Shown here: positions 1 to 64,000 of the stretch, piece after piece
Numbering within the stretch: position 1 is the first letter of the stretch
How the letters are laid out: each line of letters starts with the position of its first letter
DNA from: Parafrankia elaeagni
GTDB taxonomy: Bacteria; Actinomycetota; Actinomycetes; Frankiales; Frankiaceae
Reading direction: 5' to 3'
NCBI RefSeq assembly: GCF_000374165.1
Contig: NZ_KB893720.1
Location: forward strand, 47,468 to 111,467
DNA: 64,000 nucleotides
Made by a program: the position numbers and the translations under genes
Notes under the pieces: model-generated
What the model saw: the letters and a program-made list of their open reading frames with translations, nothing else
Told to the model about the DNA's origin: nothing
The model's database searches: none

Positions 1-230
1 GGGGCGAGTACCCCGACCAGGTCGAGGCCGAGCAGGTCGTGCGGACCCACCGCCGCATCCTCACCGAGATCGCCGCCGGGCGCGCCGCCGCCGCCGAGCG
101 GGTCGCCCGCGCCCATCTCGCCGCCTCACAGGCGTATCTCCTGGACCTGTTCGACGACAGCGTGGTCACCATCACCCACGCGCGGACGGGCCACACGGGC
201 GCCATCCCCAACCCGCTGTGGCGGGTCTGA
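1..230 (+). CDS. GntR/FadR-type regulator, C-terminal fragment
   Basis: The window opens inside this gene; the reading frame is the third one and ends in TGA at 230. The visible 75 residues have the look of the last helices of an FCD ligand-binding domain (a histidine early in a helix, then I..I..G....A...A..H, then a short tail). FCD-domain GntR proteins are repressors that sense small organic acids. The DNA-binding half lies outside the window, so the family call rests on the tail only and no target can be named. Confidence 0.5.
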   Translation, partial: GEYPDQVEAEQVVRTHRRILTEIAAGRAAAAERVARAHLAASQAYLLDLFDDSVVTITHARTGHTGAIPNPLWRV

Positions 231-277
231 GCCCGCCGCCAGGCGGCTGGGGGCCCGCGACACCAGGGAGGTTCCAC

Positions 278-610
278 GTGCCGAAGGGCATCCTTGTCGT
301 GCAGACACGTCCGGTCTCGCCCGAGCGGGAGGACGAGTACAACCGGTGGTACTCCGAGGAGCACATGCCCGACATCCGGGCGATTCCAGGGATCGTCTCC
401 GCCCGCCGGTACCGGATCCGCGACGCCGGGCAGATCACGGCCAGGCCCTCGGCCCGGGAGTACCTGGCCGTCTATGAGATCGAGGCCGACGATCTCGAGG
501 TGCCCCTGGCGGAGATGGCCGCCCGGTCGGCCGACGGAAGAGTGCGGGAGAGCGACTCCGTCCAGACCGACCCGCCACCGGCACTGGCCTTCTACGAACT
601 GATCGACTGA
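278..610 (+). CDS. Small dimeric alpha/beta-barrel (EthD/DUF-like) protein
   Basis: A 110-residue protein begun at the GTG at 278, preceded by GGGAGG a few bases upstream; a longer in-frame start exists at 218 but overlaps the previous gene. The early pattern ILVVQTRPVSPE...YNRWYSEEHMPDIRAIPGIVSARRY is typical of EthD-like dimeric ferredoxin-fold proteins, in which W-Y-x-x-x-H-x-P is the recurrent motif. Such proteins accompany oxidation or degradation enzymes, but no partner is adjacent here apart from the upstream regulator. The exact reaction is unknown. Confidence 0.6.
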   Translation: MPKGILVVQTRPVSPEREDEYNRWYSEEHMPDIRAIPGIVSARRYRIRDAGQITARPSAREYLAVYEIEADDLEVPLAEMAARSADGRVRESDSVQTDPPPALAFYELID

Positions 611-739
611 GGTCCCGGTAAGAGTCCTGGCCAGAGGCCCAAGAGTGGGCGGAAGGCCGGGTGTCCGCCCGGGTACGCCCGTAAGGAGGTTGGAAAGATG
701 GGCCGGTGACCACCGGCGGGTGCTCGATGGGGGACATAC

Positions 740-2236
740 GTGCAGCGGCACGAAGCAGGTAGCACGGCGGTGGCAGGAAGCAGCACGGACGAGGCGGATG
801 CGCCCCGTGCCCACGACAGCGCGGCCGATGCCACGGCTCCCGGCGGCCTGGCCTCGGGCTCGGGCTCGGGCTGGGAGGGACCGGCGGCGACGTTGCCACT
901 GCCGATGCCTGCCATGGAGTCCGACGACGCCCCGCCGGAGGCGGACGCGGGCAGCACCGGCGGCGGGGCAGCGACCGGGACGGGCGACGAGCCGGAGCCC
1001 GGCACCGGGCCGCAGGACGGCGCGAAGCCCGGTGCGGAGACCGGCGAGGGCTCCGGGAGCGGCCGGCGGAAGGGGCGCCGGCGCGGGACCCACCGCGGAG
1101 CGACCAGGCCGACCCGTCCGCGCCGGCGCCGCCGCCGGTCCATCATCGGCGCGGCGGCCGCCGGGATGGTCGTCCTCCTCGGGGTGCTCGGTCTGGTCGC
1201 CCTGGCCAGCGACGACGGCCCGCCGCAGGCGCCGAAGCCGTCGACGGCAGGCCCGCGTCCGGACACCGGGCCGGTGCCGGGCCCGGCCGGGCAGCCCGCC
1301 GCGCCCGAGCCGACCCCACCGGGCCCGGCGGCACCGGGCGTCCGGTGGCCGACGGGAACAAACGCGAACCCGCCGCTGGACATCCGGGCGTGGGAGGCGT
1401 GGACGGGGCGGCCGACCGACGTCGCGACGGTCTTCACCGTCCGGAACAGCTGGGAGCACATCGCCTACTCCGACTGGCCCTTCGCGGACTACCGGCCGGA
1501 GGTGTACGCGGGCCAGCTCTCCGTCGCCCAGCCGCTGTTCCCGAAGTCAGGCGACGAGCGCACCTGCGCCCGGGGCCACTACGACCAGCACTGGGCCGCG
1601 TTCGGACAGACCCTGACCCGCAACGGGCGGCCCGGCGCGATCGTGCGCCTGGGCTGGGAGTACAACGGCAACTGGTTCTGGTGGTACCCCCGCGACACCG
1701 CCACCTGGAAGACCTGCTTCCAGCACGCGGCGACCGCGATCCGCTCGACAGCCCCCGGGGTTCGCATCGAGTTCAACGTGAGCGCACACCGGGACCGGAT
1801 GCCCAACGGCGACGACGTGTGGGCGGCCTACCCCGGCGACGAGTTCGTCGACATCGTGAGCAGCGACACCTACGACTCGTACCCTCCCTCACTGACACCG
1901 GAGCTCTTCGAGCAGCAGTGCGTCGTCCCGTCGGGCACGTGCACGGTGGCCGCGTTCGCGCGGGCGCACGGCAAGCAGTTCGCCGTGCCCGAATGGGGCC
2001 TGGTCCGGGCGGACCGGCACGGCGGCGGCGACAACCCGCTCTACATCGAGAAGATGCACGACCTGTTCGAGCGCAACCGCGACATCCTCGCCTACGAGGC
2101 CTACTTCAACGCGGCCGAGGCGACGAACGTCCGCTCCTCGCTCATCAACCCGCCCCTGCACCCCAACGCCGCTCAGCGCTACCTCGAACTGTTCGGCGCC
2201 ACCGCCACCGCCACGACCACCGCCGCTGGCGCCTGA
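740..2236 (+). CDS. Membrane-anchored GH26-like glycoside hydrolase
   Basis: A 498-residue protein from a GTG start. Residues 1-133 are a low-complexity, Gly/Ala/Glu/Arg-rich cytoplasmic region ending in a basic cluster. About 134-158 form one hydrophobic segment, then comes a Pro-rich linker to about 205, then the catalytic domain. That layout predicts a type II membrane protein with the enzyme outside the cell. The catalytic part resembles GH26 (beta-mannanase-like) enzymes: LGWEYNG with Glu307 as likely acid/base and VPEWGL with Glu418 as likely nucleophile, plus aromatic residues around WFWWYP. The substrate (mannan or another beta-glycan, possibly plant or self wall) is not determinable. 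No carbohydrate operon surrounds it. Confidence 0.7.
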   Translation: MQRHEAGSTAVAGSSTDEADAPRAHDSAADATAPGGLASGSGSGWEGPAATLPLPMPAMESDDAPPEADAGSTGGGAATGTGDEPEPGTGPQDGAKPGAETGEGSGSGRRKGRRRGTHRGATRPTRPRRRRRRSIIGAAAAGMVVLLGVLGLVALASDDGPPQAPKPSTAGPRPDTGPVPGPAGQPAAPEPTPPGPAAPGVRWPTGTNANPPLDIRAWEAWTGRPTDVATVFTVRNSWEHIAYSDWPFADYRPEVYAGQLSVAQPLFPKSGDERTCARGHYDQHWAAFGQTLTRNGRPGAIVRLGWEYNGNWFWWYPRDTATWKTCFQHAATAIRSTAPGVRIEFNVSAHRDRMPNGDDVWAAYPGDEFVDIVSSDTYDSYPPSLTPELFEQQCVVPSGTCTVAAFARAHGKQFAVPEWGLVRADRHGGGDNPLYIEKMHDLFERNRDILAYEAYFNAAEATNVRSSLINPPLHPNAAQRYLELFGATATATTTAAGA

Positions 2237-2377
2237 TCCGCAGAGGAGCCCCACCCCCGGCCTCGCCGGGCGACAACCACGACAAATGTCCGGACGGCAG
2301 GACCTTGCGCGAGCTTGCCCTGGCTTCCACCGACGTCGTATCGGAGGAACGATGACGGGGTTTCTGCGAGTGTAGGA

Positions 2378-2875
2378 ATGGTGAGCAACAGTCAGCCGAC
2401 CATCCTTGTCCTCAGCCAGGACGACTGGAAGCTGCTCCGCGAGGTGCGACTGAAGGCCCTGCGCGAGGCGCCCCACGCCTTCGCATCGTCGTTGGAGCTC
2501 GAAACCGCCTTCGCAGAGGCGGACTGGCGCCACCAGATACAGCGGAGCACATGGTTCCTCGCCCGGTCGGAAACCGTCGACGTAGGGGTTGTAGCCGGCA
2601 CCGAACAGGGCCCACGTGAGCGACACCTCTCGGGGCTCTGGGTCGCACCGAACTGGCGTGGAAAGGGAATCTCGCGCATGCTGTTCGACGCCGTCGAAGC
2701 ATGGGCACGCAAGGAGGGAACCCCCCTGATATCCCTTTGGGTTTCTCTTGACAACCTCAAGGCTCGCGCCATCTACCAACACCTTGGCTTCACACCTACG
2801 GGCCTGGTCGCTCCCTTTCCGGGAGACGCTCAGAGGAAGGAAGAAAGAATGGTCAGGAGAGTCCCGTCCGCGTAG
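2378..2875 (+). CDS. GNAT-family N-acetyltransferase
   Basis: A 165-residue protein. The ATG at 2378 (MVSNSQ) is chosen over an earlier TTG-type start because homology-like sequence begins just after it. The acetyl-CoA binding motif A reads LWVAPNWRGKGISRMLFDAVEAWA (here quoted in parts: VAPNWRGKGIS), and motif B follows as NLKARAIYQHLGF. Both match the RimI-like GNAT fold. The substrate is unknown. The gene stands alone between a plus-strand hydrolase gene and a convergent glycosyltransferase gene. Confidence 0.85.
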   Translation: MVSNSQPTILVLSQDDWKLLREVRLKALREAPHAFASSLELETAFAEADWRHQIQRSTWFLARSETVDVGVVAGTEQGPRERHLSGLWVAPNWRGKGISRMLFDAVEAWARKEGTPLISLWVSLDNLKARAIYQHLGFTPTGLVAPFPGDAQRKEERMVRRVPSA

Positions 2876-2943
2876 GAGGCCCCGGCCTCGCCCCGTCGCG
2901 GTGTACGGTGCGCCTTCAGCTGTGAGGAGTATGGCGGGCCATG

Positions 2944-4182
2944 TCAGCAGATGCCCACCTGCTCCTGTTCGACGGGAGGCAGCACGGTCTCGTTCACCGA
3001 CCCGGGCTCGATGCTGGTCGAGAAGGCGAACAGTCCCAGTGCGGCAGCGACGTCCTCCAACGATCCGCCGGCGATCGTCGATCGATATTGCGACCAGGCG
3101 TCGAGATCCGATCTCCAGAGCCGGATGAAGCGGTCCAGCTGTACGGGGCTGAGGCAGGCCCGCGCCTCCTCGGCTCGGCCGAGGGAGTGCAGCATAGCGG
3201 TTCGCTGCGGATGGGACGAAGAATCAGCGCGTTCCGCGGCCGATGCGATGAACTCCTTGCGTAGCAGGAGAAAATCGGCCCAGAAACTGGCGTTGGCGGC
3301 GGCGATGCCTTCACCGGCCTGAAGGAGCGCCATGAGGCCTTCGGCGAGGAGGTCACCGAACTCCTCCGCGGCCGCGCGCTCCGGCCTGGCGAACGGATCG
3401 TAACGCAACTGTCGGACGCATCCGGTGGCGGCCAGCCGGCCCCGCGCCAAGACGTCGAACATGAACAGCCAGTCCTCGTTGTAGACCTGGGGAAAGAAGC
3501 CGAGGTCCCGCTGTGGGTTGACGACCAGGGCGGAGCCGCTGACGAAGACGTCCTGCGGGCCACCGGTCACGCGATTGGCGTGGCAGACCACGGAGTTGTC
3601 CGGGAAGTCTCGGGTGAACATCCCCACCGCGTCGTACCGATCAAGACCGGCGGCTGCCCGCAGGGCGAGCCGCGGCCGGACATCCCGCATGTCGTCGTCG
3701 AGGAACAGCAGCGAATGCCAGCCGGCGCCACGACCCAGCAGAAGGCCCAGGTTGCGCTTGAGGCTGAGATCTCCGAGGTGACCAGTCTGGGCTTCGGTGA
3801 ACCGCGAGGTCCCGAGCCTGAGGGAAGCCAGGCCCGGCTCGCGTGCATTGCGGTCCGAAAGATCGACCACCAACGCACGTAGCCCAGGCACCTCGCGGGC
3901 AAGCCCGGAGACCTCGTCCGCGTGCGCCCGGCCGCTGCACAGCAGCACGAGGTATGCGTCGACAGACGCGGCCAGCTCCATCGCAGTGATGAGGTTGTAG
4001 GCCGGACGCGCGGCGGAGACGACTATGGCATCCAGCGGGGCGCCCGTGCCTGGACCGCACCACGCAAGCAGCCCGCGGTGCGACGAATGGTGCACCATCG
4101 CGGGACAACTGCTGTCGGACCGGCCCTTCGCTGGCGCGGGGCCGATGTCTTCGGACACAGGATCAGGTCCTCTCAAGACCAT
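2944..4182 (-). CDS. GT-A type glycosyltransferase-like protein
   Basis: A 412-residue protein whose start overlaps the stop of the upstream regulator by 10 bases, so the two are probably co-translated; an internal Met 28 residues in is an alternative start. The core begins near residue 50 (DAIVVSAARPAYN) and contains LLFLDDDM, an Asp triad of the kind that binds metal-nucleotide sugar in GT-A enzymes, followed by VSGSALVVNP and a YNEDWLF motif resembling the acceptor/ED region of family 2 enzymes. No membrane segment is seen. Donor and acceptor are unknown. The link to a dedicated XRE regulator is unusual for a housekeeping glycosyltransferase. Confidence 0.6.
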   Translation of the reverse strand: MVLRGPDPVSEDIGPAPAKGRSDSSCPAMVHHSSHRGLLAWCGPGTGAPLDAIVVSAARPAYNLITAMELAASVDAYLVLLCSGRAHADEVSGLAREVPGLRALVVDLSDRNAREPGLASLRLGTSRFTEAQTGHLGDLSLKRNLGLLLGRGAGWHSLLFLDDDMRDVRPRLALRAAAGLDRYDAVGMFTRDFPDNSVVCHANRVTGGPQDVFVSGSALVVNPQRDLGFFPQVYNEDWLFMFDVLARGRLAATGCVRQLRYDPFARPERAAAEEFGDLLAEGLMALLQAGEGIAAANASFWADFLLLRKEFIASAAERADSSSHPQRTAMLHSLGRAEEARACLSPVQLDRFIRLWRSDLDAWSQYRSTIAGGSLEDVAAALGLFAFSTSIEPGSVNETVLPPVEQEQVGIC

Positions 4183-5240
4183 TCAAAAAGGGTTGTTCTG
4201 GCATTGGTCAGGTCGGGGGTGAGCGCCCGACCCTTGAAGATCGGAACGCGTAACAGGAGCCCGAACCCCGGAGCGTTACCGAAACGCCTGGCAAGGTACT
4301 GCTCGTTCCGCTCACGCAGGGCCGAGTCAGTGAGGCACCGCACCGCGCCGAGCACACCCTTGGCATAGACGCCGTTACAAATGGTCAGCGTTCGGTTCCC
4401 GTTGTAGGGATTACGAGCCCTGATCAGCAGCCCCACGTCCTCGACCAGGCCCAGGGCCGGGTCGTCGGACCAGCGCGGAAAGTACTTGCAGCAGTTCTCC
4501 CCCTCCTTGGTCTGGAATATCTCACCGTCCGGAAACTCCGGATCCTCGACCTGTTCGACCGGGAATCCGGCCTCCTGGATGAACCAGTCGGTTGCCTGGT
4601 TCCAGCCAAGACCGCCGAGCAGCACAAGATGGGCAGACAGGTCGTCCGGCACGATGTTCGCGGACTTCAGGAAGCGGACATCCGCGGACGGGTTCTCCGC
4701 GCGAATATGACCGAACAGCTCGACCAACGCGTCCACGTCCGCGTAGGAAAGTAGTTCGGTGTGGTTCAGGTGAAGAGACCCGGCGAGCTCTGACTGCTGC
4801 TCTCTCGGAATTTCTCCGCAGACGAGCCGGACCGGCTCGTTCCGGCCGAACAGCCAGGTTCGCCTTGCTGGCCGTATTTCGGGCACGCCGGGGTCCTCCT
4901 CCGGCGGGGAGGTCGACCGGAACTCGGACAGCTCGCCAAACAGCGCGTCACGCGCTTCCAGCTCCGCCGGCAGGAGCTCGCTCTCGTCGAACAGGCACGG
5001 TACCGGCCCAGCGATGGATCGCTCGACTGCGTAGAAGGCGGCGTATGCCGTCAGGCGTTCGAGGGGAACCGAGGTGGCCAGGTTCTCGTCCGAGGAGATC
5101 GTCGCGGTTGAGACACCCAGCGCCTGGGCGACTGCGGCCTGCGTGAGGCGCGCCCTGGGCCATGTCTCCTGCCGCAACCGGCGAAGTCTCCGAGCCAGTG
5201 CCCTGTTGGGCTGCGCCGCCACCCACCCCACCCTCTTCAC
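4173..5240 (-). CDS. XRE-type regulator with large C-terminal domain
   Basis: A 355-residue protein started at GTG 5240. Residues about 12-70 form a helix-turn-helix of XRE type (ARRLRRLRQE..., LTQAAVAQALGVSTATISSDE). The rest (about 120-355) is an unidentified domain beginning near the RTWLFGRNEPVRLVCGEIP region, with motifs DVRFLKSANI, LVLLGGLGWN and a Cys-Cys pair (ENCCKYF); it reads like a sensor or nucleotide-type binding domain similar to those seen in actinobacterial regulators of unknown ligand. The gene forms an operon with the downstream glycosyltransferase-like gene. The upstream region carries repeated TTC-N3-GAA sites, suggesting autoregulation. Confidence 0.6.
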   Translation of the reverse strand: MKRVGWVAAQPNRALARRLRRLRQETWPRARLTQAAVAQALGVSTATISSDENLATSVPLERLTAYAAFYAVERSIAGPVPCLFDESELLPAELEARDALFGELSEFRSTSPPEEDPGVPEIRPARRTWLFGRNEPVRLVCGEIPREQQSELAGSLHLNHTELLSYADVDALVELFGHIRAENPSADVRFLKSANIVPDDLSAHLVLLGGLGWNQATDWFIQEAGFPVEQVEDPEFPDGEIFQTKEGENCCKYFPRWSDDPALGLVEDVGLLIRARNPYNGNRTLTICNGVYAKGVLGAVRCLTDSALRERNEQYLARRFGNAPGFGLLLRVPIFKGRALTPDLTNARTTLFEWS

Positions 5241-5254
5241 CAGCGTTCAGCAAA

Positions 5255-5407
5255 CTTCACTGAAATAGCGAGACTTCCCTGAAGCTAGCAGAAGCCTAGC
5301 AGCTGCGACCAGAAGCGAGGGAGAGGGTGGGCGCGTCGGCGAGTGGGCGTGGTTTGAAGTCACGGAAACCGTTGGTATGCAGTCGTTAGAGTCTTAGACT
5401 GAAGTCA
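5255..5407. promoter_or_regulatory. Candidate operator region of the XRE regulator
   Basis: Just upstream of the XRE gene are two matching palindromic sites, TTCACTGAA (5256-5264) and CTTCCCTGAAG (5274-5284), spaced about two helical turns apart. Further out TGAAGTCA occurs twice, at 5355-5362 and 5400-5407. The stretch is clearly AT-richer than the surroundings. Binding by the adjacent regulator is inferred, not shown. Confidence 0.45.
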
Positions 5408-5568
5408 GGTCTCCCCTAGAGAAGGGATTGAAACTTTAAAATTTACACTGAACTCTTGCGAAGGGGATCGAAGATGGTCGGATGATCACCCGAGAGTGCT
5501 TCGGCGGTGACCGCATCAGCCCGGCTGCAGCCGAGGCCCGGCCACCGCCCCGGGAGCCGGACCAAAGA

Positions 5569-5612
5569 CAGACACCCCCGGAGATCGTTTGGCGGCGATC
5601 CGGGAGTGTCTG
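5569..5612. promoter_or_regulatory. Leader hairpin before small membrane-protein gene
   Basis: An inverted repeat with arms 5569-5587 and 5596-5612 (CAGACAC..CCCGG..ATCG against its complement) lies 57 bases before the ATG at 5669. One arm carries a two-base insertion. There is no T-run, so it could be a terminator, an attenuator or an mRNA-stabilising leader structure. Confidence 0.45.
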
Positions 5613-5668
5613 CTCGCTGGAAACCCAGAATCCGTCCTCATGTGTGCATGAAGGAGGAAGCCCCAGCT

Positions 5669-6046
5669 ATGCCAAGTCTAACCGCGTCGTACGTCGCGGC
5701 AAACAACGCGGGCACTGGTCACACGGCCAGATCCAGTCTGCTCGCCGGCCTCGTCGTGGCCGCCGTCGTCATCTGGATGGTGCGGCGGGCCCTGTCGAGG
5801 CTGCAGGGTCAGTCATACCCGCGGGCTCGGTCGGACCTGCAGGCCCCACTGAGAATGTTCGCGGGCCTCATGCGCCTCAAGTGGATTCTCACCGGGTGCC
5901 TCGTGGCGATCGTGGTGCTCGTGGTCGGGCTCGTGCGCTCGTCGGATGACGGCGTCCCACAGGTTCCCCCGAAGCGGGGCACCATGTTGGAGGCGGGGTC
6001 AGCCGCGTCTGGCGCGTGGCCAGATGTCGGCCGCGTGGTCCACTGA
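5669..6046 (+). CDS. Small two-helix membrane protein
   Basis: A 125-residue protein. The start at ATG 5669 is decided by AAGGAGG at 5651-5657; a Met at 5648 would put that site inside the gene. Two hydrophobic segments are clear: about 28-46 (LLAGLVVAAVVIWMV) and about 74-93 (ILTGCLVAIVVLVVGLV), separated by a basic loop. The C-terminal 30 residues are polar and Pro/Gly-rich. No family is recognised. It converges on the nif-associated ferredoxin gene with an inverted repeat between them. Confidence 0.6.
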   Translation: MPSLTASYVAANNAGTGHTARSSLLAGLVVAAVVIWMVRRALSRLQGQSYPRARSDLQAPLRMFAGLMRLKWILTGCLVAIVVLVVGLVRSSDDGVPQVPPKRGTMLEAGSAASGAWPDVGRVVH

Positions 6047-6085
6047 CGATCAGCAACCGTCGGTGACCGGGCACGTCCTACGGGG

Positions 6086-6143
6086 CGGGCCACCGGTGAT
6101 CACCGGGAGTCTGCGTGGCTCTCGATCATCAGCCGGTGGCCCG
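6086..6143. terminator. Inverted repeat between convergent genes
   Basis: CGGGCCACCGG (6086-6096) is matched by its exact complement at 6133-6143. Within the loop side lies the 14-base palindrome CCGGTGATCACCGG (6093-6106). It sits between the ends of the membrane-protein gene and the ferredoxin gene, so it may end transcription from both sides; there is no T-run. Confidence 0.4.
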
Positions 6144-6240
6144 TGCGGCCTCGAAAGTGCCACGCGGCTCAGGCCGGCGCGGCGACGCCACCCCGGATCC
6201 GGACCTGCGCGGTTGCAGAAGGTCTGGCCGGCGGGGCTGC

Positions 6241-6579
6241 TCAGGAGGCTTCGTACTCCGCGACGAACGGGGTGTCGACGCCGACCTTGCCGACGGTCTT
6301 GGCGCCGCCGGGGTCGCCGAGCGGCTCGTCGCGGCCCGGCAGCACCTTGGAGAAGAACTCCTTCTCGCTCTTCACGAAGGGCCGCTCGGCCTTGGGAACC
6401 TCGAGGTCGAGCATGATGGCGCCGATCGGGCAGGCCGAGGCGCAGGCGCCGCACTCGGTGCACTCGTTGGGGTTGATGTAGAGCTTCCGGCCACCTTCGT
6501 AGATGGCGTCGACCGGGCACTCGTCGAGGCAGCCGGTGTCTTTGACGTCAATGCAGGGTGACGTGACGACGTAGGGCAT
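6241..6579 (-). CDS. fdxA: 7Fe ferredoxin [3Fe-4S][4Fe-4S]
   Basis: A 112-residue ferredoxin starting MPYVV. Cysteines fall at 9, 17, 21, 40, 43, 46 and 50. The C-x7-C-x3-CP spacing followed by C-x2-C-x2-C-x3-CP is that of 7Fe ferredoxins: 9, 17 and 50 would hold the [3Fe-4S] cluster and 21, 40, 43 and 46 the [4Fe-4S] cluster. The C-terminal extension of about 50 residues is common in actinobacterial FdxA. As the last gene of the nif-kor run it is the likely electron carrier between the 2-oxoacid oxidoreductase and the nitrogenase Fe protein. A 198-base gap and a hairpin separate it from korB, so it may also have its own promoter. Confidence 0.9.
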   Translation of the reverse strand: MPYVVTSPCIDVKDTGCLDECPVDAIYEGGRKLYINPNECTECGACASACPIGAIMLDLEVPKAERPFVKSEKEFFSKVLPGRDEPLGDPGGAKTVGKVGVDTPFVAEYEAS

Positions 6580-6707
6580 CGGAGTTCTTCTTCCCGTCTG
6601 AGGTCCGGGTCCGACGCTGCGGACCCGGGAGGATCTCGTTTGCCTGCGGTTCGTGCAACTGCCCTGGCCCGGGTTGACAGCCCTGGCCTGACTGCCTGAC
6701 CGCTGGC

Positions 6708-6743
6708 CGCTCCGGCCGGCGCGACGGTGCACCGGCCGGAGCG
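6708..6743. terminator. Hairpin between korB and ferredoxin gene
   Basis: CGCTCCGGCCGG (6708-6719) pairs perfectly with 6732-6743 around a 12-base loop. Reading along the nif transcript it lies shortly after the korB stop. It may partly end transcription or protect the upstream mRNA end. Confidence 0.5.
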
Positions 6744-6777
6744 CTGGTCAGCCTGGTCAGCCTTGCGCGGGTCCGGG

Positions 6778-7809
6778 TCAGGCCCGGGCCGGCACCGTCC
6801 AGGAGTCATTGCCGGAGAGCAGTTCCTGCAGGTCGCCGCGCCCGCCCGCGCGGGCGTCGGCGAGCCGGTCCTGGTACTGGTCGTCGAAGCTCGGCCGCTC
6901 CACCGCGCGGTACACGCCGATCGGCGCGAGCTCCGGGTCGGTGTCGGCGATCCGGGCCAGCGCGTAGGCGTAGGTCGGGCTGGTCGAGCGCGGGTTGTGC
7001 ACGACGATGCCCTTCTCCGTCGAGCGGCCGAACTTCAGGTCGCCGCTCTCGGCGTCGCGCAGGATCGCCCACTGGCTGTCGGCGCCGAACAGGATCGGCG
7101 CGCCCGCCTCCAGGCGGATCGGGCCGTCGGCCGGCGACGGCACCGACGTGTCGCCCGCCGCGGGCTTCTCCGTGTGGCTGAAGGTCGGGCAGTTCTGCCG
7201 GATCTCCACCAGCGCGGAGCCGTTGTGGGCGGCGGCCGCGGCGAGGATCTCCATCATGTGCTTGCGGTCGGTGTCGACGGTGCGGGCGACGAAGCTCGCC
7301 TCGGCGCCGAGGGCCAGCGCGAGCGGGTTGAAGGAGTGGTCGAGCGAGCCGAACGGGCTGGACGGGGTGACCGTGCCGGGCTTGGTCGCCGGCGAGAACT
7401 GGCCCTTGGTCAGACCGTAGATCTGGTTGTTGAACAGCAGGATCTTGAGGTTCACGTTGCGGCGCAGCGCGTGGATCAGGTGGTTTCCACCGATCGACAG
7501 CGCGTCACCGTCACCGGTGACCACCCAGACGGACAGGTCGGGGCGGTTGATCGACACACCGGTCGCGATGGACGGCGCCCGGCCGTGGATCGAGTGCATG
7601 CCGTAGGTGTCCAGGTAGTACGGCAGCCGGGAGGAGCAGCCGATACCGGAGATCACCACGAAGTTCTCGCGCGGGATGCCGAGGGTCGGCATCAGGTTGC
7701 GCATGTTGTTGAGGATCGCGTGGTCGCCGCATCCGGGGCACCAGCGGGCCTCGCCCGCCGAGAACTCCTTGGCGGTGAGCTGCTTTCCTGTCGCGTCGGG
7801 GCTGGTCAC
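6778..7809 (-). CDS. korB: 2-oxoacid:ferredoxin oxidoreductase, beta subunit
   Basis: A 343-residue thiamine-diphosphate subunit. ARWCPGCGDHAIL near the N-terminus is the typical beta-subunit opening. GDGDALSIGGNHLIHALRRN with the later FNNQIYGLTKGQ is the TPP/Mg-binding region. The gene overlaps korA by four bases. With korA it oxidatively decarboxylates a 2-oxoacid (2-oxoglutarate by family naming, pyruvate not excluded) to the acyl-CoA and reduces ferredoxin. Its position at the end of the nif run suggests a supply of reduced ferredoxin for nitrogenase. Confidence 0.9.
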   Translation of the reverse strand: MTSPDATGKQLTAKEFSAGEARWCPGCGDHAILNNMRNLMPTLGIPRENFVVISGIGCSSRLPYYLDTYGMHSIHGRAPSIATGVSINRPDLSVWVVTGDGDALSIGGNHLIHALRRNVNLKILLFNNQIYGLTKGQFSPATKPGTVTPSSPFGSLDHSFNPLALALGAEASFVARTVDTDRKHMMEILAAAAAHNGSALVEIRQNCPTFSHTEKPAAGDTSVPSPADGPIRLEAGAPILFGADSQWAILRDAESGDLKFGRSTEKGIVVHNPRSTSPTYAYALARIADTDPELAPIGVYRAVERPSFDDQYQDRLADARAGGRGDLQELLSGNDSWTVPARA

Positions 7810-9791
7810 TTGTCGCCCTCCGATCCGAGCTCGCTGCGGCCGACTTCGCCGGAGCCGCCGATGGCCTTGATGTCTTCCGTGGTGAGCTCGGTGCCGACGC
7901 CGGTGCCGTCGACGAGCCGGGTGAACACCGCCGCCAGCTCGACCGCCCGGAAGGGCAGGCCGCGGGTCTGGGTGTAGCCGACCGGCTCGACCTGGCAGTG
8001 CATCCGCAGCAGGCCGCCGAGCTGCCCGAGGTTCATCTCCGGGACGAGCACGGTGTCGTAGGCGGCCAGGACCGACGCGAGGTTGGCCGGCAGCGGGTTG
8101 AGGTAGCGCAGGTGCGCCTGGGCGATGGCCAGCCCCTGGTCGCGGACGAGCCGGCAGGCCGCGCCGATCGGCCCGTAGGTGGAGCCCCAGCCGATGACGA
8201 GCAGCTTCGCGCCGGATCCGGGCGGCCCGCTCGGGTCGTCGACCTCCAGCAGCGGGACGTCGATGCCGTCCACCTTGTTCTGGCGGGTGCGGACCATCAG
8301 GTCGTGGTTGTCGGCGTCGTGCGAGATCTCGCCGCTGCCGTCGGCCTTCTCCAGACCACCGATGCGGTGTTCCAGACCGGGGGTGCCGGGGATGGCCAGC
8401 GGACGAGCGAGGGTGCGCGGGTCACGCTTGTACGGGTGGAACGCGGGCTTGCCGTCCTTGCCGACCGCGTTCGGCGCGGTCGCGAACTCGATGCCGATCT
8501 CGGGCAGCTCGGCGACGTTCGGCACCTGCCACGGCTCGCTGCCGTTGGCGATGTAGGAGTCGGAGAGCAGCACGACCGGGGTCCGCCGCTCCAGCGCGAT
8601 CTTCGCGGCCTCGAAGGCCGCGTTGAAGCAGTCCGCCGGGCTCTGCGCGGCGAGTACCGGCAGCGGGGCCTCGCCGTGCCGCCCGTAGAGGGCCTGCAGC
8701 AGGTCGGACTGCTCGGTCTTGGTCGGCAGACCGGTGGACGGGCCACCGCGCTGCACGTTGACGATGACCAGCGGCAGCTCCAGCGAGATCGCCAGGCCGA
8801 TCGCCTCGCCCTTGAGCGCCATGCCCGGGCCGGAGGTGACGGTGACGCCGAGCATGCCGGCGAACGAGCCGCCGATCGCCGCGCCGATCGCCGCGATCTC
8901 GTCCTCCGCCTGGTAGGAGCGGACGTCGTGCGAGATGAGCTTGCTCAGCTCGTGCAGGACGTCGGTGGCGGGGGTGATCGGGTAGGCGCCGAGGAACAGC
9001 GGCATCCCGGCCTGGTGCGCGGCGGCGACGAGGCCGAACGCGATGGCCCGGTTGCCACGCATGTGCCGGTAGTTGCCCGGGGGCAGCGCGGCGGGCTTCA
9101 CCTCGTAGGAGACGGCGAACGCCTCGGTGGTGTCGCCGTAGTCCACGCCCGCGCGCAGCGCCGCGAGGTTGCCGGCGAGGATCTCCGGCGGCTTCTTCGC
9201 GAAACGCTTCTCCAGGTAGGCGATCGTGCTCTCGACCGGCTGGTTGAACATCCAGGACACCAGGCCGAGCGCGAACATGTTCTTCGTGCGGGCGGCGTCC
9301 TTGCGCTTCAGGCCCAGACCGTCGGTGGCACCGACGGCGAGCCCGGTGAGGTCGACCGCGTGCACGATGTAGTTGGTCAGCGAGCCGTCGGTCAGCGGGT
9401 CGGAGTCGTAGCCGGCCTTCTCCAGCGAGCGCACGTTGAACGCGCCGGAGTCGACGAGCAGCACGCCGCCGGGCCGCAGGTCCTTCAGCGTCGCCTTCAG
9501 CGCCGCCGGGTTCATGGCGACGAGGACGTCGGGCTGGTCACCGGGGGTGGTGATGTCGTGGTCGGCGACGTGCAGCTGGTAGCTGGACACACCGCCGACG
9601 GTGCCTGCTGGCGCCCGGATCTCGGCGGGGAAGTCGGGCAGGGTCGCCACGTCGTTGCCGGCCTCGGCGGCCTGCGCACCGAAACGGTCACCGGTGAGCT
9701 GCATGCCGTCGCCGGAGTCACCGGCGAACCGGATGACGACTCCCTTAAGCCGGCGTACCCGCGGGTCGGGCTGTTCGAGCTCGGTTGTCAT
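7806..9791 (-). CDS. korA: 2-oxoacid:ferredoxin oxidoreductase, fused gamma-alpha subunit
   Basis: A 661-residue protein starting MTTELEQ; longer in-frame sequence upstream is the shadow of nifS. The first 200 residues are the gamma domain (RFAGDSGDGMQLTG, PDFPAEIRAPAGTVGGVSS). The rest is the pyrimidine-binding alpha domain (GNRAIAFGLVAAAHQAG, YPITPATDVLHELS, EDEIAAIGAAIGGSFAG). This gamma-alpha fusion is usual in actinobacteria. The start overlaps the end of nifS by 47 bases, so the gene is translationally linked to the nif operon. Confidence 0.9.
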   Translation of the reverse strand: MTTELEQPDPRVRRLKGVVIRFAGDSGDGMQLTGDRFGAQAAEAGNDVATLPDFPAEIRAPAGTVGGVSSYQLHVADHDITTPGDQPDVLVAMNPAALKATLKDLRPGGVLLVDSGAFNVRSLEKAGYDSDPLTDGSLTNYIVHAVDLTGLAVGATDGLGLKRKDAARTKNMFALGLVSWMFNQPVESTIAYLEKRFAKKPPEILAGNLAALRAGVDYGDTTEAFAVSYEVKPAALPPGNYRHMRGNRAIAFGLVAAAHQAGMPLFLGAYPITPATDVLHELSKLISHDVRSYQAEDEIAAIGAAIGGSFAGMLGVTVTSGPGMALKGEAIGLAISLELPLVIVNVQRGGPSTGLPTKTEQSDLLQALYGRHGEAPLPVLAAQSPADCFNAAFEAAKIALERRTPVVLLSDSYIANGSEPWQVPNVAELPEIGIEFATAPNAVGKDGKPAFHPYKRDPRTLARPLAIPGTPGLEHRIGGLEKADGSGEISHDADNHDLMVRTRQNKVDGIDVPLLEVDDPSGPPGSGAKLLVIGWGSTYGPIGAACRLVRDQGLAIAQAHLRYLNPLPANLASVLAAYDTVLVPEMNLGQLGGLLRMHCQVEPVGYTQTRGLPFRAVELAAVFTRLVDGTGVGTELTTEDIKAIGGSGEVGRSELGSEGDK

Positions 9792-10977
9792 CGCGAACCT
9801 CGTCTTGGATGGGGGTGCTCTGGGTAAGGGAGCGGACGCGCTGGACAGCGCGGGCCACCTGGTCCGCGGCGGTGCGGATCTCCTCGGGTGTCGTGGCGCG
9901 GCCCAGGCTGAAGCGCAGGCTCTCCCTGGCCTCGGCCGCGGTTCGGCCCATGGCCAGCAGGACGTGGGACGGAACATCCCCGCCGCCGCTGCAGGCCGAG
10001 CCGGCCGAGACCGCGACCTGCGGAAGGCAGGCCTGGACGTCGTCGGCACCCGCGCCGACGAAGCGGAGGTTGACGGTGTTCGGCAGCCTGGCCCGCACCG
10101 GGCCGTTCAGTTCGACGGCGCCGCGGCCGAGCCGCTCGACGAGCAGCTCGGTCAGCTGCGCCACCAGCGTGCGCTGGCGCCTGCCGTCGTCCGTCATCGA
10201 TGCGGCCGCGATGCGGGCGGCCGCGCCGAAGCCGGCGATCCCGGCGGTGTTGAGGGTGCCGGCCCGTCGGCCGCGTTCCTGCCCTCCCCCGTGCGCCCGC
10301 GGCGCGATGCGCGCCCAGGCGTCCCCCGACGCGACCAGCGCGCCGACGCCCTTGGGGCCGTACAGCTTGTGGGCGGACGCGACGGCCACATCGACGCCTG
10401 TCCGCTCGAGGCTGACCGGGATCCGCCCCAGGGCCTGGGTGACGTCGCTGAACAGCAGCGCGCCGGCGGAGTGCACGGGTTCGACCAGGGGCCGCAGGTC
10501 GTTCACGGCCCCGGTCTCGTTGTTGGCCGCCATCACCGCCACGAGCGCGACGTCGGGACCGAGCAGGCGGCGCAGGTCGTCGACGTCGATGGTGCCGTCG
10601 GAGTGGACGGCGATCCGCTCGGCGCGGGTGCCGGGCCCGGCCGCGGCCGCCGCGGCGGCGTCGGCGGCGCCGAGCACCGCGGGGTGCTCGGTCGCGCCGA
10701 CGAGCACGCGGTGCCGGTCGGGTCCGGCGGCGGCGAGCGCCCCGCCGATCGCCAGGTTCGCCGCCTCAGTGGCTCCGGAGGTGAACACGACGTCGCGGGC
10801 ACGCGCACCGGCGAGGGTGGCGACCTCCCGCCGGGCGCGCTCGACGATCCGGGTGACCTCCTGGCCCGGCCCGTGCCTGCTGGCCGGGTTGGCGAACTGG
10901 TCGGTGAACAGCGGAAGCATGACCTCGACCACGCGCGGGTCTACCGGGGTGGTCGCGTTGTGGTCGAGGTAGATCAT
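9745..10977 (-). CDS. nifS: NifS-type cysteine desulfurase
   Basis: A 410-residue PLP enzyme that takes sulfur from cysteine for Fe-S and cofactor assembly. It opens MIYLDHNATTPVD, has FTSGATEAANLAI, the PLP lysine in SAHKLYGPKGVG and the persulfide cysteine in VSAGSACSGGG. Its ATG overlaps the hesA stop (ATGA). The last 25 residues run on past the usual end and overlap korA. NifS and IscS cannot be separated on sequence alone; the nif context supports NifS. Confidence 0.9.
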   Translation of the reverse strand: MIYLDHNATTPVDPRVVEVMLPLFTDQFANPASRHGPGQEVTRIVERARREVATLAGARARDVVFTSGATEAANLAIGGALAAAGPDRHRVLVGATEHPAVLGAADAAAAAAAGPGTRAERIAVHSDGTIDVDDLRRLLGPDVALVAVMAANNETGAVNDLRPLVEPVHSAGALLFSDVTQALGRIPVSLERTGVDVAVASAHKLYGPKGVGALVASGDAWARIAPRAHGGGQERGRRAGTLNTAGIAGFGAAARIAAASMTDDGRRQRTLVAQLTELLVERLGRGAVELNGPVRARLPNTVNLRFVGAGADDVQACLPQVAVSAGSACSGGGDVPSHVLLAMGRTAAEARESLRFSLGRATTPEEIRTAADQVARAVQRVRSLTQSTPIQDEVRDDNRARTARPAGTPA

Positions 10978-11798
10978 GTGGACTCCTCGGCACCGGCACC
11001 GGCACCGGCACCGGTGTGCTCGGCGCAGGTCGGGCAGGCGGGGTCGCGCCGCACCCGCAGCGACTGGAAGTCCATGTCCCAGAGGTCGTACTGCAGCAGC
11101 CGGCCGCTGGCCGGCTCGCCGAACCGAGCGATGATTTTGATCGCCTCGGTCGCGGCGAGGCAGCCCGCCAGGCCGGAGACGGCTCCGAGAACCGTGAACC
11201 CCAGGGGCTCCCAGGACGGGTCGCCCTCGGTGAACACACAGCGCAGGCAGGGTGTCCCCGGCTCGACGACGAGCAGGTTGCCCTCGGTGGCGTTCATCGC
11301 GGCGATGACCGCCGGGGTCCGCGTCGCCACGCAGAGGTCGTTGAGCCGGTAGCGGTCGGGGAAGTTGTGGCGGGCGTCCACCACGACGTCCGCCTCGCCG
11401 ACGAGCTGGCCGAGCTCGGGGAGCTCGGCCAGCTCGCGGTCGAAGGTGACGATCTCGACGCCCGGGTGGTGCGCGCGCAGAGTCTGCTCCGCGCAGGCCA
11501 CCCGGGAGCCGCCGATCCACTCGGGCCGCATGAGGGTCTGCCGGTTGAGGTCGGGCTCCTCCAGCGGGCCCGGATGGACCAGGACCAGCCGACCGACCCC
11601 GGCGGCGGCGAGGTAGGTCGCCGCCGCCCCGCCGACACCACCGATCCCCGCCACCAGCACGGTCGCGCGGCGCAACCGCTCCTGGGCGGCCGGGCCGAAG
11701 CCCGGTATCCCGAGCTGGCGGTTGTAGCGGCCCAGCCGCGCCGCGGGGGCGGGCGCGGGCCGGACATCGCACGGGGTGACGATCATGCCGCTTTCCAT
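10974..11798 (-). CDS. hesA: HesA/MoeB/ThiF-family E1-like adenylyltransferase
   Basis: A 274-residue protein starting at ATG 11798, with AGGGAG just upstream; the frame is open much further but only as a shadow of the preceding gene. The ATP-binding loop is VLVAGIGGVGGAAATYLAAAG, followed by DLNRQTL and the adenylation-site region. Cysteines in PCLRC and the end pair CPTC fit a ThiF/MoeB-type zinc site, although the first pair is displaced. HesA is common in nif clusters of Frankia and cyanobacteria and is thought to help metallocluster synthesis, but its exact substrate is not settled. The C-terminus has a Gly-Ala run. Confidence 0.85.
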   Translation of the reverse strand: MESGMIVTPCDVRPAPAPAARLGRYNRQLGIPGFGPAAQERLRRATVLVAGIGGVGGAAATYLAAAGVGRLVLVHPGPLEEPDLNRQTLMRPEWIGGSRVACAEQTLRAHHPGVEIVTFDRELAELPELGQLVGEADVVVDARHNFPDRYRLNDLCVATRTPAVIAAMNATEGNLLVVEPGTPCLRCVFTEGDPSWEPLGFTVLGAVSGLAGCLAATEAIKIIARFGEPASGRLLQYDLWDMDFQSLRVRRDPACPTCAEHTGAGAGAGAEEST

Positions 11799-11866
11799 GA
11801 AGGCTCCCTGTGCTGGCGTGGTGTGGTCGGTCAGTCGGTCAGTCGGGGCGATCTGGTCGCGGGAGG

Positions 11867-12487
11867 TCAGGAGACGAGGGCGACGCGCCCGATCTCCGGC
11901 AGGTTCTCCTTGATCCGCTTCTCGATCACCGCGGTGACGGTGGCCGAGGCGCTGGAGCACCCGTTGCAGGCGCCGGTGAGGCGGATGTGCACCTCGGCGG
12001 TGCCGGGCTGCCCGTTGCCGGCGAGCACGGTGACGACCTGCACGTCGCCGCCGTCGCCCTGCAGGAACGGCCGGATCTCGGTGATGACGTCCTCGACCTG
12101 CGCGCGCAGCTGCGCGTCGGCCTCGGCCCGCTCGGGCTCGTCCGGCGTCCCGAAGCTGTTGCCGCAGCCACAGGAGCTGGAGGCGTTCGGGTTGGTGAAG
12201 GTGAAGCCGGAGGAGGTCAGCGACTCCACGTAGTCGATCCGCAGGCCACGGAGGTGACCGATCATCGAGTTGTGGATGAAGACGTCGAAGCCGTCCTCGT
12301 TGATGACGATGTCGTCGCTCTCCGCGCTCGGCGTCAGCGCCAGGGCGTAGGTGAAGCCGGAGCACCCGCCCGGGTTCACCCCGACCCGCAGGCCGAAGCC
12401 GGCCGTCTCGGAGCTGCCGCCGATCAGGGAGCGCACCTGCTGGCGGGCCCGCTCGGTCAGTTCGATGGTGCTCGGGGCGAGGGTCAT
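11867..12487 (-). CDS. IscA-Nfu fusion Fe-S carrier (NfuA/NifU-like)
   Basis: A 206-residue protein made of an A-type carrier domain (about 8-115) and a NifU C-terminal (Nfu) domain (about 125-206). The A-type half keeps its cysteines: GGCSGF and the late CGCG pair. The Nfu half has the CNGC pair in [11 protein letters not shown]. coli NfuA has the same order but a degenerate A-type half without the cysteines, so this protein may use both halves. It overlaps nifB by four bases and probably hands Fe-S clusters from NifS to NifB, NifH and NifEN. Frankia annotators usually call this gene nifU, but the N-terminal scaffold and the 2Fe domain of true NifU are missing. Confidence 0.85.
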
Positions 12488-14322
12488 GACCGGGCTACCT
12501 CCAGGTCGGCGCCGTCGGTGTGGGCGCTGTCGGTGCGAGAGCTGTCGGTGCGGCAGCCGTCGGTACGGGAGCCGCTGGCGTGCTCGGCACCATGGCCGGA
12601 GCAGCCACCGTCCCGGCCTCCCTTCCCGGCGCCAGCTCCGGAGCAGGAGCCGGCGCCGGGCCGGACGTGGACCGCGAACGCGAACGGGTCCTCGTCCATC
12701 AGGTCCGGGTCGAGCAGGTCGACGTCGACCAGCTCGCCACCGCGAACCTCAAGGTCCAGCTCAGCGGCGACGTCGGTCGGGGAAGTACCGGCGTCGCCGG
12801 AGCCGTCTGTGGGGGCGGCCGCGGTACGCGCCGCCGTGATGCGGGCGCCGGCCGCGGCAACAGCCGTCTCGATCAGTTCGTAGACCTCGATCGGTTCGAT
12901 GCCGGCGTCCGCCAGCGCGTCGTACGGACCCGGGCCGATCTTGCTGCACAGGACTGCGGCACAGTCGGAGAGCATCGCGATGGTCTTGTCGAGCACCGAG
13001 GCGCCGTCACCGCATTCGGACGGGCCCTCGCAGTAGCGCTGGACGTCGCGGGTCTGGACGAGGCTGGCCCAGTTGCGCCCGGCCTCGTAGATCCAGAACT
13101 CGCTGGCGTGCCCGAAGTGCTGGTTCACCACGCCGCTGCCCTTGGTGGCGACGGCGACCAGGACGGTGTCGTCCGGCTTCGGGCCGCTGTCGGTGATGCG
13201 CAGCGTCTCGCGCTCGGTGCGGTTCTCCGCGCGCGACCGCTCGATCTCGGCGTGCACGGCCTGCCGGCCGGCGAGGTCGTAGGCGATCTCGCGGCCCTGG
13301 TAGGTGTCCGGGGTGAACTCGTCGCCGCGGTCCTCGCCCAGCATGCCGACCGCGTCGGCCCGGCACTGCCGGCAGTGCCGCATCATGTTCATGTCGGCGC
13401 CGTCGACACCCGCGCAGCTGTCCTGCAGGGCCTTGAGCTCCTGGGCGGTGGGGCCGCGCTGGCCGGCCAGACCGAAGACGGTGCCGTGCTCCGGCGCCGA
13501 GACCAGCGGCATCACGTTGTGCAGGAAGGCGCCGAGCCCGCGGACGGTCTGCGAGACCTCGACGAGGTGCTCGTCGTTGACCCCGGGGATCAGCACCGAG
13601 TTGACCTTGGCGAGGATCTTGCGCTCGGCGAGCATCGCGAGCCCCTCGAGCTGGCGCTCGGAGAGGATCTTCGACGCCTCCCGCCCGGTGTACTTCTTGC
13701 CCTTGTAGGCGACCCAGGGGTAGATCCGCTCGCCGACCTCGGGGTCGATCATGTTGATCGTGATCGTGACGTGGTCGACGTTCAGGTCGGCGATGCGGTC
13801 GACGTGGTCAGGCAGGGTGAGCCCGTTCGTCGACAGGCACAGCTTGATGTCCGGGCAGTCCCGCGCGACCAGTTCCAGGGTGCGGAAGGTGCGCTTCGGG
13901 TTGGCCAGCGGGTCGCCCGGGCCGGCGATGCCGAGCACGCTCATCTGCTTGATCTCGCTGGCGACCAGCTTGACCTTGGCGAGAGCGTCCTCGGGGGTCA
14001 GCAGGTCGCTGGTGACGCCGGGCCGGCTCTCGTTCGCGCAGTCGTACTTGCGGTTGCAGTAGTTGCACTGGATGTTGCAGCCGGGCGCCACCGCGACGTG
14101 CATCCGGGCGTAGAACTGGTGTGCCTCGGCGCTGTAACAGGGGTGGTTGGCGATCTTCTCGGCGATCTCCGGGTCGGTCGCCGGAGCGCTGCTGCCGCAG
14201 CTCGTCTTCGACGCGCAGCCGCCTCCCAGTGCCGCCGGGGCGGCGGACGCGGCGGACTGGCTGGGCACAGGCGCCGCCGGCGCGGTGGACAGCACCGGGA
14301 GCGCGACGGGCTCGCTGGTCAC
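12484..14322 (-). CDS. nifB: NifB, FeMo-cofactor core synthase
   Basis: A 612-residue radical SAM enzyme that builds NifB-co, the Fe-S-carbide core of FeMo-co. The [4Fe-4S]/SAM motif C-x3-C-x2-C lies at 82, 86 and 89 (CNIQCNYC), with earlier Cys residues at 36, 42 and 62. [12 protein letters not shown] is the SAM-binding GxGEPL-like segment. A NifX/NafY-like domain follows from about 365 ([16 protein letters not shown]). The last 60 residues form an unusual Gly/Ser/Cys tail with SRTD-type repeats. The start overlaps nifZ by four bases. Confidence 0.95.
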
Positions 14323-14705
14323 GACAGCCCCTCCTCCTCATCGGTGGTCCCGCTGGTCACGGCGGCGCTGCTGTCAGCCGCGGAACTCGTGGCGTGGACG
14401 GCTTCCCCGTGGCGGGGCTCACCGTCCCGGTCATGGGCGTCAGCGCCGCCGGACGAGGATGCGCGGGGGTCCCGGGGCGCGGCCTCGAGCTCGCGCTCGA
14501 GGGCGCCGACGACCCTCCCGTTCTCGAACGCGACGGCGTAGACGACGTGCTCCTGCAGGTAGAGACCGACGTTGATGACCTCGCCGCGGGTCCCCGGCTC
14601 GACCAGGATCTGGCCGGTGGCGATGTCCGGGTCCGGGAAGGTCCCGTCCTGGCGCAGCGCCTTGGTGGTCGCGACAACATCTCCGACATCGAAGGCGGAC
14701 CTCAT
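14319..14705 (-). CDS. nifZ: NifZ
   Basis: A 128-residue protein with the NifZ core in residues 1-75: FDVGDVVATTKALRQDGTFP, then IATGQILVEPGTRGEVINVG and FENGRVVG. NifZ assists maturation of the second P-cluster of the MoFe protein. The last 50 residues are polar, Ala/Ser/Asp-rich and not part of the family core. It touches nifW and nifB with 1- and 4-base overlaps, so translation is coupled. Confidence 0.92.
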   Translation of the reverse strand: MRSAFDVGDVVATTKALRQDGTFPDPDIATGQILVEPGTRGEVINVGLYLQEHVVYAVAFENGRVVGALERELEAAPRDPRASSSGGADAHDRDGEPRHGEAVHATSSAADSSAAVTSGTTDEEEGLS

Positions 14706-15082
14706 CAGCTCTGCTCCTTCCCATCTGGTCCCGCGGCTGCGGAGTGCTCGATCGTGATCGCGGACATCGGGACGAAGGCGGTGGGCTCCGGCGCGCGGTC
14801 CTTGAGGACCTTGAACAGCCGGTGGTCCAGGGCCGTCGCCGTCGTGAAGGCGTCGTAGGCGCGGATGAGCGCCGCCCGGTAGTCGCGCAGCAGCTCCTCC
14901 GGCTCCGGCGACCCGGCCGCATCGCCGTGCAGGGTGGCGATCTCGTCGGCGAAGTAGCGCAGGATGTGCAGCCGGTTCACGGCCACCACCCGCGGGTCGT
15001 AGTCGACGTCGAGCAGTTCGAAGTACTGCTCGGCGGTCGAGCAGCGGCGGAACTCGGCGAGCTGGCTGGCTGAGGTGGTCAC
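14705..15082 (-). CDS. nifW: NifW, nitrogenase protective protein
   Basis: A 125-residue protein with the typical NifW opening ([34 protein letters not shown], quoted here as its parts [10 protein letters not shown] and VNRLHIL). NifW binds the MoFe protein and is linked to its maturation or oxygen protection. The gene lies in the usual nifX-orf3-orf1-nifW-nifZ run and overlaps its neighbours by 1-4 bases. Confidence 0.92.
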
Positions 15083-15336
15083 TGCCCCGCCCCCTTCGTC
15101 GCGCCGTTCGGCGACCCGTTCCCGGTGCTGGCGCGCAGTTCGCCTTCCAGCAGCGCGATCTCGGCGTAGGCGTCGTAGGTCCGGCGGGCGAGGTCGAGGA
15201 TGTTCTCCCAGCCGAGCGGCAGTTCCTCGGAAAGGTCGTGCAGGTCGAGCTTGAGCTGGGATGCCTTGCTGTTCAGCTTGCGCAGCCGGGTCCGCACGGC
15301 GGCCGCGTCGGTTCCGGTGCTCGTCTCAGGAGTCAT
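15079..15336 (-). CDS. Small CCE_0567-type nif-associated protein
   Basis: An 85-residue, mostly helical protein ([23 protein letters not shown], then [20 protein letters not shown]). This matches the small helical family (CCE_0567 or orf1 type) that follows nifX and the DUF269 gene in many nif clusters; members form a two-helix hairpin and some bind metal. Its function in fixation is not defined. The start overlaps the previous gene's stop by 11 bases. Confidence 0.8.
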
Positions 15337-15793
15337 CGCGGGCGACCTCCTTCCACTGGTCGACGTGCTTGACGGCGGCGGTGACGAAGGCCTCGCCGCG
15401 GGCGCCGAGGTCCTCCAGGGTGTTGAACCCGAAGCGCTGGACGTCCCGTAGGACGTCGGAGAGCACCACGAGCCGGCCGGCGAAGATGACCACCCGCCCG
15501 AAGCCCTCGTGGTTGAGGTCGAGAACGGTCGTCGTGACGGCGCCGGTCGCCTTCTCGATCGAGGCGGCGACCGCCTGGTAGAAGGACCGCACCCGCCCCT
15601 CGACCAGCGCGTCGATGTCGCAGGCGATGGCGATCTGGCGCCGCTGCTCCCTGGTCAGGACGAACGGGCTGAGCAGGGCCTCGTCGGGGAGCCGGTCGAG
15701 GTTGCCGTAGGTGTCGCCGGCGCGGAGCTGGTCGACGAGGTCCCGCAGGAACCCCTCGGCCTTTGCGCCTGCCGCGTCTGCCGGTGCGGTCAT
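15326..15793 (-). CDS. NifX-associated protein (DUF269 family)
   Basis: A 155-residue protein starting MTAPADA; upstream frame is a shadow of nifX. Features are [34 protein letters not shown] and [25 protein letters not shown], all typical of the NifX-associated (orf3/DUF269) family. It is always found near nifX and nifEN and is presumed to act in FeMo-co trafficking, but the biochemical role is unknown. The start overlaps the nifX stop (ATGA). Confidence 0.88.
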
Positions 15794-16251
15794 GCCGTTC
15801 CTCCCATGGTCGTCGAGGTCGACGTGGCCGAATCCGACGGGGACGGCCCGGAGGAGACCGGGGTCCAGACGGGAACTTCCTGCGGGACGTGCGCCCGCAG
15901 GATCTTGCGCAGCCACGGTGGCGGGCTGCCGGCGAGCACGTCGACGAACTTGGTGAGCAGGCCGTCGATCGGGGTGCCCTTGGGGACCTTCATCGGGTGG
16001 ATGCGGGCCTTGATGACCTTCGCCGCCGCGGTCCCGCCGATGTCGGAGACGTTGAGGATCGCGCAGTCGGTGACGGCCGCGAGCCGCGAGGCGATCTTGT
16101 CCTCCTCGTCGTCCTCCGCGGGGCCGAGCTCCCTGGTCTCGAACAGGCGGTAGCCCTCGGGGCCGACCTCGTACACGTCGAACCGGCGGCACCAGCCGAA
16201 GTGCTGGTCGACGGCGCTGCCGTCACCGGTCGCGAAGGCGATCTTCAACAT
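15790..16251 (-). CDS. nifX: NifX, FeMo-co precursor carrier
   Basis: A 153-residue protein. The start [11 protein letters not shown] at 16251 overlaps the nifN stop and matches the usual NifX opening; an extra Met five residues earlier is possible. [16 protein letters not shown] is the cofactor-binding fold signature shared with the NifB C-terminal domain and NafY. The central [21 protein letters not shown] fits as well. The C-terminal 30 residues are Ser/Thr/Pro-rich. It ferries VK-cluster and NifB-co between NifB and NifEN. Confidence 0.93.
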
Positions 16252-17720
16252 GAGGGCTCCTGGCACAGAACGTCGAGCTCGTCGAACGGGTCGATCCGGT
16301 GCTGGCTGACGTCTCGGCGCCCAGCGTGGTGGTCCCGGTGCGGGTCCATGCGGTGGTCCGCGTCGTGGTGGTGGTCGAGCAGCCGGTTCGCGGCGTCCAC
16401 GAGGAGCCGCAGGCTGCCGGCGTACCCGGCGGTCGTGCGCAGGGTGGCGCCCAGCCGGTCGTAGATCGGGAAACCGACGGGCAGGTGCGGGGCGCCGATG
16501 CGGTCGGCGACGGCCCGCACGTGGCTGGACCCGATGAGCAGCTCCGCGCCGCCGTCCACGGCACGTTCCTCGAGGTCGGTCAGATCGCCGATGACGATCT
16601 CGTCCCAGGGTGCCGTGGCCAGGACGGGGGCGTCCGTCGGGGAGACGGCCGCGACGATCTCGGCACCCACGTCGTGCAGCAGGGAGCCGACGGCGACCAG
16701 GGCCTCCGGCTCCATCGCCAGCGCGATCCGGGCCCCGCCGAGGCCGAAGTGGCTGTCGAGCAGCCCGTCGGCGAGCCGGGCGCGGGCCCGGCGCACCTCG
16801 TGGCTGGGCCCGCGCCCCGACCGGGCCATCAGCTCGGTGACGAGGGCGTCCACCGCCCGCAGCCCGCTGAGGTGGTCGAAGTGCACGAGATCGGCGTCGG
16901 TGCGGGCAGCCAGGTCGACGCCGGCCTCGGCCGCGGTGGCCCCGACGGTGATCACCAGCCCGGCACGGTCGAGGCGGCGCAGCGCTGCCAGGCCCGTGCC
17001 GCCGGTCGTCGTCGGCTGCCAGGACGGCGCGAGGTGCCCGTCGAGCGAGCCGGACAGATCCGGCACGAGTACCGGGGCCAGCCCGAACCCGCGGATCAGG
17101 GCGCCGAGCTCGTCGAGGTCCGCCGCCGTCAGCGACGGGCCGACGAGCACCGCGACCGTGTCCTCACCGCGGCCGCTACCGCTACCGCGGCCGCTGCCGC
17201 TGCCGTGCCTGGCGTCGTCCGCGTCGGGCCCGTCGAACGGGACCGCGCTGACCAGCGCCCGCAGGGCCGCCGACCAGCCGTCGGACAGGCCGCCGATGAA
17301 GTCGGGGGTCGACACCCGCACGATCAGCGGCGCGCCCTCGGGGGTGGTGTGCTCCATCATCGCGATGTACTGGCGCATCTGGCCGGCGACGTCCTCGCCG
17401 CTGACCTCGGTGACCCCGGTGGTCAGCAGCCCGATGATCTCGGGGCGCTGCTTGGCGCGGATCGCGTCGAGGTGCACGACGAGCTCCTCGCCGCTGCCCA
17501 GGACCGCGGTGACCTCGGTGATGCCGGTGGTCTGCAGCGGGATGGGCTCGTTGAAGTGCCGGGTCAGCAACGCCTTCGCGAACGAGGCGCAGCCCTTGGA
17601 GCCGTGCATCACCGGCATCGCGCCGGCCAGGCCGAGGAAGACGAGCGCGCCGCCGAGGGGCTGGCTGAACTTCAGCGGGTCCAGGCCGGCCCGCCGGGTG
17701 GTCGTGACGACCCGGGCCAT
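16245..17720 (-). CDS. nifN: NifN, FeMo-co scaffold beta subunit
   Basis: A 491-residue homologue of NifK that forms NifE2N2, on which FeMo-co is finished. Cys in [18 protein letters not shown] is the P-cluster-like ligand; [15 protein letters not shown] and [11 protein letters not shown] fit the family. Two oddities: a [13 protein letters not shown] spacer near residue 175, and a C-terminal extension after about 455 with eight His in about 28 residues ([19 protein letters not shown] region). The start shares one base with the nifE stop. Confidence 0.93.
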
Positions 17721-19093
17721 CACGCCACCCCCGCCGGGTCCCAGGGCGCGGGCGCGCGGACCTGCTCCCACACCGGGTTGGTGATGGCCAGGTCGAGGCG
17801 CCGGGCCAGCTCCACCGCACCGCGGTAGCCCGCGTAGGGGATGTGGCGCTCCTGGTTGATGTCGAGGAAGGGCAGCCGGCCCTTGAGCGCCGTGTACTGG
17901 TTGCGGCCCCCGGCGACGAGGATGTCCGCGCGGGTCTCCTCGGCGATGCGCAGCAGCTCGCGCGGGCTGCCCTCGGTGACGATCTTCGCCTCCGGGCCGA
18001 GCAGCTCCTGGATCTTCTCGACGTCGCCGTCGGAGCTCTTGGTGATGCCGTTCGCGACGACCTCGACGCCCAGGTCCTGCAGCGCGGAGACGATCGACCA
18101 GCTCTTGACCCCGCCGGTGTAGAGGACGGCGCGCTTGCCGGCGAGCCGCTCCCGGTAGGGCTCCAGGGCCAGGTCGACGGCGGTCTGCTCCAGCTCGATG
18201 AGCTCCTCGGCTCGCTCGGCGAGCTCGCCGCCGCCGAGCGCCTGCGCGAACTGGCGCAGGGTGTCGTTCATCGCCCGGACGCCGTAGAAGCTCCCCTCGA
18301 ACCAGGGGATGCCGTACTGCTCCTCCAGCCCGCGGGCGAGCCCGAGCAGGGCCCGGGAGCAGACGACCATCGTCGCGCGGGCCCGGTGGGCGGCGGCGAC
18401 GTCGGCGTACCGCGCGTCCCCGCTGATGCAGGCCCGGACCCGCAGGCCCAGCTTCGACAGCGTGGGCAGGACGTCCCACAGCTCGCCGGCGATGTTGTAC
18501 TCACCGACGAGGTTGATGTCCAGGTCGGTCACGTCGGGCGGTTCGACCGTCCCGATGACGTGCTCGAGCAGGGCCTCCCCGGCGAGCTTGTTGCCGAGGT
18601 TCTTGTTGCCGACGAATCCCGGCGCGTGCACCGGGATGACCGGCACGCCGGTGTGGGTGGCGGCCGCGGCGCACACCGCGTCGAGATCGTCGCCGATCAT
18701 CGCGGTGACGCAGGTCGAGTAGACGAAGACGGCCTGCGGCCGGTGCCGGCGGGCGGCCTCGATGATGGTGTCGAACAGGCGCTGCTCGCCGCCGAAGATG
18801 ACGTCCTGCTCGCCGACGTCGCTGGTGAAACCGCGCCGGTAGAGGTCGGGTCCTGACGACAGGCTTCCCCGCCCGTCCCAGGAGTTTCCGGCGCAGGCGA
18901 TCGGGCCGTGCACGACGTGGGCGCTGTCCACGATCGGAACCAGGGTGATCAGCGCGCCGTCGAAGGTGCAGCCTCCGCTGGTACCGCCAGGCGTCGGCTT
19001 GGGGCAGCCTGCCTTGCGCTCCTTGGCGGACTTGTCGCGGTTGTGGTCACAGGCCGGTTCGGTGAAAAGTGTTGCGCGGTCAGTGGCGGCCAT
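17720..19093 (-). CDS. nifE: NifE, FeMo-co scaffold alpha subunit
   Basis: A 457-residue homologue of NifD. The start at ATG 19093 has GGAGAG upstream. Key pieces: [45 protein letters not shown] (cluster ligands) and [15 protein letters not shown]. An N-terminal Cys in [14 protein letters not shown] is typical of NifE. It begins a second block of the operon after a 266-base gap from nifK and is followed with one-base overlap by nifN. Confidence 0.94.
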
Positions 19094-19244
19094 GGCGATC
19101 TCTCCGCTTGGGGAGGGGCGTTCCCTCGGTGAGCTGGGTGAGTGGCCGTTCGCCGGAGGTTGTGGCCGGCCGGCTGGGGCCCCGGCCCGGCAACGGGCGG
19201 GGCGTCGGCCGCATGCGACGCGGGGGGCGCGGTCCCAGCGCGCG

Positions 19245-19260
19245 GGCCGGGGCCCCGGCC
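19245..19260. repeat. 16-base perfect GC palindrome in the nifK-nifE gap
   Basis: GGCCGGGGCCCCGGCC is self-complementary over its whole length. A related GGGGCCCCGGCC copy lies nearby at about 19175-19190. Together they make the nifK-nifE leader very structured. Confidence 0.6.
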
Positions 19261-19316
19261 GAGCGGGGGGTGTGGGGCCACAGCCGACCGACCACCGGGA
19301 AGGCCGTGCGTTCCGT

Positions 19317-19352
19317 CCGGGGGATGCCGGATGCTCAGGAGGCATCCCCCGG
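19317..19352 (-). terminator. Hairpin directly after nifK
   Basis: CCGGGGGATGCC at 19317-19328 pairs perfectly with 19341-19352; the loop is 12 bases. The stem begins eight bases beyond the nifK stop in the direction of transcription. Such a structure after nifHDK fits partial termination or 3-prime-end protection, giving more structural than assembly protein. No T-run is seen. Confidence 0.6.
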
Positions 19353-19359
19353 GCGGGAC

Positions 19360-20916
19360 TCAGCGCACGGCGTCGAAGCTATGGTCAGGACTGGTGCGGT
19401 CCAGCTCGTCCAGCACGGTGTTGACCAGCTGGGTGAGCAGGTGCAGCCCGCCCTCGTATCCCACGATCGGGAAGCGGTGCAGGTGGTGCCGGTCGAAGAT
19501 CGGGAACCCGACCCGCACCAGCGGGACGTTCGCCTCCCTGGAGATGTACTTCAGGTAGGTGCTGCCGATGAGCAGGTCGACCGGCTCGGTGAAGACCAGC
19601 GACCGCAGGTGCCACAGGTCCTTCTCCGGCCAGACGGTGGCCGCGTCGCCGAACTTGCTCGCCGCCAGCACCTTCTCCATGCGGGGCTTGAAGTCCTTGT
19701 CGGCGTTCGTGCTGAGCAGGTGCACCGGGACCATGCCGAGCTCGAGCACGAACCGGGTCAGGGCGATGACCAGGTCGGGGTCGCCCGCGATGGCGACCCG
19801 CTTGCCGTGAAGGTAGGCGTGCGAGTCGGTCAGGGCGTCGACCAGCCGGCCGCGCTCGACGGTGAGCTCGGCCGGGATCTCCAGGCCGGTGAGCCGGGCG
19901 ATCTCGGTCAGGAACTGGTCGGTGCCGCGGACCCCGATCGGGGTCTCCAGCACGACCGTGTCCTGCTTCCACACTTCCCTGATCAGTTCGACCGTCTTGC
20001 GGGTGGTCGTCGTCTGCAGGGCCACCGTGGCACGGCTGAACTTGGCCGTGGCGGCGTCCGCGAGGCGCGTGCCACCCGGGTAGAGGTCGTACTCGCCGGT
20101 GGCCGGCGAGTCGAGCGCGGCGGAGTGGTCGCCGAGGATCAGGGGGTCGACCCCCATCAGCTCGAGGATCCGCCGGTACTCGCGCAGGTTGCCGATGTAG
20201 GTCTCGAAACCGGGGATGATGCTCAGCCGAGGCTTCCCACCGGTCTCCGGCTCCTTGGCGTCCGGAGTCTTCGTCAGGTTCTCCAGAATGCCCTTGAGCA
20301 TGCTGTCGTACCCGGTCAGGTGCGATCCCACGAAACTCGGCGTGTGGGCGTACGGCACCGGGTAGTCCTGCGGGATCACCTCCTGCTCCTTCGCCGCGCC
20401 GATGTAGGCGAAGAGGTCCTCGCCGATGACCTCGGCCATGCAGGTGGTGCTGAGCGCGACCATCTTCGGCTTGTAGAGCGCGTTGGCGTTACCCAGCGCC
20501 TCGACCAGGTTGCTGAGACCGCCGAAGACCGCGGCGTCCTCGGTCATGGACGTGGAGGCCGCCGGGACGGGCTCCTTGAAGTGCCGGGCGAAGTGGCTGC
20601 GGAAGTAAGCAACGCAGCCCTGCGACCCGTGCACGATGGGCAGCGTGCCCTCGAACCCGAGGCCCGCGAGCACCGCGCCGAGCGGCTGGCAGGCCTTGGC
20701 CGGGTTGACGGTCAGCGCCTCCCGGGCGAAGTTCTTCTCCCGGTACTCCCAGCCGCGGGTCCACTCCAGAACCCGGGTGACCTCGGCGGCGTCGCTGCCG
20801 TTCTCGAACTCGCCCTTGCCCTCGAACTGCTTCTGGTAGACCTCGTCCTTGAACAGCTCGCTGTGGTCGAGGACCTTCAGCGGTATGTGACTACCTGTCT
20901 CGGGAGTTGTCGTCAC
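19360..20916 (-). CDS. nifK: NifK, nitrogenase MoFe protein beta chain
   Basis: A 518-residue protein. P-cluster ligands are in place: Cys76 ([12 protein letters not shown]), Cys101 ([15 protein letters not shown]) and Cys159 ([14 protein letters not shown]). The N-terminal extension and [18 protein letters not shown] opening are usual for Mo-nitrogenase beta chains. It lies 65 bases after nifD and ends just before a strong hairpin, consistent with a transcript covering nifHDK. Confidence 0.97.
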
Positions 20917-20981
20917 CGGACATCCTCCTTTCTACCGTGACTGATGACCACCGGCGGTCGCCGGCGGAGCCGATCTTCGGG

Positions 20982-22442
20982 TCAGAAGACCTCTCCAGCC
21001 TTGGACCAGGGGGTCTCCATGAGGTCCCAGGTCGGGCTGTTGATCGCGATGTCCATGTCGCGGGCGAAGACCGCGAAGCCGTCCACGCCGTGGTACGGCC
21101 CGGAGTAGTCCCAGGAGTGCATCTGGCGGAAGGGAATGCCCATCTTGTGGAAGACGTACTTCTCCTTGACGCCCGCACCCATGAGGTCCGGCTTCATCCG
21201 CTTGGCGAACTCCTCCAGCTCGAACGCCGTCGGGTCGTCGTAGAGAACGACGCCTTCCTTGAGCTCGGCGTACGTGCGGGTGTAGTCGTCCTTGTGCGCG
21301 AACTCGTAACCGGTGCCGACGACCTCCATGCCGAGGTCCTCGTAGGCGCCGATCGTGTGGCGGGGGCGCAGGCCGCCGACGGCGAGCATGACGCGCTTGC
21401 CGTCGAGGCGCGGCTTGAACGCCGCCGTGATCTCGTCGAAGCGCTTCTGGTAACGCGCGATCGCAGCCTCGGTCTTCGCCTGGATCGTCTCGTCGAACTT
21501 GGCCGCGATGGCCCGCATCGAGGTGATGATCTTCGTCGGGCCGAAGAAGTTGAACTCGATCCACGGAGTGCCGTAACGCTCCTCCATGGTGGTGCAGATG
21601 TAGTTCATGGAGCGGTAGCAGTGGATCAGGTTCAGCTTCGACAGGTGCGTCGAGGCCATCTCGTTCAGCGTGCCGTCACCGGACCACTGGGCGATGACCC
21701 GCAGGCCCATGTCCTCGAGAATCCGCCGCGAGGCCCAGGCGTCGCCGCCGATGTTGTAGTCGCCGATGAGCGCGACGTCGTACGGGGTCTCCTTGAACGA
21801 CTCGCCACCGGTGCCGAGCACGTGGTCACGGACGGCGTCGTTGGCGATGTGGTGCCCCAGGGACTGGGAGACACCGCGGAAGCCCTCGCAGCGGACCGGG
21901 ATGACCGGCTTCTCGAGCTTCTTCGTCGCGGTGCGGGCCACGGCCTCGATGTCGTCGCCGATCAGACCGATCGGGCACTCGGACTGAATCGACATGCCCT
22001 TGGCCAGCGGGAACAGCTCGTTGATCTCGTCGCAGACCTTCTCCAGCTTGGGGTCACCGCCGAAGACGATGTCCTTCTCCTGGAAGTCCGTGGTGATCTG
22101 CATCGCGGCGAAGTTGGTGACGCCCCAGGGGCCGCGGGCGTAGTTACGCCGGGTGGCCCAGGAGTACTGGCCGCAGCCGACGGGGCCGTGGCTGATGGTG
22201 ACCAGGTCCTTCACCGGACCCCACACCACGCCCTTGGAGCCGGCGTAGGCGCACCCGCGGATCGTCATGACTCCGGGGCGGGACTTGATGTTGGACTTGA
22301 CCTCGCACTCCTTCGACCCCTCGGGGTCGTTGGCCTTGATGTGCTTGGCCCGGAACTTGGCCGCCTTCGCGGGGTAGTGCGACAGGACTTCGGCGATCAT
22401 CGCCTCGGTCTCGGCCCGCGGCGGGGTCGGCGTCGTCGTCAT
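20982..22442 (-). CDS. nifD: NifD, nitrogenase MoFe protein alpha chain
   Basis: A 486-residue protein. All ligands can be read: P-cluster Cys64, Cys90 and Cys156, and FeMo-co ligands Cys275 ([10 protein letters not shown]) and His442 ([14 protein letters not shown]). The gene follows nifH by 44 bases. The absence of a VnfG/AnfG-like gene and the full nifENB set make this a molybdenum enzyme. Confidence 0.98.
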
Positions 22443-22486
22443 GATCGGGACCTCATCCTCGACGGTTTCAGAGCCGGTGATCGGAG

Positions 22487-24208
<1,722 letters not shown>

Positions 24209-24646
24209 GTGACGGAAGCTCAGGCCGTCGACGCCTGGTCCGGCTCGCCCATCTCATGGGAAGACCTGCGCACCGCGGTCGTCGGCAACAACGGTGTCTA
24301 TCGCATCGACATGGCAGTCCTGCGGGAGATAGGCGGTTACGGCCGGCTAGGCAACAATGTACGGCAGATCCTCAGCCGCAAGCTCGCCGGAGTCGGCCTC
24401 GGCCACCTCCCCGCCGAGCTGCCCTCGTATCAGGACAAGCAGGTCCTGTTGTACCAGTACGGCACCCCGGCAGCGGAGATCGTCGAGGCGCTCAGCGAAG
24501 GTGCCTCCGACGGCGCGGAGTCAGCGTTGCTCCGGCTGAACTCCTCACAGGATCTTGCCAAGGTGCGGGACGCCTCGATCAAGGCGGTCGAGCTCCTGTC
24601 CATCCTCAGCGAGCGGTGCAAGGACTGCATGGGTCCCCTGCACTGA
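24209..24646 (+). CDS. Unknown 145-residue protein divergent from nifH
   Basis: The GTG start has GGTAGGAA just upstream. The sequence is soluble and largely helical, opening with VTEAQAVDAWSGSPISWEDLRTAVVGNNGVYRIDM and ending with a Cys pair CKDC three residues before the terminus (CKDCMGPLH). ILSRKLAGVGLGHLP and YGTPAAEIVEALSEGA are further recognisable blocks. I do not recognise the family. It converges on the PurA-like gene with a 30-base gap. A role in fixation is only suggested by sharing the nifH intergenic region. Confidence 0.6.
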   Translation: MTEAQAVDAWSGSPISWEDLRTAVVGNNGVYRIDMAVLREIGGYGRLGNNVRQILSRKLAGVGLGHLPAELPSYQDKQVLLYQYGTPAAEIVEALSEGASDGAESALLRLNSSQDLAKVRDASIKAVELLSILSERCKDCMGPLH

Positions 24647-24676
24647 CCAACCGCAGGGGATCCCCTGGCCCCACGG

Positions 24677-26122
24677 TCAGGGCCCGGTGGTCACGAGGCG
24701 CGCGTGGCGTCCACCGGGCCCGGCCGCGGGTGCCGCAGTACCCCGCCCGGCCGGGAGGAACATCTTGTCCGCGGCCCGCGGGCCGTACGAGGCCAGGGTC
24801 ACCGGCGCCCCCAGTGCCGCCGCCACCCGATCGGGCCACTCCTCGGGCGCGACCCGCACGCCGGGCAGCGGCTCGGCCCGGGCCAGCCGCTCCGTGAGCG
24901 CCGCCTGCCGCTCCAGATCGCCGGGCGGCCCGGGCTCCAGCCGGCGCACGCATTCCCCGTCGATCCGGTAGCCGGGGCAGAACGCCAGCCGCAGCGGCAG
25001 CCGTGCGGCCACATCCAGATGGGTCAGGGCCACCGCGTCCACGCCACCCGCCGCGTCGACCGCGTACCGGTGCGCGACCGCGTCGAAGTGCCCCACCCGG
25101 AACCGCCCCTGCCACCTGCCGGTCCCGTTGTGGGCGTCCGGCAGCACCGCGGCCAGCTCGGCGTCCTGGGTCACCAGCGGGCCGGGCCCGTGCCGCGTCG
25201 TGTAACAGCGGACGACCCCGAGCCGCCGGGCCGCGCCGCGCAGACCCACCTCCGCCAGCAGCTCCTCGGCGTTGGCCGGTGTCGTCGTCGACCAGGTCGT
25301 GTACGGATGGAAGCCGTGCCACTCGTCGAGCAGCACGCCCTGCGCCCCCTCGAACACCACCGGCCCGCGGGCGCACAGCACACGCAGCCAGGAACCGTCC
25401 ACGATCCGCGCGGTCTGGCCGAAGGCGCGCAGGACCGCCACTACGTCCTCGACCTCCGGTACCGCCGGCAGCTCGTCCAGCGCACCGGGCCCTGCCAGCC
25501 TGCCCAGGCTGGTCAGCTCGGCGTTCGTCCAGTCGCGGAGCTCGTGCAGCCGGCGGCGCAGCCGGGACGGATTCACGGCCGCGCAGTCGGCGACCCGCGG
25601 CGCGGCATCGGGCCGGGCCTGCGCGTAGGAGACCGTCTCGCCGATCCCCATCCCGCACGATCCGTGCGCCCCCGCTCCGCGTGCCAGCTCGCGGGCCTGG
25701 TTCACCACCGCGTGGTAGGGCGTGGTGAGCAGGGCGTCGCCGTCGACCGTCAGCCGCCCGAACGGGTCGGGCACTCCCACTGACTCCAGGTGCGCGGCCT
25801 CCGCGACCAGCGCGAACGGGTCGACGAGCACGGTGCTGGCCAGGTGCGTCGCGCAGCCGGCGGTGAAGGAACCCGCGCCGAACTGGGCGAAGGTGTGATG
25901 CCGGCCGTCGTCGGTCACGACGTTGTGCGCCGCCTGGGCGCCGCCGTTGAAACGCACCACCGCCGGCACCCGCCCGGCGGCGGCCGCCCGGGCGCACAGC
26001 CAGTCGACCACCGTGCCCTTGCCCGCGTCGCCGAAACCGAGATCGGCGACGATGACGTGGTCGCCCGGCCCGGCCCCGTCCCCGTTCGGCCAGGTCACAG
26101 CGGATGTCCGCCCTGGTGCCAC
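24677..26122 (-). CDS. Divergent adenylosuccinate synthetase-like enzyme
   Basis: A 481-residue PurA-fold protein. Its GTP loop reads GFGDAGKGTVVDWL where normal PurA has GDEGKGK; the catalytic Asp (32) and the later His66 (NGGAQAAHNVV) are kept. EGAQGVLLDEWHGFHPYTTW, TGRWQGRFRVGHFDAVAHRYAV and ALTHLDVA align with the PurA blocks EGAQGTLLD, TGRPRR and TKLDVL but are altered. The IMP-binding segment is replaced by HGSCGMGIGETVS. So it probably joins an amino or other group to a modified purine nucleotide, rather than serving housekeeping AMP synthesis. It is the last gene of a four-gene operon with vWA, kinase-like and NrtR-like genes. Confidence 0.75.
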   Translation of the reverse strand: MAPGRTSAVTWPNGDGAGPGDHVIVADLGFGDAGKGTVVDWLCARAAAAGRVPAVVRFNGGAQAAHNVVTDDGRHHTFAQFGAGSFTAGCATHLASTVLVDPFALVAEAAHLESVGVPDPFGRLTVDGDALLTTPYHAVVNQARELARGAGAHGSCGMGIGETVSYAQARPDAAPRVADCAAVNPSRLRRRLHELRDWTNAELTSLGRLAGPGALDELPAVPEVEDVVAVLRAFGQTARIVDGSWLRVLCARGPVVFEGAQGVLLDEWHGFHPYTTWSTTTPANAEELLAEVGLRGAARRLGVVRCYTTRHGPGPLVTQDAELAAVLPDAHNGTGRWQGRFRVGHFDAVAHRYAVDAAGGVDAVALTHLDVAARLPLRLAFCPGYRIDGECVRRLEPGPPGDLERQAALTERLARAEPLPGVRVAPEEWPDRVAAALGAPVTLASYGPRAADKMFLPAGRGTAAPAAGPGGRHARLVTTGP

Positions 26123-26135
26123 AGCCTTCGTCCGC

Positions 26136-27152
26136 TCAGAGGCGGGCGATGCCGGGGCCGTCGGCCTCGGCTACCCGGGTGTTCAGCGCGCGGGCGCCGC
26201 GGGCGACCACGGCACGGGTGTTGCGGGAGGTGGCGGTGCGGGCGTACCGGGCCAGTGCCCGCCCGACGCTGGGTGCCGCCCGCTGCGCGCCGACGTCCCG
26301 CAGGTGGTCGAGCCCTGCGTCGAGGTCGATGGACCCCTCGTTGATCCCGATGGTCAGCGCGATCGTCTCGCACACGGCGTCGAGGTCGTCCAGCTCCAGC
26401 ACCCGCTCGCCGAGCAGCCCGCGCCAGGTGCCGATCACCTCCCGGTCACCGGCGTAGGACGTCCCGGCCGGCAGAATGAAGTACACGTTGTAGCGACGCT
26501 CCAGCTCGGCGACGATCTGCTCGACCGGGATGCTCTCCGCCAGCTGGTCGCCGACCACGGCCGCGACCTGGCTCGGCATCACCCGGTTGTAGGGCAGCTC
26601 GTCGCCGACGATGAACAGGTAGCCCCGCTGGCCGCGCCGCTCGAAACAGTCCGTCGAGGTGTGGCGGGCCATGAAGTACATCGCCAGCTCGTAGGACTCG
26701 TGTTTCTGGCCGCCGCCGCCGCCCTCGAGCATCATCGCGCCGAGCTGGTCGTCCATCCGGTTGTCCGACTCGAACTGGCCGACCTGCAGGGGAACCCGGT
26801 CGCAGGTCGCGTCCCCGATGCCGCCGAAGAGGATCTGCGGATGCCGCGCATAGCCCTTGCGCAGCAGCAGTCCGTGCAGCTCCGGCAGCCGGGTCTGCAG
26901 GGTGCGCGGGACCTGGCCCATCGACCCCGTCACGTCGAACAGGACAGCGATGGCCAGGCTGTCGGGATGGTCCTCGCTGTCCCGGCTCTCCCGGGCTGTG
27001 ACCAGCCACGGGTCCAGGTCGGGGTGCGCCTTCCAGCTGCGCCGGCTGCTCGCCCGCATCGAGTCGCTGTACTCGAACGCGCTCGCCCCGCTGCGGGCAC
27101 GGTAGCCCGCGGCCGCCGCGTACACGTCGGTCGACCAGTAGCCGCTGCCCAT
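26136..27152 (-). CDS. vWA domain protein
   Basis: A 338-residue soluble protein with a von Willebrand A domain from about 60 to 270. The metal-site motif reads DVTGSMGQVP (canonical DxSxS has T-G-S here), with a downstream GIGDA and GDELPYN giving the other acidic ligands. MLEGGGGGQKHESYELAMYF is a striking glycine loop. vWA proteins of this kind pair with kinases and phosphatases in stress-response modules such as the TerY systems. The gene is 13 bases from the PurA-like gene. No membrane segment. Confidence 0.85.
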   Translation of the reverse strand: MGSGYWSTDVYAAAAGYRARSGASAFEYSDSMRASSRRSWKAHPDLDPWLVTARESRDSEDHPDSLAIAVLFDVTGSMGQVPRTLQTRLPELHGLLLRKGYARHPQILFGGIGDATCDRVPLQVGQFESDNRMDDQLGAMMLEGGGGGQKHESYELAMYFMARHTSTDCFERRGQRGYLFIVGDELPYNRVMPSQVAAVVGDQLAESIPVEQIVAELERRYNVYFILPAGTSYAGDREVIGTWRGLLGERVLELDDLDAVCETIALTIGINEGSIDLDAGLDHLRDVGAQRAAPSVGRALARYARTATSRNTRAVVARGARALNTRVAEADGPGIARL

Positions 27153-27200
27153 GGTGTCTCTCCCGCCTTCCCGGAACGGATCCGGTTCTCGTCAGTGATC

Positions 27201-27289
27201 GTCGGTTTCTTCGGTGGCCGTCGGTTTCCTCGGTGGCCGTCGGCTTCCTCGTCGGCCGACGGCTTCCTCGTCGGCCGACGGCTCACGCC
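27201..27289. repeat. 19-base tandem repeat between kinase-like and vWA genes
   Basis: Four units start at 27201, 27220, 27239 and 27258, with a partial fifth at 27277. The unit is close to GTCGGTTTCCTCGGTGGCC. The last unit runs into the stop codon of the kinase-like gene. The copies differ slightly, as in a decaying minisatellite, and the repeat fills much of the 130-base gap before the vWA start. Confidence 0.8.
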
Positions 27290-28479
27290 GGGCTTCCCGC
27301 CGGCAGGGGTGGGAGGCGGAACGTTCTGAAGCGACGCGGTCCGAACAGTCGTTCCAGCAACTCGTCCAGCTCGCCGAGCAGCCGCCAGGCGTCATGCGGC
27401 CGGCGCGCGGCGGCCTGCCGGGTGCAGCCCTGCGCGAACCGCCGCAGCGGAACCGGGACGTCCGGTCCGAGCAGGAAGGTCATGCAGCGGGTGGCGAGAT
27501 AGATGTCCGTCGCCTCGTCGGGCGGCTGCCGCGCCGGCACCTCCGGCGGGTACATCTGCTCGAAGCCCGGGACGACGGCCGGCACCCGGGCCCCGCTCAC
27601 CCCGGTGCCGCCACCCCGGACAACGCTGTAGCACCAGTCGACCAGCACGAGTCCGTGCAGGTCAGGGTGGATGAGGATGTGGTCGGGGACGACAGCGCCG
27701 TGCAGCACCCCGGCGCGGTGGGCGTAGCCGAGGGCCACCAGCAGCCGGCGCCACATCCAGGCGACGTCCCGCGGGTCGACCCCCTGCGGGTAGGCGGCGC
27801 GGATCCGGCTGAGCGAGCAGAAACCGTCGAGCCGCCCGAGGGCGTTGACCCGCCGCGCTCCGGCTGTGCCCGCCGCGGCCTCATCCCCGGGGGCGTGCAG
27901 GAACGACTCGACCAGCCGGGGCGCGTAGGCGGCGAAACGCCGGTCGCCCTGGCGGGCGAGCCGACCCAGCGCGGCCGCCTCCCGCTCCATCAGATCGTTG
28001 TCCGCACCGGAACGCGGGATCTTGAGCAGCACCTCGTGGGCCGCTCCGCCCACGACCGACCGGCATTCGGCCGGGTGCAGGCGGGCTACGTCACCTTCGA
28101 CGACGGACCCGGCGGCCCCGGCGGACCCGGCGGACCCACCTACGGGCCCGTCCGGCCCCTGGGCCGCGCGGCGGCGCGACGTCCGCAACGTGTACGTGTG
28201 ACGCCCGGTACGAAGGACTGCCGTCCCGTCCCCGTCGTCCTCGAGCTGCTGGTAGCGAGTCCACAGCTCACCGAGCCGGACGAACCCGTCGGTCGCGGCA
28301 CCCGCGCTGCCCGCCGGCGCCCGGTCGGGATGCACCAGCCGGGCCAGCCGCCGGTAGCCTCCCACCCCTGGCGTGGGCCCGAACAACCCGACGAGATCCT
28401 CCCGCCCGGCCGTCGCCGGTACGTCCCTCAGCAGGCGCAACACGTCGTCGAGGCTGGCCGGGACGGCAGGCTCAGGCAT
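27283..28479 (-). CDS. J-domain plus kinase-like fold protein
   Basis: A 398-residue protein whose ATG at 28479 overlaps the NrtR-like stop. Residues about 10-75 look like a DnaJ J-domain (YRRLARLVHPDRAP with the HPD motif). From about 150 comes a kinase fold: EVLLKIPR (the lysine), YAHRAGVLHGAVVPDHILI in place of the HRD catalytic loop, and VLVDW in place of DFG. The HRD Asp is missing, so it is probably a pseudokinase or has a changed mechanism; the DFG-type Asp and beta3 Lys remain. A J-domain joined to a kinase fold suggests recruitment of a DnaK chaperone to a signalling or regulated target. Confidence 0.75.
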   Translation of the reverse strand: MPEPAVPASLDDVLRLLRDVPATAGREDLVGLFGPTPGVGGYRRLARLVHPDRAPAGSAGAATDGFVRLGELWTRYQQLEDDGDGTAVLRTGRHTYTLRTSRRRAAQGPDGPVGGSAGSAGAAGSVVEGDVARLHPAECRSVVGGAAHEVLLKIPRSGADNDLMEREAAALGRLARQGDRRFAAYAPRLVESFLHAPGDEAAAGTAGARRVNALGRLDGFCSLSRIRAAYPQGVDPRDVAWMWRRLLVALGYAHRAGVLHGAVVPDHILIHPDLHGLVLVDWCYSVVRGGGTGVSGARVPAVVPGFEQMYPPEVPARQPPDEATDIYLATRCMTFLLGPDVPVPLRRFAQGCTRQAAARRPHDAWRLLGELDELLERLFGPRRFRTFRLPPLPAGSPA

Positions 28480-29440
28480 CGCCCGCACCGCCCGCTTCGG
28501 GCCCGGACGGCCGCAGCAGCGCCGGGTACAGCAGCTTCGCGGGCCCCGCCCGGTACAGCCGGGCCCGGCGCCCGCCGCGGCTGCCACCGCGTTCGGTGGT
28601 GGTCCCGGTGTCCTCCAGGAAGCCCGGCACCGACAGGACCTTGCGGTGGAAGTTCGCGGCGTGCGGCGGCCGGCCCCAGACCGTGGTGTAGACCTCACGC
28701 AGCTCGGTGATGGTGAACTGTTCGCCGACGAACGCTGTCGCCAGCGGCGTGTACTCGATCTTCGATCGGGCCCGCTCGACCCCGTCGGCGAGGATCCGAC
28801 CGTGGTCGAAGGCCAGATCACCCGGCAGCACGGCGTCGAACGCCACGTCACCGACCACGGAGGTGTCGAACGCCACGCCGCCCGACCCGGTCGCCAGCGG
28901 CAGCCAGGCGGCCGCCGCCGCGTCGCCGCCCGCGGTCGGGTCCGGCAGGTCCGGCGCGAAGGCGAGATAGGCGACCGAGATCACCCGCATCCGCGGGTCC
29001 CGGCCCGGGGTGCCGTAGGTGCCGAGCTGCTCCAGGTGCACCCGCGTCGATCCGGCGGGCCGGACAGCACCCGGTTCGTCGGGTGGTTCGTCGGGAAGTC
29101 CGTCGGGAAGTCCGTCGGGTGGCCGCGCGTCGGCCTCCACCGCTGTCAGCCCGGTCTCCTCGACCAGCTCACGGGCCGCGGCCTCGGGAAGATCCTCCTC
29201 GAGGGAATGCCCTGCCCCGCCCGGGCGCGGGCGGACGAACCCGCCGGGCAGTGCCCAGCGGCCCGCGAAGGGCTCCTCGCCCCGGCGCACGAGCAGGACG
29301 TGCAGTCTCCGCTCCCGCATCGTCAGCGCCACGACATCCACCGTCACCGCGACCGGGTCGAAAGCCCGCGGGTCATAGGTGCTCGGGTCGTACCCGCCGC
29401 CCGCCCGCGGACGGGTCGGTCCGGCCTCGACCTCCGGCAT
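28472..29440 (-). CDS. NrtR-like Nudix transcriptional regulator
   Basis: A 322-residue protein with a Nudix domain (about 30-180) and a winged helix (about 225-310). The Nudix box is GHSLEED...AAARELVEETGL, close to canonical GX5EX7REUXEEXGU. The C-terminal part (YTPLATAFVGEQFTITELREVYTTVW, then NFHRKVLSVPGFLEDTG) is characteristic of NrtR, whose members bind ADP-ribose-type NAD metabolites and repress NAD-linked genes. The insertion PDGLPDGLPDEPPDEP is low-complexity. It is the first gene of its operon and probably regulates it. Confidence 0.85.
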   Translation of the reverse strand: MPEVEAGPTRPRAGGGYDPSTYDPRAFDPVAVTVDVVALTMRERRLHVLLVRRGEEPFAGRWALPGGFVRPRPGGAGHSLEEDLPEAAARELVEETGLTAVEADARPPDGLPDGLPDEPPDEPGAVRPAGSTRVHLEQLGTYGTPGRDPRMRVISVAYLAFAPDLPDPTAGGDAAAAAWLPLATGSGGVAFDTSVVGDVAFDAVLPGDLAFDHGRILADGVERARSKIEYTPLATAFVGEQFTITELREVYTTVWGRPPHAANFHRKVLSVPGFLEDTGTTTERGGSRGGRRARLYRAGPAKLLYPALLRPSGPEAGGAGDA

Positions 29441-29536
29441 GGTTCACCGCCTTCGCTTCCGGCAGGTGCCGGCGGGACCTCCGTGCCAGGCTCGCCCCCC
29501 GCGACGCGCCCCGCCGGCCCACCGACATCCGACAGT

Positions 29537-29573
29537 TCATCTCATTACGAGATTTTCTAGATGTGAGATTAAC
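29537..29573. promoter_or_regulatory. AT-rich operator candidate before the NrtR-like operon
   Basis: A 37-base island of low GC in very GC-rich sequence. It contains TCTCATTACGAGA (TCTC/GAGA palindrome), TCTAGA, and two ATCTCA/TGAGAT arms about 29 bases apart. It is about 100 bases upstream of the NrtR-like start and about 135 bases upstream of the plus-strand metallopeptidase gene, so it could control both. Confidence 0.5.
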
Positions 29574-29705
29574 CGGGTGGGCGTCCGGCGGACAAGCCCT
29601 CGACCGCACCCGGCGCTGTCCCGCGGGCGACACCCTCGCCAGGCGACACCTCGCCGGACGCCCGGCGAGACCGCACGGAGCCGCCGGTACGGGCAGGATG
29701 GATCT

Positions 29706-30047
29706 GTGGACGCCGTCAGCCCGGAGCGGTTCGAGGAGCTGGTCGTCACCGCGCTCGACAGCCTGCCGCCCGAGCTGGGACGGCAGATGCGCAACGTGGC
29801 CGTCCTCGTCGAGGACGACTCCGAGGACGGCGTGCTCGGCCTCTACGAAGGGGTGCCGCTCACCGAGCGGGGCGACTGGTACAGCGGCGTGCTCCCCGAC
29901 CGGATCACCATCTACCGGATGCCGATCTGTGCCATGAGCGCATCAGAGGAGGACGTGGTGCGCGAGGTGCGGATCACGGTGATTCACGAGATCGCCCACC
30001 ACTTCGGCATCGACGACGCGCGCCTGCATGAGCTCGGGTGGAGCTGA
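29706..30047 (+). CDS. Small zincin-like metallopeptidase (DUF1025-type)
   Basis: A 113-residue protein begun at GTG 29706. The zinc motif is HEIAHHFGIDD near the C-terminus, the HExxH arrangement of minigluzincin-type peptidases of the DUF1025 family. PERFEELVVTALDSLPPEL at the start and YRMPICAMSASEEDVVREVRITVIHE complete the family picture. The substrate is unknown; the protein is small, soluble and common in actinobacteria. It diverges from the NrtR-like operon. Confidence 0.8.
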   Translation: MDAVSPERFEELVVTALDSLPPELGRQMRNVAVLVEDDSEDGVLGLYEGVPLTERGDWYSGVLPDRITIYRMPICAMSASEEDVVREVRITVIHEIAHHFGIDDARLHELGWS

Positions 30048-30127
30048 GCCGAGACCGATCCTGCTCTTAGCAGCACCCATGGAGGAACGCTGAGCCCACA
30101 CTTACCGACATTGCCGGGCAGGATCGG

Positions 30128-30703
30128 ATGGTGCGGACACGTCGGGCAGCGGAGGACGACTGGCCGGCCATCTGGCCGGTGTGGCACGCAGTCGTCGCCG
30201 AGGGTGAGACGTGCCTGTGGGATCCCGACACCGGGGAGGCCCGCGCCCGAGGGCTGTGGATGCTGCCCGCGCCCGCCGAGGTGCTGGTCATGGAGGTCGA
30301 CGACGGGCCTGCCTCGACGCGGGTGGTCGCCACTGCGCTGCTCGTCCCGAGTCAGCCGGACCTCGGCAACCACGTGGCGCTCGCCCAGCTCCTCGTCGAC
30401 CCCGCCCTGGTCAACCTCGGCGGCGGCGCTTTCGGGCCCGGCGGATACCACGGGCCCACCGGCGCGCAGGGCATCGGCCGGGCCGCTGGCGAGGGCATGA
30501 TCGATCACGCCGCGGACCTCGGCTACCACGCGATGCAGCTCAACGCCGTGGTGGCCGCCAACACCCGACTGGTCGCACTCTGGCGATCACTGTCGTTCCG
30601 GGTGGTCGGCACGCTGCCCGCGGCGTTCCGCCACCCGTGGCAGGGAGATGTCGACCTCTACGTGATGCACCGCTTCCTCCCCCCGCCCACCCGCACGGTG
30701 TAG
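30128..30703 (+). CDS. GNAT-family N-acetyltransferase
   Basis: A 191-residue protein. VRTRRAAEDDWPAIWPVWHAVVAEGE is a typical GNAT opening. The acetyl-CoA segment AQGIGRAAGEGMIDHAADLGYHAMQLNAVVAANTRLVALWRSLSFRVVGTLP (quoted in parts: GIGRAAGEG, NTRLVALWRSLSF) fits motifs A and B. Its target is unknown. It converges on the membrane protein at 30717 with a 13-base gap. Confidence 0.82.
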   Translation: MVRTRRAAEDDWPAIWPVWHAVVAEGETCLWDPDTGEARARGLWMLPAPAEVLVMEVDDGPASTRVVATALLVPSQPDLGNHVALAQLLVDPALVNLGGGAFGPGGYHGPTGAQGIGRAAGEGMIDHAADLGYHAMQLNAVVAANTRLVALWRSLSFRVVGTLPAAFRHPWQGDVDLYVMHRFLPPPTRTV

Positions 30704-30716
30704 CCGGCCCCGTGGC

Positions 30717-31886
30717 TCAGGTGCCCGCGCCGGCACCCGAACCGGCCGCACCGCCTGAACCGGCCGCACCGCCTGAACCGGCCGCACCGCCTGAACCGGC
30801 CGCACCGCCTGAACCGGCCGCACCGCCTGAACCGGCCGCGCCGCCTGAACCGCCTGAACCGGCCGCACCGCTCGCCGCCGCGTTTCCCGCGGCCTCGGCG
30901 GCCTCGGCCTCCGCCCAGATGTCGTTGAAAAGCTCGATCCGCTCGCCGATGCGGGTCCGGTCGAACCAGAGGTTGGTGCTGGTGATACTCGAGCCCGGCA
31001 GTGCCCCGACCTCCACCTCGTAGCTGACCTCGTCGTCGAAGAGAATGAAGTCACGGAAGGTGTTGCGCCAGCCGGTCACCGCCCGGCCGAGTTGTGATCC
31101 GCCGGGAACGACGACGCTGTGGACCTTGATGCCGGCAGCCCGCTGCTCGTCGCAGATCTTCAGGAAGTCGGCGTTGCGGAGAATTTTCTCGTTGTTCAGA
31201 ATGAAGACCCGGCGGACGTTCACGCCGCGGGCGACCGCCTCCCGCTGCGCCATCAGGTAGGCGCGGCCGAGTTCGCTTTTCCAGAACCCGTCGCTGAAGC
31301 TGCGCCGCCCGCCGTCGGCGGTCGTCGTGCTGGTGGCGGAAATCGTGCGCCGGGTGGTGCGGGTGAGGGTCAGCAGCCAGTCGCGGTCCTCACCCGGGCA
31401 GCTCACCGAATCACCTTCCAGCCCGCGCAGCAGTTCGTTCAGCGCCCGGATCTCCTCGGTCACCAGACGACCGAGAACGGGCGCCGGCGGGACGAACCGT
31501 GCCGCCCGCTCGATCAGCCCGCTGATGGGCCGGGAGTTGGGCACCGCCGTCTCCACCGCCGAGTTCTCCAGTGACTCCAGCAGGCGTGCCCCGCGGTCGA
31601 CCCGGTCCAGCCGCCGCGTGACCGTCTGCCGTGTCGTGTCGAGCTCGCTGGTCACCAGCTGGGCGAAGACGCCCAGGCGCTGCTCCTGCCCCAGTACGAC
31701 GGTCTCCATCCGGTCCTCCAGGGACGCCAGATGATGTACGACCAGCACGACACCGCCGATGAAGACCGAGAGCATCGTCGTCCAGGTCATCTCCCCGTCG
31801 AGCAGGTAACTGATCAGAAAGGTGGCGCCACCGGTGGCCAGCGCCAGCGCGATCTCCCTGACGATTCTCAAAGCAGGCACGTCCAC
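30717..31886 (-). CDS. Membrane-anchored protein with GAAGSG-repeat tail
   Basis: A 389-residue protein. Two hydrophobic segments lie at about 10-28 and 34-54 (ALALATGGATFLISYLL and MLSVFIGGVVLVVHH). A coiled region follows (about 55-105), then a soluble domain from about 190 containing GRAYLMAQREAVARGVNVRRVFIL and DEQRAAGIKVHSVVV, a pattern reminiscent of phospholipase D-like folds but without HKD motifs. The last 45 residues are GAAGSG repeats coded by an 18-base tandem DNA repeat. It is the last gene of the SCO2525-SCO2521 operon, 27 bases after SCO2521. Function unknown. Confidence 0.65.
   Translation of the reverse strand: MDVPALRIVREIALALATGGATFLISYLLDGEMTWTTMLSVFIGGVVLVVHHLASLEDRMETVVLGQEQRLGVFAQLVTSELDTTRQTVTRRLDRVDRGARLLESLENSAVETAVPNSRPISGLIERAARFVPPAPVLGRLVTEEIRALNELLRGLEGDSVSCPGEDRDWLLTLTRTTRRTISATSTTTADGGRRSFSDGFWKSELGRAYLMAQREAVARGVNVRRVFILNNEKILRNADFLKICDEQRAAGIKVHSVVVPGGSQLGRAVTGWRNTFRDFILFDDEVSYEVEVGALPGSSITSTNLWFDRTRIGERIELFNDIWAEAEAAEAAGNAAASGAAGSGGSGGAAGSGGAAGSGGAAGSGGAAGSGGAAGSGGAAGSGAGAGT
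30751..30867. repeat. 18-base tandem repeat inside coding region
   Basis: The unit CCGCCTGAACCGGCCGCA recurs five times from 30751, followed by a half unit and another copy up to 30867. On the coding (minus) strand it gives GAAGSG units. Copies are nearly identical, so number may vary between strains. Confidence 0.85.
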
Positions 31887-31913
31887 CCCGTTCGGTCGGC
31901 CGCCAGTACCGGT

Positions 31914-33005
31914 TCAGGCCCGGTGGGAAAGCCCCTCGACACCGTCCTGGAAGACCAGGTTTCCGTGGGCCGGCGCCGCGGCCGGCTTTTCGAGCACAGC
32001 CAGGAGCAACTGGTTCTGGATCTGGCCGCGAAGGCTCGTCCACTGGCGGGAGAAGCCGGGACGGCGCTCGAGTGCGGCCCACATCCAGCCCAGGTCCTCG
32101 GCGACTCTGGCTCCCGGCATCCACAGGTGGAGCAGATGGTCGACGGCCGGGCGGATGCGGGCCACCACCTCGGCGGCCGGATCGACACCGATTCTGCTGT
32201 TCTCCATCAGATTCGCGACGGTGGTCAGCAGCCAGTCGTGCAGAGCGAGATCCTCGCAGGCAACCACCGCCTCGGCCGGATCGCTGATCGATGCCGGCAG
32301 CCGTAGTCGTAATGTCCGCGACGTCTCGTCGTGGACAACGAGTTCAATATCCGGTGATTCTGCCAGCTCACCGGAATCCGGAGACCGCCAGGTTACGGCG
32401 AACCGCAGTCTTGTCCGGCGTGCCCGCAACATCGTTACCCGGTCGATGTAAGGCATGCGTTGCACCTGATTGAGCAGTCGGTTCACGACAGCGCCGAGAT
32501 CGAGGTACTCGCGGGCAGGGCCGACGGCCGGGGACGACCGCGCGGAGTCCCGCAGGAAGCCCGTGGTCAGGTCCGACGCGCCGCAGCGCGCGCCGACCTC
32601 GATGGTCCCCGGGTTCGTCAGGTAGTGCGACCACGGCAGCCGGCGTTCGCCGGCTGCCCGGACGAGGCGGGCCCACGCCGATGCCTGCAGGATGATCCCG
32701 CCGGTGACGGATGCCCGGGCCAGGACGGTTCCCACCCCGTCCGCCCGGGTGCCCGAGCCGGTGGGAAGCGGGCAGTGCACGCCCACCTGTTCGTCCGGTG
32801 ACACCGCGTGGGTGAAGGGTCTGGTCGCACGGAGGACCCGGCGGCCTGGATCCAGATCAAGGAGCCGGGCAACGGTGTCCGCGCCGACCTGGTGCGAGTT
32901 CTGCAGCAGGGTGGTCCGGACCTCGCCGACGAGGACGTCCAGATTCTCCGTTGGAGCCGGCCCGGCACGCGCCCGCGCGGGGGCCGGTCGCGTCGAGGCG
33001 GGCAT
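31914..33005 (-). CDS. SCO2521 family protein
   Basis: A 363-residue soluble protein. The family call rests on its place in the ordered SCO2525-SCO2524-SCO2523-SCO2522-SCO2521 run and on overall look; there is no motif of known function. Recognisable blocks are LDVLVGEVRTTLLQNSH, VTGGIILQASAWARLVRA and LLNQVQRMPYIDRV. The start overlaps the upstream stop by one base (TGATG). The upstream reading frame is open far beyond the start but is only a shadow of SCO2522. Confidence 0.65.
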   Translation of the reverse strand: MPASTRPAPARARAGPAPTENLDVLVGEVRTTLLQNSHQVGADTVARLLDLDPGRRVLRATRPFTHAVSPDEQVGVHCPLPTGSGTRADGVGTVLARASVTGGIILQASAWARLVRAAGERRLPWSHYLTNPGTIEVGARCGASDLTTGFLRDSARSSPAVGPAREYLDLGAVVNRLLNQVQRMPYIDRVTMLRARRTRLRFAVTWRSPDSGELAESPDIELVVHDETSRTLRLRLPASISDPAEAVVACEDLALHDWLLTTVANLMENSRIGVDPAAEVVARIRPAVDHLLHLWMPGARVAEDLGWMWAALERRPGFSRQWTSLRGQIQNQLLLAVLEKPAAAPAHGNLVFQDGVEGLSHRA

Positions 33006-34090
33006 CAGCGGCTCAGGAAGAGATAGGTGAGCCGGTCGGCGGGCTCGGCCGGCACACTGAGGCCTTCCTCCGCAGCCCGTCGCACCGTGGATGCCAGGGC
33101 GGCCGGGTCGATGCCGACCTGCCCGAGGATCACCCGCACGGCGTGCTCGACGGGAAGGTACGCGGTCCCGAGCGCGGAGAACGTCCGGTAGGCGCAGAAC
33201 GGCGCAGCCCTCGGGGTCATCCGGCCGATCGCCGGGAAGTCCGCCCAGCGGTCCGGAAGATCGGTGAGGTCGACCGGCACAGGGTTGACCACCGTCTCCC
33301 CCCGCGCCCGCAGCAGTCCGAGCCGCAGCAGCTGCCACACCGCCGCAAGAAACGAGCAGGACCACAGCTGGTTCTCCGGGCCCGGTTCCTCCGTCCACAG
33401 CTCGGCGTCGAGGAACACCGAATGCCGGCGGGCGGCGTTCTCAGCCGGCGGGTGCCAGGGTGTCCGGCCTCCCATGGCCGGGACCTCGGCGGTGGATGCC
33501 GACCGGGATCCGTTACACAGCCAGCCGGTCTCGTGTACCGGCGGGCGCGACCCGTTCGTCCCGTACGGCGGATCGGGGATGAGCGCCTTCTCGACCAGGC
33601 GGGCGAGCGGTACCCGCCCGTTCTCCACACACGCGGACTCCCGCGCGATGTAGTCGATGGCCAGGCCGTGAGCACCGGCGGCCGCGATCAGTTCCGGCAG
33701 CACCACACCCGGCGGCGGCAACGCGTCCGGTTCCGAGTAGTCATCCACCAGCAGGCAGGTGCTGACCCTGGTGAGACGTCCAGCCGCCCCCGCCAGCGCC
33801 CCGAGCGACGAGTGCTCCGCCCACGGCGCGATCCGGCGGAAGTGCGCGGCCAGGGCTCCGGCTCCTTCGTGGAAGTCCTCCGGGTAGAAGTGGCCGAGCT
33901 CCACCGACAGCTGGGCGAGCGGCACCTCCACGGTGCGCCCGGCCGCGCTCGTCTCGCGGAAGACCGCACGCGGGGAAGGCGCCGCCGACGCCGCCGGGGA
34001 CGGCTGGCCCGGTAACGGCTCCATGAACTGCGGCTCGCTGAACTCCGGCTCGCTGGGCGGCGGTTCCACGGGTGTCAGAGCCCCTCCCAC
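33005..34090 (-). CDS. SCO2522 family protein
   Basis: A 361-residue protein if begun at the GTG at 34090, which overlaps the P-loop gene by 16 bases; an ATG at 34024 (MEPLPG) is an alternative. A disordered Pro/Glu/Ser region precedes the conserved part, which opens at AVFRETSAAGRTVEVPLAQLSVELGHFYPED. Other blocks are LIAAAGAHGLAIDYIARESACVENG and RTFSALGTAYLPVEHAVRVILGQ. No enzymatic motif recognised. Named from family and gene order. Confidence 0.65.
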   Translation of the reverse strand: MGGALTPVEPPPSEPEFSEPQFMEPLPGQPSPAASAAPSPRAVFRETSAAGRTVEVPLAQLSVELGHFYPEDFHEGAGALAAHFRRIAPWAEHSSLGALAGAAGRLTRVSTCLLVDDYSEPDALPPPGVVLPELIAAAGAHGLAIDYIARESACVENGRVPLARLVEKALIPDPPYGTNGSRPPVHETGWLCNGSRSASTAEVPAMGGRTPWHPPAENAARRHSVFLDAELWTEEPGPENQLWSCSFLAAVWQLLRLGLLRARGETVVNPVPVDLTDLPDRWADFPAIGRMTPRAAPFCAYRTFSALGTAYLPVEHAVRVILGQVGIDPAALASTVRRAAEEGLSVPAEPADRLTYLFLSR

Positions 34091-34995
34091 AGGCTTTTGT
34101 CCGTCAGTCGTTCGGCGAGAGCCTCGAACGCCTGCCCGGTCTCCGCGTTGGCGATACGGGTGGTCGAGATGTCGTCCTCGACGATGATCTGCTCCCGCCA
34201 CTGCAGGACGGGATCGAGCGGGATCGACCCGATCATCAGGCTGCTTCCCAGCCGCATCTTCCCGGCCAGCCTCTGCAGATCGATGTCATAGGACTGCAGC
34301 CACACGGACTGTTCCGGGCGCAGGCTGGCCAGTTGCGGCGATTCGGGTTCGAGCACGGCGGTACGCACGAACCGGATGCCGTCCTCCAGGTCCGGCTTCC
34401 GGTGCCCGTACTCCACACCCGTCTCGAGAATTCCCTGCGTCCCGTGCACCAGACCCGAGGCGGCCATGATGTGCTGGCGTGTCCACCGGTGAAACACGAG
34501 CCAGCGCGTTGTCTTGGCCGCGAGCACCGGATCGGCGGTGGCTCGCAGGACCAGCTCGGTCGCATACGAGCGGCCCGCGCTCAGGTCGACGAGGGTCAGT
34601 TCGAACTCCTCGTCCAGGGAGAGAAAAAGGTCGGTGCACCGGCGGATCATCTGCTTGTTCACCGGGAACTCACCGCCCCCCGCATCACCGGGCAGGAGGG
34701 TGAGGCGGCCGGCGCCGAGCGGCCTGGCCCAGCCGCCGCCCAGAGTCGACTGGGTCCAGACGTCGAACTGCTCCGCCTCCGCCGTCCCCCCGGCGAGATA
34801 GGTGTGCAGCCCGCGCCCGGTGGGCGTTCCCTGGCCTGCCGCCTCCACGCCGAAGATCGCGCCCGACGTGGGTGAGCCGAAGTCGAAGTCGAGATAGCAC
34901 ACATCGCTGCCCTGCATCGCCCGCCGGTAGGCGACGTTGCAGCTCGTCACGGAGCGGCCGGTTCCGCCCTTGTCGGAGGTCGCGAAAACGATCAT
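34075..34995 (-). CDS. SCO2523 family variant P-loop ATPase (ParA/MinD-like)
   Basis: A 306-residue protein with a SIMIBI-type P-loop at the extreme N-terminus: MIVFATSDKGGTGRSVTS. The signature first lysine of the deviant Walker A box is kept, but the usual second lysine is Arg (GTGRS in place of GxGKS). CYLDFDFGSPTSGAIFG and LVDLSAGRSYATELVLRA fit the Walker A' and B regions. ParA/MinD relatives place other proteins or complexes on membranes or DNA. The variant box may alter hydrolysis. It lies 13 bases from SCO2524 and probably powers the cassette. Confidence 0.75.
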   Translation of the reverse strand: MIVFATSDKGGTGRSVTSCNVAYRRAMQGSDVCYLDFDFGSPTSGAIFGVEAAGQGTPTGRGLHTYLAGGTAEAEQFDVWTQSTLGGGWARPLGAGRLTLLPGDAGGGEFPVNKQMIRRCTDLFLSLDEEFELTLVDLSAGRSYATELVLRATADPVLAAKTTRWLVFHRWTRQHIMAASGLVHGTQGILETGVEYGHRKPDLEDGIRFVRTAVLEPESPQLASLRPEQSVWLQSYDIDLQRLAGKMRLGSSLMIGSIPLDPVLQWREQIIVEDDISTTRIANAETGQAFEALAERLTDKSLWEGL

Positions 34996-35008
34996 CGGTC
35001 GCCGGCCG

Positions 35009-36847
35009 TCATCCGCGCCGGGCGAGGGCGAGCTTGTCGAGATCGCGCAGCGCCTCCTGCACGATGGCGACCGCCGTCGCCGGCTGCCGTTCCCGCAGCT
35101 CCCGAGCCCGTCTCAGGCTCGCTCCGATTCCGTGTAGCTGGGTGCGGGCGGGCAGCGCGGCGGTCGGCGACTGGCGCAGGAGCTCACCGGCGTGCAGATG
35201 GTCGGCCTCGGCGATCATGTCCAGGGCCAGTTCGGCGAGCCGGCTGCTGTACGGGCGGGTGTTGGCGATGGTCGCGACGGAGACCAGGGCCTCCATGATC
35301 CGCTCGGTGAAGTACCAGGACGGCTCCTTGTCCGGCATCTCCACCTTGAACATGTCAGCGATGTCGTCCCACAGCCCCGCCCCCGGCCCGGCCGTGATCT
35401 GTCGGCGCTGGAGGTGCCTGAGCCAGATCTGGTCGGCCAGGGTGAGCAGCCTGTCCCGCAGCGCGCTGTCGCGGGTGACCGAGGCCGTGCGGGCGACCCG
35501 CTTGAGCAGCGCCGTCGAGAAGTCGGCCACCGGCCAGACCGCGGGCGGGCCCAGATCCTCCGCGCCGGGCAGCTCCATGCGGACGCCGGGCACGTGCAGC
35601 TGGGTCGCCTGCTCACGCAGGCGGGCGCGCCGGGTCACCCGCCCCCGGATCGCCAGTTCCTCGAGGACGGAGGCGATGCGCGCGACGTCGACGTCCCTCG
35701 CCCGCTCGGTGGCCAGTGCCTCGATGGTGATGGAAGCCGCGAGCAGGGTGTCGTAGTCCGTTTCGGGCCCCTCGTCGGCGGCGAGCCGGCCCCGCCACGG
35801 AATCTCCTCGACCGCCCAGCGGGCCCGGCCGAAACGGGCGATGGTCGCCCAGTACAGCTGAGCCAGGTTCTGCCGCAGCGCCAGCGCGCCGACGAGGCCC
35901 TCCTGCTCCGGGCCGATGAGGCCGAGCCGGCGAGTGCGCTCCGAGAAGAGGTCGGCGATGCCGTCGAGCGCGGAGAGGGTGAAGTAGAGCGACGGGCGGG
36001 CCTCGGCAAGGCCTTTCGCCTGGGCCACCTCGTAGTTCCCGCCCGGATCGACGGGCGGGGCGTCCCGGATGACGCCCCAGGACCAGCCGCACTCGAACAG
36101 CAGGGAGTCGTCCTCCACCACGTCGCTGCTGGAGAGGTCGACGCCCAGTTTCAGTTCGCGCAGCGCGGTACGTGCCGGGACCAGAGCCTCCCGGAAGGAG
36201 TCGAGCACTCTCTCACGCGGTGAGTCGTCCGTGTTGACCAGATCACGCAGCGCCTGCCCGTCCGGCGAGTCGGGGGTGAACGACCGCACGGTGAAGCACC
36301 GCAGAATGCCCACCATCGATGCCGTAAGCCGGTGCGACGCAGCCGCCTCCAGCGCCCGCATCTCGTCGAGCAGCGCGCTGCGGCGCACCGTCGGCCGGAA
36401 CTCCTTGACGAAGCCGAGAATCGCGAGCGAGAGCGTGATGGACATCGAGAAGGAGTCGACGACCTCCAGCGCCTCCTGGTCGGGGGTGAGCGTGTCGCCC
36501 TCGTGCAAAGCCTGGAAATAGGAGCCGCCCGCGAAGACCGGGGCCCCGTTGCTGTCGGTGTACCGCTGCAGGTACTGCACGAGTGCCCGACTCAGCACCT
36601 GCGGGATCTGCCGGGCGTCGCCGAGGCCCTCCAGCGCCGCGCACACGTCCCTGGCCGTCTCGTCCGGCCTGACGAAACCCATCCCGGTCATCTGGTAGGC
36701 GGGGTACATCAGGCAGAGCATCTGCTCCGCGTCGCTGGTCGAGTTCGGTGCGGCGCGACCGGCGAAACGCCACGTGCCGTCGCCGTACGAGTAGTCTGCG
36801 GCGGCCTTCCACATCTCCAGCAGGAGCTGCCGCGGTCGGATGTCCAT
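35009..36847 (-). CDS. SCO2524 family protein
   Basis: A 612-residue, predominantly helical soluble protein. It opens MDIRPRQLLLEMWKAAADYSYGDGTW and has MLCLMYPAYQMTGMGFVRPDET as a conserved-looking block. No active-site motif, signal peptide or membrane segment is visible. By size and position, 11 bases after the methyltransferase gene, it is the SCO2524 member of the five-gene set. Function unknown. Confidence 0.7.
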   Translation of the reverse strand: MDIRPRQLLLEMWKAAADYSYGDGTWRFAGRAAPNSTSDAEQMLCLMYPAYQMTGMGFVRPDETARDVCAALEGLGDARQIPQVLSRALVQYLQRYTDSNGAPVFAGGSYFQALHEGDTLTPDQEALEVVDSFSMSITLSLAILGFVKEFRPTVRRSALLDEMRALEAAASHRLTASMVGILRCFTVRSFTPDSPDGQALRDLVNTDDSPRERVLDSFREALVPARTALRELKLGVDLSSSDVVEDDSLLFECGWSWGVIRDAPPVDPGGNYEVAQAKGLAEARPSLYFTLSALDGIADLFSERTRRLGLIGPEQEGLVGALALRQNLAQLYWATIARFGRARWAVEEIPWRGRLAADEGPETDYDTLLAASITIEALATERARDVDVARIASVLEELAIRGRVTRRARLREQATQLHVPGVRMELPGAEDLGPPAVWPVADFSTALLKRVARTASVTRDSALRDRLLTLADQIWLRHLQRRQITAGPGAGLWDDIADMFKVEMPDKEPSWYFTERIMEALVSVATIANTRPYSSRLAELALDMIAEADHLHAGELLRQSPTAALPARTQLHGIGASLRRARELRERQPATAVAIVQEALRDLDKLALARRG

Positions 36848-36858
36848 GGCGGGGCCCC

Positions 36859-37680
36859 TCAGTCCGGTATCCGTGCGCCCGGCACCGGCTCACGCCGGGT
36901 GCGGCCGCAGACGAGAACCATGGCCTCGTATCCCTCGCGCAGCAGCTCCGCCACGACGATGCGGTTGACCTTCAGATCCGTGGCCAGCCCGTCCAGGCTG
37001 TCCTGGATCTGCGTCATGTCCAGCGACACGGCCGGGAAGGCGACGTCACGGACGCGGTAGCCCTCCGACTTCTCCATGTACGCCATGGCGAACGGTGCGC
37101 CCGGCACGAGCGCGTTCAGGAAGCACTCCGACGCCCGGCGGAACTCGTCCTCCTTCTCCGAGATGGAGCAGGCGACGAAGAACATGGTCCCGATCTCCCA
37201 GCGGGCCCGATCCAGCTCGAAGACGCTGCCCTGGCTGACGGCAGCCCGCTCCGCCAGCAGGCGCCGCGGGTCCTCGACCGCTCCGTAGACGGGCTCCTGG
37301 CACAGGACGTCCCAGAACTCGTCCCAGGTCGCGCCGTAGGCCTTGATCTCCTTCTCCAACCAGGCCACATTGCACGCGCCGAAGTCGACCAGCGTTATCT
37401 GGTCACACCACGGCAGCATGGACAGGGCGGGGTAGAGATTGCTGCCGCTCCCCACATCCAGCCCGCTCAGCGGGCGCTCCGCCGCCGCCGCGGCGGCGAA
37501 GGTGGCGAAGTGGGCCCGGACACCCTCGAGAATCTGCCGGTCATCCGCACGCAGCGCGGAATAGTTGAGCTCGTAATAGACATCGGGGTCGAATCTGTCC
37601 CATTCACCCGCGGAGTTCGCCCTCCGCGGCTCGCCGGGTCCCACAGGTTCCATCGGTTTTACGTGCACATCTGCTCCCAC
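36859..37680 (-). CDS. SCO2525 family SAM-dependent methyltransferase
   Basis: A 273-residue class I methyltransferase. SAM motif I is LSGLDVGSGSNLYPAL, preceded by YYELNYSALRADDRQIL, typical of NNMT/PNMT-like enzymes; the acidic end of motif II is ITLVDFGACN. It is the first gene of the operon. Substrate unknown: members of this fold methylate small amines, but the pairing with a P-loop protein could mean a different target. A Met nine residues in is an alternative start. Confidence 0.8.
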   Translation of the reverse strand: MGADVHVKPMEPVGPGEPRRANSAGEWDRFDPDVYYELNYSALRADDRQILEGVRAHFATFAAAAAAERPLSGLDVGSGSNLYPALSMLPWCDQITLVDFGACNVAWLEKEIKAYGATWDEFWDVLCQEPVYGAVEDPRRLLAERAAVSQGSVFELDRARWEIGTMFFVACSISEKEDEFRRASECFLNALVPGAPFAMAYMEKSEGYRVRDVAFPAVSLDMTQIQDSLDGLATDLKVNRIVVAELLREGYEAMVLVCGRTRREPVPGARIPD

Positions 37681-37932
37681 TGAATGCGCGCGTCACTGTC
37701 TCGGGCCGGGCCGCGGTCGGGCCGGGCGGCTGGGGGCGATGGGTCGCGGGGCCGGCCGCGCGCGGAGAATCCCTGCGTGCGCGCGGCCACCGGGCCCGGG
37801 CGCACACAGGCGGCCGGGCGTGGGCGCGCTGCCAGGGCACGGCGCGGGCGCTCGAGGCCGCAGGCCGGATACGCGGCCGTCACCGCCACGAAGGGGCGCG
37901 TCCCACGGCGACGGTCGAGGCAGGAAGCGCCT

Positions 37933-37997
37933 GGAAGAGCTGGATGGACCGGAAGAGCTGGATGGACCGGAAGAGCTGGATGGACCGGAAGAGCTGG
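37933..37997. repeat. 18-base tandem repeat upstream of the SCO2525 operon
   Basis: GGAAGAGCTGGATGGACC is present in three identical copies (37933, 37951, 37969) plus an 11-base partial copy. It lies in the 350-base stretch between the methyltransferase start and the acetyltransferase stop. The rest of that stretch (37681-38032) shows no gene and no clear promoter. Confidence 0.85.
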
Positions 37998-38032
37998 CGT
38001 GCGGCCTGGCGGCCGCACTGCCCGAGCTCCGC

Positions 38033-38539
38033 TCAGTAGGCGGCAGCTCCTGACGAGCGCGGGCCGGCGGGTTCGGTGTGGGGCCAGGCCAGGTCGAACA
38101 GCAGCCGCGGTTCGCCGGGGCCGTAGTAGTCGTCCTCGGCACCGATCCGGGTAAAGCCCAACGACTCGTACAGAGCAATCGCGACCGTGTTGCGCGGCGC
38201 GACCGCCAGGCGCACCCGGCGCACTCCGCGGAGGCGCAGGCTGTCGAGGGTCTCCTCGGCCAGCAGGCGCCCCACCCCCTGACGCCGGTGCGACGTGTCC
38301 ACCCCGAGCGCCAGGAAGTGGGCTAGTTCGCGCTCGTCGTCCGAGCCACAGCGAACCGCAATCGAATAACCGACGAGCTCGCCGGACTCCTCCGCGACCA
38401 GGATCTCCCGCTGATGGACATCGAAGTACTGGCGAAGGACGAACCTGGGGTAGGCCAGCGGACCGAAGATCCTCTTGTCGATGTCGCTGAGCACAGGGAG
38501 GTCCTCCGCTCCTACCGACCTCACCTTGACCGCGTTCAC
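38033..38539 (-). CDS. RimI-like GNAT acetyltransferase
   Basis: A 168-residue protein begun at GTG 38539, preceded by GGGAGG; the open frame upstream is not used. GNAT motif A reads LGVDTSHRRQGVGRLLAEETLDSL and motif B NTVAIALYESLGFTRIG. This is the form seen in RimI-type N-alpha or lysine acetyltransferases. No partner gene is obvious. Confidence 0.85.
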   Translation of the reverse strand: MNAVKVRSVGAEDLPVLSDIDKRIFGPLAYPRFVLRQYFDVHQREILVAEESGELVGYSIAVRCGSDDERELAHFLALGVDTSHRRQGVGRLLAEETLDSLRLRGVRRVRLAVAPRNTVAIALYESLGFTRIGAEDDYYGPGEPRLLFDLAWPHTEPAGPRSSGAAAY

Positions 38540-39234
38540 GGCTCGCCCCTCCCGGCCTTTCCTGCTGGCATGTCGACATACCGGTCCGCGGGAGACAGAC
38601 ATGCGATCCCGCCATCCCGGAGCGACCTGCACGCCGCCGGGGGCACCCGGCACTCCCGCGACTTTCCGGCATTCGGTACGCCACACCGCGGGGCCGGGCC
38701 GCGCCTCGAAGAGTACCGCGCGGACCAGGGCACGACTCGGCCGGCACGTGGATGCCTGGCAAGGGAGCAACCGGGTACAGCGGCATGCCTCCAGGATGCC
38801 TCAGCAGAAACTCATAATCCGTAAAACGGATGACTCGCGGACGACACATTTTGACCCAAGACCTGGATGGAACATCTGTCGACAAGCAACAAATCGCACA
38901 TCCAGACAAATGTCGGCGCGCCCTCGCGACGACGCACCGACCCGACAGTCCACGCACAAGGTAGTAATCCGGCTTTGCCGCCGCAAGGTGCGAGCCACGA
39001 GCCCCTGCGCCTGGTGTCAGGCTTCCCGTCGGGACCCCGACACCGGAGCTGGCGCCGCCCACCGCCCGTCACGGGCAGCAGGAGTTCCACCTCGCGGAAC
39101 ACGGGTCCCCACACAGCAGAAGGCCGCCACCCCAGGGGAACCTGGGGTGGCGGCCTGCGTCCTGCTCCGGCCCTGCCGGGCCCGTCAGCCTGGGCCGTCA
39201 GCCGCGAATTCCGGACACCGGGACCGCCTGCCGC
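38540..39234. other. Gene-free stretch with terminator at its left end
   Basis: About 700 bases without a convincing gene: ORFs here are short, low in family-like content and disagree with neighbouring codon use. The perfect-stem hairpin at 39121-39156 is the only clear element. The 38800-38950 part is noticeably less GC-rich. Confidence 0.55.
39121..39156. terminator. 16-bp perfect-stem terminator downstream of glsB-like gene
   Basis: AGGCCGCCACCCCAGG (39121-39136) pairs fully with 39141-39156 around GGAA, a stable tetraloop. It lies about 80 bases after the end of the minus-strand GlsB-like gene. There is no T-run, as is usual in such GC-rich genomes. Confidence 0.75.
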
Positions 39235-39543
39235 CTACCGGCGGGCGTACCGGCGGCTGCGGTGGTGGTTCCGGGAGACGCCACGGCCGTTGATCGAGCG
39301 CCACACGGCGAGCACGATGATCGCGCCGATGATGGAGCCGATGACACCGGACGGCTGCAGAGCGCCCTCACCCAGATCCTTGCCGAAGAGAACATAGCCG
39401 AGGAAACCACCGACAAAGGAGCCGACGATTCCGACACCGATCGTGCCGAGAATGCCGATCGGGTCCGGGCCCGGGAGAACCAGCCGTGCGACGGCGCCGG
39501 CAATCAGACCGAGCAGGATCATGACGACGATGAACGTGAGCAT
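39235..39543 (-). CDS. GlsB/YeaQ/YmgE family stress membrane protein
   Basis: A 102-residue protein starting MLTFIVVMILLG at 39543, with AAGGGAG upstream. Three hydrophobic helices are seen (about 2-22, 28-50, 58-80) with glycine-rich packing (GIVGSFVGGFLGYVL, GVIGSIIGAIIVLAVW), followed by a basic tail (RSRRYARR). This is the transglycosylase-associated/GlsB family linked to envelope stress. A standalone gene. Confidence 0.85.
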   Translation of the reverse strand: MLTFIVVMILLGLIAGAVARLVLPGPDPIGILGTIGVGIVGSFVGGFLGYVLFGKDLGEGALQPSGVIGSIIGAIIVLAVWRSINGRGVSRNHHRSRRYARR

Positions 39544-39698
39544 CTGTGGCTCTCCCTTACCGAGATGTTCGCTCACCTCGAGCGACTGGTTGCTTTGTCC
39601 CCGGGTCGTCCACCTGTAAACACTTCATCCTGCAAGGTGCTGGTTGGCCCTTTTGTGACGACGCGCGGCGCGCTGCTCCGCGTTACTGCGCGCTACCG

Positions 39699-40406
39699 TT
39701 ACCGCGCGTTGCGCGCGGCCTTCCTCCGCCGGGTGACCCGCCGGAGGAAGAGGAGTGCCGCGGCACCGAACACGGCGCCACCGGTCGCACCCGGATGCCG
39801 CCGGGCCTGCTGACCCGCCGACCGCGCAGCCTTGCCACCGGAGGCAGCCGTCCGCTCGGCGGCGGCCGCCACCTGTGGGTGCTGATCGAGCTGCTCACGG
39901 ACGGTGCCGACGGCACGGTTCCTGGCCTCGACGGTGCGCCCGGCCGCGGACGCGAGGGCCGGGGTCTGGGCCACCTTGTCCCGGACCACCTCGGCGGCCT
40001 TCCCGGCGGCGTCACGCGTCTTCTCCGTGGCGGCTGCCACATGCGGGGCGAGTCCGGAGGTCACCTCGTTGAAACGGGCGCGAAGATCGGCGTTGGCAGC
40101 GCCGTCACCGGAGGCACCATCGCCGGAAACGGTGTCGTCCGAGCCAGCGGTGCCTCCGGAAGCCGCACCGGCGACCGGGGCGACCCGGTCGGCTGCCCCG
40201 GCTGCCCCGGCGGAGCCGCCGGCTGCGGCGTCCGCCGCGGCCGCGGTGGGAACGGGGCGGGCGGCGGGGTCCACCACCGGCGGGACGTGGTGCGCGGGGC
40301 CCGAGGCCGCTCCGGCGGCGGCCGGGCCCCCGAGATCGGGCGCTGGGGCGGAGGCGGGGGGCGATGCGGTCGGCTCGGTGTGGCGGGTACTCATGCCCTC
40401 GGTCAT
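39699..40406 (-). CDS. Ala/Pro-rich protein with single membrane helix
   Basis: A 235-residue protein. Residues 1-105 are low-complexity Ala/Gly/Pro/Ser; about 110-200 are Ala-rich amphipathic helix (ATEKTRDAAGKAAEVVRDKVAQ and similar), and near 205-222 comes a short hydrophobic stretch (GGAVFGAAALLFL) before a basic end (RRVTRRRKAARN). The pattern resembles DUF3618/YtxH-like stress proteins. Start codon uncertain: the track frame opens at MTEGMST with a second Met. Confidence 0.55.
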   Translation of the reverse strand: MTEGMSTRHTEPTASPPASAPAPDLGGPAAAGAASGPAHHVPPVVDPAARPVPTAAAADAAAGGSAGAAGAADRVAPVAGAASGGTAGSDDTVSGDGASGDGAANADLRARFNEVTSGLAPHVAAATEKTRDAAGKAAEVVRDKVAQTPALASAAGRTVEARNRAVGTVREQLDQHPQVAAAAERTAASGGKAARSAGQQARRHPGATGGAVFGAAALLFLRRVTRRRKAARNAR

Positions 40407-40706
40407 CTCGTTGTCCTCCTCGGCGGTTCTGCGAGTCTCGCGTGCGGTGAACCGATGACGAATCCGGGGTTGCTCACACGCGTCCGTTGGCCGAATACCC
40501 GCCTATGCCAGGGATAACCGACCTGTCCGCGTATCGGGGCGTGGTCTGGCACATAGGCCGCCGCGCACACGGATGCGCGCATCGGCTCGACGGCCGACAT
40601 CTGCCGCGTACGTCTCATGTCCCGCCGGGCCGGCGAGCGGGCCTACCGGGTCGGCTAGCGTGCTGTCCACGGCTCCGCCGCGCGTGTCGCGTCCAGGAGG
40701 TGGCTG
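40407..40706. other. Gene-free stretch before the amidase gene
   Basis: About 300 bases between divergent genes. No ORF that fits; the AGGAGG at 40695-40700 is the ribosome-binding site of the amidase. Promoters for both sides probably lie here but I could not define them. Confidence 0.4.
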
Positions 40707-42167
40707 ATGTCGGGTACCGCGGATGTGTGGACGGACGGCTACCAGCTCGACGGCCTGCCCGGCCTGCGGGAGCTCGCCGGCAGGCTGGCCTCGGGGGAGG
40801 TCGGGTCACGCGAGCTCGTCGCGGCCAGCCTCGACCGCGCGCAGGCGACCGCCACGACGCTCAACGCCTTCCGGGTCCTGCGTACCGAGCAGGCTCTCGC
40901 CGAGGCCGACGAGGCCGACCGCCGGCTGGCCGCCGGGGAGCGGCTGCCGCTGCTGGGAGTCCCGGTGGCGATCAAGGATGACACGGACATCGCCGGCCTG
41001 CCGACCGCGTTCGGTGCCGCCGGCGACTTCCCGCCCGCCGCCGAGGACTGCGAGATGGTCCGCCGGCTGCGGGCCGCGGGCGCCGTCATCGTGGGGAAGA
41101 CGAACACTCCCGAGTTCGGGCAGTGGCCCTTCACCGAGGGTCCGGCGTTCGGCGCCACCCGCAATCCGTGGAACCTCGACTACTCTCCGGGCGGCTCGTC
41201 CGGCGGCGCGGCGGCGGCGGTCGCCGCCGGGCTGGTGCCCGCCGCGATCGGCTCTGACGGCGCCGGCTCGGTCCGCATTCCCGCCGCCTGGACCCATCTT
41301 GTCGGCATCAAGCCCCAGCGCGGGCGGATCTCGAGTGCGCCGGTTCCCGAGCAGTTCAACGGGCTCACGACGTTCGGGCCGCTCACCCGCACCGTCGCCG
41401 ACGGCGCGCTGTTGCTGGATCTGCTGAGCGGCAGTCTCCCGGTGGACCGGGACCGCCCGTCGCCGCCGGTGGAGCCGTTCGCCCGGGCGGCGGAGCGGCC
41501 ACCGCCACGGCTGCGGATCGGCCTGTCGCTGCGGATCCCCTACAGCGGGATGCCCGCCGCCCTCGATCCGGCCGTCCGCGCCGCGGTGGAGCGCCTCGCC
41601 GAGGTACTGGCCGGGCTGGGCCACGAGGTGGTGCCCGCCGACCCGTTCTACGGCCTGCTCGGGCTGCTGTTCCTCCCCCGGTCGATGGACGGCATCCGGG
41701 ACTGGTCCCGCCGGGTGCCCGATCCCGGTCTCCTCGACGCGCGGACGTTGGCGAACGCCCGTACCGGCCGGGCGCTGCGGCCGCTGCTCCGCCCGAGCCG
41801 GGCGGCGGAGGCGGTGGCGCGGGCCGGCATCGGACGCCTGTTCCGGACGGTGGACGTCCTGCTCGCGCCGTCGACGGCCGTGCCGCCGCCGCGGGTCGGG
41901 GAGCTGAACCGGCCGACGAACTGGGAGACCGACCAGGCGATCGTCGCCGCCTGCCCGTACACCTGGCCGTGGAACGTGCTCGGCTGGCCGTCGGTGAACG
42001 TCCCCGCGGGGCTCACGCCGGCGGGACTGCCGGTGGGCGCGCAGCTGATGGGCCCGGCCGGCTACGAAGGGACACTGATCTCCCTCGCCGCGGAACTGGA
42101 GGACGTCGAAAAGTGGTACACCCGTTACCCAGGACGTCTGGAGACGTCCGCCGTGCGGCCGATGTGA
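40707..42167 (+). CDS. Amidase-signature family hydrolase
   Basis: A 486-residue enzyme. The Ser-Ser-Lys triad can be placed: Lys90 (VAIKDD), the cis-Ser in GGSSGG near 164-165, and the nucleophile Ser188 in GSDGAGSVR. Gene start ATG 40707 with AGGAGG seven bases upstream. Amidase-signature enzymes cleave small amides, including indoleacetamide and other aromatic amides; the exact substrate is unclear. C-terminal [22 protein letters not shown] also fits. Confidence 0.9.
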
Positions 42168-42210
42168 CAGTCCCCCGCTGACAAAAGCGTTTCTCTCGGG
42201 ACAATGGCAC

Positions 42211-43335
42211 ATGCTCACCACCGTGGTTGACCGGGTTCGAGGCTTCTGGGAGCCCCTGGCCGCCGGCCTGCTGGTCCTCGCCGCCGCGATCGTGGTGGGT
42301 GCGTCCACCACGCTGTCCACGGCCGGCTACTTCGGCCTCGGGGCCTTGGTGGCGGCAGTCGCCTGCCCGGTGGGGGTGACCCTGGCTGTGGGGCTGTTCA
42401 GCGAGGTCGTGGCGGTCACCTCAGGCCTGTGGGACCACCGGTTCGGCAACGGCCAGCACATCGCCGCGTGCGTGCTTGTCGCGGCACAGGCGACGGTGGC
42501 GGTGTACATCGCGGTCCACCGGACGAGGCGGAACTCGGAGCTGCGGCAGGTCCGCGCCGTCGCCGAGGTCGCCCAGCGGGCTCTGCTCCCGGAGATCCCC
42601 GGCCGGCTGCACGGCGCCGGGTTCGCCGCGCGCTACCTCTCCGCCGCCCGGGAGGCCTCGGTCGGCGGCGATCTCTACGAGGTCGTCGCGACCCAGCACT
42701 CGATCCGCGTCATCATCGGTGACGTCCGTGGCAAGGGGCTGCCCGCCGTGCGGCTGGCGACCGTGGTGCTCGGCGCCTTCCGTGAGGCAGCCTGCACCTG
42801 GCTCGACCAGGAGCAGGTCGCGGCGGCGTGCGCGCGTTCGGTCAGCCGCGAGGCGGACCCCGAGGACTTCGTGACCGCCCTGCTGCTCGACATCCACCCG
42901 GACGGCCGGCTCAGCCTCTGCTCCGCCGGCCATCACCCTCCACTGCTCGTCGGGCCCACGAACACAGCCGCGCTGACCTGCCCGTTCTCTCCACCGCTGG
43001 GCCTCGGCGACCGCTTCGCCACGACCACCGCGGGCTGGGACGTCGGCGACCGCCTGCTGCTGTTCACCGACGGGCTGATCGAGGCCCGTGACGGTGACCG
43101 GGCCTTCTTCCAGCTCGAACGGCACGTGGACCTGCTGCGAGGGGTGTCCCCGGACGTCGCGCTCGACCAACTGACCAGCGCCCTTGCCGGGCACGTCGGC
43201 GGCAACCTGCACGACGACCTCGCGCTGCTCCTCGTCGAGCGCCTGGCAACGGGCTCGTCCGCCGAGGCTTCGCCCGCCAGCGCCTCGGGACTCGCGGCCG
43301 GGCAGCCGGGACGGCCGCTGACCGACGCTCTCTGA
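42211..43335 (+). CDS. SpoIIE/PP2C-type phosphatase with membrane segments
   Basis: A 374-residue protein. N-terminal hydrophobic segments lie at about 16-32 and 38-62 and at 85-103, giving a membrane sensor-like part, followed by a SpoIIE phosphatase domain from about 115. Key motifs: VGGDLYEVV, VIIGDVRGKGLPAVRLA, LLFTDGLIEARDG and the final NLHDDLALLLV with metal-binding Asp residues. It likely controls anti-sigma or anti-anti-sigma phosphorylation. The gene is 43 bases after the amidase. Confidence 0.9.
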   Translation: MLTTVVDRVRGFWEPLAAGLLVLAAAIVVGASTTLSTAGYFGLGALVAAVACPVGVTLAVGLFSEVVAVTSGLWDHRFGNGQHIAACVLVAAQATVAVYIAVHRTRRNSELRQVRAVAEVAQRALLPEIPGRLHGAGFAARYLSAAREASVGGDLYEVVATQHSIRVIIGDVRGKGLPAVRLATVVLGAFREAACTWLDQEQVAAACARSVSREADPEDFVTALLLDIHPDGRLSLCSAGHHPPLLVGPTNTAALTCPFSPPLGLGDRFATTTAGWDVGDRLLLFTDGLIEARDGDRAFFQLERHVDLLRGVSPDVALDQLTSALAGHVGGNLHDDLALLLVERLATGSSAEASPASASGLAAGQPGRPLTDAL

Positions 43336-43512
43336 CCGAGGCTCCCGACCCGCCTCCTGCTCGGAGGCCGCCGACGGGCCTCGCTGAGCTGCCGCGGGCG
43401 GCAGCGTGCCACCCGGCGACACCCTCCACACCCGGTACGTCACCTGGCGTGATCGCTTGCTGAGTCGCAGACTCAGGGCGACACCGGAGGCAGCCGGGAG
43501 GAGGAACCACCC

Positions 43513-44910
43513 ATGGCCCTGCATGGCCGGGTTCGCGGCGAACGTGGCGACCAGAACGTCGCGGTGCGCCCACACCTGTCGGCCCTGGACGAGGACACCT
43601 CGGTGCCCCGGTACCGGATACCGCGTTCGTCGATGTCGTCGGAGGCCGCCTACCAGATCGTGCACGACGAGCTGATGCTGGACGGGAACGCCCGGCTGAA
43701 CCTGGCGACATTCGTGACCACCTGGATGGACGAGCACGCGGACAGGCTGATGGCCGAGTGCGCCGCGAAGAACATGATCGACAAGGACGAGTACCCGCAG
43801 ACCGCCCAGCTGGAGTCCCGGTGCGTCAACATGCTCGCGGACCTGTGGAACGCCCCGGACGCCGCGAACACGATCGGATGCTCCACGACCGGCTCGTCCG
43901 AGGCCTGCATGCTGGCCGGTCTCGCCCTCCTGCGCCGGTGGCGGGACCGTGCCGCCCGGCCACCGCGCGCCGAGCCGGCGCCGAACATCGTCATGGGGGC
44001 GAACGTCCAGGTCTGCTGGGAGAAGTTCGCCCGCTACTGGGACGTCGAGCCGCGGCTGGTCCCGCTCGCCCCCGGGCGGACCCACCTGACCCCGGGGGAG
44101 GCGGTCGCTCACTGCGACGAGAACACGATCGGCGTCGTCGCCGTTCTGGGATCGACCTTCGACGGGACCTACGAACCGGTCGAGCAGATCGCCTCCGCGC
44201 TCGACCAGCTGGCCGCGACGGGCGGGCCCGACGTCCCCGTGCACGTCGACGCCGCTTCCGGAGGCTTCATCGCCCCGTTCTGCGACCCAGCCCTGCGCTG
44301 GGACTTCCGGCTCGACCGCGTGGTCTCCATCAACGCCTCCGGGCACAAGTACGGGCTGGTGTACCCGAGCGTCGGCTGGGTGGTGTGGCGGGACACCGAG
44401 CACCTCCCGGCCGATCTGGTGTTCGACGTCGACTATCTCGGCGGCACGATGCCGACCTTCGCCCTCAACTTCTCCCGGCCCGGAGCACAGGTCGTCGCCC
44501 AGTACTACTCGCTGCTGCGGCTCGGTCGCGCGGGCTACCAGCTCGCCGCCCGCACGTGCCGTGACAATGCGCGATGGCTGGCCGACGAGATCTCGAAACT
44601 CGGACCCTTCGAACTGATCTCGGACGGCTCCGGGATCCCGGCGTTCGCGTTCACGATGAGGGACGGGACGGACTTCAGCGTCTTCGACGTCTCGGAGGCG
44701 CTGCGCACCCGCGGCTGGCTGGTTCCGGCCTATCACTTCCCGCCCGCTCTGACGGATCTCGCCGTGCTGCGGATCGTTGTACGGGCGGAATTCAGCCGCG
44801 ATCTCGCACATCTGCTCCTGGACGATCTGCGACGGGTCGTCTGCCGACTGACCGATCAGCGGGCCGGGAGGTGGCCGGACGACGGGAGCCGCGCGTCGTT
44901 CCACCACTGA
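43513..44910 (+). CDS. gadB: Glutamate decarboxylase
   Basis: A 465-residue PLP enzyme that makes 4-aminobutyrate and consumes a proton. STTGSSEACMLAGLALLRRW, HVDAASGGFIAPF and the PLP lysine region SINASGHKYGLVYPSVGW are all standard for the GadA/GadB family. The ATG at 43513 follows GGAGGAGG. The C-terminal end is normal. Role probably in acid stress or GABA metabolism; no transporter is next to it. Confidence 0.95.
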   Translation: MALHGRVRGERGDQNVAVRPHLSALDEDTSVPRYRIPRSSMSSEAAYQIVHDELMLDGNARLNLATFVTTWMDEHADRLMAECAAKNMIDKDEYPQTAQLESRCVNMLADLWNAPDAANTIGCSTTGSSEACMLAGLALLRRWRDRAARPPRAEPAPNIVMGANVQVCWEKFARYWDVEPRLVPLAPGRTHLTPGEAVAHCDENTIGVVAVLGSTFDGTYEPVEQIASALDQLAATGGPDVPVHVDAASGGFIAPFCDPALRWDFRLDRVVSINASGHKYGLVYPSVGWVVWRDTEHLPADLVFDVDYLGGTMPTFALNFSRPGAQVVAQYYSLLRLGRAGYQLAARTCRDNARWLADEISKLGPFELISDGSGIPAFAFTMRDGTDFSVFDVSEALRTRGWLVPAYHFPPALTDLAVLRIVVRAEFSRDLAHLLLDDLRRVVCRLTDQRAGRWPDDGSRASFHH

Positions 44911-45530
44911 ACAACTCCAGAAGGACGACCATCGACCATCGCCGGCCGGAAGGAGGTGTCCATGCCCAGCCGTCCACGCCGGCCGCCACCGGCCCACCGG
45001 CCCACCGGCGTCCCGCGGCGCGCGGCCGGCCCGGGTCCGGCATGGGCCCACACCGGCACGGCCACCGGGCCGGTGTGGGCCCATGCCGAAGGGGGCACGA
45101 CGGGCCCCGCCCCGAGCGCCTCTTACCGACGCCGCTGTCGCTATCAGGACGCCCGCGACATGTTCCGGCCTTCAGGAAATTCTTCGTAGAATGAGAGCCA
45201 ATAGACAGGGAAAACCCAGGCCGTTCGACAGGCACCGGCAGCGGCATGCGGCCCGTCCGGAGCATTCCGCCGATCACGGCGGCCGGCCGGCGCCGGCCGG
45301 GGCGAAGGCCCCGCGGCGCCCGGGCCACCCAGCACCTACGGGTGGCCAGGGCGGCGTTGCTCCGGTCACACAGGCTCTGTGGCAGCGAAGAGATCGTGGC
45401 GTTACCCGAACGCACCAATGGGCAAGCTGTATTGTCGCAAACACTTAGCGTGACGCGGCGAACCTCACCATGACGACCGCCGCGAAACTAGGCATTGTTG
45501 GAGTTAAGCGAAATCGAGAAAGGTGATGCA
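44911..45530. other. Gene-free stretch with a large perfect hairpin
   Basis: About 600 bases between gadB and a small gene. ORFs through it are Pro/Arg/Ala shadows. The 19-base inverted repeat at 45038-45088 dominates. From 45400 the sequence is less GC-rich and holds the probable promoter of the next gene. Confidence 0.5.
45038..45088. terminator. 19-bp perfect inverted repeat after gadB
   Basis: Arm 45038-45056 (CGGCATGGGCCCACACCGG) is the exact complement of 45070-45088, with a 13-base loop. It begins 128 bases after the gadB stop. It may be a terminator, or an element of another kind because its arms contain the inner palindrome TGGGCCCA. Confidence 0.6.
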
Positions 45531-45836
45531 ATGCATTCTGTGACCTCTCCCACGGGCCCCCTCCAGGCGAAGAGCAGGTTAACCGGGGACGTCCCGCGCC
45601 AGCCTCAACGCAGGTACCGGGACAAGCTGACCCGCGCCGACCGCACCGTCCTCGCCGTCCGCGAGGCCCTCGCCCGGGCCGACCGGCCGGTGCGCGCACG
45701 AGTCCTCGCGCTGGACCTGGGTCTGCCCCCCGCCGAGGTCACCGCCGGTCTGCGCCGACTCCAGGACCTCGGCGCCGCCTCCTCGCACGCCCGCCGTTGG
45801 GTTGCCGTCGACACCTCGTCCGCACCCACCCCCTGA
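45531..45836 (+). CDS. Small winged-helix-like protein
   Basis: A 101-residue protein. The ATG at 45531 is chosen over earlier TTG because GAGAAAGGTG lies six bases before it. Residues about 30-90 resemble a winged helix (TRADRTVLAVREALARADRPVRARVLALDLGLPPAEVTAGLRRLQDLG, in parts: VRARVLALDLGLP, VTAGLRRLQDLGAAS). It could bind DNA, but no target is indicated. The start of the protein is polar and unstructured. Confidence 0.65.
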   Translation: MHSVTSPTGPLQAKSRLTGDVPRQPQRRYRDKLTRADRTVLAVREALARADRPVRARVLALDLGLPPAEVTAGLRRLQDLGAASSHARRWVAVDTSSAPTP

Positions 45837-45965
45837 CGGCGACGGGCCCACGATCAGTGGGTCGTGGTACTCCGCATCCGCGGTGGCCGTAGTCGCAGTA
45901 CCCCGCAGTACGCAGTCCGCAGTGCGGCAGCGCCGCCCACCCGGGCTGGCGCGGCAACCGTGCCA

Positions 45966-46010
45966 CGAACCGTGCTGTGACGAACCGTGCTGTGACGAAC
46001 CGTGCCGTGA
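45966..46010. repeat. 15-base direct repeat, three copies
   Basis: CGAACCGTGCTGTGA occurs at 45966, 45981 and, with one change, 45996. It lies between the convergent small winged-helix gene and the aldehyde dehydrogenase gene. The rest of 45837-46151 holds no gene that I can see. Confidence 0.85.
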
Positions 46011-46151
46011 CGTCGTCACGACCGGTCACGCGGCACGTCCGCACCCCGCGCCTCGACATGCGGCGCGTCACCACCCTGGGACCAGCGCCTGCCCGGGGGC
46101 CCTTACAGCAGCCCCGAGGCAGGCGGGTCCCAGCCGTGCGCCGGCCGCCGG

Positions 46152-47603
46152 TCAGGACGCCGGCGCCACCGAGATCGACTTCACGTCGAGGTAGCTCTCG
46201 ATGCCCTCGCGGCCCAGCTCACGCCCGATGCCACTGGCCTTCACCCCACCGAACGGCGCGTTCGGGTCCATGCTGTACGCCTGGTTGACACCGAAGGTCC
46301 CGCTGCGGACCCGGCGGGCGACGGCGAGGCCCCGCTCCACGTCCGACGTCCACACCGACCCGGACAGGCCGTACTCGGTGTCATCGGCGACCCGGATGGC
46401 CTCGGCGTCGTCGCTGTACGGCAGTACCGTCAGCACCGGCCCGAAGATCTCCTCCTGGGCGATGCGCATGCCGCTGTCGACGTCCGCGAAGACCGTCGGG
46501 CGCACGTACCAGCCGCTGTCCACTCCGGCCGGCAGATCGCTGCCGCCGGTGACCAGCCGCGCACCCTCCTTCTGGCCCACCTCGATGTAGCTCCGCACCC
46601 GCTCCTGCTGCCGGCGGGCGACCAGCGGGCCGACCTTCGTCGCCGGGTCGGTCGGGTCGCCGACCGGAAGCGACTCGACCATCGCCACCAGCGCGTCCAG
46701 GTACTCGTCGTAGCGCGAGCGGGGAACGAGGATGCGGGTCTGCGCCACACAGGCCTGCCCGCTGTTCATCAGACCGGCGATCTCCACACCGGCGGCGACC
46801 GCGGCCGGGTCGGCGTCGTCGAGCACCACGGCGGCGGACTTGCCGCCGAGCTCCAGGCTGACCCGCTTGAGGTTCGATCCGCAGGAGGCCGCGACCAGCC
46901 GCCCGGCCGCGGTGGACCCGGTGAACGAGACCTTGTCGACGCCCGGGTGCGCGACGAGGTACTCGCCGAGATCCCGATCGCCGGGCAGCACGCTGACGAC
47001 GCCCGGCGGCAGCCCGGCCTCACCGAGGAGATCCGCCAGCGCGTAGGCGTCGAGCGGCGTCTCCGGCGACGGCTTGAGGATCACCGAACAGCCGGCGAGC
47101 AGTGCCGGTACCAGCTTCCCGACGGTCAGGAACAGCGGCATGTTCCACGGGACGATGGCGGCGACGACCCCGATGGGCTCCTTGCGCAGGAGGATGTCCT
47201 GACCGTAGAAGCCCTTCCGCGGCTCCTCCCAGGGGAGGTTGACGGCGATGTCGGCGAAGGCGCCCATCATCAGCATCGGCAGCGTGACGTGCGACAGCTT
47301 CGCGAACGAGATCGGCGCGCCCATCTCGGCGGTGATCAGTTCGGCGAGCTCCTTGCGGCGCGGCTTGATCAGCGCGGCCAGGCGACGGATGACCTCGGCG
47401 CGCTCGGCCGGGTCGAGGCGCGGCCAGGGCCCCTCATCGAAGGCCTGGCGCGCCGCCGCCACGGCCCGGTCGACGTCCTCCCTGCCGGCCGCGGCGATGC
47501 GGGCGATGACCTGTTCGCTGTGCGGAGAGACGACCTCGATCGTGGCCGTGCCGCTCGGCGCGACCCATTCGCCCCCGATGAACAGATGTTCTTGCTGCTG
47601 CAT
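46152..47603 (-). CDS. NAD(P)-dependent aldehyde dehydrogenase
   Basis: A 483-residue ALDH superfamily protein starting MQQQEHLFIGGEW. VPWNMPLF carries the catalytic Asn, SLELGGKSAAVV the general-base Glu, and MNSGQACVAQTRILVP the nucleophilic Cys. SFTGSTAAGR is the cofactor loop. Length and motifs are normal. Substrate not determinable; the neighbours are not a clear pathway. Confidence 0.92.
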   Translation of the reverse strand: MQQQEHLFIGGEWVAPSGTATIEVVSPHSEQVIARIAAAGREDVDRAVAAARQAFDEGPWPRLDPAERAEVIRRLAALIKPRRKELAELITAEMGAPISFAKLSHVTLPMLMMGAFADIAVNLPWEEPRKGFYGQDILLRKEPIGVVAAIVPWNMPLFLTVGKLVPALLAGCSVILKPSPETPLDAYALADLLGEAGLPPGVVSVLPGDRDLGEYLVAHPGVDKVSFTGSTAAGRLVAASCGSNLKRVSLELGGKSAAVVLDDADPAAVAAGVEIAGLMNSGQACVAQTRILVPRSRYDEYLDALVAMVESLPVGDPTDPATKVGPLVARRQQERVRSYIEVGQKEGARLVTGGSDLPAGVDSGWYVRPTVFADVDSGMRIAQEEIFGPVLTVLPYSDDAEAIRVADDTEYGLSGSVWTSDVERGLAVARRVRSGTFGVNQAYSMDPNAPFGGVKASGIGRELGREGIESYLDVKSISVAPAS

Positions 47604-48471
47604 GAGTCCCTCCGGACACGGCCCGCGGTAGTGATCAGTCAAATATGTGCAACACACTCAGACAGGGAGACGATCCCGCGCGCGGCTGCCGCCCGCCACC
47701 GGGCCCGCTACGACCACCGGCTGGCGGCGGGCCAGCCGCGCCGCCAGCGCTGTTCGCGCCGCTCGTGACCAGGCCGGACTGCCCCGCCGCCGACAGGCGG
47801 GCTCACGTGCCGGAGCCGCCCCAGACCACCGCCGTCGCGGCGGCGGCGGCCCGTGCCCCGGCGTCGCCGACAGTTGCGGTTGTCATGCGACAACACTAAC
47901 GTTGGCCTCTAAATCGAACAACCGAATCCACAGCCCACTACCGCGCCGAGGGAAAGTGATCCACTGGGAGCATATTCGGCCGTGCGCTCGTGGGCGGGCG
48001 TCGTCATCCTGACCTCCGCCGGCCGCCCGGCCCGGCACCGGACCCAAGATCGCACGGAGAAATCGCCCCCAGGGCTGGCCGCCCCGGCCAAATCCCGCCC
48101 GGGACGGGGCGCGCCCGCGGCGGATTTCCCGCCGGGCGTGCACCGTTCGGTCATCTCCCGGAGGGAAGGCCAGCGCCTGGCAGAGCCGGGGCGGGATCGT
48201 ATTCCTCGGCCCGCCGGGCCCGCCGCTTCTGTGGTCGTCCTCGGGAACCTTCGTCAACATTCGAGGCGCGGCGCGGCGCCGCACGGCTGAACACACCCAG
48301 GGGAACCGCTCTCCCGGGATCGGCCGGCCTGGTTCCCGGCGAGATCAGGCGGGCGACGGGAAAGACATTGACGCGGCTTCATGGCGCGTTCTCGGAAGAC
48401 TCGGTCCCAGACCGAGGAAGTATCGGGCTCCGGCCACCTGCCCGGCCGGCGCAGGACTCAGGGAGGCAGTT
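47604..48471. other. Gene-free stretch between divergent genes
   Basis: About 870 bases between the aldehyde dehydrogenase (leftward) and the CitE-like lyase (rightward). A perfect 6+6 inverted repeat GTTGTC-N4-GACAAC lies at 47879-47894 and may be an operator. No convincing ORF; frames here are Arg/Pro shadows. Confidence 0.45.
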
Positions 48472-49467
48472 GTGTCAGCGCAGAGTGTGGACGTTCCCGG
48501 CCTGACGGAGGCCGCACCCGACAATTCGCCGCCCATTCGTTCCGCGGCTGGAACGAAATCCGCCGGGCCGCGCGCGCGCCGGTCCGAGCTGGCAACTCCG
48601 GCCAGTAGCGAGCGCATGTGCGAGAAAGCCGCCGCGTCAGGCGCCGACCTGGTTTTCCTCGACCTGGAGGACGCCTGCGCGCCCGCTGCCAAGGAGGCCG
48701 CGCGCGGCATCGCCGTCCGCGCTCTGACCGGTCACGACTGGGGGCGGACGGTCCGCGCCGTCCGCGTCAACGGGCTGGACACGCCCTGGTGCCACGACGA
48801 CATCATCGAGATCGTGACGGGTGCCCGCGAGGCCGTCGACGTGCTGATCGTGCCCAAGGCACGGTCGGCCCGTGACGTCTGGTGGGTGGACGTGCTGCTC
48901 ACGCAGCTGGAGCACAAGCTCGGGCTGACCCGGCGGATCGCGCTGGAGGTCCTCATCGAGGAGGCGGAGGGCCTGTCGAACGCCGCCGAGATCGCTCGGG
49001 CGAGCAACCGCCTCGAGGCGATCATCTTCGGCGCCGGCGACCTCTCCGCATCGCTGAAGGCCCGGGTGGACGGCAACTTCGATCCGGTCAGCGAGTACCC
49101 GGGCGACTTCTGGCACTTCGCACGCGTGCAGGTGCTGGCCGCGGCTCGCGGCGCGGGCATCGACGCGATCGACGCGCCGTACCCGGCCTACCAGGACGTC
49201 GACGGCTACCGCCGCTCGGCCACCCACGCGAGCCTGCTCGGGTTCGACGGCAAGTGGGCTATCCATCCGGGCCAGGTGCCGATCGCCAACGAGGTGTTCG
49301 CGCCGACGGAGCAGGAGGTCGCCGAGGCTCACGAGGCGGTGGCGATCTACCGGGCCTCCGAGGCCGAGGGCGTGGGGGCGATCGGGCGGGACGGCCGACT
49401 GGTCGACGCGGCGCACATGCGGCTGGCCGCGAACATCCTGTACAAGGCGTCGCTGGCCGGCGCCTGA
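48472..49467 (+). CDS. HpcH/HpaI-family (CitE-like) CoA-ester lyase
   Basis: A 331-residue protein from GTG 48472, with GGGAGG upstream. Characteristic blocks are ADLVFLDLEDACAP, VRVNGLDTPW, DVLIVPKARSARDV, ALEVLIEEAEGLSNA (catalytic-site region) and AIHPGQVPIANEVFAP. CitE-like lyases split malyl-CoA or citramalyl-CoA type substrates. The N-terminal 45 residues are longer than usual and unstructured. It is followed by a terminator. Confidence 0.85.
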   Translation: MSAQSVDVPGLTEAAPDNSPPIRSAAGTKSAGPRARRSELATPASSERMCEKAAASGADLVFLDLEDACAPAAKEAARGIAVRALTGHDWGRTVRAVRVNGLDTPWCHDDIIEIVTGAREAVDVLIVPKARSARDVWWVDVLLTQLEHKLGLTRRIALEVLIEEAEGLSNAAEIARASNRLEAIIFGAGDLSASLKARVDGNFDPVSEYPGDFWHFARVQVLAAARGAGIDAIDAPYPAYQDVDGYRRSATHASLLGFDGKWAIHPGQVPIANEVFAPTEQEVAEAHEAVAIYRASEAEGVGAIGRDGRLVDAAHMRLAANILYKASLAGA

Positions 49468-49489
49468 GCCTGCGGCGGACGCCGCGAGT

Positions 49490-49523
49490 CGGGTCCGGCC
49501 GGTCAGTTGACCGACCGGACCCG
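49490..49523. terminator. Hairpin after the CitE-like gene
   Basis: CGGGTCCGGCCGGTCA (49490-49505) pairs with 49508-49523 except for one mismatch near the loop end. It starts 22 bases after the stop codon. Confidence 0.7.
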
Positions 49524-49693
49524 CACAGACTGTGCCGCGGCAGCACCGGAAAAGCGCAGGAGAATATCCGTGCGCGGCCCCAGCGGCCTTTTCGCACGGT
49601 TCTCGTTCTTCATCATCCGGGCTACGCTGACCGTGAACCGGCCCTGCCGCCGGACGCTTTTACGCCGGACGGCCGATGTGTAGTATGACCTGC

Positions 49694-50464
49694 ATGGTCG
49701 AGCAGATTCCGGATTCTTTTCCCGCGCGACGCCTGGACGGGAAGGTCGCGGTGGTCACCGGCGCCGGCTCCGGCATAGGCCGAGCCACCGCCCTTCTGTT
49801 CGGTCGGGAGGGCGCCCAGGTCGTGTGCGCCGACATCAGCGGCCGCGAGAAGGAGACCGCGGCCGCGATTGGTGACGGCGCGGTCGCGGTGCATGCCGAC
49901 GTGTCGCTCGCCGTGGACGCGAAGAATATGATCGAAACCGCCGAGCGCGAGTTCGGGCGACTCGACGTGCTCTTCAACAACGCCGGCTTCGGCGGGCCGC
50001 CCAACCCCCTGGCGGACATCGAGGAAGAGACCTTCGACCTGGTGGTCGCCGTCAACCTCAAGGGTGTCTTCCTCGGTATGAAGTACGGTATAGCGGCGAT
50101 GCTGCGGCACGGCGGGGGTTCGGTCATCAACACCGCGTCGGCCGCGGGGCTGGTCGGCTGGAAGGGTAAGGCCGGGTATTCTGCCGCGAAGGGCGGAGTC
50201 ATTCAGCTCACCAAGTCGGCCGCTCTGGACTATGCCGAGAGCGGTATACGGATCAATGCGATCTGCCCGGGCATGACCTGGACGGGCCTGGCGAACGCGG
50301 ATGATGACTCCGAGCCGCCGTCCGGCAAGAACCTGCCCCAGCCGATGCGCCGCTGGGGCCGGCCGCAGGAGCTGGCGGCGGCGGCGCTGTTCCTCGCCAG
50401 CGACGAGGCCTCGTTCATCACGGGGACGGCCATCCCGGTCGACGGCGGATACGTCGCCCGCTGA
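49694..50464 (+). CDS. Short-chain dehydrogenase/reductase
   Basis: A 256-residue SDR. Start at ATG 49694 (MVEQIP); other Met codons lie up to 18 bases earlier. The cofactor loop is TGAGSGIGRATAL. FNNAGFGG is the NNAG motif. NTASAAGLVGWKGKAGYSAAKGG gives the Ser, Tyr and Lys catalytic set. Chain end DGGYVAR is normal. Redox direction and substrate unknown; it ends before a bidirectional terminator. Confidence 0.92.
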   Translation: MVEQIPDSFPARRLDGKVAVVTGAGSGIGRATALLFGREGAQVVCADISGREKETAAAIGDGAVAVHADVSLAVDAKNMIETAEREFGRLDVLFNNAGFGGPPNPLADIEEETFDLVVAVNLKGVFLGMKYGIAAMLRHGGGSVINTASAAGLVGWKGKAGYSAAKGGVIQLTKSAALDYAESGIRINAICPGMTWTGLANADDDSEPPSGKNLPQPMRRWGRPQELAAAALFLASDEASFITGTAIPVDGGYVAR

Positions 50465-50483
50465 GCTCCGGCCGGCCGGGTTG

Positions 50484-50518
50484 CCGGCAGGCGGCCCGGG
50501 AGCCGGGCCGCCTGCCGG
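50484..50518. terminator. Bidirectional 16-bp perfect-stem terminator
   Basis: CCGGCAGGCGGCCCGG (50484-50499) matches the complement at 50503-50518 with a 3-base loop. It lies between the ends of the convergent SDR gene and LLM oxidoreductase gene. Confidence 0.8.
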
Positions 50519-50521
50519 TAC

Positions 50522-51499
50522 TCACCGCCCCGCCAGGCGTTCGACGACGGGGGCGAAACTGTCGATCTCCGACTGCTGGAGGCTGATGTAGTTCACCCCG
50601 AACTGCGCGCGCCGTTCCTGGAGCCGCTCGACGATCTCCTCCACGGACCCGACCAGCACGTTCGGATGCCGCATCAGGCCCGCGGCCTCGACCTGCATGG
50701 TGGCCGCGACGCCGCCGACCGCCGCTTCGATCTCCTCGGCGTCCTTGGTGACCTTGGTGAAGAACGGCGAGCTCTCGATGTCGAGGTGGGCGAAGCGGTC
50801 ACCCGCGGCCTCCCGGACGTACCCGGTCCGGCGCTCCGCCTCCTCGACGGGAGTGAGGCCGTCCTCGTTCACGGGGGCGAAGTGGAGAGTCGAGATGCTC
50901 GCGATGTCGGCCTCGCGCCCGGCGAGGGACAGCACCCGCCGCTTGCCCCCGCCGATCATGATCGGCGGATGCGGCTTCTGCACCGGCAGCGGCAGCCCCG
51001 AATAGCCGGTGACGTTGACGAACTCGCCCTTCTGGTCGATGGGCTCCCCCGACCAGTGGGCCTTGAACAGCGCGATCGCCTCGGTGAGCTTGCGGATCCG
51101 CAGCCCGGCCGGCTCGAAGGACACCCCCATCGCCCGGTACTCGGGGGCGCTCCAGCCGGCGCCGATGCCGAACTCCAGCCGCCCGTCGGAGAGCAGGTCG
51201 ATCGTCGCCGCCTCCTTCGCCAGGACGGCGGGCTCGTGGTAGTCGACGCAGAAGACACGGCAGCCGACGCGCAGCGTCGTGGTGTGAGCAGCCGCGGTGG
51301 CCATGGCCGCGATGGGCGCCAGGTACTGCGGTGGCCAGCGGGCCTCCTGCTGCGCGGGGCCACGCCCCAGGTAGTGGTCGGCGAGGAAGAGGGTGGAGAA
51401 CCCCAGGTCCTCGACGCGACGGGAGAGGTCGCGCCACTCGGCCGCCGACCTCGCCTTCGTCGCCTGGACAGCGAAGCGGAAGGGTCGCTCGATCGTCAC
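50522..51499 (-). CDS. LLM-class F420-dependent oxidoreductase (TIGR03621-type)
   Basis: A 325-residue luciferase-like TIM barrel. Blocks typical of the F420 subgroup are RFAVQATKARSAAEW, LADHYLGRGPAQQEARWPPQYLAPIAAM, and GRLEFGIGAGWSAPEYRAMG. PHPPIMIGGGKRRVLSLAGREADI is the standard LLM pocket region. Coenzyme F420 is used by actinobacteria for hydride transfer to diverse substrates. It diverges from the CoA-transferase gene. Confidence 0.85.
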   Translation of the reverse strand: MTIERPFRFAVQATKARSAAEWRDLSRRVEDLGFSTLFLADHYLGRGPAQQEARWPPQYLAPIAAMATAAAHTTTLRVGCRVFCVDYHEPAVLAKEAATIDLLSDGRLEFGIGAGWSAPEYRAMGVSFEPAGLRIRKLTEAIALFKAHWSGEPIDQKGEFVNVTGYSGLPLPVQKPHPPIMIGGGKRRVLSLAGREADIASISTLHFAPVNEDGLTPVEEAERRTGYVREAAGDRFAHLDIESSPFFTKVTKDAEEIEAAVGGVAATMQVEAAGLMRHPNVLVGSVEEIVERLQERRAQFGVNYISLQQSEIDSFAPVVERLAGR

Positions 51500-51797
51500 C
51501 GGCGGAGAATAACATGCGCGTCCGACTATAGGACGACCTGCTATATGTGGTAGCGTCGTTTCCGGTGAGGAAGATCGTGGTTCTCATCCGCCCCGCCGAA
51601 GGGACAGGCTCATGATCGAGCAGACACGGTTCAGCGTGCCCCAAGACCAGCACGCCGACCACCGGTTCGAGTTAGATGCCGGCGGCACCCCGCCGGCGCC
51701 GTGCCCCAGCGGCGGCGTCGGGGGCCCGGTGTCGGCGCCCTGGTCGGCCTGAGAATCGGCTCACTGTCGAACCACGGACCAACCGGGAGCTGACAGC
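51500..51797. promoter_or_regulatory. Divergent promoter region, LLM/CoA-transferase
   Basis: A 300-base region between leftward and rightward genes. TATAG (51527-51531) and CTATA (51541-51545) form an inverted repeat nine bases apart in a short AT-rich pocket, a plausible -10 or operator site. GGGAGCTGACAGC precedes the CoA-transferase ATG. Confidence 0.4.
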
Positions 51798-52988
51798 ATG
51801 CACGCACTCCAGGGCGTCAGAGTTCTTGACCTGGGCACCTACCTGGCCGGGCCGTTCTGCGCCACGGTCCTGGGCGAGTTCGGGGCCGACATCATCAAGG
51901 TCGAGCGCCCCGACACCGGCGACAACCTGCGCCGCTTCGGCACCGAGACGGACTGTGGGGACACCCTGGTCTGGCTCAGCGAGAGTCGTAACAAGCGGTC
52001 GGTGACGCTGAACCTCGCCGATCCACGCGGCCTGGAGCTCCTGCGCGAGCTCATCACGACGGCCGACGTCGTCATCGAGAACTTCCGCCCGGGTGTCCTG
52101 GAGCGCTGGGGGCTGGGTCCCGAGGCGATCCAGGAGCTGAACCCGCGCGCGATCCTGCTGCGGGTCTCGGCGTACGGGCAGTCGGGCCCGAACCGCGACC
52201 TTCCCGGCTTCGCGCGGATCGCGCACGCCTTCTCCGGCCTGGCCTACCTGGCCGGCGAGCCCGGCGGCACCCCGGTCACCCCCGGCTCCACCTCGCTGGC
52301 GGACTACATGACCGGCCTCTACGGGGTCATCGGTGTACTGATGGCGCTGCGGGCCAGAGAGAGCACCGGCCGCGGCCAGGTGGTCGACCTCGCGCTGTAC
52401 GAGACGATCTTCCGTGCGCTGGACGAGATCGCGCCCGCCTACCAGCAGTTCGGCTTCGTCCGGGAGCGGATGGGCGCCGACACCGTCAACGTGCTCCCGC
52501 ACAGCCACTACCGCGCGAAGGACGACCGCTGGGTCGCGATCGCCTGCTCCAACGACGACATGTTCGCCCGGCTGACCCGCGCCATGGAGCGCCCGGAGCT
52601 GGCGGACGCCGACCAGCTCGGTCCGAAGGCGAACCGGCTCGCGGCCCGCGACCTCGTCAACGCGCTGGTCGGCGAGTGGGTCGGCTCGCTGCCCTGCGAG
52701 GAGGTGCTCGCCCGCTGCCGGGCAGCCCAGGTTCCGGCGGGGCAGCTCTACTCCATCGCCGACATCTTCGACGATCCGCAGTACCGGCACCGGGAGACGA
52801 TCACCGTCGAGGACTCCCGGATCGGTCCGCTGGCCGTCCCGGGCGTGATCCCCGCGCTCTCCGACACCCCGGGAGAGATCCGCTGGCTCGGGCCCGAGCT
52901 CGGCGCGCACACCGACGACGTGCTCGGCGAACTGCTCAGGCGGGCACCGGAGGAGATCGCGCGGCTGCGTGCCGACGGGGTGATCTGA
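51798..52988 (+). CDS. CaiB/BaiF family III CoA-transferase
   Basis: A 396-residue enzyme that moves CoA between acids. Asp169 in GSTSLADYMTGLYG matches the catalytic Asp of formyl-CoA transferase. DLGTYLAGPFCATVLGEFGADIIKVE is the family opening. Length is usual. The substrate is unknown; it may activate an acid for the degradation enzymes that follow. It ends 80 bases before the Rieske gene. Confidence 0.92.
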   Translation: MHALQGVRVLDLGTYLAGPFCATVLGEFGADIIKVERPDTGDNLRRFGTETDCGDTLVWLSESRNKRSVTLNLADPRGLELLRELITTADVVIENFRPGVLERWGLGPEAIQELNPRAILLRVSAYGQSGPNRDLPGFARIAHAFSGLAYLAGEPGGTPVTPGSTSLADYMTGLYGVIGVLMALRARESTGRGQVVDLALYETIFRALDEIAPAYQQFGFVRERMGADTVNVLPHSHYRAKDDRWVAIACSNDDMFARLTRAMERPELADADQLGPKANRLAARDLVNALVGEWVGSLPCEEVLARCRAAQVPAGQLYSIADIFDDPQYRHRETITVEDSRIGPLAVPGVIPALSDTPGEIRWLGPELGAHTDDVLGELLRRAPEEIARLRADGVI

Positions 52989-53068
52989 CAGGCGTCCGGA
53001 CCGCCCGGACCGGGTAGATCCCGCCGGCGGTGTGAACGAACCACATTCTGTGAAAGGGGTTGGGGCCG

Positions 53069-54364
53069 ATGGCCATCCAGGAACGACTTGCGACCGGCAG
53101 AGGCAAGTACACGCCGGACTATCCGAACCTCGGTACCGGTCCGGTCAGCTACGAGGACTCGATCTCCGAGGAGTTCTTCCAGGCTGAGCGGGAGGCAATC
53201 TTCAAGCGGACCTGGCTGAAGGTCGGCCGCATGGAGCAGCTGCCCCGCAACGGCACCTTCTTCACCCGCGAGTTCGTGGGCCTCGGATCCATCGTGATCA
53301 CCCGGCACACCGACGGCGAGGTGTACGCGCTGCACAACATCTGCGCGCACCGCGGCAACAAGGTCGTCTGGCAGGAGCACCCCACCCACGAGACCGCCGG
53401 CACCTCCCGGCAGTTCGCCTGCAAGTACCACGGCTGGCGTTACGGGCTCGACGGCAAGTGCACCTACGTGACCAAGCGCGACGAGTTCTTCGAGTCGCTC
53501 CCCGACGACGAGCTCGCCATGCCGCAGCTGCGCTGCGAGGTCTTCGCCGGCTTCATCTTCGTGAACTTCTCCCAGGACGCCCCGCCGCTGCGCCAGTTCC
53601 TCGGCGAGAAGCTGGCCACCGAGCTGGAGAGCTGGCCGTTCGAGAAGTTCACCAACCACTGGTCCTTCCGGACGAAGGTCAAGGGCAACTGGAAGATCGG
53701 TATCGACGCGCTGCTGGAGTGGTACCACCCGGCCTACGTCCACGGCCGGTTCCTCAACACCAACGTCGCCGAGGCGGAGAAGCTCGTCCCGCCGATGGAC
53801 TCGTACCACTACGACCTGTTCACCCCGCACATGCTCACCTCGGTGCCCGGCCCGCCCCTGCTGAAGAAGAAGACGCGCTCGGTCGGCCCCGCGAAGCGGG
53901 ACATGAACTGGGTCTACCGGCTGTTCCGCGCCGGCCTGTTCGGCCCGGACGACATCCGTGAGGACGTCGGCCACCTGACGCCGGACCGCAACCCGGGCCA
54001 GGTCCAGTCCTGGAGCAACGACCAGTACTGGCTGTTCCCGAATCTGTCGATCCAGCTGTGGGGCCGCGGGTACTACATCACGTACCAGTACATCCCGGAG
54101 ACGGTGGGCACCCACGCCTACGAGGTCGACATCTACTTCCCGGAGCCGAAGACCGCCTCCGAGCGTCTCGCGCAGGAGCTTGTCGTCGACAGCACCATCG
54201 AGTTCGCGATGCAGGACACGAACACGGTGGAGGCCACCTGGTCTCAGCTCAACAACCGCGCACTGCAGACCTTCCACCTGTCCGACATGGAACTGATGAT
54301 CCGCCAGTTCCACAAGGTCGTCCAGGACGCCGTCGCGGCGCACCAGTCCGGCAGCGAGAAGTAG
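53069..54364 (+). CDS. Rieske non-heme iron oxygenase, large subunit
   Basis: A 431-residue oxygenase starting at ATG 53069, with GAAAGGGG upstream. The Rieske [2Fe-2S] site is complete: Cys92 and His94 (CAHRGNK), Cys118 and His121 (CKYHGW). The mononuclear iron site has His220 and His225 (EWYHPAYVHGRF). It would hydroxylate or demethylate an aromatic or other bulky substrate using a separate reductase not found here. It leads a compact three-gene set with a small protein and a TauD-like dioxygenase. Confidence 0.92.
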   Translation: MAIQERLATGRGKYTPDYPNLGTGPVSYEDSISEEFFQAEREAIFKRTWLKVGRMEQLPRNGTFFTREFVGLGSIVITRHTDGEVYALHNICAHRGNKVVWQEHPTHETAGTSRQFACKYHGWRYGLDGKCTYVTKRDEFFESLPDDELAMPQLRCEVFAGFIFVNFSQDAPPLRQFLGEKLATELESWPFEKFTNHWSFRTKVKGNWKIGIDALLEWYHPAYVHGRFLNTNVAEAEKLVPPMDSYHYDLFTPHMLTSVPGPPLLKKKTRSVGPAKRDMNWVYRLFRAGLFGPDDIREDVGHLTPDRNPGQVQSWSNDQYWLFPNLSIQLWGRGYYITYQYIPETVGTHAYEVDIYFPEPKTASERLAQELVVDSTIEFAMQDTNTVEATWSQLNNRALQTFHLSDMELMIRQFHKVVQDAVAAHQSGSEK

Positions 54365-54378
54365 AGGAAGCCGAGTTC

Positions 54379-54723
54379 ATGACCACCACCGTGGAGACAT
54401 CCCTGCCGGAGCAGTTCAGCTCCCTCGAGGTCTGGGTCGCCGACTGGGCACTGGCGACCCGGGTCGAGCGCTACGAGAAGCGGCTGTCGAAGACCATCGA
54501 CGAGCTGCAGGAGTTCTACGACGCGATCGCGCCGCTCGCCGAGGACGCGATGGCCTACCTCGATACCCAGGACGTGAACGACCTGTCCGAACAGGACACC
54601 CGGCTGTTGCACCTGCTTTACTCGATGATCATGGTGTCGTACCCGGTGAACATCTTCAAGCAGCCGCGGATCCCGGACTCGGGCGCCGCGTTCTTCGACA
54701 CCGCCGTCGAACCGGCCCTCTGA
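54379..54723 (+). CDS. Unknown small protein between the two oxygenases
   Basis: A 114-residue soluble protein of mostly helical look (EVWVADWALATRVERYEKRLSKTIDELQEFYDAIAP, in parts). It starts 15 bases after the Rieske stop and ends 16 bases before the TauD-like start, so it is very probably co-transcribed with both. No family recognised; it is too short for a ring-hydroxylase beta subunit and lacks Fe-S cysteines. It could be an assembly or partner protein. Confidence 0.7.
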   Translation: MTTTVETSLPEQFSSLEVWVADWALATRVERYEKRLSKTIDELQEFYDAIAPLAEDAMAYLDTQDVNDLSEQDTRLLHLLYSMIMVSYPVNIFKQPRIPDSGAAFFDTAVEPAL

Positions 54724-54738
54724 AGAAGGCGAACTGCC

Positions 54739-55572
54739 ATGGGCGCCACCACAAAGAAGATCACTCCGAACACCGGCACGGAGTTCAGCGGGCTGACCGG
54801 CAGCCAGCTCGTCGACAAGGGCGTCGCTGACGACACCCTCGCGGCGCTGGAGGAGACCGGTGTCGTCGTCTTCCGGGAGGCCGGCATCGACGACGAGAGC
54901 CTGGTGGCCTTCGCCAAGCTGCTCGGCAACGCCCTGCCGCTCCCGATGGGCAGCCACAAGTACAAGGAGATCCAGCGGATCACCCGTGACGCGTCGCAGA
55001 GCAAGCTGGCGGCGTACCGCGAGGCCACGTTCTACTGGCACATCGACGGGACCACCGGCCCGGTGCCGGACAAGGCCACCCTGCTCACCGCGCGCCAGGT
55101 GTCGGACGACGGCGAGGGCGACACCGAGTTCGCCAACACCTACGCCGCCTACGAGGCACTGCCCGCCGAGGAGAAGGCGCAGCTGGAAGGCGTGCGTGCC
55201 CTGCACAGCTTCACCGCCTCCCAGCTGGTGGCCAACCCCGATCCCACGCCGGAGGAGCGGGCGGCCTGGGATCGCAACCCGACCCGCGAGCAGCCGGTCG
55301 TGTGGACCCGTGGCAACGGCCGCAAGTCGCTGCTCGTGGGGTCGACGGCAGGCGAGGTCGTCGGCCTGCCCGCCGACGAGGGCCGGGCGCTGCTCGACCG
55401 GCTCCTGGCCTGGGCGACCCAGCCGCAGTTCGTCCTCCGGCACCGCTGGCACCAGGGCGACCTCGTGATCTGGGACAACACCGGCATGTTGCACCGGGCT
55501 CTCCCCTACGGCCCGACGTCCACCAGGTTGATGCACCGCGCATCGCTGGCGGGCGAGGAGGCAGTCGCGTAA
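54739..55572 (+). CDS. TauD/TfdA-family Fe(II)/2-oxoglutarate dioxygenase
   Basis: A 277-residue protein. Iron ligands His101 and Asp103 are in FYWHIDGTT and the distal His252 in GMLHRA; Arg263 (TRLMHR) binds 2-oxoglutarate. Family reactions include hydroxylation that leads to C-S, C-O or C-N cleavage. The third gene of the Rieske set. Substrate unknown. Confidence 0.9.
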   Translation: MGATTKKITPNTGTEFSGLTGSQLVDKGVADDTLAALEETGVVVFREAGIDDESLVAFAKLLGNALPLPMGSHKYKEIQRITRDASQSKLAAYREATFYWHIDGTTGPVPDKATLLTARQVSDDGEGDTEFANTYAAYEALPAEEKAQLEGVRALHSFTASQLVANPDPTPEERAAWDRNPTREQPVVWTRGNGRKSLLVGSTAGEVVGLPADEGRALLDRLLAWATQPQFVLRHRWHQGDLVIWDNTGMLHRALPYGPTSTRLMHRASLAGEEAVA

Positions 55573-55585
55573 CTCTGTTCGCCTG

Positions 55586-55630
55586 ATGTGAGAGCGTGTG
55601 AACCGTCTGACGGTTCGCGCGCTCTCACAT
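55586..55630. terminator. Strong hairpin between TauD-like and SDR genes
   Basis: Arms 55586-55607 and 55609-55630 pair over about 20 positions with two G-U pairs and a very short loop. It starts 14 bases after the TauD-like stop. It probably marks the end of the Rieske-TauD unit. Confidence 0.7.
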
Positions 55631-55678
55631 CGCCGACCGATCACCAGCGACGCAGCTACCACAGGGAGGTTCGGGACA

Positions 55679-56431
55679 GTGACCGAACGGCGCACGGCAG
55701 TCGTCACCGGAGGTGGATCGGGCATCGGGCGCGCGATCAGTCTCCGTCTCGCCGAGGACGGGTTCGCCACCGCCGTCCTCGACCTCAACGAGGAGGCGGC
55801 GGAGAGCGTCGCCGCGGAGGCCCGGCAGAAGGGGCACGAGGCCACCGCGTTCAAGGTCGACGTGTCCGACCGCGCCGCGGTGGAGGCCGGACTCGACCAG
55901 GTGCGGAGCACCTACGGCCCCATCCTCGTGCTCGTGAACAACGCCGGGATCACCGGTTTCAAGGAGTTCATGAAGATCACCGACGCGGTCTGGGACCGGA
56001 TCGTCGCGGTGAACCTCAGCGGGCCGTTCTACTGCACCCAGGCCGCCGTGCCGGACATGATCGAAGCTGGCTGGGGCCGGATCGTCAACATCTCGTCGTC
56101 CAGCGCCCAGTCCGGGCAGCAGTACATGGTCCACTACGTGTCGACCAAGGCGGGTCTGGTCGGCTTCACCAAGTCGCTCGCACTGGAGCTCGGGCCCAAG
56201 GGGATCACGGTCAACACGATCCCGCCGGGCTTCGTCGACACCCCGATGCTGCGGGCGTCCGAGGAGCGTGGCCTGCTCGGCGGCACCGTCGACCACCACG
56301 CCGACCTCACCCCCGTGCGGCGCCCCGGCCGGCCCGAGGACATCGCCAACGCCGCGTCCTTCCTCATCTCCGAGGAGGCCGGGTACATCACCGGCCAGGT
56401 GATCGGCGTCAACGGCGGCCGCAACACCTGA
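55679..56431 (+). CDS. Short-chain dehydrogenase/reductase
   Basis: A 250-residue SDR from GTG 55679, with GGGAGG nine bases before it. TGGGSGIGRAISL is the cofactor loop, VNNAGITG the NNAG motif, and NISSSSAQSGQQYMVHYVSTKAGLV the Ser/Tyr/Lys site. VNTIPPGFVDTPM and GQVIGVNGGRNT complete the family. It may oxidise an alcohol or reduce a keto group made by the neighbours. A perfect terminator follows. Confidence 0.92.
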   Translation: MTERRTAVVTGGGSGIGRAISLRLAEDGFATAVLDLNEEAAESVAAEARQKGHEATAFKVDVSDRAAVEAGLDQVRSTYGPILVLVNNAGITGFKEFMKITDAVWDRIVAVNLSGPFYCTQAAVPDMIEAGWGRIVNISSSSAQSGQQYMVHYVSTKAGLVGFTKSLALELGPKGITVNTIPPGFVDTPMLRASEERGLLGGTVDHHADLTPVRRPGRPEDIANAASFLISEEAGYITGQVIGVNGGRNT

Positions 56432-56442
56432 GTCACCGACAC

Positions 56443-56491
56443 GCCACCGGCGGGGCGGTTCCGGGTCTCCCGGGGCCGCCCCGCCGGTGGC
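56443..56491. terminator. 16-bp perfect-stem terminator after SDR gene
   Basis: GCCACCGGCGGGGCGG (56443-56458) is fully complementary to 56476-56491. It begins 12 bases after the SDR stop. Confidence 0.8.
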
Positions 56492-56553
56492 AGGCACCAC
56501 ATCGGTTCAGTGCCGTGACCGGCACAGGGTGGCTCGCGGGAGGCAGGTCGCAG

Positions 56554-57600
56554 ATGGACGTCCACGAAACGGCACCGGCTCCGCTCGGCATCGCGGTCCA
56601 GGAGGTGGACCGCTGGTTCGGCGAACACGTCACGGGCGCCGTCCCACCGCTGAGTTACGGCCGTGTCACCGGTGGCCACTCCTGCCTGACGTACATCGCG
56701 ACCGACGCCGACGGCACCCGGTTCGTGCTGCGCCGGCCGCCGGTCGGCGCACTGCTGGCCACCGCCCATGACGTCACCCGCGAGGCCCGGATCATGGCCG
56801 CGCTCGCGGACACGGACGTCCCCCTTCCCCGCGTGCTCGGAGTGTGCGACGACCCCGAGGTGACCGGCGCCCACTTCTACGTGATGAGCCATGTCGACGG
56901 CCTCGTGGTGCGCGACGCGGCCAACGCCGACCAGCTCCTCCCGTCACCGGCGGCCCGCCGGCGGGCGGGGTACGCCCTGGTCGACGCGCTCGCCGCCCTG
57001 CACGCGATCGACATCGACGCGGTCGGCCTGGGCACCCTGGCCCGCCGCGAGGGCTACCTCGACCGCCAGCTCCGCCGCTGGTCGGCGCAGTGGGACGCCT
57101 GCGGGCTGGGTGACCTCGGCGGCATCACGAGGCTGCACGACTGGCTGGTCGCGAACCGCCCCGCCGACTCCGCGCCCCGCATCGTGCACGGCGACTACCG
57201 GCTCGGCAACGCGCTGCTCGGTCCGGACGGGGAGCTGCACGCGATCCTGGACTGGGAGCTGTGCACGCTCGGCGACCCGCTCGCGGACGTCGCCTACCTG
57301 CTGCGCACCTGGTCGGCGACGGATGCCCGGACCGGCGGGGAGCAGCTGCCCTCCGCGCTCGACGGGTTCGCCTCCACCGACGAGCTGGCCACCCGCTACG
57401 CCGAGCGCTCCGGCCAGCCGGTCGGGCAGCTCGACTACTGGCTCGCGTTCACCGCCTGGCGGGCCGCCGGAATCCTCGCCGGCGTGTACCGGCGCTACGC
57501 CGACGGCAAGATGGGCGACCCACCCGACGACCTGCCGTCGTTCCTGGTGGAGGTCGAGGCCCGCGTCCAGCAGGGCCGTGGCTTCGCCGGTCTCAGCTGA
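56554..57600 (+). CDS. APH-fold phosphotransferase (ACAD10/11-like)
   Basis: A 348-residue kinase-fold protein started at ATG 56554 with GGGAGG upstream. RIVHGDYRLGNALL is the Brenner (catalytic) motif and ILDWELCTLGDPLADVAYL the metal-binding motif. APH-type proteins of this kind, related to the kinase half of ACAD10/11, phosphorylate hydroxyacyl-type substrates in acyl-CoA degradation, though antibiotic resistance is possible on motif alone. The context of an acyl-oxidation region supports the former. Confidence 0.85.
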   Translation: MDVHETAPAPLGIAVQEVDRWFGEHVTGAVPPLSYGRVTGGHSCLTYIATDADGTRFVLRRPPVGALLATAHDVTREARIMAALADTDVPLPRVLGVCDDPEVTGAHFYVMSHVDGLVVRDAANADQLLPSPAARRRAGYALVDALAALHAIDIDAVGLGTLARREGYLDRQLRRWSAQWDACGLGDLGGITRLHDWLVANRPADSAPRIVHGDYRLGNALLGPDGELHAILDWELCTLGDPLADVAYLLRTWSATDARTGGEQLPSALDGFASTDELATRYAERSGQPVGQLDYWLAFTAWRAAGILAGVYRRYADGKMGDPPDDLPSFLVEVEARVQQGRGFAGLS

Positions 57601-57629
57601 CCGGTCTCGACCGATCCGCACCGGGACCC

Positions 57630-59441
57630 TCAACACCGGGACCCGCACCGGCTCACCGCGTCCTCCCGGCCGGGGTCCTCCAGGGCGATCCGGCAGAGCC
57701 GAACGCGGCCGTCGGCACAGCCGAGGGCGAGCAGGTGTGGCTGGCTCATCTCTCCGCCGGCCGGCAGCTGGCCAGCCGGTGGCCGGGGCGCGAACGCCGC
57801 CGCAAGGACGCGCCCTCCGACGCCGTGGTGTGCGACGGCGAGAGAAGGCACGTCCCCACGGCGAAGGTCCCAGACCCGCACCACGTCACCGTCGCCGCCG
57901 ACGACGAGCAGCGTCCCGTCCGGGGAGAACGCGACAGTCCGAACTCGCCGGCCCCCGTGGTCCGCCCGGGCCACGCAGACTGGTCCGGCCGGGTTCTCCA
58001 CATCCCACAGCCGTACTGTCCCGTCGTCACTGCCGGTGGCCAGCCTCGATCCGTCTGGAGAGTAGGCCACAGCCCACACACCGTCGTCGTGGTCGGTCAG
58101 AAGATGCGCCGGGCGGGTGGCCGACCCCTCGGAGGGCCAGAGACTCACCGTCCCGTCCGCTGATCCGCAGGCGAGCACGGGGTGACGGGGGGAGAAGGCC
58201 AGTGCGCCTGCCGGCCGGTCCCCGATCAGCAGCTGCGTGGGCTCACCGGCGCCAACGGACCGGGCAGCCGCGGCAGGCCTGGCCGACGTGGCCGACGCGG
58301 CCGAGCCCGGCGCCGGTCGGACGTCCCGCTGGTGCCACGCGACGGGACGCAGGCACACCCGGCCGCGGTCGTCAGCCGTGGCGAGCAGGTCCGTGCGGGG
58401 ATCGAACGCCATCGCCCACACGGGCTCCCCGTGTTCGTCAATCACCTCGGCCTCGCCTGGGACCGTGGGGTGTCGGATGTCGCGGGCGACCACGACGCCG
58501 TCCTCGCCCGCCGTCATCAGCAGGCTGCCGCGAGGCGCGCACGCCACCGCCCGCACCCATCCCCGATGGTCGTTCAGTCGCAGGATGTCCCTGGTCCGGG
58601 ACAGATCAGCGACGTCCCACAGGCGTGTGGAGCCGTCGTCGGCGCCGGTCGCGAGAATCTCGCCGCCCGGCGCGAAGGCCAGCGCAGCCACCCAGACCGA
58701 GCGGGAGGCCCGGCTGAGCAGGTTCCCGTGCACAAGCACGCCCGCCTCCTCCAGGCGGACCCGGCCCGCCCGACCATCCCGGCCCGCCCGACCCTCCCAA
58801 CCCTCCCGGCCCTCCCGGTGTTTCCCGTGGACACCGTGCTCCCGGCGAGCCCGGTCGACGGTGCCTGCCGGCATCCGCGTCCCGGGCTGCTCCGGTCCGC
58901 CGATGTCGAGGTTCGCGAGCTCCTCCGGACTTCCCGGGGGTGGGGCCGGGTACCGAACGGCCGACGGGAAACTCGGCGCCTCCGCCGGTTTGGCGCGCCC
59001 CACGCGCAGGGCGGCCAGCGCCGCCAGCAGGCGATCCCTGGCTTCCTGCTCGCCCAGGCCGACCAGGTCGACGGCCGTGATCGTCCTCAGCAGGCCCGTC
59101 GCGGAACAGGTCGCGATGCGGACGGGGACGAGCCGGCGAACCATGCCCGCTGGATCCTCGTACGCCGCGGCCGACCATTCCCAGCTGCTCGTGGGGGAGG
59201 CGAGATAGTCCGGCGAAAGCAGCGCGATCACCCGGTCGGCCCGGCGCATGAATTCCTGCACCAGTTGCGGTTGATGGGTACCGGCGACGCTGTCCCACGC
59301 CTGGATCAGGACCCGGTATCCGTCCGTCTCCAGAGTCCAGGCGATCCACTCGGCCCACGCGCCGTCGCTCGTGGCATGGGAGAGGAAGAAGTCCGCTCCG
59401 GTGCGCACACGCGCGGCGGGCGCCCGGTCCGCACCGGTCAT
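57630..59441 (-). CDS. TIR-WD40 repeat protein
   Basis: A 603-residue protein begun at ATG 59441. A TIR_2-type domain covers about 15-130 (DFFLSHATSDGAWAEWIAWTLETDGYRVLIQ in parts, then RADRVIALLSPDYLASPTSSWEWSAA). A disordered, Arg/Gly/Glu-rich linker follows (about 190-240). From about 245 there are seven WD40-type blades, such as VWAVAYSPDGSRLATGSDDGTVRLWD. TIR domains can act as NADases in bacterial immunity; the propeller likely senses a partner. Its targets are unknown. Confidence 0.85.
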   Translation of the reverse strand: MTGADRAPAARVRTGADFFLSHATSDGAWAEWIAWTLETDGYRVLIQAWDSVAGTHQPQLVQEFMRRADRVIALLSPDYLASPTSSWEWSAAAYEDPAGMVRRLVPVRIATCSATGLLRTITAVDLVGLGEQEARDRLLAALAALRVGRAKPAEAPSFPSAVRYPAPPPGSPEELANLDIGGPEQPGTRMPAGTVDRARREHGVHGKHREGREGWEGRAGRDGRAGRVRLEEAGVLVHGNLLSRASRSVWVAALAFAPGGEILATGADDGSTRLWDVADLSRTRDILRLNDHRGWVRAVACAPRGSLLMTAGEDGVVVARDIRHPTVPGEAEVIDEHGEPVWAMAFDPRTDLLATADDRGRVCLRPVAWHQRDVRPAPGSAASATSARPAAAARSVGAGEPTQLLIGDRPAGALAFSPRHPVLACGSADGTVSLWPSEGSATRPAHLLTDHDDGVWAVAYSPDGSRLATGSDDGTVRLWDVENPAGPVCVARADHGGRRVRTVAFSPDGTLLVVGGDGDVVRVWDLRRGDVPSLAVAHHGVGGRVLAAAFAPRPPAGQLPAGGEMSQPHLLALGCADGRVRLCRIALEDPGREDAVSRCGSRC

Positions 59442-59970
59442 GCTCCGATCGTGGCACCGCACGGACCCTGGCATCGCGACCAACGGCGGTGTCCGGGCGG
59501 AAGCCTGGCCCGCCCACCGGCCTCTCGGCGCCTCCTGCGCCGTTCCGACGCCGCCTGCGCCGTTCCGACGCCATCCGCCCGGTCCGCCGCCCCGCCTGCC
59601 TTCCCGCCCTCCCAGTTGCCGATACGCCGGCCGGCCAGGCACGGCCTGCCGTTCGGGCGCCTGCCACGATCAGCCGCACCGCACCGCACCGTACGACCTG
59701 CGACATGGCCCGGCGCACCGCGCAGACGGCCAGGGAACCGTTCGCTGGAATGCATTCCGGCGACACCCGAAAGCCAGAGAACATGGCGACACACATCATT
59801 TAATGACTCAACGAGGAGATTAATTTCCTTCCTTTCCGTGGCCCGCAAACGGGGCGATGGGTACTCTTGACCTGCCCGTCGGCGAATTCCTCCCCGTGTT
59901 CCCCGTACCTGCGTGTTATCGCGCGCCGGGCCTGGGAGACGTCGAGACATGCCTGCGACAGGAGGTCGAG
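59442..59970. other. Gene-free stretch upstream of TIR-WD40 and DUF397 genes
   Basis: About 530 bases between divergent genes. It contains the 12-base palindrome GGAATGCATTCC at 59747-59758 and a local near-duplication (GCCTGCGCCGTTCCGACGCC, near 59548-59573). The less GC-rich part at 59760-59840 may hold promoters. No ORF that I trust. Confidence 0.45.
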
Positions 59971-60174
59971 ATGACACTGGACGACGCGCCGGAGCCGGCC
60001 TGGTACAAGAGCTCGGCAAGCGGTGAGAACGGTTGTGTGGAGGTGGCACACGGCTCGGGCCTCGTCCTGGTCCGGGACTCGAAGAACCGCGACGGCGCCG
60101 TCCTGCGCTTTACCGCCCAGGAGTGGGTGGCGTTCCTGGAGGGAGTCCGGGGCGGCGAGTTCGACCTCGAGTGA
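59971..60174 (+). CDS. DUF397 family protein
   Basis: A 67-residue protein starting at ATG 59971; AGGAGG lies five bases upstream, which decides against an earlier in-frame start. WYKSSASGENGCVEVAH, VRDSKNRDGAVLRFTAQEWVAFLEGV is textbook DUF397. In actinobacteria DUF397 genes occur next to Scr1/XRE regulators like the one 350 bases downstream, and the pair may act as a regulatory module. Confidence 0.92.
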   Translation: MTLDDAPEPAWYKSSASGENGCVEVAHGSGLVLVRDSKNRDGAVLRFTAQEWVAFLEGVRGGEFDLE

Positions 60175-60524
60175 CCTCCCGAGCGGCCCGCCTGTACGGC
60201 CCCGCTGCGGGTCCATACAGGCCACCGGCCATTCGGCACCGTGAGCCCGACTCAGGGCCGAGCCCGCCTCAGGGCCGACGGCCACAAGCATCCCGCATCG
60301 TCCGCAACGCACCGGGCCGACCGCGAAGGGCAGACGGCGGGCTCGCTGTCCGTGGCCCGACAACCTGGCAGGCGCGCGCTGCCCGATGCCGTCCGTAGCG
60401 GCCCGTTTCGACCGATCGCATCGCGATGGCAGGCTTCTCGTGGCGCGCATTGCGGTGCCCCGCATCTTGCCATGTGGCACAGTGGCGTACGACCATGGAA
60501 CTGATCGGATGGAGGAGCGGTCAT
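60175..60524. other. Gene-free stretch between DUF397 and XRE genes
   Basis: About 350 bases. The GGATGGAGGAGCGG before 60525 is the ribosome-binding region of the XRE gene. No promoter boxes picked with confidence. Confidence 0.4.
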
Positions 60525-61394
60525 ATGGCGGGCGCAGTGGAACCAGCGATCCAGCGCAGACGCCTGCGCACGGAGCTCCGCCGCGCCCGACAGTCCGCCG
60601 GTCTCACCCAGCGCGACGCGGCCCAGTCACTGGACTGGTCGCCGTCGAAGGTGATCCGTATCGAGAGCGGCGCTGTCGGCATCACCCCGGTGGATCTGCG
60701 GGCGCTGCTCACGCTCTACGGGGTCGCCGACAAGGAGCGGACCGAGCAACTGGTCGAGATGGCGCGGTCCAGCCGCAGGCCGGGCTGGAGCAGCTACCGC
60801 TCGGTCCTGAGCCGCGAGTTCCTTCTCTACCTCGACTACGAGTCCTCGGCCGCGGCGATCCGGCAGGCGGAGCCGCTCCTGGTTCCCGGGCTGCTCCAGA
60901 TCGAGGAGTACGCGCGCGCGATCCTTCTGCAGGCCTACCAGACGGAGCCCTCCGGGGTGGACCAGCGCTGGGAGGTCCGCGAGGAGCGCCAGGAGCTGTT
61001 CGAGCGGGACCCCAGACCCGAGATGACGTTCGTGCTCGACGAGGCCGCCCTGCGGCGCTGGGTCGGCGGCGCGGGCGTGATGCGGCGGCAGCTCGCGCAC
61101 CTGCGCTCGCTCGCCGAGTCCGGTGCCGCCGACATCAGGTACCTGCCGTTTCGGATCGGCGCCCACCAGTGCATGCGCGGCCCGTTCACCGTTCTCGAGT
61201 TCCAGGACGCGGACGACGACGACGTCCTCTACCTGGAGAACGCGCGCGGGGATGTTTTCCAGCGTGATGACCCGGAGTTCACGGCGCCCTACAAGGAGAC
61301 GTTCATCGAACTGCAGGACATCGCGGTCGGCGGCACGGAGTTCATCGGGGCACTCGATCAGATGATCGGCGAGATGTCAGGGGGGGATCGGTGA
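60525..61394 (+). CDS. Scr1-type XRE family regulator
   Basis: A 289-residue protein. The ATG at 60525 is best supported by GGAGGAG eight bases upstream; two earlier in-frame starts (60426, 60495) lack one. The HTH lies at about 12-70 (RRRLRTELRRARQSAGLTQRDAAQSLDWSPSKVIRIES). A second domain (about 90-280) includes EPLLVPGLLQIEEYARAIL and PFTVLEF, typical of the DUF5753 domain of Scr1-type regulators paired with DUF397 proteins. Confidence 0.9.
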   Translation: MAGAVEPAIQRRRLRTELRRARQSAGLTQRDAAQSLDWSPSKVIRIESGAVGITPVDLRALLTLYGVADKERTEQLVEMARSSRRPGWSSYRSVLSREFLLYLDYESSAAAIRQAEPLLVPGLLQIEEYARAILLQAYQTEPSGVDQRWEVREERQELFERDPRPEMTFVLDEAALRRWVGGAGVMRRQLAHLRSLAESGAADIRYLPFRIGAHQCMRGPFTVLEFQDADDDDVLYLENARGDVFQRDDPEFTAPYKETFIELQDIAVGGTEFIGALDQMIGEMSGGDR

Positions 61395-61553
61395 GCGCCG
61401 GGGGCCGTCCGGCTTCGTCGGCTTCGTTCGCATCGTCCGCATGACGGGATAGAGGTTTGATGGACGGTAGGCGGGTCCGCTCGCCGGAGACCCTCACCGT
61501 CCTCCCAGCGCCCGCTTTTTGCTTCCCGTCAATCCTGGCGGGCCGGGTGCGTC

Positions 61554-61865
61554 ATGTCCACCGATGAGCTGGGCGAAGCCGGCGGCCCGGAGCCCAGACC
61601 GGAACGCCCGCCCGGACATTTCGAACAGATCATCGGTCTGATCAGTGACATCATCGCCGACTGGGGTCGCACGCTGCGGGTGGTCCTCCTGCTCAGCGTC
61701 CCGTTAGCCTCGGTCGTCGCCGCCGTGTACGGCATCGCCCGGCTCGCCGTCGACCCGCAACAGTGGTGGAAGGCGGTCGCCTGCATGATCGGCGTCTACG
61801 TGCTGGCCCAGGCGATCCGCCTCCTCAGGAGGCGGATCGGCAAGACGGGGCCGCGGCGGCGATGA
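61554..61865 (+). CDS. Small membrane protein
   Basis: A 103-residue protein from ATG 61554. Two hydrophobic helices are seen: about 42-64 (RVVLLLSVPLASVVAAVYGIA) and about 73-91 (AVACMIGVYVLAQAIRLL), with a basic tail. A polar N-terminal 25 residues precede them. No family recognised. It converges on the next gene with an eight-base gap. Confidence 0.6.
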   Translation: MSTDELGEAGGPEPRPERPPGHFEQIIGLISDIIADWGRTLRVVLLLSVPLASVVAAVYGIARLAVDPQQWWKAVACMIGVYVLAQAIRLLRRRIGKTGPRRR

Positions 61866-61873
61866 ACGCCGGC

Positions 61874-62194
61874 TCACAGCCCCCGCCGGCAGCCGAGACG
61901 GTGCAGGGCCGTCTCCGCGAACGCGGCGGCCACCATCATGCACACCGCCGCGGCCAGCACCGCGAGCGAAACGCTGAGAGTGCTCGGGAGAATTCCTCCG
62001 GAGAGTGAGTTCACGAGGGAGCCCACTCCGAAGGAGGCGAGCCCCGCGACGGTGCTGTACGCAAACAGGGCCCGCTCACGCAATAGTCTGGACGAAAAAC
62101 GACGGAAGGCCGTAGAAGTTCCAGGCGATCCGCCGGACTCCACACCGTCACCTCGCTCCGCGCGCCCATTCTGACTCACCGGATCTCCGTGCAT
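61874..62194 (-). CDS. Small membrane protein
   Basis: A 106-residue protein with start ATG 62194 (MHGDPVS); longer frame upstream is not used. Hydrophobic helices are about 45-65 (FAYSTVAGLASFGVGSLVNSL) and about 73-95 (LSVSLAVLAAAVCMMVAAAF). Likely a small integral membrane protein of unknown role, found here opposite the similar-sized gene at 61554. Confidence 0.55.
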   Translation of the reverse strand: MHGDPVSQNGRAERGDGVESGGSPGTSTAFRRFSSRLLRERALFAYSTVAGLASFGVGSLVNSLSGGILPSTLSVSLAVLAAAVCMMVAAAFAETALHRLGCRRGL

Positions 62195-62820
62195 GCTACC
62201 GCGTGACCGCATTACAGGCTCGCCCTGGACGCTTCTCCCGGCGTAACGCTCTGTTGACGCACCGACGAGGTGTGCTTGGCCGACGCCCGGACGGGCTTCT
62301 CCACGGGGCCCGCCGTCGAGGCCCGTGGCGCGCGGGAGCGACTCCGGGGCCCGCGGCGGTCCACCCTTGCTCCCCGCCCGACCGCTCGCGTTCTCGTTCT
62401 CGCTCCAGGGCCTGCCGCTCGGTCCGGTCGCGCACCGCGACGGGCCGCCCGCCTCGCAGATGCCTCTCGGATCCCGTCGGGCCGCCCCAGCCCCGCACAG
62501 GCACCCGAAACCGACCTGCCTGGCACGGGGTGACAGGAATACGCATTGTGCGGGCACAGCTTTCGTCCGGACAGTTCACGCAGGGAATCGACCGAGGGCA
62601 CGACCCGGATGCACACACGAACCACTGGGTCAAGTATCGAATTGACTGTCCGGAAGTATTGTCCATCACCAGAACTTGATTCACCATCCGCGAGAATGTA
62701 GTTTACGGAGGTTGAGGACGAGAAGATGCGGTCCCGGATCGCCGGGGGCCATGCACCGGGGCCGGCCCGCCGACGACATCGCTACCCGGATCATCGGATT
62801 GGACGTATGACGTGTACGAC
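62195..62820. other. Gene-free stretch
   Basis: About 620 bases. ORFs on either strand are Arg/Pro shadows of high GC. The end, from about 62600, is less GC-rich and probably holds the promoter of the next gene. Nothing more specific is seen. Confidence 0.4.
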
Positions 62821-63585
62821 ATGCCGGAGGAGATCGAGGTCCGCGCCGAAGGTCCGCTGCGGATCATCGCGCTGAACCGACCCGACGACCTGAACGCCGT
62901 CAACCATGATCTGCACAACGGGCTGGCGAAGCTCTGGCCGCGGCTCAACGACGACCGCGAGGTGCGCGCCGTGGTGCTGACCGGCAACGGCAGGGCGTTC
63001 TCCGCGGGCGGCGACTTCGAGTACCTGAACGTGCTGCTCAACGACCCGGAGCTGCGGGCGCAGTCGATCGCGCACGGCCGGGAGATCGTCCTCAACATGG
63101 TGCGTTGCCGGGTGCCGGTGGTCGCGGCGGTGAACGGCCCCGCTGTCGGGCTCGGGTGCAGTCTGGTCGCCCTCAGCGACATCGTGTACATCGGCGAGAA
63201 GGCGTTCCTCTCCGACCCGCACATCCAGGTCGGTCTGGTGGCGGCGGACGGCGGCCCGCTCACCTGGCCGCTGCACACCAGCCTGCACTGGGCCAAGGAG
63301 TACGCGCTCACCAGTGCGCGGATCTCCGCGGAGCGCGCCGTGGAGATGGGCCTGGCCAACCATGTCGCCGCCGACCCGCTTTCCGAGGCGATAGCCTGCG
63401 CCAAGCGCATCGCCGAACTTCCGCGGCAGGCCGTGGAAAGCACCAAGCGACTGCTCAACATTCATCTGGAACGTGCTGTGCTCGCCACCCTCGACTACGC
63501 CACGAACGCCGAGGAGCAGTCGTTCCAGACCGACGACTTCGCGTCCATTGTCGCGCGACTCACCGCCAAGGCGCAGAAGAGCTGA
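62821..63585 (+). CDS. Enoyl-CoA hydratase/isomerase family protein
   Basis: A 254-residue crotonase-fold protein. ATG 62821 is used; a GTG nine bases earlier is possible. LNRPDDLNAVNHDL, GNGRAFSAGGDFEYL (oxyanion hole), and VNGPAVGLGCSLVALSDIVYIGEKAFLSDPHIQVGLVAADGG fit the family. The catalytic-Glu region reads AADGGPLTWP, where hydratases often have a Glu pair, so it may be an isomerase or another crotonase. It precedes the acyl-CoA dehydrogenase fragment. Confidence 0.88.
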   Translation: MPEEIEVRAEGPLRIIALNRPDDLNAVNHDLHNGLAKLWPRLNDDREVRAVVLTGNGRAFSAGGDFEYLNVLLNDPELRAQSIAHGREIVLNMVRCRVPVVAAVNGPAVGLGCSLVALSDIVYIGEKAFLSDPHIQVGLVAADGGPLTWPLHTSLHWAKEYALTSARISAERAVEMGLANHVAADPLSEAIACAKRIAELPRQAVESTKRLLNIHLERAVLATLDYATNAEEQSFQTDDFASIVARLTAKAQKS

Positions 63586-63781
63586 TCCGACGGCTCGCCG
63601 GCGCACCGGCCCGGTCCCTGCCCGGGACCGGGCCGGTCCCGCTACCGGGCCCGGCGGGTCGAGACCACCGGCAACTCCCCCGGCCACCGGCAACTCTCCG
63701 GCCACCGACGCACCGGCGGTGCCGCTGGAGACAGGCCGGCTGGCGCCGAGCAGAGGCCGAGGTGGGCTCTGCGTCGCGACC

Positions 63782-64000
63782 TCAGAGGTTGATGAGGCGG
63801 GGGGCGTGGCGGTGGGTGCGGATGTGGGTGCCGGCCTGGCGGGTGAGGTCGCGGGTGCTGCCGAGGAGTCCGTCGAGGGTGAGGGCGCGGCGGAGGTGGT
63901 GGTGGAAGTCGTGTTCGGCGGTGAAGCCGATGCCGGCGAGGACCTGTTGGCAGTGGCGGGCGGTGTCGAGGGCGGCTTTGCCGGCGGCTGCTTTGGCGAG
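63782..64000 (-). CDS. Acyl-CoA dehydrogenase, C-terminal fragment
   Basis: The last 72 residues of a gene that runs off the right edge; stop at 63782-63784. HCQQVLAGIGFTAEHDFHHHLRRAL is the usual last-helix pattern of acyl-CoA dehydrogenases, with the active-site side of the fold just before it. No ATG is inside the fragment. Codon use is oddly uniform (mostly GGC, GCC and CAC). Confidence 0.75.
   Translation of the reverse strand, partial: LAKAAAGKAALDTARHCQQVLAGIGFTAEHDFHHHLRRALTLDGLLGSTRDLTRQAGTHIRTHRHAPRLINL

Follow-up and report, generated by a model that had tools for sequence, protein, structure and literature searches.

Among the described systems closest to the locus reported here, PurZ is a phage relative of PurA that makes a modified nucleotide and in which Ser replaces the catalytic Asp. 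ARG-centred ADP-ribose systems, as presented in the main text of PMC9503650, bring together a Nudix regulator and a vWA chaperone. By analyzing a window of 64,000 nucleotides from Parafrankia elaeagni, we found a four-gene operon of soil bacteria, preceded by two candidate operator dyads:

29555..29569, strand not applicable: candidate operator dyad 1 (the weaker one), ATCTCACATCTAGAA, from motif scoring of upstream regions
29539..29553, strand not applicable: candidate operator dyad 2, ATCTCGTAATGAGAT, the sole exact WTCTCRNNNYGAGAW palindrome of the genome
28472..29440, minus strand: gene 1, NrtR-like regulator with Nudix and winged-helix parts, from Pfam profiles and the Nudix motif
27283..28479, minus strand: gene 2, J-domain and pseudokinase, start corrected from 28851, from the family alignment and Pfam
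26136..27152, minus strand: gene 3, vWA protein with a DVTGSM motif and a Met-Gly N-terminus, from the motif and N-terminus alignments
24677..26122, minus strand: gene 4, putative PurA-like ligase with a remodelled aspartate loop, from profile, predicted fold and residue alignment

An earlier note on this DNA had placed the four genes on one strand, with 13 bases between the vWA and PurA-like genes, and we could confirm both points. It had also described an overlap between the regulator and J-domain genes. This overlap is real, but the listed reading frame (27283-28851) is too long: it measures 8 bases from the conserved ATG at 28479, a start placed by a conservation count that left one locus out. 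The start codon of the PurA-like gene might also lie slightly downstream of 26122.

A vWA relative is encoded by 525 actinobacterial genome stretches. We analysed the best-scoring 80 as named loci, some genomes of which are also among 28 wide loci taken from 28 of the 41 genomes positive for vWA and PurA-like genes. The order regulator, J-domain pseudokinase, vWA and PurA-like, for which the earlier note had proposed a search, is kept in 63 of these best 80 loci; the profiles behind the gene-order statistics left out one locus and one wrongly cut kinase of a second locus. The vWA and PurA-like genes co-occur in the same 41 of 394 genomes of the class, and the kinase gene was found in 67 of the 80 genome loci, many loci having no detected kinase. 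Chance is far too small to account for the four-gene order.

Gene 4 matches the PF00709 profile and is predicted to adopt the PurA fold. We applied PurA residue numbering to it (Asp13, His41, Gln224, Thr239 and Asp333), and we take R131, R303 and R305 to be the aspartate-binding arginines of PurA and R143 to be its contact with the IMP phosphate; titles of PDB entries include the PurA mutants R303L, R143L and K16Q. The P-loop region and the five residues above are shared with PurA, in line with the claim that the GTP loop and the catalytic Asp are kept: Asp13, His41 and Gln224 are each found in 54/54 PurA-like variants, and an alignment of 61 sequences (60 of 64 diverse rows plus the window) has the catalytic Asp in 60 and the Lys, His and Gln in 61 each. 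The earlier note had also described changed IMP and aspartate regions. R303 is absent and R305 hydrophobic in 54/54 variants, both being Arg in 12/12 canonical PurA, although the aspartate-loop alignment is ambiguous between the two sets and the R303 column, deleted in 54/54, holds 50 G and 2 R among the 61. R131 is mostly replaced (M 25, V 10, L 5, K 4, I 3 and T 2 for the 49 of 54 tallied, against R 8 and K 4 in the 12 canonical sequences), and R143 is kept in 30/54. Most or all of the 54 variants further differ from PurA by N38 to Q, T129 to C, V273 to H, K331 to H or C, and an aspartate loop changed from TTGRxR to WQGxF. A quick tree with SH-aLRT support only, built with 12 canonical rows, with PurZ left out and long phage branches flagged, separates the PurA-like sequences from canonical PurA as a clade with support 100.

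Since the aspartate-binding arginines are lost or mostly replaced, gene 4 does not, as judged by its residues, encode an ordinary adenylosuccinate synthetase, in agreement with the earlier note. Read at the sequence level, these losses exclude the usual aspartate pocket without naming the new amine. Moreover, because R143 is kept in only 30 of the 54 variants, the nucleotide bound by the enzyme may itself differ from IMP.

The name vWA for gene 3 comes from its DVTGSM motif, of the MIDAS DxSxS/DxTxS type and found in 124 of 126 relatives, since a Pfam search gave no vWA match; a PDB sequence search with the same protein found no relative. Of 193 distinct N-termini, 192 have Gly as their second residue, which ranks among the most conserved of the protein. 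Start codons were picked close to HMM position 1; this biases towards a Met at that position but not towards a Gly behind it, and the alignment comprises 56 rows (the window and 55 of 80 diverse rows), several rows with unclear starts being omitted. The one non-Gly N-terminus is probably a start-choice error, because an in-frame I-GGGTF lies further downstream. The Met-Gly start was absent from the earlier note.

The J-domain that had been assigned to the kinase is weak in the window protein (DnaJ E 0.07 and Pkinase E 0.48 in Pfam, neither at E<=0.01) and clear in its family, where 23/45 members match DnaJ and 24/45 match Pkinase at E<=0.01, and where H, P and D of the HPD are each present in 39/45 aligned members. 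The kinase was also rightly said to lack the HRD Asp, which occurs in 0/45 aligned members (A 41, S 2, N 1, G 1); the VAIK Lys is kept in 45/45. These results support the gene 2 product as a J-domain pseudokinase.

Gene 1 has, like the NrtR Nudix repressors, both a NUDIX (E 4e-15) and an NrtR_WHD (E 2e-12) domain, and 71 of 80 regulator relatives carry the Nudix motif RELxEETG. Its score against NCBIfam NF050029 (ADPR responsive repressor) is 87 bits, below the equivalog cut-off of 400. Unlike the NrtR repressors, it sits in an operon without any NAD biosynthesis gene, and its exact WTCTCRNNNYGAGAW palindrome occurs once in the genome, upstream of the four genes, which makes it look like a local repressor of its own operon. 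Across 12 genomes we counted 24 exact palindromes, 12 of them away from the operon, and 6 occurrences in all of a control pattern. The best operator match of the window is 8/10, a score reached by about 5 of 84 shuffled regions, the motif having been discovered and scored on the same set (84 upstream regions, from those among up to 109 loci whose regulator start could be recognised, some genomes being present twice).

Many large phages, among them the Bixzunavirus group, carry the last three genes of the operon (pseudokinase, vWA and PurA-like) as well, usually without the regulator. This phage carriage was absent from the earlier note. Searches with the vWA protein and with the PurA-like protein each matched 189 records of Mycobacterium phages. 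In viral loci the two genes adjoin in 77/80, the remaining 3 being cut by a contig end, and the kinase gene is found in 56/80; the two viral locus sets used for counts here and below overlap. The module also occurs on plasmids with a Nudix/NrtR-type regulator beside it, and in a quick SH-aLRT tree the bacterial members nest inside phage diversity.

A remodelled purine enzyme with a Met-Gly partner suggests an undescribed chemistry that would join a purine to another molecule, possibly the partner protein. What we observed is how the genes are ordered and co-occur, which residues are retained or lost, the Met-Gly conservation, the operator motif and the fold predicted for the PurA-like protein; all catalytic, binding and regulatory steps of the following model are inferred. 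The PurA-derived enzyme would activate a purine nucleotide (IMP or a close relative) at its C6 oxygen with GTP and join it to an amine other than L-aspartate. The likeliest amine would be the free N-terminal Gly of the vWA protein, exposed once methionine aminopeptidase removes Met1, and the product would be a protein-purine conjugate; failing that, the purine would be joined to another non-aspartate amine. The J-domain pseudokinase would bind nucleotide without phosphotransfer and probably recruit DnaK/Hsp70, which would load the vWA protein, remodel it or release it. The bacterial operon would be kept off by its Nudix repressor at the tandem operator, and a nucleotide-like ligand, ADP-ribose or one of its relatives, would lift this repression. 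We propose this whole model tentatively, with clearly less than even confidence. Its narrower form, in which conjugation takes place on the vWA N-terminal Gly, is tended by the J-domain pseudokinase and belongs to a phage-carried module that actinobacteria acquired and put under a Nudix repressor of their own, is rather unlikely when taken by itself; the Gly could instead be structural, or part of a docking or pseudo-substrate tail.

Other readings have to be weighed against this model. The purine nucleotide could be joined to a small-molecule amine or a non-aspartate amino acid to give a modified nucleotide, with the vWA protein and the J-domain pseudokinase as chaperone or scaffold and the vWA Gly as a structural residue. 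This is conceivable though doubtful: the retained catalytic residues and altered aspartate-binding arginines fit it, and PurZ is a precedent for a phage PurA relative making a modified nucleotide, but it explains neither the conservation of the vWA start Gly nor the fact that the constant partner in viral loci is vWA rather than the kinase (77/80 versus 56/80). That the PurA-like protein is a GTP-regulated scaffold or sensor and not a ligase would agree with its changed substrate-site residues; the near-complete retention of the catalytic Asp, Lys, His and Gln among the 61 sequences makes it very unlikely. We consider a spare ordinary adenylosuccinate synthetase raising AMP supply extremely improbable, given the loss of R303 and R305, the separate clade, and an ordinary purA elsewhere in the same genome (614 bits, against 215 for gene 4).

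The earlier note had also suggested that the locus senses NAD or ADP-ribose status. Some context of this kind exists in a few phage loci, where NAMPT, NrtR-type or NADAR genes lie near the module. In a defence or counter-defence module, the Nudix regulator could sense an ADP-ribosylated or NAD-derived purine on which the enzyme would repair, remove or add a group. This would be consistent with the Nudix/NrtR-type regulator of bacteria and plasmids, with the 5/46 viral loci (two of them near-identical) in which a NAMPT-type gene lies no more than 8 kb from the vWA gene, and with NADAR near the vWA gene in a Vibrio phage. However, the other 41 of the 46 loci have no NAMPT-type gene clustered near the module, a NAPRTase-family gene occurs anywhere in 10/46 viral records (for which, with no matched large-phage control, we claim no enrichment), and the exact palindrome is confined to the operon in this genome. 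We regard this reading as distinctly unlikely.

A purine placed on a protein N-terminus by the PurA-like enzyme, as in the preferred model, would be a post-translational modification of a new kind, and a new nucleotide, were that the product, would be a new metabolite common to phages and bacteria. Both readings are open to direct test of the enzyme and its partner. Although the module is widespread among actinobacteria and also found on plasmids and in many large phages, its proteins are annotated as adenylosuccinate synthetase, kinase or hypothetical.

Finally, we compared the locus with known systems. Identity with ordinary PurA was rejected, as gene 4 scores 172.5 bits against NCBIfam purA NF002223 (equivalog cut-off 402) and has lost aspartate-binding Arg, and so was identity with PurZ (39.9 bits against an NCBIfam cut-off of 300, the catalytic Asp being kept in gene 4). 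The PurZ of phage phiVC8 (PurZ/DgsS, succinoaminodeoxyadenylate synthase) lacks this Asp, with GST in place of GDE; it is 343 aa long, has none of the variant motifs NGGAQ, TRHG and WQG, and no neighbouring vWA gene by annotated names. The ARG-centred systems likewise unite a Nudix transcription factor and a vWA protein in one locus, but their core is an ADP-ribosylglycohydrolase where ours is PurA-like, and neither "PurA" nor "adenylosuccinate" was found in the main text of PMC9503650. The systems of PMC7159879 and PMC7824862 were considered and set aside, a term search of their main texts giving no PurA or adenylosuccinate, and in the parts of PMC9476963 and PMC11468179 that concern it a PurA-like gene is merely listed. 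The gene set was not found described in the open-licence PMC literature, in keeping with its proposal as an undescribed system. Among the PADLOC 2.0.0 anti-phage profiles, the vWA and PurA-like proteins had no match, gene 2 had weak kinase-domain matches (best E 2.7e-7, 27 bits) and gene 1 a weak Nudix match (E 0.01). PHROG families 1211, 2971 and 3043 do match the PurA-like, vWA and kinase proteins of phages; that library keeps them as three separate families, with the vWA protein as unknown function and the PurA-like protein as 2-aminooxy adenylosuccinate synthetase.

The four-gene order described in the earlier note proved to be conserved, with regulator, kinase, vWA and PurA-like genes following one another in 24 of 28 loci taken from 28 of the 41 positive genomes of the class (wide loci) and in 63 of the best 80 of 525 loci from named genomes. 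Among the other wide loci, the regulator comes after the PurA-like gene in two, and one each is without regulator or without kinase. One of the 24, L055 in genome G132, is a decayed copy: its kinase and the first half of its vWA gene are broken, and the regulator and PurA-like matches remain. Among the same best 80 of 525 named-genome loci, the kinase was undetected in 11 and fewer genes were found in six; of the latter, L062, L069, L115 and L123 meet a contig end within about 300 bases, and in L083 and L114 the sequence ahead of the vWA gene extends for about 1.2 kb. The flanking genes, common within a genus, mostly differ between genera, which makes the four genes the unit. At E<=1e-10, 41 of 394 genomes of the class have the vWA protein, and a profile search cut at E 1e-90 found the PurA-like family in 41 as well, which are the same 41 genomes. 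In a phylum-wide sample, only 2 of 396 genomes carried the vWA protein, both from the class of the window.

In the window, the four genes do lie on one strand (24677-29440), as had been described:

28472-29440, minus strand, gene 1, NrtR-like regulator
27283-28479, minus strand, gene 2, J-domain pseudokinase
26136-27152, minus strand, gene 3, vWA protein
24677-26122, minus strand, gene 4, PurA-like protein

The reported overlap of the regulator and J-domain genes amounts to 8 bases when the start of gene 2 is set at 28479, where the J-domain begins across the family, and the 13-base spacing between the vWA and PurA-like genes is also correct. In Pfam, gene 1 matched NUDIX and NrtR_WHD, gene 4 matched Adenylsucc_synt, gene 2 gave DnaJ and kinase matches below threshold only, and gene 3 had no vWA match. 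An ordinary purA, separate from gene 4, is present elsewhere in this genome. The nearest named locus (among the best 80 of 525) is that of P. colletiae, whose vWA protein is 99% identical. On the minus strand, 1.3 kb downstream of the operon, lie nifK-, nifD- and nifH-like genes (19360-23401; Oxidored_nitro twice and Fer4_NifH in Pfam), and by clustering such neighbours are confined to three wide loci of Parafrankia type, L033-L035.

The module is also carried by many large phages. With the vWA protein we found 208 records in a phage collection (189 Mycobacterium phages, 10 Rhizobium, 6 Vibrio and 3 others), and with the PurA-like protein 223, of which 189 are again Mycobacterium phages and some of the others look like ordinary bacterial PurA. 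Phage Gizmo (Bixzunavirus) carries the following genes:

gp267, kinase, with a J-domain match too and HGA in place of HRD
gp268, vWA protein
gp269
gp270, PurA-like protein

Among viral contigs, the vWA query returned 46 loci, 43 with a PurA-like gene and 35 with a kinase gene. In the reciprocal search (80 loci kept of 480), a same-strand vWA gene lay within 4.5 kb of the PurA-like gene in 77 of 80, and the three others have 864, 190 and 3 bases ahead of the PurA-like frame; the kinase was found in 56 of these 80. The regulator profile matched in 4 of the 46 loci, one of which (L155) has a Nudix domain in Pfam and no winged helix. Two viral contigs, L185 and L186, have kinase and vWA-like matches but no detected PurA-like gene, the vWA match of L185 being fragmented. 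C1 mycobacteriophages (e.g. the matches H31 and H37) have a vWA match in two pieces spanning about 1.66 kb, compared to 0.9 kb. As PMC9476963 lists an HNH endonuclease gene adjoining the kinase in these phages, the split probably reflects an intein or homing insertion in the vWA gene. In RefSeq phage records and in PHROG 1211, the PurA-like protein goes by the name "2-aminooxy adenylosuccinate synthetase", which annotation transfer may have spread.

Kinase-like, vWA and PurA-like genes are likewise consecutive on plasmids of Rhodococcus, Tsukamurella, Allorhizobium and Acetobacter (one record each), with a Nudix gene downstream of the module in the first two and a divergent Nudix/NrtR-like match upstream in the last two. 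A Variovorax plasmid has the three genes and no regulator match. On the Allorhizobium plasmid pAtS4e (L195), the module is flanked by a VgrG gene on one side and an AAA/DUF5682/DUF4132 gene set on the other. A quick tree, in which some branches are long, was built from 12 canonical and 54 variant PurA sequences; all 54 variants fell on one side of a branch with support 100. Within them, the 16 bacterial rows group with 2 plasmid and 3 phage rows (97), nested in otherwise mostly phage diversity, which suggests that the module was phage-borne and later taken up by bacteria.

The vWA protein almost always starts with Met-Gly: of its 193 distinct N-termini (236 loci), 192 have Gly at residue 2, and the lone exception is probably a start-choice error. 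Start codons of all four families were picked by a single rule, under which the commonest residue at this position reaches 56/142 in the kinase, 30/191 in the PurA-like protein and 19/104 in the regulator, and Gly occupies it in 72 of 646 called genes of the viral and named phage/plasmid loci. The upstream stop and the chosen vWA Met have no other possible start codon between them in 83 loci, which represent 37 distinct first heptamers, and all 83 begin Met-Gly. Of the 193 N-termini, 163 have S or G at residue 3, 180 have G or S at residue 4 and 189 have an aromatic residue at position 6. In an alignment of 56 vWA proteins (the window's and 55 of 80 diverse rows) with identities down to 27%, G2 is one of 12 invariant columns, and it could have a structural role. 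Met removal leaves a free N-terminal glycine, that is an alpha-amine without the side-chain carboxylate, the group that the lost PurA Arg residues bound. On this ground, and because the vWA gene is so constantly paired with the PurA-like gene, we propose that the vWA N-terminus would provide the acceptor amine for the PurA-like enzyme.

Gene 2 would act as a helper. In its family a J-domain precedes a kinase fold in which, among 45 aligned members, the VAIK Lys is kept in 45, the alpha-C Glu in 44, the DFG Asp in 37 (Gly in the other 8) and the HRD Asp in none. The best reading of its product is a pseudokinase that binds nucleotide and can call on Hsp70.

Upstream of gene 1 we found a tandem dyad pair. 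The best match to TTCTC-N5-GAGAA scored 9 or 10 of 10 in 68 of 84 upstream regions, against an average of 0.3 in shuffled sets, the motif having been discovered in the same sequences on which it was scored. The window's own best score is 8, a level also attained by about 5 of 84 shuffled regions. The 7.59 Mb genome of the window contains the exact palindrome WTCTCRNNNYGAGAW a single time, 98 bases ahead of the gene 1 start codon, so that the regulator looks like a local repressor in this genome. Across 12 genomes selected for having the system, there are 24 sites, of which 12 are assigned to the operon by their position, and the backwards pattern gives 6. Of 80 regulator relatives, 71 have the Nudix motif RELxEETG; by analogy with the NrtR family, ADP-ribose is a lead as candidate ligand.

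Viral neighbours are at most suggestive of an NAD context. By BLAST clustering, a NAMPT-type gene lies within 8 kb of the vWA gene in 5 of 46 viral loci (two of them, L153 and L174, near-identical), and 3 of these 5 also have an NrtR-type gene, both assignments being checked with Pfam on L153. A NAPRTase-family match occurs anywhere in 10 of 46 viral records. In Vibrio phage VB_VaC_TDDLMA (L188), the vWA gene has a NADAR gene one gene away and a TROVE gene also close by, the two flanking the vWA and PurA-like genes:

4468-5115, NADAR-domain gene
10368-11876, TROVE/Ro60-like gene

In PADLOC, neither the vWA nor the PurA-like protein was matched. In PHROGs, the three phage proteins sit in separate families, that of the vWA protein being without function, and a search of open-licence PMC literature did not find the gene set described. 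We rate the system as a new combination of known folds, its chemistry being unproven. The nearest published idea found in this literature, in PMC9503650, is that of the ARG-centred ADP-ribose systems, which also have Nudix regulators and vWA chaperones but are built, as presented there, around a core enzyme different from that of the PurA-like module.
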